A DNA stretch of 46,026 nt from a virus. Shown piece after piece: positions 1 through 46,026 of the stretch. How positions within the stretch are numbered: position 1 is the stretch's first letter; each line of letters opens with the position of its first letter. The stretch covers positions 1 through 46,026 of the IMG/VR virus record IMGVR_UViG_3300045110_000146. One strand, given 5' to 3'. The position numbers and the translations under genes are program-made. A model generated the notes under the pieces. That model saw only the letters and a list, made by a program, of their open reading frames with translations, made no database searches and was not told the DNA's origin.

Positions 1-285
1 TGCCTTAGCTAATGGATGTCTCTCACTTCTCTTACCTCTCCTATAATACGTCGCTCTGGCCAGGCTTCTCAATCTTTTTGCCGTGGGGGTAGCGTTGTAT
101 TTTCTCTTTGCTTCCAACGCCGCGTTATAAGCTTCTGGGTCTTCTTTTAGTTTGCAACGGCGTACCCTCGCATTATTACGATGCCTTTCTTTATACTCTT
201 TGCTTTGCTCCTTGGCCAAATTCTCGGGCTTAAGTCTCCATAGACGCTTGTACTCTTTTAAGGTCAGAGGGTCCTTATGTGGCAA
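1..285 (-). CDS. Basic N-terminal part of a probable homing endonuclease (partial, runs off the window)
   Basis: An open frame of 95 codons reads from a TTG at 285 to the window edge with no stop. The TTG directly follows the TAG of the upstream gene. The product is very basic and rich in Lys, Arg, Tyr and Glu (for example EYKRLW, KEYKERHRN). This matches the N-terminal extensions of the two HNH proteins at 1608-2045 and 2981-3415. The HNH core, if present, lies outside the window, so the family is inferred from composition only. An AGAGAGG tract about 11 bases upstream could serve as ribosome binding site. Confidence 0.5.
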   Translation of the reverse strand, partial: MPHKDPLTLKEYKRLWRLKPENLAKEQSKEYKERHRNNARVRRCKLKEDPEAYNAALEAKRKYNATPTAKRLRSLARATYYRRGKRSERHPLAKA

Positions 286-489
286 CTAGCTGTTATCCTC
301 TCTCTGATTCTGCATCTCGAATCGCGTAAACAATTTTTCCACGCTTGGCCCAACGAGGCAGTCGCTCGCGACTGCTAGCTGCCGGATGTTCTTGGCCTTC
401 TTTATCCTACCCATTTCCTTAGCATGAAGTTTGCCAAGGCCTTGCATCGCCGCCTTGCGGCAATCTTCGAAGGTTACAATCTTCTTCAT
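286..489 (-). CDS. Small basic protein of unknown function (67 aa)
   Basis: Not recognised. The protein starts MKKIVTFEDC and contains a Lys/Arg-rich central helix. Its ATG overlaps the TGA of the upstream ATPase gene (ATGA), with GGAG seven bases upstream, so it is probably translationally coupled to that gene. It has no membrane segment or signal peptide. Its position suggests a role linked to the ATPase, but nothing in the sequence proves that. Confidence 0.7.
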   Translation of the reverse strand: MKKIVTFEDCRKAAMQGLGKLHAKEMGRIKKAKNIRQLAVASDCLVGPSVEKLFTRFEMQNQREDNS

Positions 490-1520
490 GCCAGTTCTCC
501 TTTGCGGGCATTCTTGGCCGCATTGATTATGTCGCGCTTATTGGGTGGTAATTCTAGTCGTGCCGCTTCACTCTCATTCCAAACCTTAACTAAGCCGTCC
601 ATTGTGGTTGCCTCTTTGAACCCCGCAAGAACTGCGCCAACGACTTGATCCTCATAGGCAACTTTTGCGGCCGTTACTTCTCGTTCTCCCTCTTTAGGAT
701 TGAGCCCAACGTATTCAATAGCACCGTCTTGCCACTTTTCAATGATAGGTTTTAGGACCTTATCGAATGGTGATATCTCGTCTACCTTGCTAGAATCGAA
801 ACGCCAGAACTTCCCAGTATGTAATTCACTTGCCGGGATTGAAGCTGGCCTCCGCCCACCCATGTAAGTAATTCGGTGTATCGCCGTAGGTGCAAATTTT
901 TTGTTAAGCTCAATCTCCGTTTTTAGGCACATATCAACTGCGAAAGGAATCATGGCCTCAACATGTGGGGCGTCTTGCTCAAGGATAACTAGGTTTTTCT
1001 TGGGTTCCGCGCCGGGCATCTTGGCTTCTTGCGTTTCCTGTACGTACTTAACCCCCTTGGGCCATGCGCTGCACCCGAAGTTCTTAGGGCTATTCATTAC
1101 ACGCCTATGCACTTCCCGCCAGGGGCCTTTGACCTTACGCCAGTGTGGCCCCTTAAGTTCCTCTACCTTAAGCTCATCCTCCCACGAACTCATCCAATCA
1201 GCGAACGCAAGGTTGATGCCGTCAACTACGATACTCTTAACGGCGGGGTTGGTAAGAGCAAAGTTCAGTGCCGCGAGGTAACTGTCAGCGTCGTCAACGA
1301 AGACACTAGCGTCGCCGCGCTCTGGGTGTAAGTAAAGCTCGATACCATTTTCACCGCACGAGAGTGCCATTATTGGTGAAGGGAACGATGCTAGTGCGAA
1401 GCTCTTACCAGATTTAGGCGGGCCATAAAATAGTGCCTTCAATCCTAAATGATGGCTTCCAGCAGGCGATTGGCGTTTAGCTAGAGAAGGGGGTAGTATA
1501 ATCGGTGTAATTTCACTCAT
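486..1520 (-). CDS. RecA/Sak4-like phage nucleotide-binding ATPase
   Basis: A 344-residue protein with a Walker A motif GPPKSGKS at residues 33-40 and a Walker B strand KSIVVDGIN ending in an acidic residue near 100. This is the layout of the phage AAA_24 / Sak4-type RecA-like ATPases, which take part in single-strand annealing and recombination next to replication genes. The start follows GGAGCCTTTGT, and a consensus-like promoter lies just upstream at 1557-1585. The next gene overlaps its stop. The exact subfamily is inferred. Another RecA-fold ATPase role, such as a DNA-packaging accessory, is less likely away from the virion genes. Confidence 0.85.
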   Translation of the reverse strand: MSEITPIILPPSLAKRQSPAGSHHLGLKALFYGPPKSGKSFALASFPSPIMALSCGENGIELYLHPERGDASVFVDDADSYLAALNFALTNPAVKSIVVDGINLAFADWMSSWEDELKVEELKGPHWRKVKGPWREVHRRVMNSPKNFGCSAWPKGVKYVQETQEAKMPGAEPKKNLVILEQDAPHVEAMIPFAVDMCLKTEIELNKKFAPTAIHRITYMGGRRPASIPASELHTGKFWRFDSSKVDEISPFDKVLKPIIEKWQDGAIEYVGLNPKEGEREVTAAKVAYEDQVVGAVLAGFKEATTMDGLVKVWNESEAARLELPPNKRDIINAAKNARKGELA

Positions 1521-1556
1521 ACAAAGGCTCCTTTATCGTCAACAACGTCAACAGAT

Positions 1557-1585
1557 AATCTAATCCATACGGTTGCTTTTGTCAA
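1557..1585 (-). promoter_or_regulatory. Sigma70-type promoter for the leftward ATPase operon
   Basis: On the minus strand TTGACA (1580-1585) is followed after exactly 17 bases by TAGATT (1557-1562), in the 87-base gap upstream of the ATPase gene. The same hexamer pair with the same spacing occurs at 4363-4391 upstream of the RNA-like elements, which supports both as real promoters. Confidence 0.65.
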
Positions 1586-1607
1586 GAGATTGACCTAAGT
1601 TATTCTC

Positions 1608-2045
1608 ATGGACAAAAAGAGCCTAGCATACCGTGCATGGCAAAAAGCCTACGATCAACGCCCCGAAGTTAAGGAACGGAAACGTAAGTACATGGAGACC
1701 TACGTACCAAGCCCCGAAGTGGCGGCTAGACATAAAGCATACAAGGCCACAAAGGAATATAGGGATCGCCACGTCCAGTATATTCGCAAGTACCGGGCCA
1801 AGAAGTACGATTTGTCCCATGGTACGTGTCCTTACTGTGGTGATCCGTGTTCATTACTTATTCCAAGAGGCCAAGAAGGCCATGGCCAAGTAGATCACGT
1901 CGTACCCATATCCCTCGGTGGCGCTGATATCAAAGAAAATCGACAACTTATATGTGCTAAGTGCAATGCCGCAAAAGCTAACATGCTAGAAGCCGACTTC
2001 CTAGGGCATATTAGGAAGATAGCTGCTCACCTTCCACGGCCATAA
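1608..2045 (+). CDS. HNH homing endonuclease, antisense to its neighbours
   Basis: A 145-residue protein. The first 70 residues form a basic helical DNA-binding region. A zinc knuckle follows, with CPYC at 74-77 paired with CAKC at 116-119 around the HNH core DHVVP (96-100) and Asn111. It is read rightward inside a leftward operon, and its 3' end overlaps the 3' end of the Ro60 C-terminal gene by 35 bases. No good ribosome binding site precedes the ATG. The orientation and the missing signal suggest a mobile insertion. It probably cuts DNA as a selfish homing enzyme. Confidence 0.85.
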   Translation: MDKKSLAYRAWQKAYDQRPEVKERKRKYMETYVPSPEVAARHKAYKATKEYRDRHVQYIRKYRAKKYDLSHGTCPYCGDPCSLLIPRGQEGHGQVDHVVPISLGGADIKENRQLICAKCNAAKANMLEADFLGHIRKIAAHLPRP

Positions 2046-2988
2046 TGTAGTCTACGATCCTCTCGCTCCAACCGTTGATATGGGTCCAGCCGTTGCCGTA
2101 GTTAAGGCCCGGCTGGTAGGGCGCAACGTTGATGCTGTAAGCTCCCTTGGTCCAAGCCTTGATACTACCATCCTGGCTCTGCTCATCGGTCACAACGATG
2201 ATGCGCGAGCTAGTAGGTACCATAGCTTGTAGGCGCTTTAGTGCCTGTGCAAGCATAGTGCTACCATGAGTTTGCGAGTTGTGAATCCCATCTCCAAGGG
2301 CGAAGCCCCGCCTATTAGGCACCTCGACTAGACTGTTCGAGAACGTAAAGATCCTCACATCCTCGCAGCACTCGCGTAGCAACACCGCTAAGGCGCTGGC
2401 CGCGTCGATCCTATTCAAGGTTCCTCTATCGCTCAGCATGGCATCCATGCTGCCACTCACGTCAACGAGGAACACCGTCTCGCCTGGCATCTTGGTGAGG
2501 CCCTCGCCCGCTTCTAGCATCTTAGGCTCAAGTGCGGCCTCAAGACCCGGTACAGCCCTTGCAGCAGCATAAAACTGAAAGGGGAGGACTCCTTTGTAGT
2601 TAGCCTGCCCGATGGCAACCTTAATTGTTGCCTTGACAACCCCAGCCTGGTCCATGTTGCGCAAGTTGCGCAAGGTGGCCAGGCCACCTAGCTTCTTCTC
2701 AGCGATCAGACGTTCCCACGTAGCTTTCTTGTCGGCACCACTAGAGAGTGCTGTCTCCCATGTATCTGGGGTCTTGAGCGTGCCGTCTACCAGCCTTTTC
2801 CAGACTGCGGCCTGCTCATCATCTTTTGGCTTAGGATGGACTAGGAACATTACATCCCTCAGTTTTATAGCACTATCCCTGTTGTATTTTCCTAGGGAAT
2901 ATTCATCAAACTTTTGGAATGCCTTGGCGAGCCCTTTTCTTACTTGGGCTGCAATAGGAGTTTTTTTTATCGCCGCAGATTCACGCAT
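2011..2988 (-). CDS. Ro60/TROVE protein, C-terminal half with VWA domain (split gene)
   Basis: This is the C-terminal part of a Ro60-family (Rsr-like) ring protein. Residues 8-160 are TROVE helical-repeat sequence, including KAFQKFDEY, KYNRD, HPKPKD and LPFQFYAAARAVPGL. Residues 172-320 form a von Willebrand A domain with the metal-site motif DVSGS at 176-180, a conserved Thr in HGSTML and an Asp in VVTDE. Ro60 proteins bind misfolded RNA and Y RNAs. The first TROVE repeats are missing and are encoded by the gene at 3415-3804. The ATG lies inside the last codons of the endonuclease gene, with GGGAG seven bases upstream, so this half is translated separately. An A8 run (2961-2968) sits at the junction. 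Confidence 0.88.
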   Translation of the reverse strand: MRESAAIKKTPIAAQVRKGLAKAFQKFDEYSLGKYNRDSAIKLRDVMFLVHPKPKDDEQAAVWKRLVDGTLKTPDTWETALSSGADKKATWERLIAEKKLGGLATLRNLRNMDQAGVVKATIKVAIGQANYKGVLPFQFYAAARAVPGLEAALEPKMLEAGEGLTKMPGETVFLVDVSGSMDAMLSDRGTLNRIDAASALAVLLRECCEDVRIFTFSNSLVEVPNRRGFALGDGIHNSQTHGSTMLAQALKRLQAMVPTSSRIIVVTDEQSQDGSIKAWTKGAYSINVAPYQPGLNYGNGWTHINGWSERIVDYIMAVEGEQLSS

Positions 2989-3415
2989 TGTCGTACTCCC
3001 AATCTTTTAAGTATCTTATAGCCCCGTACAGTGTTTCAGTTCTTTCTTGGGCTAAGCCTAGCAACACATTACACTCAAAGTGCAGTATACCTCTCACTTG
3101 ACCGCCAGCGTGGTCGTGGTCTACAACCTTTTTGCGGCCAGTAAATCCAAACCCACATATAGCACACCTTTGTCCTTGGCGAGCCAGTAGCTTCTCAAAG
3201 TCTTCTACAGTCAGACCGTATAGCTTCTTGATCCTGATTTGACTTCTTCTCTTGTTGTACTCAGGATAATTAAGCAACCACCTCTTATTGTGCTCTTGTA
3301 CTAGGCGTTTGTTTTCTTGCTTCCACTTTTTATTCTTGGCGTTTACCTTATCGAGGTTTTTTTCTCTGTACTCTTTACTATACTTAGCCCTTCTTTGTTT
3401 GTCTACTAATGGCAC
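2981..3415 (-). CDS. Endonuclease VII-type HNH endonuclease inserted in the Ro60 gene
   Basis: A 144-residue protein with a Lys/Arg-rich N-terminal helix region (1-60) and a C-terminal recombination endonuclease VII fold. It has CAIC at 84-87, the catalytic VDHDH near 98-102, and RGILHFECNVLLG with Cys115 and Asn116. It starts with GTG, which shares a base with the TAG of the Ro60 N-terminal half. It ends 8 bases inside the start of the C-terminal half. The insertion is little more than its own coding sequence, with no room for an intron core. It therefore looks like a free-standing homing endonuclease that has split a gene. Confidence 0.88.
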   Translation of the reverse strand: MPLVDKQRRAKYSKEYREKNLDKVNAKNKKWKQENKRLVQEHNKRWLLNYPEYNKRRSQIRIKKLYGLTVEDFEKLLARQGQRCAICGFGFTGRKKVVDHDHAGGQVRGILHFECNVLLGLAQERTETLYGAIRYLKDWEYDNA

Positions 3416-3804
3416 TAAGTAGCCCAGTACAGGGATAAAAATTCAGCTAGCTCGTCGGCTCTTTGTATTACACTTTCAATACAACTAGCCACTTTGACCT
3501 TATGCCTCTGTGGATGTCGCGCCAACTCGCGCACTAAAAACAAACTCACATGGCGCAACCCATACTTGTTACGTGTGTCGTCGGCAAGTTGTGCAACAAC
3601 CTGTGGATCAACTTGTGGAACAAGTTGAGCAATGCGCTCGGCAATGTCGTTGCCCTTCTCGTAGAACGTGTTCTCGAATAGCAAGCACGTTACAACGGCG
3701 CGCTGTAACTCTTCCTTTGCATTCGGGGTCTGTGCTACTGCACCTTCATAGGTGCGACCTTTGGTCTTCGGATTCCTTTTGGCAGCCACGTTGGTCTTCA
3801 TCAT
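3415..3804 (-). CDS. Ro60/TROVE protein, N-terminal half (split gene)
   Basis: 129 residues matching the N-terminal TROVE repeats of bacterial and phage Ro60 proteins: TYEG near residue 17, then VVTCLLFENTFYEKG, a RHVSLFLVRELAR helix and VIQRADELAEFLSLYW at the end. The continuation expected after LYW (KKTPIAAQV and onward) begins the gene at 2988. Two ATG codons are adjacent. GGAGG lies one base before the first and four before the second, so the second ATG (3801) may be used. It is directly downstream of the Y-RNA-like element at 3836-3985 on the same strand. Confidence 0.85.
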   Translation of the reverse strand: MMKTNVAAKRNPKTKGRTYEGAVAQTPNAKEELQRAVVTCLLFENTFYEKGNDIAERIAQLVPQVDPQVVAQLADDTRNKYGLRHVSLFLVRELARHPQRHKVKVASCIESVIQRADELAEFLSLYWAT

Positions 3805-3811
3805 GCCTCCA

Positions 3812-3830
3812 CGAGCACCCTTGGTGCTCG
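3812..3830 (-). terminator. Perfect hairpin between the Y-RNA-like element and the Ro60 gene
   Basis: CGAGCACC and GGTGCTCG form an 8-bp stem with a 3-base loop, directly upstream of the GGAGG of the Ro60 gene. No U-run follows. It may be a processing or attenuating structure rather than a true terminator. Similar hairpins follow two of the sister elements at 4211-4224 and 4393-4411. Confidence 0.5.
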
Positions 3831-3835
3831 AAAGT

Positions 3836-3985
3836 GTGCCGGAAATAAGCGAACAGGGGCTTTTTTTTGCCTAATGCTCTACCAATTGAGCTACCCCGGT
3901 ACAACTAGCGGAGCGTCGGGGGTTGGATTCGAACCCATAACTTCTCGTTATAAGCGAAGTAGCTGGTTCCTTCATCATCGCACCC
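3836..3985 (-). ncRNA. Candidate Y RNA with a circularly permuted tRNA-like module
   Basis: Read leftward, the element starts and ends with strands that can pair: GTGC at 3983-3980 with GCAC at 3839-3836, and GAACCAG at 3969-3963 with CTGTTC at 3856-3851 with one bulged C. Between them lies a canonical T-arm loop GGGTTCGAATCC (3936-3925), then CCCCG (3921-3917), an 18-base loop, CGGGG (3898-3894), TA, and a canonical D-arm GCTC-AATTGGTA-GAGC (3891-3876). T-arm before D-arm is the reverse of a tRNA. It is the order expected when a tRNA mimic is carried on a stem made by the RNA ends, as in bacterial Y RNAs, which are known to be encoded near Ro60. The T-stem is imperfect. Exact ends are not known. 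Confidence 0.6.
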
Positions 3986-3996
3986 ATAAACTAAAA

Positions 3997-4209
3997 TTAC
4001 CTAGTAACAATCGAACACAGCATGGATGGCTTGCGCCATCCCTCAGTGGTAGTTGCTATTGGGCATCCACACGCTTAATCCGAGGAGTGTGACTGGCCGT
4101 GTCACAGTCCTTTGGGCTCACCCCTGCGGTATCGTCGTGTGGTTTACAGCCTATCAGCTACTCCTACCTGGTTGGCGAGGGAAGTATCTGTATTCTTCAA
4201 CATAGGTAA
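3997..4209 (-). ncRNA. Candidate structured RNA, long member of the family upstream of Ro60
   Basis: The leftward 5' strand TTACCTA (4209-4203) is the exact complement of TAGGTAA at 4003-3997. Inside it, AATACAG (4194-4188) pairs with CTGTGTT (4020-4014) through one G-U pair. The internal loop carries the family motif TGAAG-N8-TACTTC. The roughly 170-base interior holds a 7-bp hairpin with a GCAA tetraloop at about 4022-4040 and a TGTGAC/GTCACA hairpin near 4089-4107. It has no coding frame. No tRNA-like order was found here. It may be a separate RNA or a spacer processed from a longer transcript. Confidence 0.45.
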
Positions 4210-4220
4210 CCCACTAAGTA

Positions 4221-4301
4221 GTGGCCGGAACAGGCGAAAACGGTTGGTTGCCTTGCGGCGTTCTTTAGCGTAAGAAGTAACCGTTCTCTTCACCAAGCCA
4301 C
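4221..4301 (-). ncRNA. Candidate structured RNA with its own promoter
   Basis: The leftward outer stem is GTGGC (4301-4297) with GCCAC (4225-4221), and the inner stem is AACGGTT (4285-4279) with AACCGTT (4245-4239). Between them lies the family internal loop with TGAAG-N8-TACTTC. Stem sequences differ from the element at 4411-4480 but the pairing is kept, which is the mark of selection on structure. A promoter at 4308-4336 would start transcription at or next to the first base of the outer stem. A CCACT/AGTGG hairpin at 4211-4224 overlaps the 3' end. Confidence 0.55.
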
Positions 4302-4307
4302 ATTTCA

Positions 4308-4336
4308 AATATATATCCCCAACTTGCTTAAGTCAC
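4308..4336 (-). promoter_or_regulatory. Promoter for the RNA-like element at 4221-4301
   Basis: On the minus strand GTGACT (4331-4336) and TATATT (4308-4313) are separated by 17 bases. They match the sigma70 hexamers at 4 of 6 and 5 of 6 positions. The expected start, about seven bases downstream, falls at 4301, the first base of the outer stem. Confidence 0.55.
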
Positions 4337-4362
4337 CTAAAAAAGCAAGCGAAGCATCTAGG

Positions 4363-4391
4363 AATCTAGCAAGCCTCGTGCCACCTGTCAA
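4363..4391 (-). promoter_or_regulatory. Sigma70-type promoter upstream of the RNA-like cluster
   Basis: TTGACA (4386-4391) and TAGATT (4363-4368) are spaced by 17 bases on the minus strand, identical in hexamers and spacing to the promoter at 1557-1585. The spacer GGCACGAGGCTTGC is repeated at about 4489-4503, upstream of the element at 4411-4480, but there with poor hexamers. Confidence 0.6.
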
Positions 4392-4392
4392 G

Positions 4393-4411
4393 CTAGGGGC
4401 GCAGCCCCTAG
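4393..4411 (-). terminator. Perfect 8-bp G/C-rich hairpin after an RNA-like element
   Basis: CTAGGGGC and GCCCCTAG flank a 3-base loop at the 3' side of the element at 4411-4480. It lacks a U-run, so it may stabilise or process the 3' end rather than terminate. It lies just upstream of the TTGACA at 4386-4391. Confidence 0.5.
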
Positions 4412-4480
4412 TGCCGGAAACAAACGTGGACGGTCTGGTTTCATTTACAGTGAAGTAACCGTCCACTTCATCACGGCACC
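4411..4480 (-). ncRNA. Candidate structured RNA, short member of the family
   Basis: The leftward outer stem is GTGCCG (4479-4474) with CGGCAC (4416-4411). A 9-bp inner stem is formed by GTGGACGGT (4466-4458) with ACCGTCCAC (4434-4426). The internal loops carry TGATGAAG on one side and GTTTGTTTC on the other, as in the sister elements. The terminal loop contains a small TTCA/TGAA hairpin. No convincing promoter is visible directly upstream, although a degenerate copy of the 4363-4391 promoter spacer is present. The fold is the most regular of the four. Confidence 0.55.
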
Positions 4481-4753
4481 CCGCATGAAGCAAGCCTCGT
4501 GCCAGCCTGACCTTGCCCCGCCAGGGCCGGTGGCGTATATTTTGCATCCCCCACCAACTTGGAGGAGTTTACTCTTGACAGGACCATTCCCGCCGCCGCA
4601 AGTCCTTGCCCATCTACTACTTACAGCCCGCCGCTCGGGGCGCGGGTGGGCCGCTCCCGCCCCCCGCATTAAAGAGGTGGGCCGCAAGCCCCGTGCCGCC
4701 CCCCGCGCCAAAATGGCACGCCAAACCGGCGTCCGCGCCGGGATGGCACGCTG
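4481..4753. other. GC-rich divergent intergenic region before the primase gene
   Basis: No convincing gene. Open frames here are by-products of high GC content. The segment between the leftward RNA cluster and the rightward primase gene contains GCCAAACCGGCG at 4720-4731, repeated in the other divergent region (19483-19724). A TTGACA at 4575-4580 has no matching -10 box. It is a natural place for regulatory sites or an origin, but neither is demonstrated. Confidence 0.4.
4720..4731 (+). promoter_or_regulatory. Shared operator-like motif GCCAAACCGGCG
   Basis: This 12-base sequence, containing a GCC/GGC dyad, lies 22 bases before the primase start. It recurs exactly at 19682-19693, 31 bases before the RadC-like gene, and with one change at 19542-19553. 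These are the first genes of two rightward transcription units, which suggests common control. Confidence 0.4.
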
Positions 4754-6661
4754 ATGGCGGGCGGGCTTTTCCAATATGCCAAAGCATACTTAGCCCTTGG
4801 CTGGCAACCCATCCCCGTACACTACGCCGTAGGCGGCGTATGCTCATGCCATCGCGGTAAGCTCTGCCACACACCGGGCAAGCATCCGGTGCCACAACTG
4901 TGGCAAAAGAGCGTCTTCAACGAAGATGCTCTTAGCATCTTCTGGGGGGAGAACAAAGACTACAACATCGGTCTCGTTACCGGCCAACGCACCAACCTTG
5001 TAGCTCTCGACATTGATGCTAACAAACACGGCTACGAATCACTTCGCGACCTTGAAGACAAGCACGGCATCCTACCCGACACCACCACAGCCGCCACAGG
5101 CGGTGGTGGGCGTCACTACCTCTTCCAATACCCTGCGGGTATCGTAATCCCCACCAAGGGCAACATTCGCCCCGGCCTCGACGTGCGCGGTGAAGGTGGC
5201 CAGATCGTAGCTCCCCCGTCGTATCACGATGCGGGCCACCGTCGTTACTCGTGGATGCCTGGCCTTAATCCCCATGCTATCTCTCCCGTACCCATGCCAG
5301 AATGGCTCATAGCAATCTTAGAGTCTCAAGAAACACTTTGGCTTGGCGAAGCCCAAGCCACCGAGGACAGCGCAGATGTCTACTATGGGACCGCACGAAA
5401 CACTAGCCTTTTTACTTTGGGTAGACGCCTGCGGGTTATCAAGGATCTCAACGCCGACGAACTCCACACCATGCTACACTCCCTCAACAAGTCCAAGTGC
5501 CGACCCCCAATGGACGAAGACGAAGTTGATCGAATCGTTACTAATGTCCTCCGAAAGGAGGGTAGCCAAACCATAGTACCAGCCGCCTACGGCGGTGAAG
5601 AGCCACCCTTGGTCAAGGTATTGCCTGTCGAAAGCATTTGGGAAGAAGATGTAGATAAACCCATTCCATATGTCATCCCCAACTTGCTCTCCGAAGGAGA
5701 GATTTGCTTGCTAGCCTCGCCAACCGAAGCTGGCAAAAGCCTACTAGCAATGAGCCTTTCGGTATCTGTTGCCGCAGGCTTACCAGCCTGGGGGCGTGGG
5801 GAAGCTTGCCCACAAGGGCGTGTCATGTATTGTACCGAAGAACTCGCTGGGCGTACCATCAAGAGTCGTTTTCGTAAGCTGGCCCACGGGTTAAAAGCCG
5901 ATAAGGAATTACTCAAAAAGAACCTTCTCATTGTTCCTCAACAGAATCTGTCCTTAGCTCTTGCAAGGATGGAGAATATTGAAGCCTTAATCCTTTTGGC
6001 TCAACAGTTTAGACCAACACTTGTCATTCTCGACACGTTTGTGTCGTACTTTGGTGCTCCCGAAAAGGATGCCGAAGTCAGCCGTGCTTGGTTTGGTGCT
6101 GTGCCCATTGCTCTACGCACCGCAACCAATTGTGCCGTCATTGTTCAACATCACACTCGCAAACAATCCCGCGACGATAAAGGCCAATTCGTACACTATA
6201 GCGACCTTAGTAACGACGAACTTAACAATGAAATTCGAGGTACCTCCGACCTTGCTGGGGTGTCCGAACGTATCTGGTTCATATGGAAGAAGTCTGAGGA
6301 GCGTAACGACTTCGGCCCCACGGTCCAAGTCAACTTTCGTAATACCAAGGCCCGCGAAGGCGACAAGCACGATCCAATTACTTTGGTAATTTCTGACCTA
6401 GACGAGTATACTACAACAGTACAATCTGCCATAGCATTCAAGAGTAAGAAACATATGCAAATGGAGAAAATCTTAAAGTCGGCCTTATTTCCTAACGTAT
6501 ATGTCAGCAAGGTTAAGCTCATGGAACTATTGGTAGCCAAAGGCTTATCAAGACCTGTTGCCTATCGTTGGATTGACTTTTTCACGGACGATGGCACGCT
6601 GCTGCTAAATGCCGAAAAGCAATACAGCTTAAATCTCTCACAATTACTTCTAAACTTATAA
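4754..6661 (+). CDS. Bifunctional primase-polymerase / helicase
   Basis: A 635-residue replication protein in three parts. Residues 5-190 form a Prim-Pol (archaeo-eukaryotic primase) domain with the metal-binding ALDID at 84-88, the TGGGGRHYLF strand near 115-124 and a Cys-rich insert near 30-40. Residues about 210-275 form a PriCT-like helical domain. Residues about 305-530 form a RecA-fold motor with Walker A PTEAGKS, Walker B LVILDTF and the sensor VQHHTRK. Such proteins prime and unwind DNA at the phage fork. No strong ribosome binding site precedes the ATG, which overlaps the TGA of a short upstream frame (TGATG). No separate DNA polymerase was found in the window. Confidence 0.88.
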   Translation: MAGGLFQYAKAYLALGWQPIPVHYAVGGVCSCHRGKLCHTPGKHPVPQLWQKSVFNEDALSIFWGENKDYNIGLVTGQRTNLVALDIDANKHGYESLRDLEDKHGILPDTTTAATGGGGRHYLFQYPAGIVIPTKGNIRPGLDVRGEGGQIVAPPSYHDAGHRRYSWMPGLNPHAISPVPMPEWLIAILESQETLWLGEAQATEDSADVYYGTARNTSLFTLGRRLRVIKDLNADELHTMLHSLNKSKCRPPMDEDEVDRIVTNVLRKEGSQTIVPAAYGGEEPPLVKVLPVESIWEEDVDKPIPYVIPNLLSEGEICLLASPTEAGKSLLAMSLSVSVAAGLPAWGRGEACPQGRVMYCTEELAGRTIKSRFRKLAHGLKADKELLKKNLLIVPQQNLSLALARMENIEALILLAQQFRPTLVILDTFVSYFGAPEKDAEVSRAWFGAVPIALRTATNCAVIVQHHTRKQSRDDKGQFVHYSDLSNDELNNEIRGTSDLAGVSERIWFIWKKSEERNDFGPTVQVNFRNTKAREGDKHDPITLVISDLDEYTTTVQSAIAFKSKKHMQMEKILKSALFPNVYVSKVKLMELLVAKGLSRPVAYRWIDFFTDDGTLLLNAEKQYSLNLSQLLLNL

Positions 6662-6944
6662 TCAGGCGTCTCACTTTTGAAGTGAGATTCGAAAAATGCC
6701 CCTCTCCGACACCCATAAAAAGCTTGAAAGGACGCCCAAAAATGCCGTCTCAAAATCTCATTTTTGCCTATAGGAAGAAGGCAAGTGAGACAACCGCCAG
6801 TAGGGGGTGTGCCCCCTATTGGGGGGGCACACACCCGCCCCCACTGGCTTGCCAAAAAAAAATTGAGATAACAAGCAAATTGGAAAGGCTCCTACAATTT
6901 TTGTAGTTTTAGGACTTATTACCAAAACGTAAAGGAACACTCCC
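6662..6944. repeat. Intergenic region packed with inverted repeats
   Basis: No gene seen. Three nested hairpins follow the primase gene. TCTCACTT-TTG-AAGTGAGA (near 6669) is the first. GTCTCA...TGAGAC encloses TTGCC/GGCAA (about 6748-6791). A large structure at 6797-6849 is built from GCCAGT/ACTGGC around GTGTGCCCCC (6807-6816) paired with GGGGGCACAC (6823-6832). A run of nine A follows at about 6854. Without a downstream T-run these are not classical terminators. They could end transcription in either direction or be part of an untranslated RNA. Confidence 0.5.
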
Positions 6945-7292
6945 ATGCAGCACGAGCACTCACGGGTAGGACTTGTCGTATGGTCCCTAATTGCCGTCCT
7001 AGGGCTCCTGGTTGGCCTCAGGAGAGCCACGGAACACTTCCAGGCACCCCCGGAGGCGGCAAAGCCGCTCCCGACGCTTGTGGAGGCTTCTAGACCCATC
7101 CTATACCGTGTCTACTTCGATACCCCCACGGGGAGCTATCACTTCCTCATATCGGACCAAGGTGAGCTATGCCTGACGGATCGAGAAACCTACCTGGCCA
7201 CCTTCGTGGGCCAGCCTAAGGAATGCCTGTGGCAGCCCATCGGCGGAACGCCGAACATTGGCCCCCCCCCAGAGGGGGCTTCCGTTCGCTAA
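6945..7292 (+). CDS. Small membrane-anchored protein of unknown function (115 aa)
   Basis: Not recognised. A single hydrophobic segment at about residues 8-25 follows a short N-terminus (MQHEHSR). A soluble domain rich in aromatic residues and beta strands follows (YRVYFDTPTGSYHFLI), and the tail is Pro- and Gly-rich. AAAGGAA lies about nine bases before the ATG. The 3' end of the gene contains a C9 run with a G5C hairpin partner. It is separated from the primase by the hairpin-rich spacer and probably has its own transcript. Confidence 0.65.
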   Translation: MQHEHSRVGLVVWSLIAVLGLLVGLRRATEHFQAPPEAAKPLPTLVEASRPILYRVYFDTPTGSYHFLISDQGELCLTDRETYLATFVGQPKECLWQPIGGTPNIGPPPEGASVR

Positions 7293-7323
7293 GGGGCGAA
7301 ACCTATCCCAAATCAGCTAGGTT

Positions 7324-7575
7324 ATGCCCCTACCCCGGAACTCGGAAAGAACTAAATCAGGTTTTTTGGGTTTTGTCCTAGCTCTTGCGCTTGCGGGCCT
7401 CTATGGCTTCGCGCACGCTCGGGTAAAGCGGTTCCACCCGCCCCCTAGCACGGCGGAAATTGGATTGCATATTAGGGATTTGCTTCCGTTTGCCGTGCTT
7501 GTGGAAGGCAGAGGACTTTTTCCTCGTTTTGTAGCTTCGGCTTCGTTGCATACGCTATTCCCTAGAATAGATTGA
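7324..7575 (+). CDS. Possible small membrane protein (83 aa)
   Basis: Not recognised. After a basic N-terminus it has one hydrophobic segment (about residues 13-31), then a Pro-rich stretch. Its ribosome binding site is weak (AGG), and its last 14 bases overlap the convergent deaminase gene. The membrane segment and position favour a real gene, but the evidence is thin. Confidence 0.4.
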   Translation: MPLPRNSERTKSGFLGFVLALALAGLYGFAHARVKRFHPPPSTAEIGLHIRDLLPFAVLVEGRGLFPRFVASASLHTLFPRID

Positions 7576-7951
7576 TCGAATCCCACTCGCCCGGCCCCGT
7601 GGTCCAGACAACCCTAGCGATGCCACAGGCAACTAGCGCCCCCATACAGTAGGCGCATGGCTTGGCCAGCGCCCAATCGCCGTTGCGCGCCAGCCGCACT
7701 ACATACACTCTACCCCGCTTACCCCAACCCTCGCCCAGGGCTAGTAGCGCAGCCACCTCTGCATGGATGCCGCTATAGGTTGGGAAACCCCAGCGGGCCA
7801 ATTGAGGGTGCTGGTGGCGAGAATTGTGGCGTCTAGCACCGCGCGATTCGTCGGCACTCACGACGAAGCATCCCATACGAAAACGTACTTCGCTATATAG
7901 CGCCTCTTCGGCGGCAAGATCCAGAAAAGCCTTATCCCGTAACTTACCCAC
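7562..7951 (-). CDS. Zinc-dependent cytidine/dCMP deaminase-like protein
   Basis: A 129-residue member of the cytidine deaminase fold. The zinc and proton-shuttle motif is HAEVAAL (His63, Glu65), and the second zinc motif is PCAYC (Cys99, Cys102). Family members deaminate dCMP, cytidine, guanine or tRNA adenosine. The small size does not decide among them. The start is GTG with GGGGGAAGAGG upstream. It is the last gene of the leftward NAD/nucleotide operon, so nucleotide metabolism is the likely context. Confidence 0.78.
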   Translation of the reverse strand: MGKLRDKAFLDLAAEEALYSEVRFRMGCFVVSADESRGARRHNSRHQHPQLARWGFPTYSGIHAEVAALLALGEGWGKRGRVYVVRLARNGDWALAKPCAYCMGALVACGIARVVWTTGPGEWDSINLF

Positions 7952-7986
7952 GCCTCTTCCCCCGGCCTCTAACTCTACGATTGTTA

Positions 7987-8505
7987 TTACACATTTTTAC
8001 TTGCTACACCCCTACAGCACCCGCAGCAGCCATGAACACCATTGTCCTTGCCACTGACAATAGCAAGATCATCGGGGTCGGGATGACCAATACCATGCTC
8101 GCAAATCCTTTCCATAATCCCCCGGTCAATCCTAAAGTGTTGTGGCCATGCGCGTAGCGCATGCTTGCTACGCTTGTGTATGCAACACACATCACCGGGG
8201 CACTCCTCGCGCTTATGCACCCTTAGCTTCTCCATGGTATGCTCTAGCTTCGTCGGCCTAAGCGCCTCCGGGGCTTGGCCCCGCCTAAGGAAAAGAGGCT
8301 TAAAGGTCGGCTTTACCGCTCCGCGACTCAACACCCCCTCTTTAGGGTGTGCCTGGCCCCAGCGTACCGCTACCATCCAATCGTCAAACGCCTCGGGGAA
8401 CTTAGCGATGACTGTCTCCCGTGTAACGGAATGCTGGCGGGCTTCGAAGCTTTGCTTCATCATGTAATCGGCAAAGGCAATTTCACAAGGGGTAAGCTTT
8501 TTCAT
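7987..8505 (-). CDS. Unknown protein with a C-terminal Cys/His cluster (172 aa)
   Basis: Not recognised. The C-terminal 40 residues contain ICEHGIGHPDPDD followed by HGCCGCC, a likely metal site. The centre has CCIHKRSKHA. Its ATG overlaps the TGA of the NAMPT-like gene (ATGA), so the two are co-translated. A zinc-binding regulatory or nucleic-acid role is possible but unproven. Confidence 0.7.
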   Translation of the reverse strand: MKKLTPCEIAFADYMMKQSFEARQHSVTRETVIAKFPEAFDDWMVAVRWGQAHPKEGVLSRGAVKPTFKPLFLRRGQAPEALRPTKLEHTMEKLRVHKREECPGDVCCIHKRSKHALRAWPQHFRIDRGIMERICEHGIGHPDPDDLAIVSGKDNGVHGCCGCCRGVASKNV

Positions 8506-9935
8506 GCCCGTAGCCTTGCCCTAATGCGGTCAAAGCTATCGTCCCAATACAGCTTGCCGTCCCGCCACACAAGCTTTAGTTCGTTGAGCCACCTCGCCTC
8601 GGGCGGGGCTTGTTCTACACACATCAGTGCCCCATCCCGGCCCTTCAACACCGCCAACCGGCCACGGGCCGAATTCTTCACCCCATCATCGGTCGCTGGT
8701 GTCTTGTACAGATCAACGGCCTTGCCGTTGATCTCGGCCCAAGTGGCTTTCATGGCGAAGCCATAAGTGTCGCGGGTCACATATTGGTAATTGTAGCTAC
8801 CAATTCCAAACACCACGTTGGTGCTGGCAAAGCCCTTAACTTGTAACCTTGACACGATTTCCATAGCTCTGTCGTAGTTGATGGCATCGCCATAGATAAC
8901 ACCAATGTGGGGGTCAAGCTGCTTAAAGCCGTAGCTTGTCTTGGTGCCGCCGAAGATTTCCCCCAGCAATTCCACGACACCCTTTTTGGTGTCCGTGCCA
9001 CACAAAATGTCCGCAGGGTTGCCGCTGTCAGGTCTAATCACCAACTTACCATCCCTCGCCATAATGCGGTCCTTCAGCTTGGGCAACACATTAGCAATGA
9101 CTTTCCAAAGGTCCCAAGTGTCGGACACGACACTTACAATACCCTTCGGGTAAAGATCCAACAGCCTACCAAACGTATCCAATTCGCTTTCGTCGCCTCC
9201 GGCGCTCATGACCGAGTGTTCCGTAGCTGGAACCGACCCACCAACCAACCCATTGCCATGCTCTCCATGGTAGTACTTTTCAATAAATGGCAACGCCGGA
9301 ATTGTATCCGTCCCCGTGAAGCTCAACAAGTGCGCAGCACCCGAAAGCTGTGCAGCCTCAAGGCCGCTCAATCCGCGCATGGAAAAGTCGTGGCCCTGCC
9401 ACCCGACAAAGTCGGGGTCTCCCCCTGTGATTGCCGCTGCGGCATCTAGCATCCTTCGGATTCGCCACGCAGTGGTTGCCGACGTGCAAGCCATCCACAG
9501 CGCGTTGCTCATGATGGTTTCGAAGTAATTGGGCAACCAGAAGAAGTCGGGGTGCGTGTTCTCCACGGTCAAGCAAGGCACGCGCAGAGGGCACCTTGTG
9601 CCCTCGGGCAAAGCCCGAAACTCAAGTGGTACATAACCCAAATCATGTAGGGCACGAATGTGGTCGGTGCCAATGTCGTTAGGGCCAAGGTAGCCGTCTA
9701 TCAATTGCTGGTACTCATCACAGACTTCACTAACTGGCCGCACAAAGAACTCGAAGTCCATCATGTCTTGCATATAGTGCTTCAAGAAGTATTGCAACCC
9801 GAAGAACACGATTTCCTTCTGGCCCTCGACTCGGCTCGTCCGTGGAGTCCAGTTGCTATACACCTTAGTCGTACCCTTGGGAAATTGTCTGCGATGGTCA
9901 ATTTTGTAGCCGTCGATTAATAGCATCGGGTTCAT
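8502..9935 (-). CDS. nadV: Nicotinamide phosphoribosyltransferase-like enzyme (NAMPT or Namat)
   Basis: 477 residues, the usual length for NadV/NAMPT. The N-terminus LLIDGYKIDHRRQFP corresponds to the family's DSYK..H..QYP. The active-site segment SVPATEHSVM carries the catalytic His, VSDTWD follows, and IRPDSGN binds the ribose-phosphate part. The classical reaction joins nicotinamide and PRPP to make NMN. Phage relatives called Namat instead use ADP-ribose pyrophosphate and make NAD directly. The partner gene at 10036-10893 fits either pathway. The gene overlaps both neighbours by ATGA. Confidence 0.9.
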   Translation of the reverse strand: MNPMLLIDGYKIDHRRQFPKGTTKVYSNWTPRTSRVEGQKEIVFFGLQYFLKHYMQDMMDFEFFVRPVSEVCDEYQQLIDGYLGPNDIGTDHIRALHDLGYVPLEFRALPEGTRCPLRVPCLTVENTHPDFFWLPNYFETIMSNALWMACTSATTAWRIRRMLDAAAAITGGDPDFVGWQGHDFSMRGLSGLEAAQLSGAAHLLSFTGTDTIPALPFIEKYYHGEHGNGLVGGSVPATEHSVMSAGGDESELDTFGRLLDLYPKGIVSVVSDTWDLWKVIANVLPKLKDRIMARDGKLVIRPDSGNPADILCGTDTKKGVVELLGEIFGGTKTSYGFKQLDPHIGVIYGDAINYDRAMEIVSRLQVKGFASTNVVFGIGSYNYQYVTRDTYGFAMKATWAEINGKAVDLYKTPATDDGVKNSARGRLAVLKGRDGALMCVEQAPPEARWLNELKLVWRDGKLYWDDSFDRIRARLRA

Positions 9936-10033
9936 TTACGTCTCCTATAGTAGTCAGAGAGTTCTATGACTACTATTCCCACGGCTAGAGCTATAACGAC
10001 CCCGACTAGGGCGGAGAAGATGAAGGAACACAT
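9932..10033 (-). CDS. 33-residue single-pass membrane protein between the two NAD genes
   Basis: ATG at 10033 to TGA at 9932. The first 25 residues are almost wholly hydrophobic (MCSFIFSALVGVV and onward), followed by ELSDYYRRRK. Its TGA overlaps the ATG of the NAMPT-like gene, and its ATG lies two bases after the stop of the PRPP-synthetase-like gene. The tight packing supports translation. Function unknown. Confidence 0.65.
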   Translation of the reverse strand: MCSFIFSALVGVVIALAVGIVVIELSDYYRRRK

Positions 10034-10035
10034 GT

Positions 10036-10893
10036 TCACGCTAGCTCCTTTTCCATCATGGGTTTCACCCATGGCATCAACTCAATAACCGTCAGGTTCC
10101 TCGGAGGCACTTCCCTTAGGGGAAGTGAATCAGTCGTAATGATTTCTTCGTAGTGCTTGTTCAACTCCTTGAACCCCTTGCTGAACACTCCGTGTGTCAC
10201 ATATAGGTCCAATATGCTTGCACGACCAACGAGATTCTTGCGGATCTCTTGTGCGAGCCCAATGAAAGTTCCCCCGCCGTCGCAAATATCGTCTACCACC
10301 AAGTACCTTCCCATCCCTGGCAACGGGTCAACTTCAAAGCCGCTCAGCTTGCCATCCCGTGGATCGCGCACCTTGCGCCCCATGATGGATGGAATGTGCA
10401 ACGCCGAGGCCACAGCCTCGGCTCTGCCGACCGCGCCTTTGTCGGGACAAATCACGGCGTTGTATGGGCGCATGATGGCGCTGGCAATCTTGTCCATGCC
10501 AAGGGTGACGCACCTATCTAAATGTACTCCTACCAAGCGGGAGTGTGGGTCAACCACTACAACAACGTCATGCCCCATGGCATTCAACAGAGAGGCGAAG
10601 ATGCGCAGAGTATTTGGCGTGCCTGGCTCGGGGTGGTCCTGCCTAGCACCGGGAAAGTAAGGCAAGTAAAGCCCAAGCTTCCCAGCCCCCAATCTATCTA
10701 CCGCGTCCAAGGTGCAAAGCAAATACCCAAAGTCCACCATATTGCTAACATGGGCTTCTACCCAGACGCTATCTTCGTGCTCTACTAGCCCCAATGGTAC
10801 CACGCAGTGGGGCTCCCCTGCGGGGAACAAGAACAACTTAGGAACCCCACTCGTTCCACGAGTGATGTTATGGATCACAATGGCGTCGGTCAT
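10036..10893 (-). CDS. prs: PRPP synthetase-like enzyme (Prs or ADP-ribose pyrophosphokinase Adps)
   Basis: 285 residues. It has the ribose-phosphate pyrophosphokinase signature: YFPGARQDH near residue 99, the VDPHSRLVG strand, and the PRPP-binding loop VVDDICDGGGTF. The family transfers pyrophosphate from ATP to ribose-5-phosphate. The phage enzyme Adps does so on ADP-ribose. It is shorter than typical bacterial Prs (about 315). Its ATG overlaps the TGA of the phosphoesterase gene, and the NAMPT-like gene follows. The pair could remake NAD from the breakdown products ADP-ribose and nicotinamide. Confidence 0.88.
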   Translation of the reverse strand: MTDAIVIHNITRGTSGVPKLFLFPAGEPHCVVPLGLVEHEDSVWVEAHVSNMVDFGYLLCTLDAVDRLGAGKLGLYLPYFPGARQDHPEPGTPNTLRIFASLLNAMGHDVVVVVDPHSRLVGVHLDRCVTLGMDKIASAIMRPYNAVICPDKGAVGRAEAVASALHIPSIMGRKVRDPRDGKLSGFEVDPLPGMGRYLVVDDICDGGGTFIGLAQEIRKNLVGRASILDLYVTHGVFSKGFKELNKHYEEIITTDSLPLREVPPRNLTVIELMPWVKPMMEKELA

Positions 10894-11507
10894 TGCGTTA
10901 CCTCAATCGTGGTTACTTCACCACAATCCAGAACCTTGAACAAGGTCCCACAGTCTGGAATCCTAAACTCTTTGCTTTGATGCCAGTGCCCAAACAGCCA
11001 TGCCTTTGGTTGGTGTACCTCTAACATGACTCCAAGTAACTGCCCTGTAAGCGTCGGATGAAGCGGCTCATTAGGAAACATACTGTTTTCCATTAGCTCA
11101 GCTTCGATGGCTCTTGGCGGGCCATCGTGGGTTACAACAACATCGGGCTTGGCTGCCTTATAGGCAACCAATGTGGCTTCCCCTTGTTCAGGGCTTAGTT
11201 GTTCCAAGTCCTTGAAAATATCCCTACCCTCTACACGCAAGTGCCGGTCAATGCTCCACGCACCACGAACGTAGAAGACATCATTCCAACTGCCGAAGTC
11301 ACCCAAATAATGTGGCAGCTTGACTAGCTCGGGGTAGTTGTCATGATTGCCGCCCAGAACCTTGTGCTTCTCGGGATCGTACCCATCTAGGTATTTGTAG
11401 TTAAAGCCGCAGTCGCCCAACTGCAAGGTTTTCTCATACTTCCGCATGAGTTTGCCGTGTAGCAGATAATCCCCGTGTATGTCTCCAATCACTGTAAGCC
11501 GCGTCAT
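10890..11507 (-). CDS. Calcineurin-like metallophosphoesterase
   Basis: 205 residues with all five metal motifs of the family: GDIHG (8-12), GD near 31, GNHDN (53-57), VTHDGP near 126 and FGHWH near 173. Members hydrolyse phosphomonoesters, phosphodiesters or nucleotides. The substrate cannot be told from sequence. AGGGGAAGCC precedes the ATG, which overlaps the stop of the gene upstream. Position directly before the NAD pair hints at nucleotide or signalling-nucleotide turnover. Confidence 0.88.
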   Translation of the reverse strand: MTRLTVIGDIHGDYLLHGKLMRKYEKTLQLGDCGFNYKYLDGYDPEKHKVLGGNHDNYPELVKLPHYLGDFGSWNDVFYVRGAWSIDRHLRVEGRDIFKDLEQLSPEQGEATLVAYKAAKPDVVVTHDGPPRAIEAELMENSMFPNEPLHPTLTGQLLGVMLEVHQPKAWLFGHWHQSKEFRIPDCGTLFKVLDCGEVTTIEVTQ

Positions 11508-11818
11508 GGCTTCCCCTTAACCTGACTAAGTAGTTTAGCAACAGCCACTTCATTCCGCAGCCTATCAATCGGCCGCAACCGCAAATCTTGAGCACAGTAG
11601 TTCATAACTCTTGCACTAACGTGCAAGAGCTTTCCAGCCTGTGTTTGCAGCCCCCCGGTCCTTGCAAGTGCATTGTGCGTCAGCACACGCCGAGCGGTGT
11701 CGAAGTGGTTTTCGCCCGGCAGCCTCATTTCCTCCATTATGTCCACAATGTCGTATTTCATTTTCAAGTGCCCTGTGTCGGCAATCTTTGATCCAAATTG
11801 ATATGTGGGCTTGTTCAT
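11504..11818 (-). CDS. Fis-type helix-turn-helix DNA-binding protein (104 aa)
   Basis: The middle of the protein, from TARRVLTHNALARTGG to LLHVSARVMNYCAQDL, resembles the Fis/NtrC-type helix-turn-helix: ALxxTGGxxxxAxxLLxVSxRxxNY. The N-terminal 40 residues are predicted mixed. It may be a small regulator or nucleoid-type protein. It overlaps both neighbours by ATGA in the operon. Family assignment is by pattern, not alignment. Confidence 0.6.
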   Translation of the reverse strand: MNKPTYQFGSKIADTGHLKMKYDIVDIMEEMRLPGENHFDTARRVLTHNALARTGGLQTQAGKLLHVSARVMNYCAQDLRLRPIDRLRNEVAVAKLLSQVKGKP

Positions 11819-12255
11819 GGGTTACCTACGATTGGTGGTCTGAACTGATTTATTACGTATGGCGCACCCACATACACAATGCTTGCTGAAAGCGCGCTGC
11901 ACCCCAGGCCGTTGCAAGCCAACACCTGGTAGCTATACCTAACGCCCTCCTGCACCATCGGCACATCCAACGCCGGGCACCATACCGCTGGTGGACTGTG
12001 TACCGTATACCTATAACCGTCGTCGCGGTCAACAGTAACTTGTTCCTTAGTCACGCCAACTAGCGTGCTGCCTTGTACCGAAGCTTGGCTTCGGTAAATC
12101 TCGTATCTTGCGACGTGCCCCAATGGCACGTCCCATGTAAAGCATTCGCTACAGTAGCACTCAACCGATTGGTTGGTTGCGGAGCAAGCCGGTAGACCGG
12201 ATGCGAAGTTGGGTATTGCATTGCACACTCCCACCAACAACAACGCGGCAATCAT
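11815..12255 (-). CDS. Secreted protein with a fibronectin type III-like domain
   Basis: The ATG at 12255 overlaps the TGA of the upstream gene and gives a protein of 146 residues. It begins with a signal peptide (MIAALLLVGVCNAIP). A Cys-rich segment is followed by a beta-sandwich pattern typical of FN3: FTWDV, ARYEIYRS, then YSYQVLACNGLGCSALS near the end. A longer frame upstream exists but would overlap the preceding gene by over 100 bases. It probably acts in the periplasm or at the cell surface. FN3 domains in phages usually bind carbohydrate or proteins. Confidence 0.7.
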   Translation of the reverse strand: MIAALLLVGVCNAIPNFASGLPACSATNQSVECYCSECFTWDVPLGHVARYEIYRSQASVQGSTLVGVTKEQVTVDRDDGYRYTVHSPPAVWCPALDVPMVQEGVRYSYQVLACNGLGCSALSASIVYVGAPYVINQFRPPIVGNP

Positions 12256-12821
12256 TTTTTCAACCCCGGAAGCTTGAACGTGCCTTCGTTGCGCACGATG
12301 TTGCGCATAATAGCTATGAACCGCTTTTCGTCCTCCGCGTACTTCTCGTGAAACTTCTTGCAAGCTTTAAGCTCGGGCTGTGTAAAGTCACCACCAATGA
12401 AGGGTTGTAATTCTACTCCTATACACGTCTCGCACCCCTCAATGCCACAAGGCCCGCCACGCACGAATTTTGGCCCCTCAAACGTGGTTTCGATCACGTC
12501 CAGTTCGTGCGTGGCGAAGTATTTGCCCAGCCTCTTGACAATCTCTGACCTATCGCAAGATTGATCTATGGTTGTGTCATCTTTCCTAAGGGCATACATC
12601 GCGAGCAATCCACCCAGCGCGCAAATACGGCACGTCGCCGTTGGCTTGACTAGGATCTCGTCTAGTTGAAGTCCTGTGGGAATGTGGCGGTTGTAGTATA
12701 CTACTCCATCCTCTTCGTATTCGGGCACACAATAAGCGCCTTTTGCTACAGTAAACTTCTCAGTCTTTACATGCTTGATTGCGTCCTTCGCCAACGCCAC
12801 GCACATTTCCTTCTTGGTCAT
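12252..12821 (-). CDS. Unknown protein with CxxC motifs (189 aa)
   Basis: Not recognised. It contains CRICALGGLLAMYA near residue 65 and a Cys-rich loop PCGIEGCETCIG near 130. The first motif recalls the HCAIGGL of the protein at 17214-17600, suggesting two members of one phage family. Cytosolic, no membrane segment. It sits mid-operon with ATGA overlaps on both sides. Confidence 0.7.
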   Translation of the reverse strand: MTKKEMCVALAKDAIKHVKTEKFTVAKGAYCVPEYEEDGVVYYNRHIPTGLQLDEILVKPTATCRICALGGLLAMYALRKDDTTIDQSCDRSEIVKRLGKYFATHELDVIETTFEGPKFVRGGPCGIEGCETCIGVELQPFIGGDFTQPELKACKKFHEKYAEDEKRFIAIMRNIVRNEGTFKLPGLKK

Positions 12822-13024
12822 TTCAACGCCTCCTTAATCCATGCCAAGCGAAGCTCGGCGGTTTCTTTGTACTTCAACAGCACGCTTCGCGTGCAGTCCT
12901 GCAACCCGTCAATCTCTTGCCAACAGTGCATGCAGTACTTCGCATCCGGCACCTTTGGTGCCGCGCAAATCGGGCAAACTTGCACACTCTCCGAGTCTGG
13001 CAACAACTCTAATCGGTTACTCAC
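12818..13024 (-). CDS. Small zinc-ribbon-like protein (68 aa)
   Basis: Starts with the GTG at 13024, which lies within the last codons of the upstream gene. A CPIC...CMHC pair (VCPICAAP and KYCMHCW) forms a treble-clef or zinc-ribbon type site, followed by a C-terminal helix. Function unknown. Such small ribbons in phage operons often bind nucleic acid or protein partners. A longer ATG start at 13048 would overlap the previous gene more. Confidence 0.65.
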   Translation of the reverse strand: MSNRLELLPDSESVQVCPICAAPKVPDAKYCMHCWQEIDGLQDCTRSVLLKYKETAELRLAWIKEALK

Positions 13025-13256
13025 AAGGTTCCTCCTGATGGTCCACACACAGCGCGTAGTCTTGCCTCTTGAAGACCATTTCTATGGTCTCCTTGAAACC
13101 ATCGGCAAAGCCAGTGCGTAGTGACCATTGAAATACCTCTTTTACATCCTTGTCCGTGCCACCTAACTCCTCAATGAGCGATTCCATCTTGTCCTTTAGC
13201 CGCTGGTAGGACTGTGCGCTCGCACAACGGCTACAATGCTCGGCTGGATCGCTCAT
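13017..13256 (-). CDS. Unknown small helical protein (79 aa)
   Basis: Not recognised. N-terminal HCSRC pair, then a charged helical region (RLKDKMESLIEELGG) and GFADGFKETIEM. It overlaps the upstream gene by 26 bases and the downstream gene by 8. No signal peptide or membrane segment. Confidence 0.65.
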   Translation of the reverse strand: MSDPAEHCSRCASAQSYQRLKDKMESLIEELGGTDKDVKEVFQWSLRTGFADGFKETIEMVFKRQDYALCVDHQEEPCE

Positions 13257-13515
13257 AGGCCAATACCTCTTTGTGGAGCTTTCTCCACTTTAAGTAGGAG
13301 AATAGCTCATGTAGGTTGACGAGTTCTTTGGGAAAAGAAACCGCCAAATCTTCGTCTATGAGGTTAATGGCTTTGTCTTCTAACTCACTATTGTTTATCT
13401 TAGTCAATATTCGGTGGGTGTCCGTCATCAACCTCATTGTCAGGTTTGTGATTATTAGTCCCTCTATAGACCTCAATCCGAGGGTCATAACCACTATCAG
13501 GATCACGTCGTCCAT
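13231..13515 (-). CDS. Small membrane-associated protein (94 aa)
   Basis: The start is taken at the ATG 13515, which has GGGAGAGGG two bases upstream. The longer frame to 13668 would read through a G15 tract and is rejected. The N-terminus MDDVILIVVMTLGL is hydrophobic, followed by helical charged sequence. Function unknown. Confidence 0.65.
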   Translation of the reverse strand: MDDVILIVVMTLGLRSIEGLIITNLTMRLMTDTHRILTKINNSELEDKAINLIDEDLAVSFPKELVNLHELFSYLKWRKLHKEVLAYERSSRAL

Positions 13516-13542
13516 TACCCTCTCCCTTGGGTGGGGCTTTCG

Positions 13543-13579
13543 CCCCCCCCCCCCCCCTAGGCTACCTCCTAGGTAGCCT
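13543..13579 (-). repeat. C15 homopolymer and adjoining perfect hairpin
   Basis: On the plus strand a run of 15 C (13543-13557) is followed by AGGCTACC-TCCTA-GGTAGCCT. The hairpin sits directly after the stop of the leftward gene at 13580-14245 and may act as its terminator or RNA stabiliser. The homopolymer is prone to length variation. Confidence 0.55.
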
Positions 13580-14245
13580 CTACCTGCAACTCTTAGTAAA
13601 CGTACACCCATGTACAACAACACTTGCGCCAAGCGCAACATTGGAGTGCTGGTCCTGTTCGAACACAACTGGTGCTACCGCATCCAAGTCCCGCCTCGTT
13701 GGTACTGGCGTGTATGCATTGAATGCATACCCTTCAGGTTTTTGCCATGTCACCACGCCAAGTAGATCCACCCCCTTGGCGAAGTGCCAACCGGCTTGCC
13801 CGCTTCCGTACCAACCGCCGCTATAGTCGAACTTGCCAACGCCCACGCCCACGAGCCAATCACCTTTAGGCTTGTTGATGGTTATATGTTCGGAAACTGT
13901 ATAACCACTATTGCTACCAGTGGACAAGTCTTGTACAGTACGGCGCAAATCTCTGTTGTCATCTTCGCACCGCTCAAAAGCCTCGTCGCAGGTTCGCACC
14001 TGAAATAGAGCAGCATCGACGTCGCTCTTGCACTTTGCGAGCGCGTCTTCAACGGCCTTACAGTTTGATGGTAGAGCCACAAGTGGCCCCCCATCTGTAT
14101 CATCTCGTAGGGCCGTCTGCGGCTGGCACCGCTCTGCGAGTTTCGCCCGAAGCTGGTTGCACGTCAACTTTGGGCAATCTCCCGCGTAGGCTACTGTCAA
14201 GCAACTCAAGAATACGACGCTGGTAACTGGTAAGAATTTCTGCAT
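13580..14245 (-). CDS. Secreted protein with coiled coil and beta-rich C-terminus (221 aa)
   Basis: A clear signal peptide (MQKFLPVTSVVFLSCLTVAYA) is followed by a Cys-containing helical region with coiled-coil spacing (about 25-110). A C-terminal region of alternating glycine and aromatic residues (WLVGVGVGKFDYSGGWYG) looks like an outer-membrane or beta-barrel-like sheet. GGAG lies six bases before the ATG. Possible role in the envelope during infection or lysis. A spanin-like role was considered but the length and C-terminus do not fit well. Confidence 0.65.
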   Translation of the reverse strand: MQKFLPVTSVVFLSCLTVAYAGDCPKLTCNQLRAKLAERCQPQTALRDDTDGGPLVALPSNCKAVEDALAKCKSDVDAALFQVRTCDEAFERCEDDNRDLRRTVQDLSTGSNSGYTVSEHITINKPKGDWLVGVGVGKFDYSGGWYGSGQAGWHFAKGVDLLGVVTWQKPEGYAFNAYTPVPTRRDLDAVAPVVFEQDQHSNVALGASVVVHGCTFTKSCR

Positions 14246-14432
14246 GAGTGTCTCCTTTTGGGGGTTGTGCCCCCGGTTCCAATCTTTTTCTGAGGTTGCC
14301 GATGATTACTCTCTGTCTATGTATCGTGTTAGCAAGCTTACCGCACATTCTTCGTGCTTGCAAACACGCAGCCATCCCCAAGCTCGCCTCGCGGCGCAGC
14401 TTTTCAAGCTCATGGCTACTTATCCAAGGCAT
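14100..14432 (-). CDS. Unknown helical protein (110 aa), overlapping the next gene
   Basis: An excellent ribosome binding site (AGGAGG six bases before ATG) starts a basic helical protein (HELEKLRREASLG, RVIIGNLRKRLE). Its last third overlaps the start of the secreted protein gene by 146 bases in another frame. Both starts have strong signals, so the overlap appears real. Confidence 0.55.
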   Translation of the reverse strand: MPWISSHELEKLRREASLGMAACLQARRMCGKLANTIHRQRVIIGNLRKRLEPGAQPPKGDTHAEILTSYQRRILELLDSSLRGRLPKVDVQPASGETRRAVPAADGPTR

Positions 14433-14458
14433 ACCGTACCTCCTAGGCGGCTCGCCGC

Positions 14459-14724
14459 CTATGCTTTGCGCTTTCCTGTGAAGCTTGCTTCGTCCCAGAA
14501 CTCGACGTACTCATAGGCTGTGCCAAGTATGACAATCAGAAACGGGTCTTGTGGTACTCGTCGTCGTTCTTTTTTAACTCGTTTGTTAACCCGGTGTAGC
14601 CCAATACTTTTTTCGCCTTATCGGCCAATTCCTGATCCAATGGTTGCATATCGGGGCCAACCGGGTCTCGTCGTGTCGGCAGCTTTGTGGTTTGTGTAGT
14701 GGTCGCTGTCTTCCTACCAAACAT
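14459..14724 (-). CDS. Predicted -1 frameshift fusion product
   Basis: In the gene at 14536-14724 the zero frame reads TTA AAA AAG at 14569-14577, containing the heptamer A AAA AAG (14569-14575) known from dnaX-type -1 frameshifting. A shift there enters a frame that stays open for 36 codons to a TAG at 14459-14461. It encodes protein-like sequence (VPQDPFLIVILGTAYEY, then VEFWDEASFTGKRKA). The zero-frame stop lies about 30 bases downstream of the heptamer. The extension lacks a good start codon of its own. The alternative is a separate gene with a rare start. Confidence 0.5.
14536..14724 (-). CDS. Small protein of unknown function (62 aa), zero-frame product
   Basis: Begins MFGRKTATTT after AGGAGG-AAAGC, a strong signal. 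The first half is Thr/Pro-rich and flexible, the second helical (LADKAKKVLGYTG). Near the 3' end lies the slippery heptamer discussed for the fusion product. Function unknown. Confidence 0.65.
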   Translation of the reverse strand: MFGRKTATTTQTTKLPTRRDPVGPDMQPLDQELADKAKKVLGYTGLTNELKKNDDEYHKTRF

Positions 14725-14733
14725 GCTTTCCTC

Positions 14734-15180
14734 CTATCCGGTGCTTTGCACCGGCGGTTTCCAATTATTACCTCTCTTGCTATTGCAGTCAATGCAACTC
14801 ATGACCAAATTTTCTCGCTTGTTACTGCCGCCTCTTGATCGTGGAACCAAATGGTCTATTGTCGCTTCTTTCTCCTTTACTTTTTGCTTACACCAATTGC
14901 AAAGACCCTTTTGGGCCTTCCACAATGCGCGCTTCGCGCGTGTCAGGCCACGTCGATACGCGCCCTTGGCGGCCTTTGGCCCTTCAAGGGCCACCATTAT
15001 GGCCTCCTCAGGAGGCCCCCACTGGCTGGCTTGCTTCTGGCCATTGACATAGATGGTGCCATAGGCCGGATAGTAATTCACCGGCCGAATACACCCCTTC
15101 AATTGCCAGTGGTAGTCACTAAATCGAATGGCCGTTAGGCCCTCTAATTTAGCTCTGGCCTCAAACTCTTCGAAGTTCAT
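14734..15180 (-). CDS. HNH endonuclease (148 aa)
   Basis: The C-terminal half has the classical HNH zinc knuckle: CNWC near residue 93, IDHLVPRSRGGSN near 108, then ENLV and CIDCNSKRGN. The N-terminal 75 residues resemble a small DNA- or substrate-binding domain with several aromatic residues (YHWQLKGCIRPVNYYP). It is co-directional with the operon and overlaps the DUF932-type gene start by ATGA, so it is well integrated and may have a phage function as well as possible homing. Confidence 0.85.
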   Translation of the reverse strand: MNFEEFEARAKLEGLTAIRFSDYHWQLKGCIRPVNYYPAYGTIYVNGQKQASQWGPPEEAIMVALEGPKAAKGAYRRGLTRAKRALWKAQKGLCNWCKQKVKEKEATIDHLVPRSRGGSNKRENLVMSCIDCNSKRGNNWKPPVQSTG

Positions 15181-16232
15181 TTGCCAACAAGCTTCAAAGC
15201 TTCGTTAACGGCCTTTTGTTTCAACAGCGCACCTTGCCCGAACACCGCACTATCCATGCGGCTTTCATCAGTGCGCCCACGGGAGTGGTCCACATAGTAG
15301 CTCACGGCCTCTACGAGGCCCCTCGCAGTACCGGGCATCGCTCCCGGCGCTCTTGCGTACAATTGCATCAGCGTCTCGACACCTCGTGGCTCACGCTCCC
15401 GTTCCGTTGCAATTTCCATGCTCACGTGGAACTGCTCGTCGTTCATCTCGCCAGCAGGAACGTCCTCTGGACGTTCCTTTGGTGGCCTCAACAGGTCACA
15501 AAAGAAATCTCTCGCGGTATCGCTATCGGCTACCTCAATACGCCCCAGCCGCCGCATAGCAGCCACAAAGCGGTCCCAATCGCTTTCCAGCCCCCCGATC
15601 TTATATCCAAGGGCTTCTTTGATCTTCGTGGGATCGAAGGTCCTACGGTGGCTATTCTTGATAGCACCACTCTTAGCGGTCTCACCATCGCTGCCCATAG
15701 CGGCCCTCAGTGTGTTAGCACACACTACCCGCACACTCGTCGGCAACGCCGTCGTACTTATCGTGCAGTCCGCAGACGACACCAGTAACAAGTACAACAC
15801 CGCAGGATCGAACCCTTTGTCACTCAGGTTCGCACCGCCTGGCGTCCTCGCCAGTGCAAAGTACCGCTTACCCCCTCGCAACGCTCCCGCGGTCTCCATG
15901 GCAAAGCCATGATCGCTACACAAGTCCCTGAAAAACTCCACTACTTCGCTAGGCTGCACCGGCTTATAGTCGTCGGTTGCTAGCCCTAACACGTCTCCCG
16001 TGTCGCTGCGATAAATAACTACGTGGCCCATAGCCATGCGCTCAGGAACCATTGAGGAACCTACTGAGTAGCATACCCTTGAGGTTCCGATGCCATAATC
16101 CAACCTCGCCTCTTTGATCCAAGTATCAATCGTGGCACCTTCTGTCAAGCGATTGCCATATCCATGCCACGCTTTCGCCCCAGCGTATGCAAACGCGGCA
16201 GAGCCTTTTGTGAAGTCTAGTTCATGACTCAT
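15177..16232 (-). CDS. DUF932 / phage-plasmid-like protein
   Basis: 351 residues resembling the DUF932 family common on phages and plasmids. Features are an N-terminal KAWHGYGNRL (W-H-G in the family), VCYSVGSSM, LGLATDDYKPVQPSEVVEFF and the central VRVVCANTLRAAM. Biochemical function is unknown. Some members sit with defence or anti-defence genes. It overlaps the HNH gene at its 3' end and is preceded by an AAAGGA tract. Confidence 0.8.
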   Translation of the reverse strand: MSHELDFTKGSAAFAYAGAKAWHGYGNRLTEGATIDTWIKEARLDYGIGTSRVCYSVGSSMVPERMAMGHVVIYRSDTGDVLGLATDDYKPVQPSEVVEFFRDLCSDHGFAMETAGALRGGKRYFALARTPGGANLSDKGFDPAVLYLLLVSSADCTISTTALPTSVRVVCANTLRAAMGSDGETAKSGAIKNSHRRTFDPTKIKEALGYKIGGLESDWDRFVAAMRRLGRIEVADSDTARDFFCDLLRPPKERPEDVPAGEMNDEQFHVSMEIATEREREPRGVETLMQLYARAPGAMPGTARGLVEAVSYYVDHSRGRTDESRMDSAVFGQGALLKQKAVNEALKLVGK

Positions 16233-16262
16233 CTTGTATCCTTTCCCGCCTTCTCACACTTC

Positions 16263-16433
16263 TTACTTTCGCCCACCGTTTACCTCGCTTTCCAAGAATT
16301 CCTTAAACTGTTGCAACACCTCTGGCTCAAGGCAAACTTCGTTTGTTGTGGTTACGCCATCGCTAGTCGTTAGCCAAACGTTGAAACCGTCGTAACGAGC
16401 ATAAGCCCCATCGCCAAGGTAGACAGTTTTCAT
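16263..16433 (-). CDS. Small conserved-type phage protein (56 aa)
   Basis: ATG at 16433 with AAGGAG five bases upstream, TAA at 16263. It begins MKTVYLGDGAYARYDGFNVW and ends LEPEVLQQFKEFLE. This pattern is common in small phage proteins of unknown function. The sequence suggests a compact beta-hairpin plus helix. Confidence 0.7.
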   Translation of the reverse strand: MKTVYLGDGAYARYDGFNVWLTTSDGVTTTNEVCLEPEVLQQFKEFLESEVNGGRK

Positions 16434-17224
16434 TATGGCTCCTTATGGTAAATCGTCGGATCACACCCACCCGGCATAGCCTGGTAACACGCCAACAGCG
16501 GCTCCGCTACCCACTCATCGCAAACACTTCCCTTGCAAGTGCGTGCCCTTAGCCAACTGATGTCGCTAAATTGTGGGCTCACTCCCACAAACCATTGTCC
16601 TTGGCCAATGTGAACCACATTGTGGTTCACTTCGCTTAGGGCATAGTCGCTGCCCCAGGGGCAGTGCGTTGGATCACTAGCACACGTTAGCGGCTGGTAC
16701 TGAACCGAAGTCGCATCCAACGGCACATCAGCAAGGAACAGCCCCACGTACATTCCGGCTGCGGTGAGCATTAGGTGGCGGGTTATGGTCATGGCTTCCT
16801 TCGCAGGGCGACGCGGGCCAGTCGGATGGATGTCTCTTTCGATATTCCAAGCCCTTCTGTGGCCATCCCTTATCCACATCGCCTCCGCCAACTCCTCCAC
16901 GCTCGCCGCGCGGGCTTCGAGGAATGCGCGCCATGCGGTTTCGCGATCAGCGATTGCCGTTTGCTTGTCGCGTTCACTCGCCAACATCCCGGCTATATCG
17001 CTGCCACCGTGAATGGCAACTCCGACTGCATTGCAAGCTAGCCGCACCCGGTCCTCGGCTTCCGCGTAGGCGACCGCCGCCCGCGTGTACTCGTCCCCAG
17101 CCGCCCGCGCGTCACCGTAGGCGGTGATAAGGGTGAGGATCTCGTCGAGAGTGCGGCCATCCACATGGACAGCAATCGCCTCCCCGCACGCCTTCATCGC
17201 GTCGGCAATGGTGTCACTCGCCAT
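16433..17224 (-). CDS. Unknown protein, helical N-terminus joined to a secreted-type C-terminus (263 aa)
   Basis: Residues 1-140 are helical and Ala-rich with TLDEILTLITAYGDARAAGD, similar to the C-terminus of the protein at 18672-19208. From Met144 the sequence looks like an independent secreted protein: a signal-peptide-like start (MTITRHLMLTAAG) and a Cys-rich mature part. AAGGAAG lies two bases before that internal ATG (about 16795). Either the gene makes a fusion plus a short form, or two genes have fused by loss of a stop. Confidence 0.6.
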   Translation of the reverse strand: MASDTIADAMKACGEAIAVHVDGRTLDEILTLITAYGDARAAGDEYTRAAVAYAEAEDRVRLACNAVGVAIHGGSDIAGMLASERDKQTAIADRETAWRAFLEARAASVEELAEAMWIRDGHRRAWNIERDIHPTGPRRPAKEAMTITRHLMLTAAGMYVGLFLADVPLDATSVQYQPLTCASDPTHCPWGSDYALSEVNHNVVHIGQGQWFVGVSPQFSDISWLRARTCKGSVCDEWVAEPLLACYQAMPGGCDPTIYHKEP

Positions 17225-17600
17225 GGTACCACTTTACAAGCAACTCATCGGCAGCCTTCTTCACTCCCTCGGCATCGAATGGCAGCACTTCGTGAGTAAC
17301 AGCATCGGCTGCCATTCGATCATGCAACACTCCTTGCACGTCTTCAAGGAAGTCCACACTCACTTCATCAAGATTGAACAAATCCCTGAAGTTGCACAAA
17401 TTGTTCTCGAACAAATCGCGCACTCCGGTTACCTTGTTGTTCAACTCCTGTGGAAAGCCCGGCAAACCACCGATTGCGCAATGTCTGCCCTCGCTGTCCT
17501 TGTACATGCACTGCTCTCTCGTGGTTGACCACGCCCAAGCGCCTTGCTTGAGCAAATTGTCCCTGGCAGCTTCGATCACTTGACGCTTTGTCATGCCCAT
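17214..17600 (-). CDS. Unknown protein of the C-A-I-G-G-L type (128 aa)
   Basis: The start is taken at ATG 17600 (MGMTKRQVIEAARD) after AAGGGGAATAAG. A longer frame would run into the next gene. The motif HCAIGGL near residue 40, in a helical protein, occurs in small phage proteins of unknown function. A related motif is in the protein at 12252-12821. Confidence 0.65.
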   Translation of the reverse strand: MGMTKRQVIEAARDNLLKQGAWAWSTTREQCMYKDSEGRHCAIGGLPGFPQELNNKVTGVRDLFENNLCNFRDLFNLDEVSVDFLEDVQGVLHDRMAADAVTHEVLPFDAEGVKKAADELLVKWYHGE

Positions 17601-17601
17601 C

Positions 17602-17766
17602 TTATTCCCCTTCGTGTGACGTATGGCACGCTTGCCAACCGACCCAAGCGTGTTTAGTAAAGTGGCTAACGTACTCACCAGCAAACATAGGCGCGTCCAT
17701 TGGATATGTGCGAAGCACGTATCCCTTGGGCTTCGCCCATTGTTCGAAGATTTCTTGTTCTGTCAC
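17602..17766 (-). CDS. Small unknown protein (54 aa)
   Basis: GTG at 17766 preceded by a perfect GGAGG six bases upstream. The longer frame to 17862 would read through tRNA-Trp and is rejected. It begins MTEQEIFEQWAK and ends with AWVGWQACHTSHEGE, a Trp-rich helical ending common in small phage proteins. Confidence 0.65.
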   Translation of the reverse strand: MTEQEIFEQWAKPKGYVLRTYPMDAPMFAGEYVSHFTKHAWVGWQACHTSHEGE

Positions 17767-17792
17767 CGCTAACCTCCAAGGCCCACAAAATG

Positions 17793-17865
17793 CGGGGTGG
17801 GTAGGGATCGAACCTACTAACATCCGTTTTGGAGACGGAGCCCATACCTTCACGGGGGCCACCCC
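17793..17865 (-). tRNA. tRNA-Trp (anticodon CCA)
   Basis: A 73-base cloverleaf. The acceptor stem is GGGGTGG/CCACCCC, the D-arm has GAAGGTAT in the loop, and the anticodon stem TCCGT/ACGGA has loop CTCCAAA. The T-stem GTAGG/CCTAC has loop TTCGATC. Position 8 is C instead of the usual U, and the CCA end is not encoded. It would decode UGG, and may support translation of the Trp-rich proteins here or replace a cleaved host tRNA. Confidence 0.9.
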
Positions 17866-17923
17866 AAGGGATCATGAAATGATTAGGTCCCAATGCTTAC
17901 CAGCTCGAAGAAACGAGCGCCAC

Positions 17924-18118
17924 TTACTTCGCTTTCGGCGGATTGGTTGGATCTGGGTCCGGCGTCGGCCCCGCGCCAATACACCAATCAATCACCGCAT
18001 TGACCAAACCTTGGCCCCAATACAAGGAGTTCCCCCTTCGTGTTTGCACGAAGCTCGGCGCGCTCGCGCTCGTTGCTATCGCTACCGCGAGTACGCAAGT
18101 TGCTATGGTACCTTTCAT
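17924..18118 (-). CDS. Small secreted protein (64 aa)
   Basis: ATG preceded by AAGGAGAAAGT. The first 20 residues form a signal peptide (MKGTIATCVLAVAIATSASA). The mature part is about 44 residues and ends in a Pro/Asp-rich tail (TPDPDPTNPP). Function unknown. No lipobox is seen. Confidence 0.65.
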   Translation of the reverse strand: MKGTIATCVLAVAIATSASAPSFVQTRRGNSLYWGQGLVNAVIDWCIGAGPTPDPDPTNPPKAK

Positions 18119-18192
18119 ACTTTCTCCTTATGCCGTCAACGACGGCAGGAATGAGATCCGGCAGAGTCTGCAAGCCCAAGCCTAAGCTCCGC

Positions 18193-18645
18193 TTAGGCTA
18201 CGCGCCACACGCGAAGCCCCTGAGTCGCACCGACCTGAATCCGCTTGGTTCGCACCTTCAACCCCTTGACACACTTCTGCCTCTTCGCAGCCGAGATGAT
18301 AGCCGACTGCAAGATGTTCAACTCTTTGTCACCCTTGGGGACGAAGAAGCTGCTGCCCTTCCAGCCGGTCGATTCGCTGCAAACCTTCTTCATCTTGTCC
18401 CACGGATACTTGGATCTGTTGGCGTATCCATTGCCGGTCAACGGAATGTTCTCGACCACCTTGAACTGAACTTTCATACCCTGCTCCTTTGGTGTTGGCA
18501 TAGCCAACACCGAGTCTAGATCCCATGCACGCATCAGCGCCCTACGCGCCTCCACGTTCTGGGGATTAGCTTCAACGTAACACTCCAATGCGCAGACGCC
18601 CGCGTGGAGATTCTCTTCAATCTCCACTAGCTCTCTTTCAGCCAC
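18193..18645 (-). CDS. Unknown protein with an internal start (150 aa)
   Basis: The start is taken at GTG 18645, six bases after GGGAGG. The first 56 residues are helical and acidic (ERELVEIEENLHAG). From Met57 (ATG 18477, preceded by AAAGGAG) a separate basic domain begins: MKVQFKVVENIPLTG to the C-terminus WRVA. Two proteins may be made from one frame. No known family is recognised. Confidence 0.55.
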   Translation of the reverse strand: MAERELVEIEENLHAGVCALECYVEANPQNVEARRALMRAWDLDSVLAMPTPKEQGMKVQFKVVENIPLTGNGYANRSKYPWDKMKKVCSESTGWKGSSFFVPKGDKELNILQSAIISAAKRQKCVKGLKVRTKRIQVGATQGLRVWRVA

Positions 18646-18671
18646 CGCATGCCTCCCGCCGTGAATACTCA

Positions 18672-19208
18672 CTATTTGGAAACAAGCCGCGTTCGGATCG
18701 CGTGCTCTAGTGCAATACGCGCCTCCACGCTCGCAACGGAATGGGCGCGCTCTCCAACTTTGTCGCCAGCGGCCCAACAGAAACCTTCGTCGCAGCGTTC
18801 GCGTCCGTAATCGGCGATTAGATCAAGGATGCCGTCCATCGATGTCCCACCTAGTCCGTTGACTCCGTTGACCGCATCCACCGCGAGGCGCGCTTCCGTG
18901 TCATCGAAGAATGTCGCTACTGGCCTATTGCCGCAATAAACGTGAAGGCCGTATTTGGTGCCGACCCTCCATGGCTCGGCAGCGGGAAGAGGCGCATAAC
19001 CGCCAGTCTCACGGTGCATGGGGTCTAACGGCTCTTCAAAAACGACGATCTTATTCCTTCCGTGAATGTAGAAGCTGGTCGCCCCCCCAGGGGCAATCGT
19101 TTTACCGGGGGCTATGTACGTAGCGCCAGAAGCGACGTGCAATTCTTCCGTCCGCGCGTGAACGGTTCGTTTGGTGTCCTCATTTTTGATAGTTATCTTT
19201 GTTGTCAA
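18672..19208 (-). CDS. Unknown protein with an I-L-x-L-I-x-x-Y-G domain (178 aa)
   Basis: The N-terminal part is beta-rich (ATYIAPGKTIAPGGATSFYIHG) and may form a small jelly-roll-like domain. The C-terminal segment MDGILDLIADYGRERCDEG matches the N-terminus of the protein at 16433-17224. This helical pattern recurs in phage proteins without known function. Confidence 0.65.
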   Translation of the reverse strand: MTTKITIKNEDTKRTVHARTEELHVASGATYIAPGKTIAPGGATSFYIHGRNKIVVFEEPLDPMHRETGGYAPLPAAEPWRVGTKYGLHVYCGNRPVATFFDDTEARLAVDAVNGVNGLGGTSMDGILDLIADYGRERCDEGFCWAAGDKVGERAHSVASVEARIALEHAIRTRLVSK

Positions 19209-19254
19209 TGGGGCCTCCTTGGGGCTAAAGCGTGGCGGAAATGATCTATTACCA

Positions 19255-19380
19255 TTATCGCTTCCTCAATTCGTCGCGGATCTCCGCGAGCACTTGTGCG
19301 ATGACGATAAGCACGATGACTATGCTGCCTAGGGTCATCGCGATTATAACAAGGGCGGCCTCAATCGTTGTAAGGCTCAT
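19255..19380 (-). CDS. 41-residue single-pass membrane protein
   Basis: ATG at 19380 to TAA at 19257-19255. A long hydrophobic stretch (residues 8-30) is followed by a charged tail EIRDELRKR. It follows the 32-residue membrane gene with four bases between the stop of that gene and this start. Function unknown. Confidence 0.6.
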   Translation of the reverse strand: MSLTTIEAALVIIAMTLGSIVIVLIVIAQVLAEIRDELRKR

Positions 19381-19383
19381 TCA

Positions 19384-19482
19384 TTACTCCACTCTTGCTA
19401 ACACATACACAATAGCCCCTATCACCACAGCTACCACAAACGCCAACAGCCTGTCATCTAATCGACCAATATGCCGCGTCAT
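19384..19482 (-). CDS. 32-residue single-pass membrane protein, first gene of the leftward operon
   Basis: ATG at 19482 to TAA at 19386-19384. A short basic N-terminus (MTRHIGRLDDR) is followed by one membrane helix and the ending LARVE. It is the first recognisable gene leftward of the divergent GC-rich region. No clear ribosome binding site. Confidence 0.5.
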   Translation of the reverse strand: MTRHIGRLDDRLLAFVVAVVIGAIVYVLARVE

Positions 19483-19724
19483 GGCGTTTTCCACCTCGGC
19501 GCGCTCGGAGCCGGAAACCGACCTTGCAAGGCCCGTGCCATGCCAAATCGGCGCAACCCCGCCAAGCTGGCCGGAGGCTCAAAACGAGAAAGCGCGGGGC
19601 GGCGCGGTTTTTTACCGCGCCAAGCGGGCACGGGTTTTGCACCCCAGACCTGGCGGCACCGCGCCACGGTGGCGCGGACGTGCCAAACCGGCGCCCCCAG
19701 GGTGCCGCGCGGACTAGGGAACAT
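19483..19724. promoter_or_regulatory. GC-rich divergent regulatory region
   Basis: No gene seen; the long rightward frame from 19524 is an extension of the RadC-like gene. Contents are GCCAAATCGGCG (19542-19553), GCCAAACCGGCG (19682-19693), the hairpin GGCGCGGT-TTTTT-ACCGCGCC near 19602, and the dyad CCGCGCCA-CGG-TGGCGCGG near 19659. It resembles the other divergent region at 4481-4753. No clear sigma70 boxes. Confidence 0.45.
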
Positions 19725-20219
19725 ATGCGGCATAAGGCAACGAAAGAACAAGCCAAGACGCTAGCCCTTATGTTAGGGCTCCCGGTAAAGTATTCCCTTC
19801 GTGCAGCGCGTGTGCTAGAACTGTGGGAACCCGAAGCAAATCGCGGTGCAGCCATACGCCGTCCCTTGGAAGTCTACAACCAGGTTAAATCAATACATCG
19901 TGCCAAGAAAGAATACTTGCTTGGGCTATACCTTGACGCACAGAACCATTTGATTTGCAAAGAAACAATTAGCGTTGGTAGTCTCAATACTACCCGCACC
20001 CACCCAAGAGAAATCTTATACCCCGCCGTATCGCACCTTGCGCTTGGTTTCATCCTAGTCCACAACCACCCAAGTGGTAGCCTAGACCCCAGCGACGAAG
20101 ACATTACCTTCACGCAAAGCGTGAAGCGTGCTAGCGATCTGCTAGGCATAGAACTATACGATCACGTCATAGTCACACGCACGGGCTATACCAGCCTGCA
20201 AGAGAGAGGAGCATTCTGA
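19725..20219 (+). CDS. radC: RadC-like JAB/MPN domain protein
   Basis: 164 residues. The JAMM metal motif reads HNHPSG at 113-118 followed by SLDPSDED, as in the RadC (DUF2466) family, preceded by the conserved LILVHN-type strand. The start MRHKATKEQ follows AGGGA; upstream in-frame sequence is GC-rich regulatory DNA. RadC-type proteins on phages and islands are linked to DNA processing or defence, but no firm reaction is known. Confidence 0.85.
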   Translation: MRHKATKEQAKTLALMLGLPVKYSLRAARVLELWEPEANRGAAIRRPLEVYNQVKSIHRAKKEYLLGLYLDAQNHLICKETISVGSLNTTRTHPREILYPAVSHLALGFILVHNHPSGSLDPSDEDITFTQSVKRASDLLGIELYDHVIVTRTGYTSLQERGAF

Positions 20220-20225
20220 TAACAA

Positions 20226-20465
20226 ATGAATAACCCAGCCCCCACCACAGAGCGCCGCGTTGCAATCCTACGCAAAGCATTACGCTCCACAATCAAAGCA
20301 CGCGAAGACGCGGAAAAGCGTGCTCAATACTGGTTTGACCATTACAGACGGCTTCGCGAGAAGTCGGAGATCACCGTTGATCTAGTGGACGGCCTAGTGG
20401 AAAACGTAACAACCATGCTGCGGGCAAAGAGGAAAAAAGATGGAAACCAACAAACAGGAAAGTAA
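20226..20465 (+). CDS. Small coiled-coil protein (79 aa)
   Basis: Not recognised. Mostly helical and charged (RRVAILRKALRSTIKARED), likely a coiled coil. It lies six bases after the RadC-like gene and overlaps the next gene by 26 bases. No membrane segment. Confidence 0.6.
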   Translation: MNNPAPTTERRVAILRKALRSTIKAREDAEKRAQYWFDHYRRLREKSEITVDLVDGLVENVTTMLRAKRKKDGNQQTGK

Positions 20466-20757
20466 GGCTGAGCCGACGACCGAAGAAAGGCTTGAGGAGA
20501 TTGTAAAGGAAGGGCTGGCCGTCTCTGGCGTTGCAGCAGGCGTCTACCTCTACAAACTCGGCATCCAAGGCATCGGCGTTGTAATTGCTCATCTGCCCGA
20601 GCCTCTCATGGTCGTTGCCGTAAGGGGGGAAACCCCCGTCGAGAACATGAAGAAATTCATCTCGATCATTGGCGACGTGACTATCAAGGGTGGCTGCCAA
20701 TGTGACCAACCCTCTGATCCCACTCCCACCGTCCCCGGCACTCGCGCCGTCAACTAG
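20440..20757 (+). CDS. Unknown protein with a hydrophobic centre (105 aa)
   Basis: Not recognised. An acidic helical N-terminus (TTEERLEEIVKEGLA) is followed by a hydrophobic Gly-rich segment (about 28-52) that could cross or attach to a membrane. The C-terminal tail contains CQCDQPSDPTP. It overlaps the upstream gene. Confidence 0.55.
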   Translation: METNKQESKAEPTTEERLEEIVKEGLAVSGVAAGVYLYKLGIQGIGVVIAHLPEPLMVVAVRGETPVENMKKFISIIGDVTIKGGCQCDQPSDPTPTVPGTRAVN

Positions 20758-20761
20758 GCCC

Positions 20762-20935
20762 ATGCAGCACACGCGCCACCACGCGGAAAACACACGCGAA
20801 ACTAAGCATGAAAGCTATGAGCTTTTGCTAGCAGCCGTGCTACTCGTGCTAATCTACTTCCACCGCGACATTGAAGGTGCAGCCTTCGTTGTTGGCGCTC
20901 GCGGTTCCATGATCGTGCTCAAACTCTTCACATAG
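20762..20935 (+). CDS. Small membrane protein (57 aa)
   Basis: The start is taken at ATG 20762 (MQHTRHHAENT), just after the stop of the previous gene. An upstream ATG at 20690 would add a Pro-rich stretch overlapping that gene. One membrane helix (YELLLAAVLLVLIYF) and a Gly-rich end. Function unknown. Confidence 0.5.
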   Translation: MQHTRHHAENTRETKHESYELLLAAVLLVLIYFHRDIEGAAFVVGARGSMIVLKLFT

Positions 20936-20943
20936 GAGGCCCA

Positions 20944-21231
20944 ATGTCCTGTATGTCACTCTACAGCGGCTTGTTCAGCCGCAAGTACGGCAACGAAGAA
21001 AATCCGAAGGATTTTCCCGCACCCGCTTACAGCGTGAAAGGCTACGATGGCATAGCCTTCTATGTTCGCGGTTGGGAGATTGACGACATGGAGGAACGCA
21101 CTGGCCGTGTCGTCGTTACCATGGTAGGCGACGACAAGCGGCACAATGTCGAACCCTCCGACCTTACACCCTTGACCGAGGGTAGCTATTGCTCGTCTTG
21201 CGGCCAAATCGGCTGCACCCACGGAGGCTAG
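20944..21231 (+). CDS. Unknown protein with a C-terminal Cys/His site (95 aa)
   Basis: AGGAGGCCCA precedes the ATG. A compact domain (YDGIAFYVRGWEIDD, RVVVTMVGDDKRH) ends in CSSCGQIGCTHGG, a likely zinc site. Not recognised further. Confidence 0.6.
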   Translation: MSCMSLYSGLFSRKYGNEENPKDFPAPAYSVKGYDGIAFYVRGWEIDDMEERTGRVVVTMVGDDKRHNVEPSDLTPLTEGSYCSSCGQIGCTHGG

Positions 21232-21233
21232 GC

Positions 21234-21653
21234 ATGTGTACGCAAATTGATCCGCTTGCAACGGCCCACTACAAGGCTCGCCCCGAGCCCATCACCGCGT
21301 GGAAGTTCGTGCAGACCAATGGCGAGCAAAGGCCAAGAGCGCCTTTCTATTACCACTACGATTACAACGTTGGGAGGAATACGCCCCGCGAAGATAGCCC
21401 CGAAGTGACCTATGACCCCTATATGCAATCCGATGCCGTCCATTCGGGAGCCTTGCACGTATTCCTAACCCTATCGGCCGCGCAGATCATGATTGGCGAC
21501 CTAGGTGAGGATGGCTGCATAGTGGAAGTCCAGGTCGAACCAAGCGACATCATTGCCGTTAACGCCTCTCGCGGCGAGGCCGCCGTAAAAGCCCTCACTA
21601 TCACGCCCGAAGCGTGGGCAGCGGCGGGCTTTCCACCGCAGGTGGCAGCATGA
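21234..21653 (+). CDS. Unknown protein (139 aa)
   Basis: The start is ATG 21234 (MCTQIDPLATAHYKARPEP), two bases after the stop of the previous gene. The protein is globular, with an aromatic N-terminal half (FYYHYDYNVG) and a C-terminal half matching a small beta domain (CIVEVQVEPSDIIAVN). Not recognised. Confidence 0.6.
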   Translation: MCTQIDPLATAHYKARPEPITAWKFVQTNGEQRPRAPFYYHYDYNVGRNTPREDSPEVTYDPYMQSDAVHSGALHVFLTLSAAQIMIGDLGEDGCIVEVQVEPSDIIAVNASRGEAAVKALTITPEAWAAAGFPPQVAA

Positions 21654-21712
21654 AGGTCAAACTCTCACAGCTAAAGCTTGGCGACGTCGTGCGCCTGAGC
21701 AATGGCCACTAA
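21650..21712 (+). CDS. 20-residue remnant or leader-like ORF
   Basis: ATG overlaps the TGA of the upstream gene and reads MKVKLSQLKLGDVVRLSNGH before TAA. The text resembles the start of a longer small phage protein (LKLGDVVRLSNG), so it may be a truncated gene or a coupling peptide for the next start four bases later. Confidence 0.35.
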   Translation: MKVKLSQLKLGDVVRLSNGH

Positions 21713-21715
21713 CCC

Positions 21716-21967
21716 ATGCGCCGAGTGCCTGGCAGCTATCCATGGGCGCGTGAGGCTAGCGTAGCAATGCTCATAGACCCCCAAGAAGCGGAGCGCATTA
21801 TCGCATGGGCGCAACAGGTCGAAACGGCATGGGAAGATATGCCCATTACACAGCGGGCAAGGCTGCTAACGCATGCGAAAACTCGCCAGCTTGTAGGGGC
21901 AATTTGCGAGCTAAACCTATCGGTTGCTATCGCTCGCCTAAAGGCGAAAGCCAAAGGTAACCTATGA
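21716..21967 (+). CDS. Unknown helical protein (83 aa)
   Basis: The first possible start gives MRRVPGSYPWAREA. A second ATG at 21770 (MLIDPQEAERIIAWAQQ) fits a compact helical protein better. It ends RLKAKAKGNL and overlaps the next gene by ATGA. No known family. Confidence 0.5.
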   Translation: MRRVPGSYPWAREASVAMLIDPQEAERIIAWAQQVETAWEDMPITQRARLLTHAKTRQLVGAICELNLSVAIARLKAKAKGNL

Positions 21968-22275
21968 AAAACCTAGCAGACATAACGGCGCTCGTCATGG
22001 TGGCATGGGCGGTATTTGTCGTCGCTTGCCTACGCGGTTGGTTTGATCCGCCTAGGCGCAGTCGCGCCTATACCGTGGCAAGCCGAGAGGATTGCACAGT
22101 TGTTACCCTTACACCCAATAGGCAAAGCCTAGCCTCGCGCCTAGGCGAAACCGAGACGAATAGCAGGCGTAGCCTGCTACTGGCACGCCGGTTGCTAGGC
22201 GTGCTTTTGGCACGCGACCTGCTAGCAGGCGAAGTTACGAAAAAAGACCTTGACGCTGTGAACCGTTCAACGTAG
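21964..22275 (+). CDS. Small membrane-anchored protein (103 aa)
   Basis: One N-terminal membrane helix (ALVMVAWAVFVVACL, residues 9-23), then a basic helical region with a repeated RRSLLLARRLLGVLLARDLLAG pattern. ATGA overlap with the upstream gene. Function unknown. Confidence 0.6.
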   Translation: MKNLADITALVMVAWAVFVVACLRGWFDPPRRSRAYTVASREDCTVVTLTPNRQSLASRLGETETNSRRSLLLARRLLGVLLARDLLAGEVTKKDLDAVNRST

Positions 22276-22336
22276 AGGCTAACCCGTGGCGCAATACCGC
22301 GCCCATTAAGCGTCTAACGACGCATGGAGTCTGGCA

Positions 22337-22690
22337 ATGGCAACCGTACCGGCAACGAAGAAACCCACGGTCGAATGTCTCATCCGCAAAACGCAGTACT
22401 ATGACCGCACAAAGGCAAAGGTGCAAGTCACCCGCAAGGACGGCACGGCGGGCGAATCCTTCCCGAAGTACGACGCCCATGAGGCTGTCATCGTCAACGG
22501 CCGCTCCGAGCTTGTCCTGTCGGAGAAGCGTCTCGAAACCTTCGAGCTTCTCGGGGTGCCCGCTGCCAAGCTGTCCGCCATGCGAGCGCAGTATGACAAG
22601 GCTGTCAAGCTGACCCGCGATGCTAACCCGGATATGGTCGAAACGACCAGGCAGAGCGGCGAGGATATCATCGACCGGGTGGCTCTGTAG
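22337..22690 (+). CDS. Unknown protein (117 aa)
   Basis: GGAG lies seven bases before the ATG. Features include YYDRTKAKVQVTRKDG, a small beta-hairpin, then a helical C-terminus (AAKLSAMRAQYDKAVKLTRD). Not recognised. It may be a nucleic-acid-binding protein, judging only from basic residues. Confidence 0.6.
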   Translation: MATVPATKKPTVECLIRKTQYYDRTKAKVQVTRKDGTAGESFPKYDAHEAVIVNGRSELVLSEKRLETFELLGVPAAKLSAMRAQYDKAVKLTRDANPDMVETTRQSGEDIIDRVAL

Positions 22691-22692
22691 TC

Positions 22693-22887
22693 ATGCAACG
22701 GACCTGCGAACACCCCAAGTGCGAGCCTCAGATGGCAGCGTTCCTAGTGCAATGGCCTGAGCGTACCAAGCGGGCCTACTGTACCAAACACACGCTAGAG
22801 GCTCTCGAATACCCCGAAGCCCCGCGCGTCAAGGTATCGGCCATCGCAGCACGGCGCGTCTCGGGGCTCAGGCTAGTCACGGACTAG
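22693..22887 (+). CDS. Small Cys/His protein (64 aa)
   Basis: Two bases after the previous stop. CEHPKC near the start and YCTKH at residue 29 form a probable zinc site. The rest is Arg/Val-rich. Function unknown. The gene ends inside an inverted repeat just before a strong terminator. Confidence 0.55.
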   Translation: MQRTCEHPKCEPQMAAFLVQWPERTKRAYCTKHTLEALEYPEAPRVKVSAIAARRVSGLRLVTD

Positions 22888-22909
22888 CCCCGTCCTATCG
22901 GTAGCACCT

Positions 22910-22940
22910 AAGGGGAGCCTAACAGGCTCCCCTTTCTTTT
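22910..22940 (+). terminator. Strong rho-independent terminator
   Basis: AAGGGGAGCCT and AGGCTCCCCTT form a perfect 11-bp stem with a 3-base loop, followed by TCTTTT. It closes the rightward operon that begins with the RadC-like gene. Confidence 0.9.
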
Positions 22941-23137
22941 GCCCGCCAGCTAGCGCAGCTAGCTGTAAACCCCACCCCAAAACTAGAGTTTCGAGCCCCA
23001 CGAAGGGGGGTAGATCCCCAATCCGCGACCGGCCCGGCAAGCCCCCTAGCAGCCACGCCACGCCACGAACCGGGGTAGCAGGCTACCCTGCCCTGCACCC
23101 CCACCCAGATCGGCCGACCTGAGCCCGCCTTGGCGCT

Positions 23138-23204
23138 TGTCACCATTCGGTGACATGTCCACAATAGTGGACACTTGCTAGCCTGTGTCCTGAATAGTGG
23201 ACAC
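23138..23204. promoter_or_regulatory. Three tandem operator-like inverted repeats
   Basis: TGTCACC-ATTC-GGTGACA (23138-23155), TGTCCAC-AATA-GTGGACA (23156-23173) and GTGTCC-TGAATAGT-GGACAC (23185-23204) stand almost end to end. The second and third share AATAGTGGACAC. They look like binding sites for a dimeric regulator acting on the virion operon. Confidence 0.6.
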
Positions 23205-23267
23205 TCGGTGCGAGCTTACCCCTATGGGGAGGTGGAATCCTACATCCCCCCACCCATCTATGCACCT

Positions 23268-23318
23268 ATGCGCATGTATGCGCATCAAAGGTGTCATATG
23301 TACATATGCAAGCATATG
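23268..23318. repeat. Cluster of short perfect palindromes
   Basis: ATGCGCAT occurs at 23268-23275 and 23278-23285. The palindrome CATATGTACATATG is at 23295-23308, and another CATATG at 23313-23318. The rest of the gap 22941-23428 shows no gene. The cluster may be a protein-binding array or part of an origin. Confidence 0.5.
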
Positions 23319-23428
23319 GTGGCATCGCACACGTTCACGCGCTTGCGCGTGACGGGTGGTGGGGGGACCGGGTTTTAGCGCGCGCGAGGAACATATTTAA
23401 CCCTCTTCCCGCCATTTTTTATTTTTCC

Positions 23429-23456
23429 TTGACCCGCGCAAAGCGCGGCTTACATT
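23429..23456 (+). promoter_or_regulatory. Promoter of the virion operon, giving a nearly leaderless message
   Basis: TTGACC (23429-23434) and TACATT (23451-23456) are 16 bases apart. The spacer is filled by the dyad CCGCGC-AAA-GCGCGG. The predicted start, about seven bases downstream, coincides with the ATG at 23463, so the message would have little or no leader. Confidence 0.55.
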
Positions 23457-23462
23457 ACACGT

Positions 23463-23960
23463 ATGCCAGCCAGCAAAACACCCAACCCCCTTCCGCTGGA
23501 CGTGGAAGACGAGCAAACAACCCCCAAAAAGGTGGGCCGACCCAAGGTTATACCTATCAAATCTATCCTTAGAGCCCTGCCAACCACGGCAGAACGCACC
23601 GAAAAGACGGGGCTAACGAATCTCGACTTTAGCATGACCGCCGAAGTGCTAGCGGTGCTCGGCGCCATCAACCTGGAAACAGCCCTTGGCAGCGACGAGG
23701 TAGCCCTTAAGGACCGAGTAGACTGGACCCTAAGGATGCCCCCCTTCCTCACGCAACTGCGTGAGGGCTTCAGCCGCAAGAAAGGTGCGCGGATGCCGCG
23801 CACTACCCAAGCCCTTGCCGAAGAAGCTAGCAAGAGAAGCGAAAACATCAAGAAACTTATGGAGTCCCTAGGGCGAACACCGGCCGAAGCCGGTGCCACT
23901 GCCGCAGAGGTTGTACTAGATGAAGCCAACGAACCCGCCAACGACGAACCCGACGACTAA
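23463..23960 (+). CDS. Unknown protein at the start of the virion operon (165 aa)
   Basis: A basic flexible N-terminus with KKVGRPK (an AT-hook-like GRP) is followed by a helical core (MTAEVLAVLGAINLE) and an acidic C-terminal tail. Position upstream of the packaging genes and a DNA-binding look would suit a small terminase or a regulator, but no family is recognised. No ribosome binding site; see the adjacent promoter. Confidence 0.6.
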   Translation: MPASKTPNPLPLDVEDEQTTPKKVGRPKVIPIKSILRALPTTAERTEKTGLTNLDFSMTAEVLAVLGAINLETALGSDEVALKDRVDWTLRMPPFLTQLREGFSRKKGARMPRTTQALAEEASKRSENIKKLMESLGRTPAEAGATAAEVVLDEANEPANDEPDD

Positions 23961-24243
23961 CGTAATCAGTTTCGCGGCTGCCCGCGAGAAAAACAAGCTA
24001 TCAAAGAATGACCTAGGTGAAGCCCTTATTGAACTTGGCCAACTAGCCAACCAGCAAAAGGTATGCAACATCTTCGTGGCCTGGACAATGGACGATGGCT
24101 CGATTCACTATGGGCACGCCAGCCTAGCTACCGCCACATCGATGTGGGGAGATGACAATTTGAGACTCCTTGGACTACTTAGACTTGCTGAACGTGGTTT
24201 CACAGACGCTCTTATTTCTGAGGATAGTGACGATGGCTCGTAG
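23920..24243 (+). CDS. Unknown phage protein (107 aa)
   Basis: Overlaps the previous gene by 41 bases, with GAGG nine bases before the ATG. After a Pro/Thr-rich start, NVISFAAAREKN leads to a helix and a small domain (VAWTMDDGSIHYGHAS) that recurs in phage proteins of unknown role. Cytosolic. Confidence 0.6.
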   Translation: MKPTNPPTTNPTTNVISFAAAREKNKLSKNDLGEALIELGQLANQQKVCNIFVAWTMDDGSIHYGHASLATATSMWGDDNLRLLGLLRLAERGFTDALISEDSDDGS

Positions 24244-24430
24244 CCACGCCAATCGGTTGACTATTTGGGGAAGGCGATTATATATTTATCGCGGTCTAGA
24301 ACTAAAGAGGTGGCCTAATGTTAGCTATGCCTACCATAAAGAACGAAGCCTGCCCGCACCGCATTGGCGCGGGATACTGCATGGCCCCGCTAGGCCACAA
24401 GGGTCTGCATACGATCACCCGAGAGTTTGA
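24233..24430 (+). CDS. Possible small basic protein (65 aa)
   Basis: ATG overlaps the previous stop and starts MARSHANRLTIWGRRLYIYR. The N-terminal part looks protein-like, but the C-terminal half overlaps the better-supported gene at 24318 in another frame. Weak support. Confidence 0.3.
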   Translation: MARSHANRLTIWGRRLYIYRGLELKRWPNVSYAYHKERSLPAPHWRGILHGPARPQGSAYDHPRV

Positions 24431-24539
24431 CAAGCCACACGTCTCTATTGAAACCCTATGGGATGACATGTGGCTTCCGCTTTCAGCCGAGGCCGAACTA
24501 CAAATTGGGGGCAACAGCAACCCTTTCGCGGAGGCATAA
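24318..24539 (+). CDS. Unknown small Cys/His protein (73 aa)
   Basis: AGAGGTGG lies four bases before the ATG. CPHRIGAGYCMAPLGHKGLH contains C, H, C, H spacing typical of a small zinc knuckle. It ends by overlapping the next ATG (TAATG). Function unknown. Confidence 0.6.
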   Translation: MLAMPTIKNEACPHRIGAGYCMAPLGHKGLHTITREFDKPHVSIETLWDDMWLPLSAEAELQIGGNSNPFAEA

Positions 24540-24610
24540 TGAACCAACTACTTGCATTGCTTATTGAACTTGGCGTAGTAGTCGATGATGGGGCACCTTT
24601 TGGCGTATAA
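24539..24610 (+). CDS. 23-residue mini-protein
   Basis: TAATG overlap with the previous gene; it reads MNQLLALLIELGVVVDDGAP and stops two bases before the next gene. The tight coupling suggests real translation, possibly only to link its neighbours. Confidence 0.4.
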   Translation: MNQLLALLIELGVVVDDGAPFGV

Positions 24611-24612
24611 CC

Positions 24613-24912
24613 ATGGGTGACGTATCACTAAAGAAGTATTTGATAATCAGATTAAAGAGCCTAGACAAGGCCACCCGCGTGGCTAAGCTTGAAATGGACC
24701 GCCGACTCGAAGGTATGAACGAGTTTAGGGAGCAACTGAACCGGCAAGCCGGGCAGTTTGCTACCAAGGATGCCCTCGACGCTGTGGACAAGCGAGTGCA
24801 AGAGCTACGCGAAACTAGAGCCGCAAGCGGCCCGATGCTTGATATCATTGTCAAGGTGCTGGTTTTCCTCATGGGTGGCTACTTGCTCTATAAGATCACA
24901 ACAGGAAGCTAA
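24613..24912 (+). CDS. Coiled-coil protein with C-terminal membrane anchor (99 aa)
   Basis: Helical coiled-coil region (about 20-75, including MDRRLEGMNEFREQL) followed by one membrane helix near the C-terminus (VKVLVFLMGGYLLY). This layout is common for small phage proteins next to holins. A lysis-related role is plausible from the adjacent membrane gene but not shown. Confidence 0.65.
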   Translation: MGDVSLKKYLIIRLKSLDKATRVAKLEMDRRLEGMNEFREQLNRQAGQFATKDALDAVDKRVQELRETRAASGPMLDIIVKVLVFLMGGYLLYKITTGS

Positions 24913-25224
24913 GTGAGCAATTTTCTAGCTAACGGCGTCCCGTGGGGGTACATTGCTATTGGGTACCTAGGATGGGCCATATACATCCTTTCTTCGGCTG
25001 CTAATCCAGCAGACGAATCTATGGGGTCAATCGGAGAGGTATTTCGCACGAAGGGCCGCACGATTCTCACGGCAGCACTGACAACGCCCTTTCTTGTGTT
25101 GCTAGCGCAAGAATACAACGAACTCAACTTGATGAGCGCCTTTTGCGGCGGCTACCTCAACATCTCCGTCTTACGTAAGATAAGCGAAGGCTGGCTAAAG
25201 AAATCACCAACCCTGGGTAACTAG
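24913..25224 (+). CDS. Membrane protein, possible holin-like (103 aa)
   Basis: GTG start directly after the previous stop. Two or three hydrophobic segments (WGYIAIGYLGWAIYILSSA near 11-29, and ILTAALTTPFLVLLA near 50-66) with short loops. Size and context fit a holin or antiholin, but no endolysin was identified nearby. Confidence 0.55.
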   Translation: MSNFLANGVPWGYIAIGYLGWAIYILSSAANPADESMGSIGEVFRTKGRTILTAALTTPFLVLLAQEYNELNLMSAFCGGYLNISVLRKISEGWLKKSPTLGN

Positions 25225-25226
25225 CT

Positions 25227-25235
25227 TGCTATAAT
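25227..25235 (+). promoter_or_regulatory. Extended -10 promoter
   Basis: TGC-TATAAT in a 46-base gap is a perfect extended -10 element. No -35 box is seen at the usual distance. The expected start near 25242 would serve the gene at 25271. Confidence 0.5.
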
Positions 25236-25270
25236 AACTTGTTGACTCTATACTAGAGGCGGGAGGTAGA

Positions 25271-25504
25271 ATGCACGATAATCATGAGAAAAGCAACGAT
25301 CCAAAAGCGCGGGTTGCCTTCCAAACGGAAGCCGACCCCAAAGACCGTCGCATCGAAAAAGGCCAAACCAAAGAGCTTCATGCAATCAGTAATAGCGTGG
25401 CTAGTATCGACGCGACCTTAAAGGCACTCTTGAAAGTGCTAACACCGCCCGTTCAACCCAAGGCCACACGAGTGGCTATTTCAACAGTTTCAGAACCTCT
25501 TTAA
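25271..25504 (+). CDS. Unknown small helical protein (77 aa)
   Basis: GGGAGGTAGA precedes the ATG. Charged N-terminal half (DPKARVAFQTEADPKDRRIE), then a helix, then a tail TRVAISTVSEPL. The tail resembles the end of the next protein (NTVSISTEVEPL), suggesting shared ancestry or interaction. Confidence 0.6.
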   Translation: MHDNHEKSNDPKARVAFQTEADPKDRRIEKGQTKELHAISNSVASIDATLKALLKVLTPPVQPKATRVAISTVSEPL

Positions 25505-25514
25505 GGAGACGCAT

Positions 25515-25898
25515 ATGGCACAGTATCATTTTGGAGTAGAAGGATTCAAAGCAACATTACTTTTCAACGGCCCCATCGACGGTGAGCCAACAGTTACGAG
25601 CGTCGGCGTAGGCACGATGACTCAGGACCCCAAGGTTGAGCAGCCCACGGCAGCCGATCCAACCAAGGTAGAAACCTTGGTAGCACTGCACTTCCGTAGT
25701 GATGTAGCCGGTTTCGCGGGAATCTCGGGCTCGGCTCTTGCCGATGACCCCAACACACCCGACACCCAGGAGACAGTCGTTATTGACTTCGCTCAGGTTG
25801 CCGAGTGGATTTCGCCAGCGCAGACCAAGGCCAATACGGTAAGCATCAGCACCGAGGTTGAGCCACTAGCTGGACCGAGCGCCTTCCGTAGGCGGTAA
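25515..25898 (+). CDS. Unknown beta-rich protein (127 aa)
   Basis: AAGGAG precedes the ATG. The sequence alternates short strands and Asp/Pro/Thr-rich loops (LVALHFRSDVAGFAG), suggesting a compact beta domain, perhaps structural. It ends with VEPLAGPSAFRRR and is followed by a terminator. Confidence 0.6.
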   Translation: MAQYHFGVEGFKATLLFNGPIDGEPTVTSVGVGTMTQDPKVEQPTAADPTKVETLVALHFRSDVAGFAGISGSALADDPNTPDTQETVVIDFAQVAEWISPAQTKANTVSISTEVEPLAGPSAFRRR

Positions 25899-25920
25899 GT
25901 AGTTAACGCAATTTAACACT

Positions 25921-25946
25921 GGAAAGCCCTCGCAAGAGGGCTTTCC
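25921..25946 (+). terminator. Perfect hairpin terminator
   Basis: GGAAAGCCCTC-GCAA-GAGGGCTTTCC: an 11-bp stem capped by a GNRA tetraloop, followed by TACTTT. It separates the first virion-module genes from the terminase group. Confidence 0.8.
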
Positions 25947-25961
25947 TACTTTGGAGCCCTT

Positions 25962-26162
25962 ATGACCCTAATTGGCCTTGCAATCACTCTAGTTGTCATT
26001 GGCGTGCTGTTATGGCTCGTCAACACGTATATCCCGATGGATGACAAGATCAAGAAGATCCTAAACGTTGTCGTAGTCGTTGGGATCGTCCTATGGCTTC
26101 TGTTTAGTGTCCTACATGTTGGTGGGCACACAGGAGACATTCAAGTCCCTAAAATTAACTAA
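25962..26162 (+). CDS. Two-helix membrane protein (66 aa)
   Basis: Two hydrophobic helices (about 3-22 and 35-52) separated by PMDDKIKKIL, the pattern of small phage membrane proteins often near holins. Function unknown. Confidence 0.65.
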   Translation: MTLIGLAITLVVIGVLLWLVNTYIPMDDKIKKILNVVVVVGIVLWLLFSVLHVGGHTGDIQVPKIN

Positions 26163-26168
26163 CCTCCC

Positions 26169-26441
26169 ATGAACGAGTGCCTCCCACACCCATACACAGA
26201 CCGAATCATTGGCTCTTTGGAGGTACTCGCTTTCATGGCTATCGTTGGGGGGATTGTTCTAGCACTTTACGACTGGATAGACGATCAGGAGGTTAGTATG
26301 AGCTTCAAGGCCGTTCAAAAGAAAATCGAAGGCGAAGGCTATAGCAAGAAATCGGCTGGGGCCATCCTAGCCAACGCTACGCGGCACGCATCGCCAGCCG
26401 CTAAGAAAGCCAATCCCAAGCTTAACCGCGTCAAGGGATAG
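26169..26441 (+). CDS. Membrane segment fused to a small basic phage protein (90 aa)
   Basis: Residues 1-43 contain one membrane helix. From Met44 (ATG 26298) follows MSFKAVQKKIEGEGYSKKSA and an Ala/Lys-rich end NRVKG. This is a form known as a stand-alone small phage protein. AGGAGG lies five bases before that internal ATG, so a 47-residue product is likely made as well as, or instead of, the fusion. Confidence 0.6.
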   Translation: MNECLPHPYTDRIIGSLEVLAFMAIVGGIVLALYDWIDDQEVSMSFKAVQKKIEGEGYSKKSAGAILANATRHASPAAKKANPKLNRVKG

Positions 26442-26442
26442 C

Positions 26443-26541
26443 ATGATTTGCCCAAACTGTGGCACTGCCTGTCAATACAGGCAGTGCAAAGTTTTTTGTC
26501 CACTTTGTAGAACCCTCGTGGAGAACTGCTCAGGCGATTAA
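26443..26541 (+). CDS. 32-residue zinc-ribbon mini-protein
   Basis: ATG at 26443, TAA at 26539-26541 overlapping the terminase ATG. Two Cys pairs, CPNC and CPLC, plus three further Cys, in a rubredoxin/zinc-ribbon layout. Coupled to terminase translation. Confidence 0.6.
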   Translation: MICPNCGTACQYRQCKVFCPLCRTLVENCSGD

Positions 26542-28325
26542 TGGTTGAACTAGCCACCAGGGAACAAAAGCGCCAACTTCATAGCCTGCGCAAGCAGGAA
26601 TGGCAACTCACCCGCGAGCTTGCCATGCAGTCTACCTATGCTATGGCCAACTTGGTGCTGTGGCCCAATACCCCGCAAAGCGGGCTCTACGAGCCGTTGC
26701 ACAAGCCACTAGCAGACTTCATTGACCAGGCAAAGCCTGGCGCACGCAAGATGGTCATTGTGCCCCGTGGGCACAGGAAAACCTACCTTCTTACCTATGC
26801 CCACACGGTGCGGCGAATCGTTTGCGACCCCAACGTTCGAATCCTGATTGTGACCGCCCTTGATCGCACTGCGAAGAAGATGATGGGGATTCTAAAGAAG
26901 CAGTTCACGGATAACAAGAGCTTTGCGGAATTCTTCCCCGAGTTTGTGTTCGATGCTAGCATTGGCACGCAATACGACTTCGTGCATCCCTTGCGAACGA
27001 TTATCGAGCAAAACCCCACGGCGTGTACCACGTACACGGGCGCGCCGCTTATCGGTTGCCGTGCTGACATCATCATCTGTGATGACGCAGTATCAGAAGA
27101 CAAGGTTGCTAACCCAGAGTTAGCTGACAAGAACAACACGCATCTTAACGAGCTAGTGCCCATCTTGGACATCAACCCTCGCTACGACATGATGTTCGTT
27201 GTAGGAACACCGAAGTCATATAATGACTACTATGCCATCGGCAGTGGCCAAGCCACCTCCAACGATGGGGAAGCCCCCACACCCGTATTCGAGCATGTGC
27301 GACGAGCCTCATTGGAGTCCGATGGCCAGCCTGACATGAAGGGCGAACCGATCCTACCCACCATCTTCACTCGCGAGAAGCTAATGCAGATCCGCGAGCA
27401 ATGTGCATCCAATCAGGCACAGGGTGAGGGTTACTTCTATCGCGAATACCAAACGATGGTACAAGCCCCGCAGGACCAGAAGTTCCTCGACATTTGGTTC
27501 AACACTTGGATTGACCAACAGATGATGCCACCTACGGTGTTTAGCGCCATGTGCGTGGACACAGCCCTAAAGGATGAACAGATCCTATTCAAGGGCGATA
27601 ACATGGTTATCCTCGTTGGGCACGTTGATTACCTAGGTAGACTGTACCTCACCGATGGGGCGCGTTCCCGCGCCTGGCGAACAGAAGAATTTCGTAAGGT
27701 GCTACTTAGCATGGCTGACAATCCCAAGAACCTTGGGGTGCAGAACTTCGTAAAGGAAAAGATTGGCGAAGGAACCATGTTCCCCATGGTGCGAGGCTGG
27801 TTCAACGATGCCCGCAAGCCAGTCATCATGCACCCACTAAAGGTCATTGGGCAAGGCAAGAAGTACCTCCGAATCACCGAAGCCTTGCAAGGCCCCGCCA
27901 TGGCTCGCAAGATTTTCTTCGTCAAGGGGCTATTTCCCGAAGACCTGCACAAGGTCATTGTGGACGAACTGACCCATTTGGGTCAGTGGGGCCACGACGA
28001 CGCGGCTGACGCCTTGGCGTTGTTCTTCCACCCAGATATCCGAATTATTCCGCCGACTGGAAAGTCGGGGATCTGGAAGGACGTTGTTAGCCCACCTAGC
28101 CAAATTAGCACCGCCTGGACTAACCCGGTGGCTTTAGCCCATGGCCAGGCCCAAGTCGAAACCAACAGTCGTGACGGGCGCTTGACTCCTTTTGGGGAAG
28201 ACATAGATTTAAGGCTGGATACCTTTATGGAAGGCAAAGGTCCAAGCGAGATGCCAAGCGAAATAGAATGGCAACCCGTGATACAAAAAGACGGTAGAGA
28301 CCCGTTTGGCAACCGTCAATATTAG
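26541..28325 (+). CDS. terL: Terminase large subunit
   Basis: 594 residues. The ATPase has a Walker A-like VPRGHRKT at 74-81 and a Walker B DIIICDDA near 175, then a motif III-type MMFVVGTPKS. The nuclease domain shows MCVDTALKDE with its first acidic residue and DDAADALALFF near the C-terminus. It packages DNA into the prohead by ATP hydrolysis and cuts the concatemer. Its start overlaps the stop of the mini zinc-ribbon gene. Confidence 0.93.
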   Translation: MVELATREQKRQLHSLRKQEWQLTRELAMQSTYAMANLVLWPNTPQSGLYEPLHKPLADFIDQAKPGARKMVIVPRGHRKTYLLTYAHTVRRIVCDPNVRILIVTALDRTAKKMMGILKKQFTDNKSFAEFFPEFVFDASIGTQYDFVHPLRTIIEQNPTACTTYTGAPLIGCRADIIICDDAVSEDKVANPELADKNNTHLNELVPILDINPRYDMMFVVGTPKSYNDYYAIGSGQATSNDGEAPTPVFEHVRRASLESDGQPDMKGEPILPTIFTREKLMQIREQCASNQAQGEGYFYREYQTMVQAPQDQKFLDIWFNTWIDQQMMPPTVFSAMCVDTALKDEQILFKGDNMVILVGHVDYLGRLYLTDGARSRAWRTEEFRKVLLSMADNPKNLGVQNFVKEKIGEGTMFPMVRGWFNDARKPVIMHPLKVIGQGKKYLRITEALQGPAMARKIFFVKGLFPEDLHKVIVDELTHLGQWGHDDAADALALFFHPDIRIIPPTGKSGIWKDVVSPPSQISTAWTNPVALAHGQAQVETNSRDGRLTPFGEDIDLRLDTFMEGKGPSEMPSEIEWQPVIQKDGRDPFGNRQY

Positions 28326-28333
28326 GAGGTAAC

Positions 28334-28573
28334 ATGGCAGGACTAGCAGGCAAGTTTAGCTTGATGAACCTACGTGGCAAGGGCACAGTTGGACAGGGTG
28401 AATCCGAAGTTGACATTGCTCAACTAGGCACACAGCCACAGTATTGCGACGAAAATGGCAATCCCTTTGGGCACGTATACTACGATGGATGCAGTATGGT
28501 AGATTGGCAGAGCCGATTCAACCGTGTCAACCCCAATGGGGCCGACAACGAAAATCCCCCAAGACGTTGGTAA
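28334..28573 (+). CDS. Unknown small protein (79 aa)
   Basis: TTAGGAGGTAAC precedes the ATG. A Gly-rich N-terminus is followed by a Cys-containing segment (YCDENGNPFGHVYYDG). It lies between terminase and portal, so a packaging or head role is likely by position only. Confidence 0.6.
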   Translation: MAGLAGKFSLMNLRGKGTVGQGESEVDIAQLGTQPQYCDENGNPFGHVYYDGCSMVDWQSRFNRVNPNGADNENPPRRW

Positions 28574-28593
28574 TCAGCCGAACAGAGCGAAAG

Positions 28594-28704
28594 ATGAAAT
28601 ATGACAAAGCCCAAAAGGCTGCAAAAATCGCGCGTACAGAAGCTCGTGAGGCAAAGGCGGCAATTCGTGAGGGCTACACCAAAACCAAAAAGGAAAAACG
28701 CTAA
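28594..28704 (+). CDS. 36-residue basic helical protein
   Basis: ATG at 28594 (MKYDKAQKAAKIARTEARE), stop overlapping the next ATG. Lys/Arg/Ala-rich helix, possibly nucleic-acid or head-associated. The longer frame upstream overlaps the previous gene and is rejected. Confidence 0.55.
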   Translation: MKYDKAQKAAKIARTEAREAKAAIREGYTKTKKEKR

Positions 28705-29099
28705 TGCCGGTGTTTGATGCCGAAACCATGAAAGCTATTGAGGCAGCCCAAAAAGCTGTAGGTGATAAGTATACGCGAGGGCTCATTGATTTCTTCGGGC
28801 AGCCCACGCAAACCGGGCCTACACCATTTCAAGAACAAGCCGCTAGCCGCGCAACGCGGCTATACCGGCAGGCCGGTCCTGACATGCAAATGGAACTGGA
28901 CGACCGATACCGCGCCAATATGCTAGGCAACCCCCTAGCATTTCCCATATCTGCTGGCGGTGAAACCCCAATGCAAAATCTAAGAAAAGCAGAAGACATC
29001 TCTGAAAATGCTGCAAAGCGGCGAGCCACAACCAATAAAAGTACGCTCCAAGAAAACGCACAGGCGCTCCGCGCCTCAAACAAGAAAAGAGGACTCTAA
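28704..29099 (+). CDS. Unknown protein of the head module (131 aa)
   Basis: Begins MPVFDAETMKAIEAAQKA; mostly helical with Gln-rich stretches and a basic C-terminus. TAATG couplings on both sides. Similar small proteins precede portals in many phages, function unknown. Confidence 0.6.
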   Translation: MPVFDAETMKAIEAAQKAVGDKYTRGLIDFFGQPTQTGPTPFQEQAASRATRLYRQAGPDMQMELDDRYRANMLGNPLAFPISAGGETPMQNLRKAEDISENAAKRRATTNKSTLQENAQALRASNKKRGL

Positions 29100-29287
29100 T
29101 GGCCAGCATTGGCAACAAGACAGTAAAGCAAGTGGCTACGGGACGATTGGCAAATATCAAGGCCACTGGCGGGCTTCCAGCGAAGCCTCAAGAGCCGTTG
29201 CTTAGCCAATCGGCCAAAAACATCAAGGTTCGCCAACAGGCCGAACAAGTTCCTGAGGCCGAAATCAAGCGAGGAAAGCTATTCTAA
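29099..29287 (+). CDS. Small basic protein (62 aa)
   Basis: Not recognised. Lys/Gln-rich (KTVKQVATGRLANIKATGG), overlaps both neighbours by one base at stop/start. No membrane segment. Confidence 0.6.
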   Translation: MASIGNKTVKQVATGRLANIKATGGLPAKPQEPLLSQSAKNIKVRQQAEQVPEAEIKRGKLF

Positions 29288-29430
29288 TGGTTGACAAGGT
29301 TAAGAAGGTCATGCACGAGTACAAAGAAGGCGAGCTTCATAGCGGTAGCAAACATGGGCCAAAGGTAAGCAACCGTAAGCAAGCCATCGCTATTGCGCTC
29401 TCCGAACAACGTAAGCAAAAAGGTAAGTAA
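29287..29430 (+). CDS. DUF6496-like small protein (47 aa)
   Basis: ATG overlaps the previous stop; TAA at 29428-29430. The sequence KVMHEYKEGELHSGS, then SNRKQAIAIALSEQR, matches the pattern of a small basic protein widespread in phages and bacteria. Role unknown. Confidence 0.7.
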   Translation: MVDKVKKVMHEYKEGELHSGSKHGPKVSNRKQAIAIALSEQRKQKGK

Positions 29431-29433
29431 CCA

Positions 29434-31482
29434 TTGGGCGTTCCTGAAACTGTATCCCTAAGTCCAGCATCCCGCATGTCTCAGGGCAATACCCCTGATG
29501 TGGATAGCTTTAGCCATCTAGACCAGCGGGTACGTTACTGGATACGCCGCCAGAACAACTCGGAAGAACTCAAGCTCATTCACTGGAAACGGTGGCGAGC
29601 TTATTGGGGTTGGTACCGCAGCAAGATTACGCCATTGCGTGATCCGTCGCAGTGGTGGAGAAGTAACGAGTACATCCCTACGCCATTCAAGATCGTGGAA
29701 ACGATCTTACCCCGATATCTAATCGGCATGTTCCAAGACCCCGATTGGTTCACGGTCGAGGCTCGCCACGCTAGGATCGAAGAGTACGAAAACCTCTGCC
29801 AACAGCTTTTGCGCCAAAAGGTAGACCAAATGAAGGTCTTCCCCAAGATCCATGATGCAATCAAGTATTGCACCATTATGGGCCACGTTTGGGGCAAGGT
29901 CATGTGGGAAGAGAAATGGATGCACCGCAAGGTGATGATGCCGGTAACGGTAGAACATCCAGAAACCGGCGAGCCGGTTGGTGGCATCGAAGAACAGATG
30001 GTGGACGAGCGAACATTCAACGGTCCACAGTTCGATTGGGTACCACTGGACAAGATGTGGCCAGACCCTTCGGGTCGCGGCCAGTTCTACATTGAGCAAA
30101 TTGATACCACTTTGGAGGAACTCCAAGAGACTCAGAAGTACCTCAAAATCTATGACAAAGAACAGTTCGCGATGCTAGAAGCATCATTAGAGGGAGGCCA
30201 AGTCCCCAACAATGCCTACGACGAAATGGCCCAAGCACGCGCGGGCTCTGCCTATGGCAGTGCCTATGGCAACCAAATCTCCAATGACCCGCTCACCTCG
30301 TTCCTTGAAGGTATTCCGTGGAACACAATAGCTCCCCAACGCGATGGTATTGGAGTGGTACTTCGCCAATGCTGGGGATGGGTCCGACCCGACCTACGAG
30401 GTAAGGACGGAGCCGAATGGCGGCTTGTAGTCATTGCTAATGGGCGATTCGTGCTACGAGACATTCCAGCACCAACCCCCGATGGTAAGCCCCCATATTT
30501 CCCCATTAAGTCCATTCGCCTGCCTGGCCTCGTCTTTGGGGAAAGCTTCCTCTACTACGTTGGCCCGATGGCCGACCAGCAAACCCGACTCGCCAATATG
30601 CGGCTTGACGAAGTGTTCCTTGGGATTTGGCAATCCATGCTAATCAAGCAAGGAGCCTTAGGCAGCGACAACTCCATGTACTTCAAGCCTGGTGGCTACA
30701 TGGAAGTCAAGATGGAGCCAGGGGTAAAGCTCAACGAAGTCATTTCCATTACCCCGCGCGCTCCATTGCTGCCGCAAGTTTGGGAAGAGGACCAATACCG
30801 GCAAACCCAGGCCGAACACGCGGCAGCCGCAACCGAAAGCTTACAGGGGGTGGGCAGTTCGCAACCCCAAACAGCTACCCAGAACCAGAACGACCTTACC
30901 CAAGGCAATGCAAGACACGTCTTGCAGAACATGTTGTTTGGCTATGATCTCCAAAAGGAACTTTTGGAGCGAACTTGGGAATGGCTCCGTATGCGGATGA
31001 CGGACGAGGAAAAGGTCAAGATGGGCGAGGAATACGCCACCATCGATCTTCGCCACATCCAGGCCCCCATTGACATTAGCGTCGGTGGCGGCTTCACCGC
31101 TTTTAGCAAGCAGGCCCGCACGCAGCGAAGTCAGCTAGTGATGGGGCTATTGCAAAACCCGTTCTTCGCCCAAGTGGCCAAGCCCATTCCTATCTTTAGG
31201 CAATTGCTTGCTGACGAGGGCATCAAGAATGTAGACCGATTCATGCTCACACAAGAAGAACTCGACAACCAACGCACGCAGCAGCAAATCATGCAAGTTA
31301 TTGGACCGCAGGGAGCACCAGAAGGGGCTCCTGGGCAGGGGCCAATAGGGCCATCATTAGATGGGAGCGGGGGCATGGCGGGACAAGGCTCACCAGAGAC
31401 AGTTCCAAATATGCCTGAAGGTGGCGCTGGGGCGGGTCTTAGTGGCGGTCCAATTGGGGGGATGGGGCCAGCCCTACCTTAA
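29434..31482 (+). CDS. Portal protein
   Basis: 682 residues, the size of portals in short-tailed phages. The region between terminase and scaffold, an aromatic N-terminal domain (RWRAYWGWYRSKITPL), a central DKMWPDPSG/ERTWEWLRMRM region and a long Gln- and Gly-rich C-terminal tail fit the family. It forms the ring through which DNA enters. The start is a TTG with a weak AAGG upstream. An in-frame ATG at 29476 is an alternative without a ribosome binding site. Confidence 0.85.
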   Translation: MGVPETVSLSPASRMSQGNTPDVDSFSHLDQRVRYWIRRQNNSEELKLIHWKRWRAYWGWYRSKITPLRDPSQWWRSNEYIPTPFKIVETILPRYLIGMFQDPDWFTVEARHARIEEYENLCQQLLRQKVDQMKVFPKIHDAIKYCTIMGHVWGKVMWEEKWMHRKVMMPVTVEHPETGEPVGGIEEQMVDERTFNGPQFDWVPLDKMWPDPSGRGQFYIEQIDTTLEELQETQKYLKIYDKEQFAMLEASLEGGQVPNNAYDEMAQARAGSAYGSAYGNQISNDPLTSFLEGIPWNTIAPQRDGIGVVLRQCWGWVRPDLRGKDGAEWRLVVIANGRFVLRDIPAPTPDGKPPYFPIKSIRLPGLVFGESFLYYVGPMADQQTRLANMRLDEVFLGIWQSMLIKQGALGSDNSMYFKPGGYMEVKMEPGVKLNEVISITPRAPLLPQVWEEDQYRQTQAEHAAAATESLQGVGSSQPQTATQNQNDLTQGNARHVLQNMLFGYDLQKELLERTWEWLRMRMTDEEKVKMGEEYATIDLRHIQAPIDISVGGGFTAFSKQARTQRSQLVMGLLQNPFFAQVAKPIPIFRQLLADEGIKNVDRFMLTQEELDNQRTQQQIMQVIGPQGAPEGAPGQGPIGPSLDGSGGMAGQGSPETVPNMPEGGAGAGLSGGPIGGMGPALP

Positions 31483-31485
31483 ACT

Positions 31486-31739
31486 ATGCTTGGGTATATC
31501 TACCTGATTTCCAGTAAACGCCGGGATGGCGGAATCTACGTAGGTTCCTCTATCTGCCCAGACCGAAGGTTTGGTTAGGGCGAGAACATAGTGAAGAAAC
31601 AAAGAGAAAGATAGCATATAGGAAAAAACAATGGTGGGTAGAAAAAGCCTTGAGAGATTCAAATGCTGGTGGAACACCCGAACTTGTCAAACTTGTAGAC
31701 AAGAGAGCCTTAGAAGAGATTGGGTTGACCAACTCCTAG
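31486..31739 (+). pseudogene. Frameshifted GIY-YIG homing endonuclease
   Basis: Directly after the portal gene, MLGYIYLISSKRRDGGIYVG shows the GIY-YIG core (YIYLI...GGIYVGSS) and PDRRFG before a TAG at 31576-31578. A shift of -1 opens a continuing frame from 31575 (LGREHSEETKRKI, then ALRDSNAGGTPELV) to a TAG at 31737-31739, the normal downstream part of such a protein. No slippery heptamer is seen, so a broken gene is more likely than programmed shifting. A sequencing error is possible. Confidence 0.7.
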
Positions 31740-31765
31740 CTAAACAGGGTTGGGCGGCTATATCG

Positions 31766-32104
31766 GTGTCTAACCTAGAAGCCTTTACGACTTTAAGACG
31801 GCAAAAGGCTTTATATGCCCAGATTGAGTCGAGTGAGGCATGGAAGGACTACCAGTTTCGCCTAAGTCAGCTTCGTGAGGGCACCCGAACCGCTATTGAG
31901 CGAGGCGTTGTGGACGCCCATGGGCATACTCATGAGCCCGAACAACGGGCCGTGCTCTACGTTGTAGAGCAGCTTATGGGCTATGTGCCAGGCATCTATC
32001 GTGATTATGAACAGATGCTTAAGGCTCTAGAATCTGACGAGAGCCTAGCTAACGCCCCCGTATATGGGGGCGATGTAATGGGCAACTTGACAAATGAACT
32101 TTAA
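31766..32104 (+). CDS. Unknown protein after the portal (112 aa)
   Basis: The start is taken at GTG 31766 (MSNLEAFTTLRRQKALYA), because a longer frame to 31631 lies inside the GIY-YIG element. The protein is helical (AWKDYQFRLSQLREG) with a conserved-looking VVEQLMGYVPGIYRDYEQM. The insertion may have altered its original start. Confidence 0.6.
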   Translation: MSNLEAFTTLRRQKALYAQIESSEAWKDYQFRLSQLREGTRTAIERGVVDAHGHTHEPEQRAVLYVVEQLMGYVPGIYRDYEQMLKALESDESLANAPVYGGDVMGNLTNEL

Positions 32105-32123
32105 GTAACATATTGAAGCAACG

Positions 32124-32240
32124 ATGGATATGGAGGCTCTGACAGGCCACAGGTCCATCACCCCCACCGACCCCAAGGTGGCCAACCGCAGCGGTTGTAA
32201 CAGACTTAGCGGTGGTAAGACTAAGGGGCGGTCGCTATAA
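32124..32240 (+). CDS. Small protein (38 aa)
   Basis: ATG at 32124 to TAA 32238. Reads MDMEALTGHRSITPTDPKVA then NRSGCNRLSGGKTKGRSL. Composition is protein-like and basic at the end. GGAG is not well placed upstream, so confidence is modest. Confidence 0.4.
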   Translation: MDMEALTGHRSITPTDPKVANRSGCNRLSGGKTKGRSL

Positions 32241-32258
32241 AAGGTCTAGGAGGGCCAT

Positions 32259-33314
32259 ATGGGTGAACTAACGCAACCACGACCGACGATTTCTGTAGAA
32301 CGAGTCACCGAAGCCGATCTTCAAGGTGCTAGAATGGGTAGTAACGGCAATCCAACTTACGAGGAGCAGTTTGGCACAACCAGTGCGCCCCTTGGAAGTG
32401 TTGGTGTTACCCAGCCCTCTATTGCGGAGCTTGAAATTCAAGCCCAGCAGGCTCTAGCCCGAGCTACTAATCCACTAGCCTTTGCCCAACAGGGAGAGCC
32501 ACAGGTACAACAGCCTGCCGAACCCAATGAGGTAGAAAAGTGGAAACAGCTATATGGCCAAAGTGAAAACGAGAAGGGTCTTGCACGAAAGCGCGAAGCC
32601 GATTTAATGGAAGCCTTTAATGGCCTGATGGCTCAATATGAGTCCCTTCAAGCTAACGTTCAACAGCCTCAACAGGCGTGGGTACCGCAGGGTCCACCGA
32701 ATCCATTCGGCCAAGCGCCTTATGGGATGCCAATGCCTCAGTTTCAAGATCCCTTCGAGGGGGTCAATGAGTCTGAGTTTCTTGATGGTAAAACAGCACG
32801 AAACGTAATCGAGCGAGCCGTGGGCCAAATGGCAGCTTTCAATGCTGGCCAGGCGCAACAGGCCATGAATCGTGTGTCGCAACTAGAACGCCAATTGATT
32901 CAACAGGCCCGTGCAAATGCTGGCATTAGCAAACTCGATGAGTTCCGTATTGGAGCCAAGAACCCGTGGCTAAACGGCCTGCCCGAAGGGCAGCGCCTAG
33001 CGGCTATTCAGTCCCTCAAGGCGGCTGAAACAGCCGCCCAGCCAACCAATGGGAATGGCAACCTTCAGGGGCAACCCAATCCAGGCCCAGCCGAATCTCA
33101 GAATCGCATCCTAAACCGAGTAACATACATTGAGGGGAACACACCCAACGTGCAAGACCAAACCGAAGCAGCCCTAGAAGCTGCAAGGCAACGCGACTAT
33201 GCAATCGCCATGAATGCCCCGGCTGAAACCGGGGAGCGGGCTCGCATGCTACGAGCGTTTGCAAACAAACACGGTCTTAATATTGGACAAAACCCCTCCG
33301 ACCTTGCACGATAG
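32259..33314 (+). CDS. Scaffold / capsid assembly protein
   Basis: 351 residues. Position between portal and major capsid, high Gln/Ala/Glu content and a coiled-coil middle (VEKWKQLYGQSENEKGLARK) with a helical C-terminus (AALEAARQRDYAIAM) are typical of scaffolds. CTAGGAGGG precedes the ATG. It would guide capsid assembly and then leave or be digested. Confidence 0.7.
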   Translation: MGELTQPRPTISVERVTEADLQGARMGSNGNPTYEEQFGTTSAPLGSVGVTQPSIAELEIQAQQALARATNPLAFAQQGEPQVQQPAEPNEVEKWKQLYGQSENEKGLARKREADLMEAFNGLMAQYESLQANVQQPQQAWVPQGPPNPFGQAPYGMPMPQFQDPFEGVNESEFLDGKTARNVIERAVGQMAAFNAGQAQQAMNRVSQLERQLIQQARANAGISKLDEFRIGAKNPWLNGLPEGQRLAAIQSLKAAETAAQPTNGNGNLQGQPNPGPAESQNRILNRVTYIEGNTPNVQDQTEAALEAARQRDYAIAMNAPAETGERARMLRAFANKHGLNIGQNPSDLAR

Positions 33315-33334
33315 TGCGAGGTAAGGAGTAGTCC

Positions 33335-34372
33335 ATGGCAGTAACAGTAACTAGAGGCGGAACCGGCATCGGCCCAGTAGGCGGTGGCGGTGGGATGATT
33401 CCCAGCTATTGGGATGCAGTCTTTGCTGAATCCCTCTATCCTAGCCTCTTCATGTATCAGTTTGGTGCTAAGCGCCGAATTCCTCCGAACTTCGGAATTA
33501 CCATCAAAATCACGCGCCTCAAGAGGCAAACCGGAACGGTAGCACTTCGTTCCTCGGCCTCCTACGGTATTCCATTTTTGACCTCCGAGCTTAAGGCCCT
33601 TTGTGCTCAATTCGTATCTGGCACACTTGCTAAGTACAATGGGGTATACGGCAACTCGGATATCGCCTTGCTCACCACATTGGGTGACGTGACCGAGTTC
33701 GCCATCCGCGACATTAGCCGAGACCTAGCCTTGCAGATGGACACCGCCACGAGAACCGCCCTTTCGGGTATCTCTAATGGTGCCTGGCTTGGTGGAAGCT
33801 CCGCAGTCTATGGGTCGGTGTTACAAACCTCAGTCCTTAAGGTTAGTGACATTATTCGAGGCGTTACCAAGCTTCGTGCCGCTAACAACCCACGGTGGCC
33901 CGACGGGAACTTCCCACTACTTGTCCACCCGGTAGTTACCTACAACATCAAGCAAACTCTTTCGACTGGACACGCTGGTGCGTGGACCGATCTACACAAG
34001 TACGGCACCGACCAGATGATCGAAAACACCTACCGTGGTGAAATCGGCCGACTCTACGGTGCCCGTCTTGTTGAAACCACAAACGTCAAGCGACTTGATG
34101 CTGTAAACGGCGTGTCTGTGGGTCACTCGGGCTATCAGAACCTTCTACTTGCCCCGGAAGCCTACTACGTCTGTGAGATGGACCAGATGACCGGCCGCGT
34201 TATCGTTAAGGGCCTTGGCTCTGCTGGTGCCCTTGACGCCGACAACTCGCTAGCCACAGTAGCCGCGAAGGTCTTCTTCGCTCCTATTCGTGGATTTCAG
34301 TCCGCTACCCCGAACGTTACAGGTAGCGAATGCCGTTACGTCCGCATCGAAACTGGTTACACCAAGTTCTAA
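33335..34372 (+). CDS. Major capsid protein (N4-gp56-like)
   Basis: 345 residues. The pattern MIPSYWDAVFAESLYPSL, RIPPNFGITIKITRL, later FPLLVHPVVTYNI, YRGEIGRLYGARLVETTN and GRVIVKGLGSAGALD matches N4 gp56-type major capsid proteins, an HK97-fold group. The upstream scaffold and a good AAGGAG support the call. It builds the icosahedral shell. Confidence 0.85.
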   Translation: MAVTVTRGGTGIGPVGGGGGMIPSYWDAVFAESLYPSLFMYQFGAKRRIPPNFGITIKITRLKRQTGTVALRSSASYGIPFLTSELKALCAQFVSGTLAKYNGVYGNSDIALLTTLGDVTEFAIRDISRDLALQMDTATRTALSGISNGAWLGGSSAVYGSVLQTSVLKVSDIIRGVTKLRAANNPRWPDGNFPLLVHPVVTYNIKQTLSTGHAGAWTDLHKYGTDQMIENTYRGEIGRLYGARLVETTNVKRLDAVNGVSVGHSGYQNLLLAPEAYYVCEMDQMTGRVIVKGLGSAGALDADNSLATVAAKVFFAPIRGFQSATPNVTGSECRYVRIETGYTKF

Positions 34373-34381
34373 GGAGATACT

Positions 34382-34585
34382 ATGAGTGTATTTGGAAAGT
34401 ATGGAGTTGGAGGCAGCGTTCCTGGCAAGTGGCCGGGAGCCCCTGACGAGACCGTCACAGATCAGACCGCAGCTTGCACAGGGACCGACAATAGGCAGCC
34501 CGATAGCCGCCCAGAAGTCACCCCAGAGAGCTTCGGTAGCCCAGCACACAACCCACCGAACATGAGCCCCAAGGCCAGTTCATAA
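34382..34585 (+). CDS. Small protein after the capsid gene (67 aa)
   Basis: Starts MSVFGKYGVGGSVPGKWPG nine bases after the capsid stop, with AAGGAGATACT upstream. Pro/Asp/Ser-rich and probably unstructured. Could be a head decoration or accessory protein by position. A terminator follows. Confidence 0.6.
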   Translation: MSVFGKYGVGGSVPGKWPGAPDETVTDQTAACTGTDNRQPDSRPEVTPESFGSPAHNPPNMSPKASS

Positions 34586-34591
34586 CCAATC

Positions 34592-34617
34592 GGGGAGGAG
34601 CCTAAGGGCTCCTCCCC
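34592..34617 (+). terminator. Hairpin terminator after the capsid group
   Basis: GGGGAGGAGCC-TAAG-GGCTCCTCCCC, a perfect 11-bp stem. No T-run follows (ACTCCC), so termination may be partial, allowing lower expression of the sugar block downstream. Confidence 0.65.
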
Positions 34618-34635
34618 ACTCCCTCCGAGGCCAAC

Positions 34636-35052
34636 ATGCGTGAACGAGGAATGTCCTGGGATGACCTAAGGTCCCTGATTCGCCGCAACCAAGCCAGCAA
34701 CGCAATAGTTACCTACTATCGAGACCGCAATAGTGATCCCAAGAAGATTGGGGTCTTTGACCGGGGCTTGCCCCGGCGCGACCCTTCACGCCTAGTAGAC
34801 ACCGGCTATAGTGAAGCCGACCATTGGCGCGACAGCCACGTTTGTGAGGCTGCCTGGTTTAATGGGCAGATCCCGATTGAAAGTTCGCGTGGTATTTACG
34901 AAGAGAATAAGCACATTAAGGAACCACACCAAGGCGTAATGGACGTGCTTGGAATGCTCCTTAGTGTGGGTTCTTTGAGACGTACAGAGGAATTACATGA
35001 TTTCTTTACTCGACACGGCCGACGCGGATTGCCCAAATCCCCCACATCGTGA
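34636..35052 (+). CDS. Unknown protein (138 aa), first gene after the capsid terminator
   Basis: Starts MRERGMSWDDLRSLIRRNQ. Charged and globular, with DHWRDSHVCEAAWFNGQ in the middle. It overlaps the following glycosyltransferase by 56 bases. Not recognised. Confidence 0.6.
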   Translation: MRERGMSWDDLRSLIRRNQASNAIVTYYRDRNSDPKKIGVFDRGLPRRDPSRLVDTGYSEADHWRDSHVCEAAWFNGQIPIESSRGIYEENKHIKEPHQGVMDVLGMLLSVGSLRRTEELHDFFTRHGRRGLPKSPTS

Positions 35053-35815
35053 ATGGCCCCTTGTCAGTGTAATTGTAGCGACATACCGACGCCCGACTCT
35101 ACTTCGTAGAGCCCTAGACAGTGTACTTGCCCAGACCTTCCAAGACATGGAAGTTTGGTGTATTCACGACGGTCCAGCCGATACCCTTACATCAGCAGTC
35201 TATGAGGAATACGCCGACAAGTTTGAGGCTGCTGGCATCGACTTCTACCCCGCAGCTATCGAAGAACACACAGGATATTACTGTACTCCACGCAACGTAG
35301 CTACCGAAAACTGTCGTGGAACCTACGTTGCCAACCTTGATGACGACAATGAGTGGCTGCCAACTGCGTTGGCAGACCTCGTAGAGGCCATGGAAGAGGG
35401 CGAATCGTGGCCCGATCTCGTCTATGGCCGTCGTCGCTACGTGTGCGACCCTGAGTGTCCTCAAGAGAGTGGGGGGCTTAAGCTCAAGGATCTTGAAGGC
35501 GAAAGCCCCCTTGTACCTTGGGACGAGATGGCACAAGTAAGACTAGCTGGGAACCAACCCATGCTTAACTTCATTGATAGTAGTGACTTCTTGGTCACCA
35601 AAGGTGCGTTGTACCGACTTGGTGCTGCGGCCGGTCGAATTTGGGATGACACACGACGTAGATTTGGCGACTTCTATCTTGTAAGTGACGGCTTGCTTGC
35701 TGTTGGGTGGCGTTTTAAGCCGCTAGATAAAATCGTACAAGTGTACCACATCACAGGCGACAATGTTAGCCTAACTCGCCCGGCCCAGGAGCGACCCACA
35801 GAGGTACGAGCCTAA
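34997..35815 (+). CDS. Family 2 glycosyltransferase
   Basis: 272 residues of GT-A fold. The nucleotide-sugar entry strand is VSVIVATYRRPTLLRRALDS near residue 24, the middle contains RNVATENCRG, and the metal motif is NLDDDNEW near 117. It transfers a sugar from a nucleotide donor to an unknown acceptor. It starts the seven-gene sugar-modification block. AGAGGAATTAC precedes the ATG. Confidence 0.85.
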   Translation: MISLLDTADADCPNPPHREWPLVSVIVATYRRPTLLRRALDSVLAQTFQDMEVWCIHDGPADTLTSAVYEEYADKFEAAGIDFYPAAIEEHTGYYCTPRNVATENCRGTYVANLDDDNEWLPTALADLVEAMEEGESWPDLVYGRRRYVCDPECPQESGGLKLKDLEGESPLVPWDEMAQVRLAGNQPMLNFIDSSDFLVTKGALYRLGAAAGRIWDDTRRRFGDFYLVSDGLLAVGWRFKPLDKIVQVYHITGDNVSLTRPAQERPTEVRA

Positions 35816-36477
35816 TGGTAACACAGGCATACCGGGATCTCATGGCTGCGCCGCTAGAAGCGGCCGAACGACCAATACCTCCACTCGTGTCTAATCGCCA
35901 CGAAGGTCACCCCGAATATGGGGACGAAATAGCCGACTTCTCAATCAAGATTGCGAAGCACACAAATCGGTATGTGCCTCCATATGATTGTAAAGCAGTC
36001 CACGGTGATAATGTATACACCTTTGTACGCGACCGATTACTTCGTAACGATTGCTGGCCCCTTCTTGATCTTGGGTGTGGCTCTGGGGGTTTGCTGCTTG
36101 AGCTAAGAGCCCAGGGCATACCAAAGAATGAACTCTATGGGTGTACCATTCATCTAGGTGAATGTAAGCGGGGTCGCGAAGCGGGTCTATCCAACGTTGC
36201 CCCTATCGACATGCGAGATTTGTGGACCTACTTTGAACCAGACACCTTTGGGTGTGTAGTCACCTTTTGGGGTATGAACCACATCGGCTACGAGGACCGA
36301 ACGTGGGTTTTGCACCAATCCTACAAGATACTACGTCCTGGCGGATACTTTATAGGACTAGACTATGGTAGCGACCCAAAGACCAGGATTCCCATGGAAG
36401 GTATCTTCGAGGAGGAAGCTTTCGAGAACACCGTCCAAGGTGGTTTCTATCAGTTTCAGAAGGCCCCAAATGGCTAA
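35815..36477 (+). CDS. SAM-dependent methyltransferase
   Basis: 220 residues, class I fold. The SAM-binding motif LLDLGCGSGGLLLEL lies near residue 82, and the later FGCVVTFWGMNHIGY and LRPGGYFIGLDYG correspond to motifs IV and post-IV. In this context it probably methylates a sugar rather than DNA, though the substrate is not determinable. Overlaps neighbours by 1 and 8 bases. Confidence 0.82.
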   Translation: MVTQAYRDLMAAPLEAAERPIPPLVSNRHEGHPEYGDEIADFSIKIAKHTNRYVPPYDCKAVHGDNVYTFVRDRLLRNDCWPLLDLGCGSGGLLLELRAQGIPKNELYGCTIHLGECKRGREAGLSNVAPIDMRDLWTYFEPDTFGCVVTFWGMNHIGYEDRTWVLHQSYKILRPGGYFIGLDYGSDPKTRIPMEGIFEEEAFENTVQGGFYQFQKAPNG

Positions 36478-37216
36478 CCGCGTCCTAGCCTACACAATCA
36501 CCAGAGCCGACTCGCCTGATCGCTGCCGGTTGCTCCTAGAGACTCTAACTCGTGGGCGCGAGACCTGCGATTACGATGGCCTCCACTGGACCGTACACGT
36601 CAATGGAGAGAATACAAGCGGTCTCGCCATGGTTAAAGCCTGTCACATGAGCGGCGTTGTAGATTCTTTCACAGTAAGCCCACATAATGAAGGTCAGCAT
36701 CCGCCAACCAACCGTGCGATTGCACGAGCAATTGCCGAAGGCTACGATTATTTGCTTCGTGTTGACGATGATGTGGAGTGGATCACCAAACGATGGCTGG
36801 CCAAACTCGTTGAAGCTGCCGTCGCCCTAGGTGACGACAAGGTTATCTCGCCCATGGTGAAGGGCCTTCGTTGGCAACCCCCTCAGTTCAACGAAGTGGA
36901 AATCGAGAAAATCCCGGTCAAGTTCGTAGAAGGTCCCCTTGGGGGCATTTGTCGCTTAACCTCAGTAAAGCTTCTTAAAGAGAAGCCCTATGTTAGCGAT
37001 GTGCGGCTCCCCATGGGAGGTGGCGATGCCGGAGGTGTCGGGGCTTGGGCTATGAATGTAGTCCCCATTACTTTCCTTGCATACTGCCAACACATTCGTG
37101 TCAGACACGCCAAGAGTACCGACACGCAAGTCCACGATGATCCGAGGCACTTTGAGGACCACGCACTTTACCAACACATGCCGTATATCCCCGTGTGGCG
37201 CCATGATTCCACGTAA
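36470..37216 (+). CDS. Family 2-like glycosyltransferase
   Basis: The start is taken at ATG 36470 (MANRVLAYTITRADSP), overlapping the previous gene by 8 bases. VLAYTITRADSPDRCRLLLETL is the GT-A opening strand and RVDDDVEW near 100 is the DxD-type metal motif. 248 residues. Acceptor unknown. Confidence 0.75.
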   Translation: MANRVLAYTITRADSPDRCRLLLETLTRGRETCDYDGLHWTVHVNGENTSGLAMVKACHMSGVVDSFTVSPHNEGQHPPTNRAIARAIAEGYDYLLRVDDDVEWITKRWLAKLVEAAVALGDDKVISPMVKGLRWQPPQFNEVEIEKIPVKFVEGPLGGICRLTSVKLLKEKPYVSDVRLPMGGGDAGGVGAWAMNVVPITFLAYCQHIRVRHAKSTDTQVHDDPRHFEDHALYQHMPYIPVWRHDST

Positions 37217-37802
37217 GGAAATAACCAAAGCTTGGGCACAATATTGGAAGAAGTACCATTTGTGTCTGGCGTTGCCAGACACGATAGAGGCATACCTACA
37301 ATCCGTGGATAAAGATGTGCGGACCCAATGCAACAAAGCTACACGAAACGGCTTAGTAGCTAAGTGGACAACCGAGCCCCAGCGCGACGACATTGCGGCT
37401 ATTTGGCATAGCTGGTCAGAAAAACAGGGTAGACCAATTAACCTAACTATTGGCCACACCGACCCCAATATGGGAAGCCAAACGATAGGCTCCAAGTGGC
37501 CGTTTGACTACTACGAGCACACCCAGGGGTATCATGATCTTATCCAAGTCTACACCCCTACAGGGGTCGTCGTTGCCTATCTAGAACTGGCCTCCGATGG
37601 TCCAGAGTCTGTAGTGTTTAGCACCTTGGGACACAAGAACTATCTACGACTTGGGGTCATGAAATTCCTATTCGTAGAGGCTGTTCGTGGATTGATTGAC
37701 CGTGGCAGCACAGCTCTCTACTATATGAAACCAAAGTATCTAGAGCAACACCCCGAATCTGCTCCGTTCGTTAACGATCTTCGATTTAAGGTGGCTAGCT
37801 AA
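37203..37802 (+). CDS. GNAT/FemAB-like acyltransferase
   Basis: 199 residues from ATG 37203 (MIPRKEITKAWAQYWKK). The pattern SVDKDVRTQCNKATRNG followed by WHSWSEKQGRP and a C-terminal YLRLGVMKFLFVEAVRG resembles the FemAB/GNAT-type acyltransferase fold. In the sugar block it may acylate an amino sugar. Assignment is by pattern. Confidence 0.6.
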   Translation: MIPRKEITKAWAQYWKKYHLCLALPDTIEAYLQSVDKDVRTQCNKATRNGLVAKWTTEPQRDDIAAIWHSWSEKQGRPINLTIGHTDPNMGSQTIGSKWPFDYYEHTQGYHDLIQVYTPTGVVVAYLELASDGPESVVFSTLGHKNYLRLGVMKFLFVEAVRGLIDRGSTALYYMKPKYLEQHPESAPFVNDLRFKVAS

Positions 37803-38431
37803 TGGAAGAACCAACAGGTTACGTAGAAGCCCAATACCAAGTCAACAACCGCCATAGTGATGGTAGCATTGAGGCTTCCTATGAGGAGGCCATTGTCCAT
37901 GCCGCTCGACTGGCCAAGTGGATCAAGGAAGCGCGACTTCCATGTGACTCCATCCTAGACGCTGGCTGCCGCACGGGCTACGCCATGGAAGCCCTAGCCT
38001 CCCACTTTCCAGCAGCCGAAGTTCATGGTATCGATATCGTACCGGAGTTTGTGGCCACAGCTAACCTACGTGGCGAAGCCATAGTAGGCGACCTACAAGC
38101 CCTCCCCTACGATGACCAGCAATTCGATTGGACCTTCTCGTGTACAGCAATTGAGCATTGCTATGACCTGAAGGCCGCAGCCACCGAGATGCAGCGCGTT
38201 AGCCGAATCGGTTACTATGTCTTAACCGACCTAGAAGACGAACAACGATTTGACCAGAATCCATCCCACTTCACTCACCACAACGACCCTGCGGAGTGGG
38301 TAGACGAGTTTCGTCACCCCGCCTGGTGGCTTATGCATCTCGACGTGCCACGCTATAGCCGCATCGAAATGATTTGGGTACGTCGAGAGCATGTAACCAG
38401 CTTCCGCAAGGAGAACGACAAATGGGCCTAA
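37802..38431 (+). CDS. Methyltransf_11-type SAM methyltransferase
   Basis: 209 residues. The motif I strand is ILDAGCRTGYAMEAL near 55, with HGIDIVPEF, GDLQALPYDDQQFDWTF and IEHCYDLKAAA as the later motifs. Overlaps both neighbours. Likely acts on a sugar or lipid within this block. Confidence 0.82.
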   Translation: MEEPTGYVEAQYQVNNRHSDGSIEASYEEAIVHAARLAKWIKEARLPCDSILDAGCRTGYAMEALASHFPAAEVHGIDIVPEFVATANLRGEAIVGDLQALPYDDQQFDWTFSCTAIEHCYDLKAAATEMQRVSRIGYYVLTDLEDEQRFDQNPSHFTHHNDPAEWVDEFRHPAWWLMHLDVPRYSRIEMIWVRREHVTSFRKENDKWA

Positions 38432-39021
38432 CCTACCTAGTTGAATTTGACGACCTATACGATGGGATCGCAGAGCGATCCCTGGAACAACTTGACACGC
38501 TTAAGGCCAAGTATCCACCGTTGGTGTGTACCCTGTTCACTATCCCTAATCGTACATCCAATGCAACCATTGCCGAATTCAAGAAACGCCCCTGGATTGC
38601 GTTGGCCCCCCACGGTTGGCATCACACTCGCGGTGAATGTCTCGCCTGGCCCTACCACGAAGCCGAAGCCAAGATCCTTGGCGCCCGCACGCGGGGTATC
38701 GATGCCCCAGCATTTCGTGCCCCTGCGTGGCTCATTAACCGAGCAACCTACGAAGTCTGCCGGGACAACTCCATTGTAGTCTGTGACCACAAGGACCAAT
38801 ACCTTAAGGTCCTCGATACCAATGTATACCGCTACAATGACCCGGCCTGGCGGCGTCCCAAGATCCGTCCAGTACACGGTCACCTAACGGACTGTGCTGT
38901 AGACAACTTCATTGGCAATATGTTAGAAGATGGTAGGCTTACCTTCGCAAAGGGTGCCGACTTTATCTACCCTTGGGATGCTAGCAAGAGCGTAACCGAA
39001 GACGGCGGCGAGGATCTATAA
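38422..39021 (+). CDS. Polysaccharide deacetylase-like protein
   Basis: 200 residues. The N-terminal VEFDDLYDG provides the Asp pair and APHGWHHTRGE the His pair of the NodB/carbohydrate esterase 4 fold. A C-terminal Asp/His segment (RPVHGHLTD) is also present. It would remove acetyl groups from a sugar. ATG at 38422 overlaps the previous gene. Typical catalytic spacing is only partly conserved. Confidence 0.7.
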   Translation: MGLTYLVEFDDLYDGIAERSLEQLDTLKAKYPPLVCTLFTIPNRTSNATIAEFKKRPWIALAPHGWHHTRGECLAWPYHEAEAKILGARTRGIDAPAFRAPAWLINRATYEVCRDNSIVVCDHKDQYLKVLDTNVYRYNDPAWRRPKIRPVHGHLTDCAVDNFIGNMLEDGRLTFAKGADFIYPWDASKSVTEDGGEDL

Positions 39022-40190
39022 TGAAAATCCTAATGCTACCCTCTATTTATGGAGGTGTCTCCTGGTGGCGCTTTGACATACCCTCTAAAGCCCTAAAGGC
39101 GGCTGGCTACGATGTTACCTGCCTCAACTACGACGAAACCGAAGAGGCAGTACGGCAAGCAGGCAGCTTCTATTCATGGCTACGAAGTGAAGCCGAAAAG
39201 CATGATATCTTACACTGTGGGTACACAGGAGTCATGGATGCAGCAACCACGATATATCGCATACGGGACGAGTGCAAAATTCCTGTCGTTGTAGACGTAG
39301 ACGACGACCTGGATCATGTGCCCACATATAATCCTGGCTGGAAGTCCTTCTACCCAAGCTCCATTGGGCAACGCATCGCCAAAACGCAGCTTGCTCATGC
39401 CAATGCCATTACCCTGTCTACGAAACCCTTAGCAGAGGCCCTCGCTTACTTGGTTAAGGATACTCCATCTGCGATTCTAGAAAACTGGATTGATGTAGAC
39501 TCGTGGGACTGTCCTACGCCCCCCGAACGAAGCCTAGATGAAAGTGTTCGTGTTATGGTAACTGGTGGGAACGGCCGCTTTGGTGACTGGGCTATCATCA
39601 AGGACCCCCTTGAGGCCGCGATGGCTAAGTTTGATGGGCGACAAGGCCGACCAATGTTGCGACTGTTCTTCCTTGGTGGTACACCCGATTGGGTCCTACC
39701 CTGGGTACAGGATCGCTTAGACCCACTTGCCAACCGTTGCTTCTACATCCACCCTACTAGGGACGTAGAACCATTCAACCGAGCCGTTCGCTATGTAGCC
39801 CCAGACATCATACTGTCCCCTGTCCAAAAGAACGACTTCAATCGATCCAAGAGCGGCCTAAAGTTCCTTGAGGCAGCCCTAGCAGGCGCGGCTTTCCTAT
39901 GTACCGACTTTGATACATATAGCCTCGCCCCACAGGGCACATGCCTCAAGGTTGATAATACATACACCCAATGGGTAGAGTCTATTGAGGCCTTAGTGGA
40001 GGACCCAGCTTTGCGGCGAAGTTTGGCCAATTCGGCGCGCGAATTCGTGGTTGACAAATGCCAAGCTAAAGACCATGTTTATAGTCGGATAGAGTTCTAT
40101 ACCTCTGTCTTGGAGGGTAAACCCATATGCCGACCGTCCCAAGTTCAGGAAGTGGCTCCGGTAGCTACATCAGCGCCCGACAAGTCCTAA
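39021..40190 (+). CDS. GT-B fold glycosyltransferase (family 4-like)
   Basis: 389 residues with a two-domain layout. The N-terminal domain starts MKILMLPSIYGGVSWWRF. The C-terminal donor domain has VMVTGGNGRFGDWAI near 180 and the E-x7-E-like KFLEAALAGAAFLCTDF near 285. It is the last enzyme of the sugar block and overlaps the adaptor gene by 64 bases. Confidence 0.82.
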   Translation: MKILMLPSIYGGVSWWRFDIPSKALKAAGYDVTCLNYDETEEAVRQAGSFYSWLRSEAEKHDILHCGYTGVMDAATTIYRIRDECKIPVVVDVDDDLDHVPTYNPGWKSFYPSSIGQRIAKTQLAHANAITLSTKPLAEALAYLVKDTPSAILENWIDVDSWDCPTPPERSLDESVRVMVTGGNGRFGDWAIIKDPLEAAMAKFDGRQGRPMLRLFFLGGTPDWVLPWVQDRLDPLANRCFYIHPTRDVEPFNRAVRYVAPDIILSPVQKNDFNRSKSGLKFLEAALAGAAFLCTDFDTYSLAPQGTCLKVDNTYTQWVESIEALVEDPALRRSLANSAREFVVDKCQAKDHVYSRIEFYTSVLEGKPICRPSQVQEVAPVATSAPDKS

Positions 40191-40882
40191 GGGAAAAGGT
40201 AGCTGCCCTCAAGGGCTTTAGCGTTGCCGACCCCAACCTAGTCGAGCGTGTTGACCAGTTCCTAGACGATGCCGTCAAAGACCTGAATACCTACCCATGG
40301 GAGTCGGCCAAAACCTCGGAGACCTTCGCTCTAACCCTTGACCAACAGTACGTAACCCTTAACCCGCTATTCTTCAAGGAGTCCTTGGTCTATCTGACCC
40401 ACATAACAAGTGGTAACTATACCCCTATGAAAGGGCTCCCTTACGTCCATTTCAAGCGGCTCTACCCCATGACTAGTCCTAATCAGACCATTCATGGGAC
40501 TCCCACAGTCTATACTATCTTTAACTACGAAAAGACCCGTAGGCTCCAATTTGATATTGCCCCCGATACCAACACAGTCACTAACTTCTCGTTGATTGTC
40601 GAATACTACAAACGCCTGCCCCTCATTAGTAGCACACAGGGCGAAACGTCGGCCGACATCCCAGACTACTTCGAGAACACCATCCTATATGGTGCCTACA
40701 AACGCATGTGCGCCCACCTTGGGGACGACAGTGGTGTGCAAGTCTACAGTGGTCTAGAACGCGAAGCGCTAGAGCGCCTGCAACGTATTGACATTATGCA
40801 CCCAGATGCCGAGCGCCGGTTTCGCCTTATTGACGAGCTATCTGTTTCCCCTAACTATGGGTACTCGATCTATCCCTTCTAA
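40127..40882 (+). CDS. Head-tail adaptor / tail tube-like protein
   Basis: 251 residues with a flexible Gly/Ser start, a helical N-terminal bundle (VDQFLDDAVKDLNTYPWESA) and a beta-rich centre ending with FENTILYGAYKRMCAHLGDD. This matches podovirus adaptor / tail tubular A-type proteins. GGAGGG lies nine bases before the ATG inside the preceding gene. It would join portal and tail. Confidence 0.7.
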   Translation: MPTVPSSGSGSGSYISARQVLREKVAALKGFSVADPNLVERVDQFLDDAVKDLNTYPWESAKTSETFALTLDQQYVTLNPLFFKESLVYLTHITSGNYTPMKGLPYVHFKRLYPMTSPNQTIHGTPTVYTIFNYEKTRRLQFDIAPDTNTVTNFSLIVEYYKRLPLISSTQGETSADIPDYFENTILYGAYKRMCAHLGDDSGVQVYSGLEREALERLQRIDIMHPDAERRFRLIDELSVSPNYGYSIYPF

Positions 40883-40890
40883 GGAGGCCC

Positions 40891-42153
40891 ATGGCCAATC
40901 TCCATCGAAATAATACAATTAGCGTAGTTAGCGGGAGCTATGTGGCCCCCGGCAATGGCTACTTTGTCAATGCCTACGCCCCAGGGGCTATTTGTAGAGC
41001 CGCAACTTCGGGTAGCGGCACCACTACGGTTCCCGTATATGACGGCAGTGTTGTTGTGGCCAATGAATACCTTATGCTTGGTCTTGATACCACAAAGGTC
41101 TATAAGGTAATTACCGGCACCACGGGCGCTAGTGGTGCTCAAACCATAGTTCTTGATGGTACCATTGGTACAATTAGTGTCAATAATACTCTTATCAACC
41201 TTGGTAAAGATATTGGTATGCAAAGCGGTGGGCCACCAAGTTATACACAAAATGGTACTCCCAACGCAGTCATATATACGACCCCCAATACATCAGGTCC
41301 AATCACAAACTCAGTAGTTACGTGCGATAGTAGCGGCGACTATAGCTACTACTATGCTATTAGCACAGCGATTTGGGAATTGGTCCGCAATACGGCAGGT
41401 ACACCAATTATGTACCTAGTCCAAAGCGCCAACGCCGGGCTTACCGCAAACGGTGTAGGTGCTACCAACGAAGTAGTGCGTTGGAATGATACATCAGGAC
41501 TTATTCTTGCCGAAGGCATGACCTCTAATGCCGTGACCATTTCAGATGCCGGTGCAATCTCGGCCCCCGGTACACACGCCCTAGGACCCACCAATGTTAC
41601 CGGCGCTATCACAGGCAGTACCACTCTTACACTAACCGGCATCGCCACCGTAGGTGGCCTCACTACTGCAGGCAATATCGCCACCACGGGATCTGGTACA
41701 TTAACCGTCGCAGGGGCCTCAACACTTGCTGCCGTTACCGCCTCGGGTGCGGTCACCGCAACTGGTCTGGCTACCCTTAACGGGGGCCTCAAGACCGCCC
41801 ACATTGATGCTTCCGTGGGCAACACCCCTACAGGCGCTATCGTCTCTGGGTGGGGCACCACAGGCTCCCCAACAGCAAGTATTTCTGGCACCGATACTCG
41901 TTGCACAGCCACAGTTACCGCAGGGACAGGGACTCCCGCCAATCCCGCAATCTTCACGGTCACCTTTGCCTCTGCCTATGGGGCTACGCCCCATGTTATG
42001 GTTGTGCAGAATGTACTAACAGGTGGTAGCAATGGGAGTGTTTCTACTGGTGGCGTAACCTGGACTGCTTCCCAGAGCGCCATCACTATTTCTATGTTGA
42101 TGGCCCCTACGGTATCTAAAATCTATACCTTTGAGATATTTGTTATAGCCTAA
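40891..42153 (+). CDS. Tail fibre or baseplate-type protein (420 aa)
   Basis: A Gly/Thr/Val-rich repetitive middle (TTLTLTGIATVGGLTTAG and similar short repeats) is followed by a globular C-terminal domain (PHVMVVQNVLTGGS). Repetitive beta sequence of this kind forms trimeric fibre shafts. AAGGAGG precedes the ATG. Confidence 0.7.
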   Translation: MANLHRNNTISVVSGSYVAPGNGYFVNAYAPGAICRAATSGSGTTTVPVYDGSVVVANEYLMLGLDTTKVYKVITGTTGASGAQTIVLDGTIGTISVNNTLINLGKDIGMQSGGPPSYTQNGTPNAVIYTTPNTSGPITNSVVTCDSSGDYSYYYAISTAIWELVRNTAGTPIMYLVQSANAGLTANGVGATNEVVRWNDTSGLILAEGMTSNAVTISDAGAISAPGTHALGPTNVTGAITGSTTLTLTGIATVGGLTTAGNIATTGSGTLTVAGASTLAAVTASGAVTATGLATLNGGLKTAHIDASVGNTPTGAIVSGWGTTGSPTASISGTDTRCTATVTAGTGTPANPAIFTVTFASAYGATPHVMVVQNVLTGGSNGSVSTGGVTWTASQSAITISMLMAPTVSKIYTFEIFVIA

Positions 42154-44954
42154 TGGAACCTACAACTAAGACTCCGATATCTAATGATGCCAGTAAGGGT
42201 CTCGTAACTTCACGAGACCCTTCGGCACTTGCACCAGGAGAGCTATCACAAGCCATCTCCTGTGAATACCGAGTTGGTAGCCCGCACCTCTATAAGCTAC
42301 CAGGCCGTACCGCAACTGCCACGGCCACGGGGGCAACAGTTCTTGCCATTACGAAACTCCAATACGACGGCCAAGCTGACATATTCGCCGTCGATAGTGG
42401 GGGTAGTATCTATGAGGGTACCAGTATTGAGAGCGTGTCAGCTACCTTAACTGGCCTATCTACGACTGCTATACCTCAATACACCGGATTCAAGAACGAA
42501 TGGATTCGCTGTGATGGTGTTGACGGCAATTACATTCGCGAGACTGGCGTTGTACCTGGTAGCTCGCCCTCTTCACATTGGAGACTTAATGGCATGGAGG
42601 TTGCCCTAACACCATCCCTCAATGTCATCAATTCCTATTCTGGTGGTGGGCAAACCTTACGCCCAAGCACCTTTGATGCTACGTCAGGTCAAGGTTGGGC
42701 ACCATCCTCGTTAGGTGGAGGTCTTACCCAGTCAACCTCTGGTTACCATGATCCAGCCCTTGCTATTGATGGGCCAGGAGCGGGTGTGGGCACCGTGTCT
42801 GGAACCGTGGGGCTACAGACCATCATAGGCTTGGGCACCATTTTTACCACCCAACTGAGTGCCGGTACAATCTTGGTCTTTAGTACGGGCGAGCAAGTTA
42901 CCGTACAAAGTGTTGAAGACGCCACGAACCTAACTATTACTGAACCATTACGTTTAGCCTTGTCGGGGGCCTCATTTACCTTTACTAACCCGACAATCTC
43001 CCCCGCCCCCGAGAGTACAATGGCGTGGGGATTCACCGGCGACAACTACCACGTTTTACCCGGCACAAGCTCGACTCCCGTGGCCCCGCGAATCAACACC
43101 TGTATTTGGAAGTTCACATCGAATCTAGCAGCTACAGGTCGGGTCCTAAGTGTGCTCCACAATGGTTCCATCACACCCGCGAACCAAGGGCCTAATTTTG
43201 GTGCCGATGGTGCTTTGTGGGAAGTCGAATACAGCCTCAACGGGGGTTCAAGTTGGGCCGTGCTAGGCGGGTTTGTTCGCCATCAGCCATTTGAGAATGC
43301 GGTAGCCGACGTTTATACCCTTTCCGATGGTTTCAATATGACGAACCAACTGTGGGTTAGAGCTACAGTATCGTCATCTATCTTTACCACTGTTAGTGGT
43401 CACTGGCTTGATTGTTACCATAGGGTGTTCGATATCAAGGTATCGACGGGGGCTAGTGGAGCCTACACAGCTAGCAACGATATCCAATACGGCATTAGTG
43501 AAGTATACGTCGATAGCGATGGCGTAGAGCACCAAAGCAATATGAGTCCCGTGCTTAACCTATCTGCCTCGGGGTTACAGAATGCCACATCTATTGTCCT
43601 TAACCTACCCCGCCCCATAAATCCGCTTGCCCAGAACTTCATTGTATGGCGTTCCGTGGATACTCCTGGTGGGGGTTATCCTGTAATGTACAGGGTAGGC
43701 AATCCATCGGTAAACGATACCACCTGGACTGATAACCTCACTACTCGCCCCGACGATACCGCAGCTATTGCCTTACTTGACCAATACAAGATCCTAGAAA
43801 TCCTTTACCCCACTGGCGAGTCTACCTTTGCCTCGTACTACAGTAAGCCACCACTTGCGTATCTAACCCTACCATTTCAAGGGTGTCTCTGCTATTTCCC
43901 CTCTGACCCTGCCTTGGCCCGTCGAGTCTACTATAGTCTTTCGGCCACTGTTAGTCTCAATTCTCTTGAGCAAGTCCCTGAACAATACTACCTTGACTTT
44001 CAGACACCATTCAACGATGTCACTAGGTCGGGAGCCATCACCAATGGTGGTCGCACAATGCTAGTGTTCTTCGAGAACTATACAATGATGGTGAATTATC
44101 TGCCTACAGGAGCCGACCCAGGGGGGTTCAACAACAGTGTCAAGGAATATGTCAGCAATGTACGTGGATGCTCTGGCAGACTCGCCTGTGTTGAATTTAC
44201 TATCCCCTCCACAGGGCAAACCCGCGTGGCCTCGGTAGATTCCCTAGGGCTATGGATTACTAATGGGGTCAATACCATCGAAGAGTGGTCCCAGGACTTA
44301 GACTGGTCTACAACGTTTGCGGGAGTGGATCTTTCCCTTGTTGAACTCTACGACAAGCCCCACAAACGACGCCTTGAAATGCTATTCACAGCCACTAACG
44401 GTACACGACAAGAATATCACTTCTTCTATGGTCGCATGAAGCAGGGCTTTGATGGCAAGGAGCTACCCATAATCACCGGCCCTCATACTACGGGTACACG
44501 TTGTCGCCACTACACGGTAGTCAGTGACACCTGGGTAGGTTATAGTGGGGACGCAACGGCCACGGGCCGTGTCTTTACCGAAGATACACAAGCATCCGAT
44601 GATAGCCATGGTTACGATAGTACTGGAATTGTCCCTTGGCAATGGCATCTTAATGATATGTACGTAGGTGGAATCCAAAAGGCCCACATTGCGGATTCTG
44701 CTAACATTAAGTTTGCCGACGATCCAGTAAAGGACTTCACTATGGTAGGGACATTCACGCGGGATAGCGGCACCACAGAAACCGTAGAAAAAATCATTGT
44801 AGGCGATCATACAAAATTCCCGAAACAAATATATTGGCACCAATACTGTGATAGGCATAGCATTGGTTTCAAAGACCTAACAAATACAGCCTCACCACCA
44901 TTTATTAGCTATGTATTGAAGACACGTAGTGCCGGTGGGGCAAGAGACAAGTAG
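42153..44954 (+). CDS. Large tail / virion stabilisation protein (933 aa)
   Basis: The start KGLVTSRDPSALAPGELSQA and the long sequence of strands (ISEVYVDSDGVEHQSN, VRGCSGRLACVEFT, NGVNTIEEWSQDLDW) resemble virion stabilisation and tail tubular B-type proteins with propeller-like repeats. Its length and place after the adaptor support a tail component. The exact role is uncertain. Confidence 0.65.
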   Translation: MEPTTKTPISNDASKGLVTSRDPSALAPGELSQAISCEYRVGSPHLYKLPGRTATATATGATVLAITKLQYDGQADIFAVDSGGSIYEGTSIESVSATLTGLSTTAIPQYTGFKNEWIRCDGVDGNYIRETGVVPGSSPSSHWRLNGMEVALTPSLNVINSYSGGGQTLRPSTFDATSGQGWAPSSLGGGLTQSTSGYHDPALAIDGPGAGVGTVSGTVGLQTIIGLGTIFTTQLSAGTILVFSTGEQVTVQSVEDATNLTITEPLRLALSGASFTFTNPTISPAPESTMAWGFTGDNYHVLPGTSSTPVAPRINTCIWKFTSNLAATGRVLSVLHNGSITPANQGPNFGADGALWEVEYSLNGGSSWAVLGGFVRHQPFENAVADVYTLSDGFNMTNQLWVRATVSSSIFTTVSGHWLDCYHRVFDIKVSTGASGAYTASNDIQYGISEVYVDSDGVEHQSNMSPVLNLSASGLQNATSIVLNLPRPINPLAQNFIVWRSVDTPGGGYPVMYRVGNPSVNDTTWTDNLTTRPDDTAAIALLDQYKILEILYPTGESTFASYYSKPPLAYLTLPFQGCLCYFPSDPALARRVYYSLSATVSLNSLEQVPEQYYLDFQTPFNDVTRSGAITNGGRTMLVFFENYTMMVNYLPTGADPGGFNNSVKEYVSNVRGCSGRLACVEFTIPSTGQTRVASVDSLGLWITNGVNTIEEWSQDLDWSTTFAGVDLSLVELYDKPHKRRLEMLFTATNGTRQEYHFFYGRMKQGFDGKELPIITGPHTTGTRCRHYTVVSDTWVGYSGDATATGRVFTEDTQASDDSHGYDSTGIVPWQWHLNDMYVGGIQKAHIADSANIKFADDPVKDFTMVGTFTRDSGTTETVEKIIVGDHTKFPKQIYWHQYCDRHSIGFKDLTNTASPPFISYVLKTRSAGGARDK

Positions 44955-44962
44955 GAGCCTTT

Positions 44963-45106
44963 GTGGACGACTTCCTTATTCTAGCAATCGGCCGTCAATT
45001 CATCGAACTATGCGCTCAGCGAGAGGAGCTTAGTCAAGCACTAAAGAAGGCACAAACCCAACAGGTGGCAACTGCTAAGCCCCCGGAGGTTCCAGAGGAG
45101 GGCTAA
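44963..45106 (+). CDS. 47-residue helical protein
   Basis: GTG at 44963 with AGGAG five bases upstream, TAA at 45104. One amphipathic helix (DFLILAIGRQFIELCAQREEL) followed by a Pro-rich end. Possible small structural or chaperone-like protein of the tail module. Confidence 0.5.
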   Translation: MDDFLILAIGRQFIELCAQREELSQALKKAQTQQVATAKPPEVPEEG

Positions 45107-46026
45107 TTGGGGTTAGTCACATTCACAGGTCTACGTACCTATAGTGCCGAACTTCGGCGCGATCTAGAACAACTTCAAAGGGCGTTTAACGACCTAGTGC
45201 AGAGGACTGCCCCCCTATTCTCTAAGGAACCCGCTAGCAAGTTCGACCAGACTAACAACAATAGCGGTTCTGTTACGGGGCTAGCCTCGCCTGTGGCACA
45301 AGTACATCTTGCCCCCACAGTCGGCACCGCCACCACCGCCATGCGCTCCGACGCAGCCCCTCGTCTTGATGTAACCATAAGTCCTACAGGGAGCGAGTCG
45401 TGGAAAGGCGAGCATGCTTGGTCGCCAATTGCTAATAAAGTTCCCATAACGGTAAACAAGACCGCCCAACTAACATTAGCTCATCTAGTTAATGTGCTTG
45501 ATACCGATGATACCCCCCTTGTTACTATAGACAATGATGGTTTAGTTGGTGTCAATTGCAATGCTGATACTAACGCCTTAGTAACAGTACAGGCTGCCGC
45601 AGCGGATACTCTCCCCGTCACCGATGGGTTAATAGGTTGGTATAAGGGCGACAATATCACGTCTAGCGACGTGAGCGGAGGTCTTGGCCTCAACAACCCA
45701 ATGATTACGTGGCCTGACGCATCGGCACAGGCTAACACCCTCGTAGCCGCCTCGGTTACATCCAGTGGAGGCGTCGGCGGCAACAAGCCACGCTACATTC
45801 CATCGGGAAGTGCGTTCACTTGTATCCCCTGCGTGAGCTTCTTTAACACCAGCGGCTCTCTTACCGATAATGTATCCTACTTCTCATTTACCAATCCTAT
45901 AACACTTTCACATTCCACTGGTTGGACTGTGATGTTTCTATCTTACGACTTTATCACAAGCATTGTGAACAATATCCACCTTGGGGGAGACCTTGCGACT
46001 GACATTATCTATGTTGAGAGTAAAGG
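45107..46026 (+). CDS. Tail protein with LamG/concanavalin-like domain (partial)
   Basis: A TTG immediately after the previous stop, with GAGGAGGG four bases upstream, opens a frame to the window end (about 306 codons). The N-terminal part is a helical and beta-rich connector. From about residue 174 the sequence DGLIGWYKGDN, then TWPDASAQANTL, matches LamG-type carbohydrate-binding domains used in receptor binding. The C-terminus lies outside the window. Confidence 0.7.
   Translation, partial: MGLVTFTGLRTYSAELRRDLEQLQRAFNDLVQRTAPLFSKEPASKFDQTNNNSGSVTGLASPVAQVHLAPTVGTATTAMRSDAAPRLDVTISPTGSESWKGEHAWSPIANKVPITVNKTAQLTLAHLVNVLDTDDTPLVTIDNDGLVGVNCNADTNALVTVQAAAADTLPVTDGLIGWYKGDNITSSDVSGGLGLNNPMITWPDASAQANTLVAASVTSSGGVGGNKPRYIPSGSAFTCIPCVSFFNTSGSLTDNVSYFSFTNPITLSHSTGWTVMFLSYDFITSIVNNIHLGGDLATDIIYVESK

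Follow-up and report, generated by a model that had tools for sequence, protein, structure and literature searches.

The closest described systems are the NARP1 pairs of Bacillus phage SPbetaL1 (OQ921341.1) and Mycobacterium phage DyoEdafos (NC_053511.1 gp77-gp79), in which Adps, an ADP-ribose pyrophosphate synthetase homologous to PRPP synthetase (Prs), works with Namat, a nicotinamide ADP-ribose transferase. Our definitions of both enzymes are those of PMC12774641 and PMC13232231. Namat is defined by a NAMPT core together with an adenine clamp, in which a loop residue, Arg40, is combined with the SCH motif GSX(Phi)X(Phi)X(Phi)TRD, whose positions 3 and 7 are aromatic (PMC12774641). The structure, mutants and activity of SPbetaL1 Namat have been published (PMC12774641), and DyoEdafos Adps has been tested biochemically (PMC13232231). 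NARP2-type systems, as in the Xanthomonas LucasX, Myxococcus Mx1 and Rhizobium V1VFA-S phages, combine NadV with NadM, an NMN adenylyltransferase. They resemble the locus analysed here in the NAMPT fold and in phage-encoded NAD+ synthesis, but they lack the adenine clamp (GGGLLQ/GGALLQ..RD) and have an NMN adenylyltransferase as partner rather than Adps.

The locus lies on a 46,026-base virus contig from IMG/VR, the whole of which we call the window. It derives from an uncultured phage, is classed 'linear' and may be a fragment. The pair that it carries is a clear further example of NARP1, a known pathway, and does not amount to a new kind of system; it adds an uncultured phage, represented by this 46-kb contig, to the range of a counter-defence pathway described only recently.

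The gene run on the phage contig

Elsewhere on the record are genes for a large terminase, a portal/head-tail adaptor, a major head protein, a primase and an HNH endonuclease. The NAMPT-like and PRPP-synthetase-like genes, which the sequence-only reading had recognized as a pair at 8502-10893, belong to the following run:

10890..11507, minus strand: calcineurin-like metallophosphoesterase, 205 aa; its stop overlaps the Adps start (ATGA)
10036..10893, minus strand: Adps, 285 aa (complete ORF, Pfam/PHROG, loop, tree)
9932..10039, minus strand: 35-codon ORF preceded by the ribosome-binding site AAGGAG and presumably expressed, its product predicted to be a single-pass membrane peptide
8502..9935, minus strand: Namat, 477 aa (complete ORF, core and clamp residues, tree)
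7987..8505, minus strand: 172-aa ORF with no assigned function; its start overlaps the Namat stop (ATGA)
7562-7951, minus strand: gene resembling cytidine/deoxycytidylate deaminases (PF00383), located immediately downstream of the 172-aa ORF

Both family assignments are borne out by complete reading frames and by profile matches, which for Adps are phrog_619 (208 bits) and Pfam Pribosyltran and for Namat phrog_448 (632 bits) and Pfam NAPRTase/NAMPT_N. The four junctions that join the metallophosphoesterase, Adps, the 35-codon ORF, Namat and the 172-aa ORF are all of the translational-coupling type. It had been proposed that Adps and Namat overlap; the coupling stands, but the direct overlap does not, as the Adps stop (10038-10036) is separated from the Namat start (9935-9933) by 100 nt (9936-10035) and a third ORF. 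Because the 35-codon ORF overlaps both genes by 4 nt (GTGA with the Adps stop, ATGA with the Namat start), the coupling is real but runs through this third small ORF. The window differs in this respect from SPbetaL1, which likewise has Adps adjacent to Namat, whereas DyoEdafos shares with it the presence of an extra gene between the two. This gene encodes the RyR-domain glycosidase RyDEP in DyoEdafos and a small membrane peptide in the window. PF02026 (RyR) had no match in the window, which is weak evidence against a RyDEP-type partner, since the controls for PF02026 had no match either. None of the PADLOC defence-associated models matched the pair or its neighbours.

The earlier observation that no NMN adenylyltransferase gene is visible also held. 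PF01467 matched in all 14 control genomes (14/14) but nowhere in the 46,026 bases of the record, which may be incomplete. The window thus encodes neither of the two NARP2-type features, namely a phage-encoded PF01467 protein and a NAMPT without the adenine clamp.

Residues and trees of Namat and Adps

Among solved structures, window Namat matches best with PDB 9w5x/9w5w (520 bits, compared with ~258 bits for human NAMPT). Both entries are SPbetaL1 Namat, as encoded in OQ921341.1 (100% identity), to which window Namat is 54% identical, as against 35% to human NAMPT. Residues were mapped in an alignment of 171 sequences. The catalytic core comprises D8, Y10, F184, R187, D210, R301 and D303, the last five of which are identical to SPbetaL1 F189, R192, D215, R306 and D308, and the conserved segment PATEHSVM holds a His that we take, from its role in the family, to be the phosphorylatable one. 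The adenine-clamp residues are all present (R35, Y381, Y385, T387 and D389): the SCL stacking residue R35, within TPRTSRVEG, corresponds to Arg40 of SPbetaL1, and the SCH motif reads GSYNYQYVTRD, with Y381 and Y385 as its aromatics. The residue after GSY, the first Phi, is Asn, where Thr or Ser is usual. All 20 ligand-contact positions tested are the same as in SPbetaL1 except for Y in place of F at 392, both aromatic. Across the alignment, aromatics at both positions together with TRD occur in 146 of the 171 sequences; the clamp stacking positions differ in human NAMPT (K, G, K) and in LucasX NadV, and phage NadV proteins mostly have GGGLLQ or GGALLQ where Namat has the motif. A maximum-likelihood tree of 87 proteins (quick search, SH-aLRT only) places window Namat beside two viral Namat proteins (L045 and L003), within a Namat side that includes SPbetaL1 Namat and the clamp-bearing Namat of DyoEdafos, both of which have been characterized biochemically. 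Eight NAMPT-type enzymes, human NAMPT among them, are split off by a 100% branch of length 1.28; one of the NAMPT rows, Magneto, is a long branch.

Adps has the catalytic and ATP elements FPAGE, ARQDH, DPHS and KVR, thereby keeping F..GE, ARQD, DPHS for DLHA, and K-x-R of Prs. The fold and the ATP-binding and catalytic Lys/Arg elements are also those of E. coli Prs (b1207), and the two proteins differ in the substrate loop. The Prs loop (DTGGTL) binds the 5'-phosphate of ribose-5-phosphate; b1207 has DTGGT, whereas the window loop DDICDGGGTF has DGGGTF in its place. DyoEdafos Adps has the same loop as the window, and SPbetaL1 Adps has DDLSSFGGTF. Over the tree rows, nearly all Adps show DD[ILMV]CDGGxTF, and six of the seven Prs show DD..DT(G/A)GT, the remaining one having DTGVRA; the lone 'Adps' row with a Prs loop is E. 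coli Prs itself, present in both lists. The changed loop would presumably favour ADP-ribose. The contrast between CDGGxTF and DT(G/A)GT offers a sequence test for Adps that complements the published Namat motif. Window Adps neither carries the Prs-type loop DD..DT(G/A)GT nor groups with Prs, and it scores 96.5 bits against TIGR01251, below the cut-off of 113. In the Adps tree it falls within a 99% clade of 43 rows together with DyoEdafos Adps, and a 100% branch of length 2.02 separates Prs from it. Support is weak for the deep branches within Adps, and we therefore make no claim on relations between its subgroups. The protein is divergent: none of the relatives found exceeds about 43-46% identity in the aligned region, and identity is 39% to DyoEdafos Adps and about 28% to the tested SPbetaL1 Adps.

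Thus, in the phylogeny that the sequence-only reading had proposed as a check, against Adps/Namat on one side and true Prs/NadV on the other, both genes group with tested NARP1 enzymes. Its preference for a NARP1-like pathway is upheld by the clamp residues, the Adps-type loop, both trees and a record with no PF01467 match. The window pair is very probably a NARP1 pair that would rebuild NAD+ from ADP-ribose and nicotinamide and could restore NAD+ after a host NADase defence; its reactions, its use of ADP-ribose over ribose-5-phosphate and its counter-defence role are proposed by analogy with tested relatives. With ATP, Adps (10036-10893) would pyrophosphorylate ADP-ribose at its terminal ribose to give ADP-ribose pyrophosphate, from which Namat (8502-9935) would form NAD+ by adding nicotinamide. 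Such a two-step synthesis would need neither NMN nor an adenylyltransferase. ADP-ribose and nicotinamide are both products of host NADases (TIR, SIR2, SPARSA, Kongming and similar defences), so that the phage might restore NAD+ during infection.

Genomic company in viruses and Bacteroidota

The pairing is ordinary, as Adps accompanies Namat in most viral loci. Of 80 viral loci retrieved with Namat as the sole query (L002-L081), 75 also carry Adps; the remaining five include short contigs. Among all 163 distinct viral Namat loci, a set that overstates co-occurrence because it was partly fetched with Adps as query, Adps is found in 151, upstream in 140 and with a gap of <=20 nt in 86. In the window the two genes lie side by side on the same strand, 100 nt apart, with the 35-codon ORF linking them.

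We searched 84,980 bacterial and archaeal species genomes with window Namat. The best 80 matches (L198-L277) are nearly all from Bacteroidota, carry the full adenine-clamp motif without exception (80/80) and have Adps within 3 kb in 42 cases. The neighbours at these 80 loci include metallophosphoesterase (44), Tpt1/KptA (32), NrtR-type NUDIX (27), NADAR (23), macro (19) and ADP-ribosylglycohydrolase (18) genes; example gene runs are L198:413-4452, L231:353-4449 and L216:364-4452. In phages and bacteria alike, the genomic company of the Adps/Namat family is ADP-ribose handling. The ADPR-1'',2''-cyclic phosphate that KptA releases is converted back to ADP-ribose by 2H, macro and related enzymes (PMC9503650). 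Adps and Namat would close the circle from KptA-derived ADP-ribose to NAD+, and in Bacteroidota they may form a chromosomal route, linked to RNA repair, that recycles ADP-ribose to NAD+. With KptA, macro, NADAR, ADP-ribosylglycohydrolase and phosphoesterase genes around Namat, the pathway may also serve general ADP-ribose recycling there. If confirmed, the clamp-bearing Namat of Bacteroidota would matter more than the phage pair, as they suggest a general route from ADP-ribose to NAD+.

These loci bear on an alternative that concerns the purpose of the pair and not its chemistry. A NARP1 pair might be mainly metabolic, returning ADP-ribose from RNA repair, ADP-ribosylation and other NAD-consuming reactions to NAD+ for replication, with no particular defence targeted. 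Bacteroidota chromosomes hold the same enzymes with KptA, macro, NADAR, ADP-ribosylglycohydrolase and NrtR-type NUDIX genes, and a purely anti-defence role is unlikely there. However, every NARP1 pair of phages that has been tested to date counteracts NAD-depleting defences (PMC12774641, PMC13232231), and metabolic and anti-defence roles are compatible; we regard a mainly metabolic purpose in the phage as a rather unlikely alternative.

Other genes lie between adps and namat in viral loci. RyR-domain genes do so in L116 and L130 as well as in DyoEdafos. Deoxyribosyltransferase-like proteins (PF15891) are encoded there at L036:5477-5962, L058:5509-5991, L062:5406-5903, L065:5349-5825 and L068:4270-4758; PF15891 matched in four scanned loci, and the L062 protein is nucleoside 2-deoxyribosyltransferase-like by similarity. 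From their position, these proteins are candidates for freeing ADP-ribose from cyclic signals, like RyDEP. Macro-like proteins with the signature HGCNCxxTMGAGxA ... PxIGxxLAGGxW occupy the same place at L041:4964-5494, L052:3887-4423, L062:3753-4268, L069:3164-3664 and L073:5473-5988, with Pfam Macro just under its cut-off in L062 and no Pfam match in L041, L069 and L073. A further family, marked by DFDNTVYD or DFDDTVYD, about 130-185 aa long, HAD-like by eye and without a Pfam match, is encoded between adps and namat in eight of the nine viral Namat loci possessing it. Its members include the following:

Viral: L020:3816-4277, L028:7530-7964, L034:2966-3394, L039:5609-5995, L040:7518-7931, L043:2604-3023, L053:7493-7921, L071:4863-5417
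Bacteroidota MAG: L207:2272-2670

The small membrane ORF and the flanking genes

It could be imagined that the five products of the coupled run, from the metallophosphoesterase through Adps, the 35-aa peptide and Namat to the 172-aa protein, make up an extended NARP1 unit. In it, the phosphoesterase would liberate ADP-ribose that is held in phosphorylated or cyclic form, and the peptide would localise the enzymes or act on a membrane-bound defence effector. We consider such a unit improbable. The 35-codon ORF starts at a GTG at 10039 (or an ATG at 10033), is preceded by AAGGAG and ends at 9932; its product, VNMCSFIFSALVGVVIALAVGIVVIELSDYYRRRK, has one predicted membrane span and a basic tail. 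Small membrane ORFs lie at the same place in L087, L096, L119, L135, L142 and L150, a recurrence in a few loci that may be chance, and the 35-aa ORF was accordingly rejected as a conserved protein. The metallophosphoesterase has weak matches (40-47 bits) in four viral Namat loci and was set aside as a conserved NARP1 partner, as was the 172-aa ORF, a relative of which adjoins NARP1 in one of the 12 loci found. Relatives of the latter lie mostly outside NARP1 loci, although one, in L194, is directly downstream of Namat; Gordonia phage Daredevil has a gene resembling the 172-aa ORF, and no NARP1 was found in its vicinity. As neither gene recurs with NARP1 in close relatives, we do not count either as part of the pathway; the metallophosphoesterase is a possible accessory.

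Classical salvage and database names

Of seven phage NAMPT-type loci, four have an annotated NMN adenylyltransferase as the adjacent gene and one more has a cytidyltransferase there. In vitro, SPbetaL1 Namat accepts PRPP as well and then gives NMN (PMC12774641), and by analogy window Namat may form NMN too. Classical salvage, in which a PRPP synthetase would feed NadV/NAMPT to make NMN and a host NMN adenylyltransferase would complete NAD+, can draw on this activity, on the place of both proteins within the wider Prs and NAMPT folds and on their NCBIfam names, but we reject it on residues and trees as very improbable, because the clamp residues and GSYxYQYVTRD motif of the window are absent from human NAMPT and from 7/7 phage NAMPT-type proteins checked, Adps is without the Prs loop DT(G/A)GT, and both trees put the pair with tested NARP1 enzymes.

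Databases still label Adps and Namat as Prs and nicotinate phosphoribosyltransferase. The latter name is given to window Namat by NCBIfam NF006629 (540 bits), and clamp-bearing Namat in phage records carry it too, a widespread misnomer.
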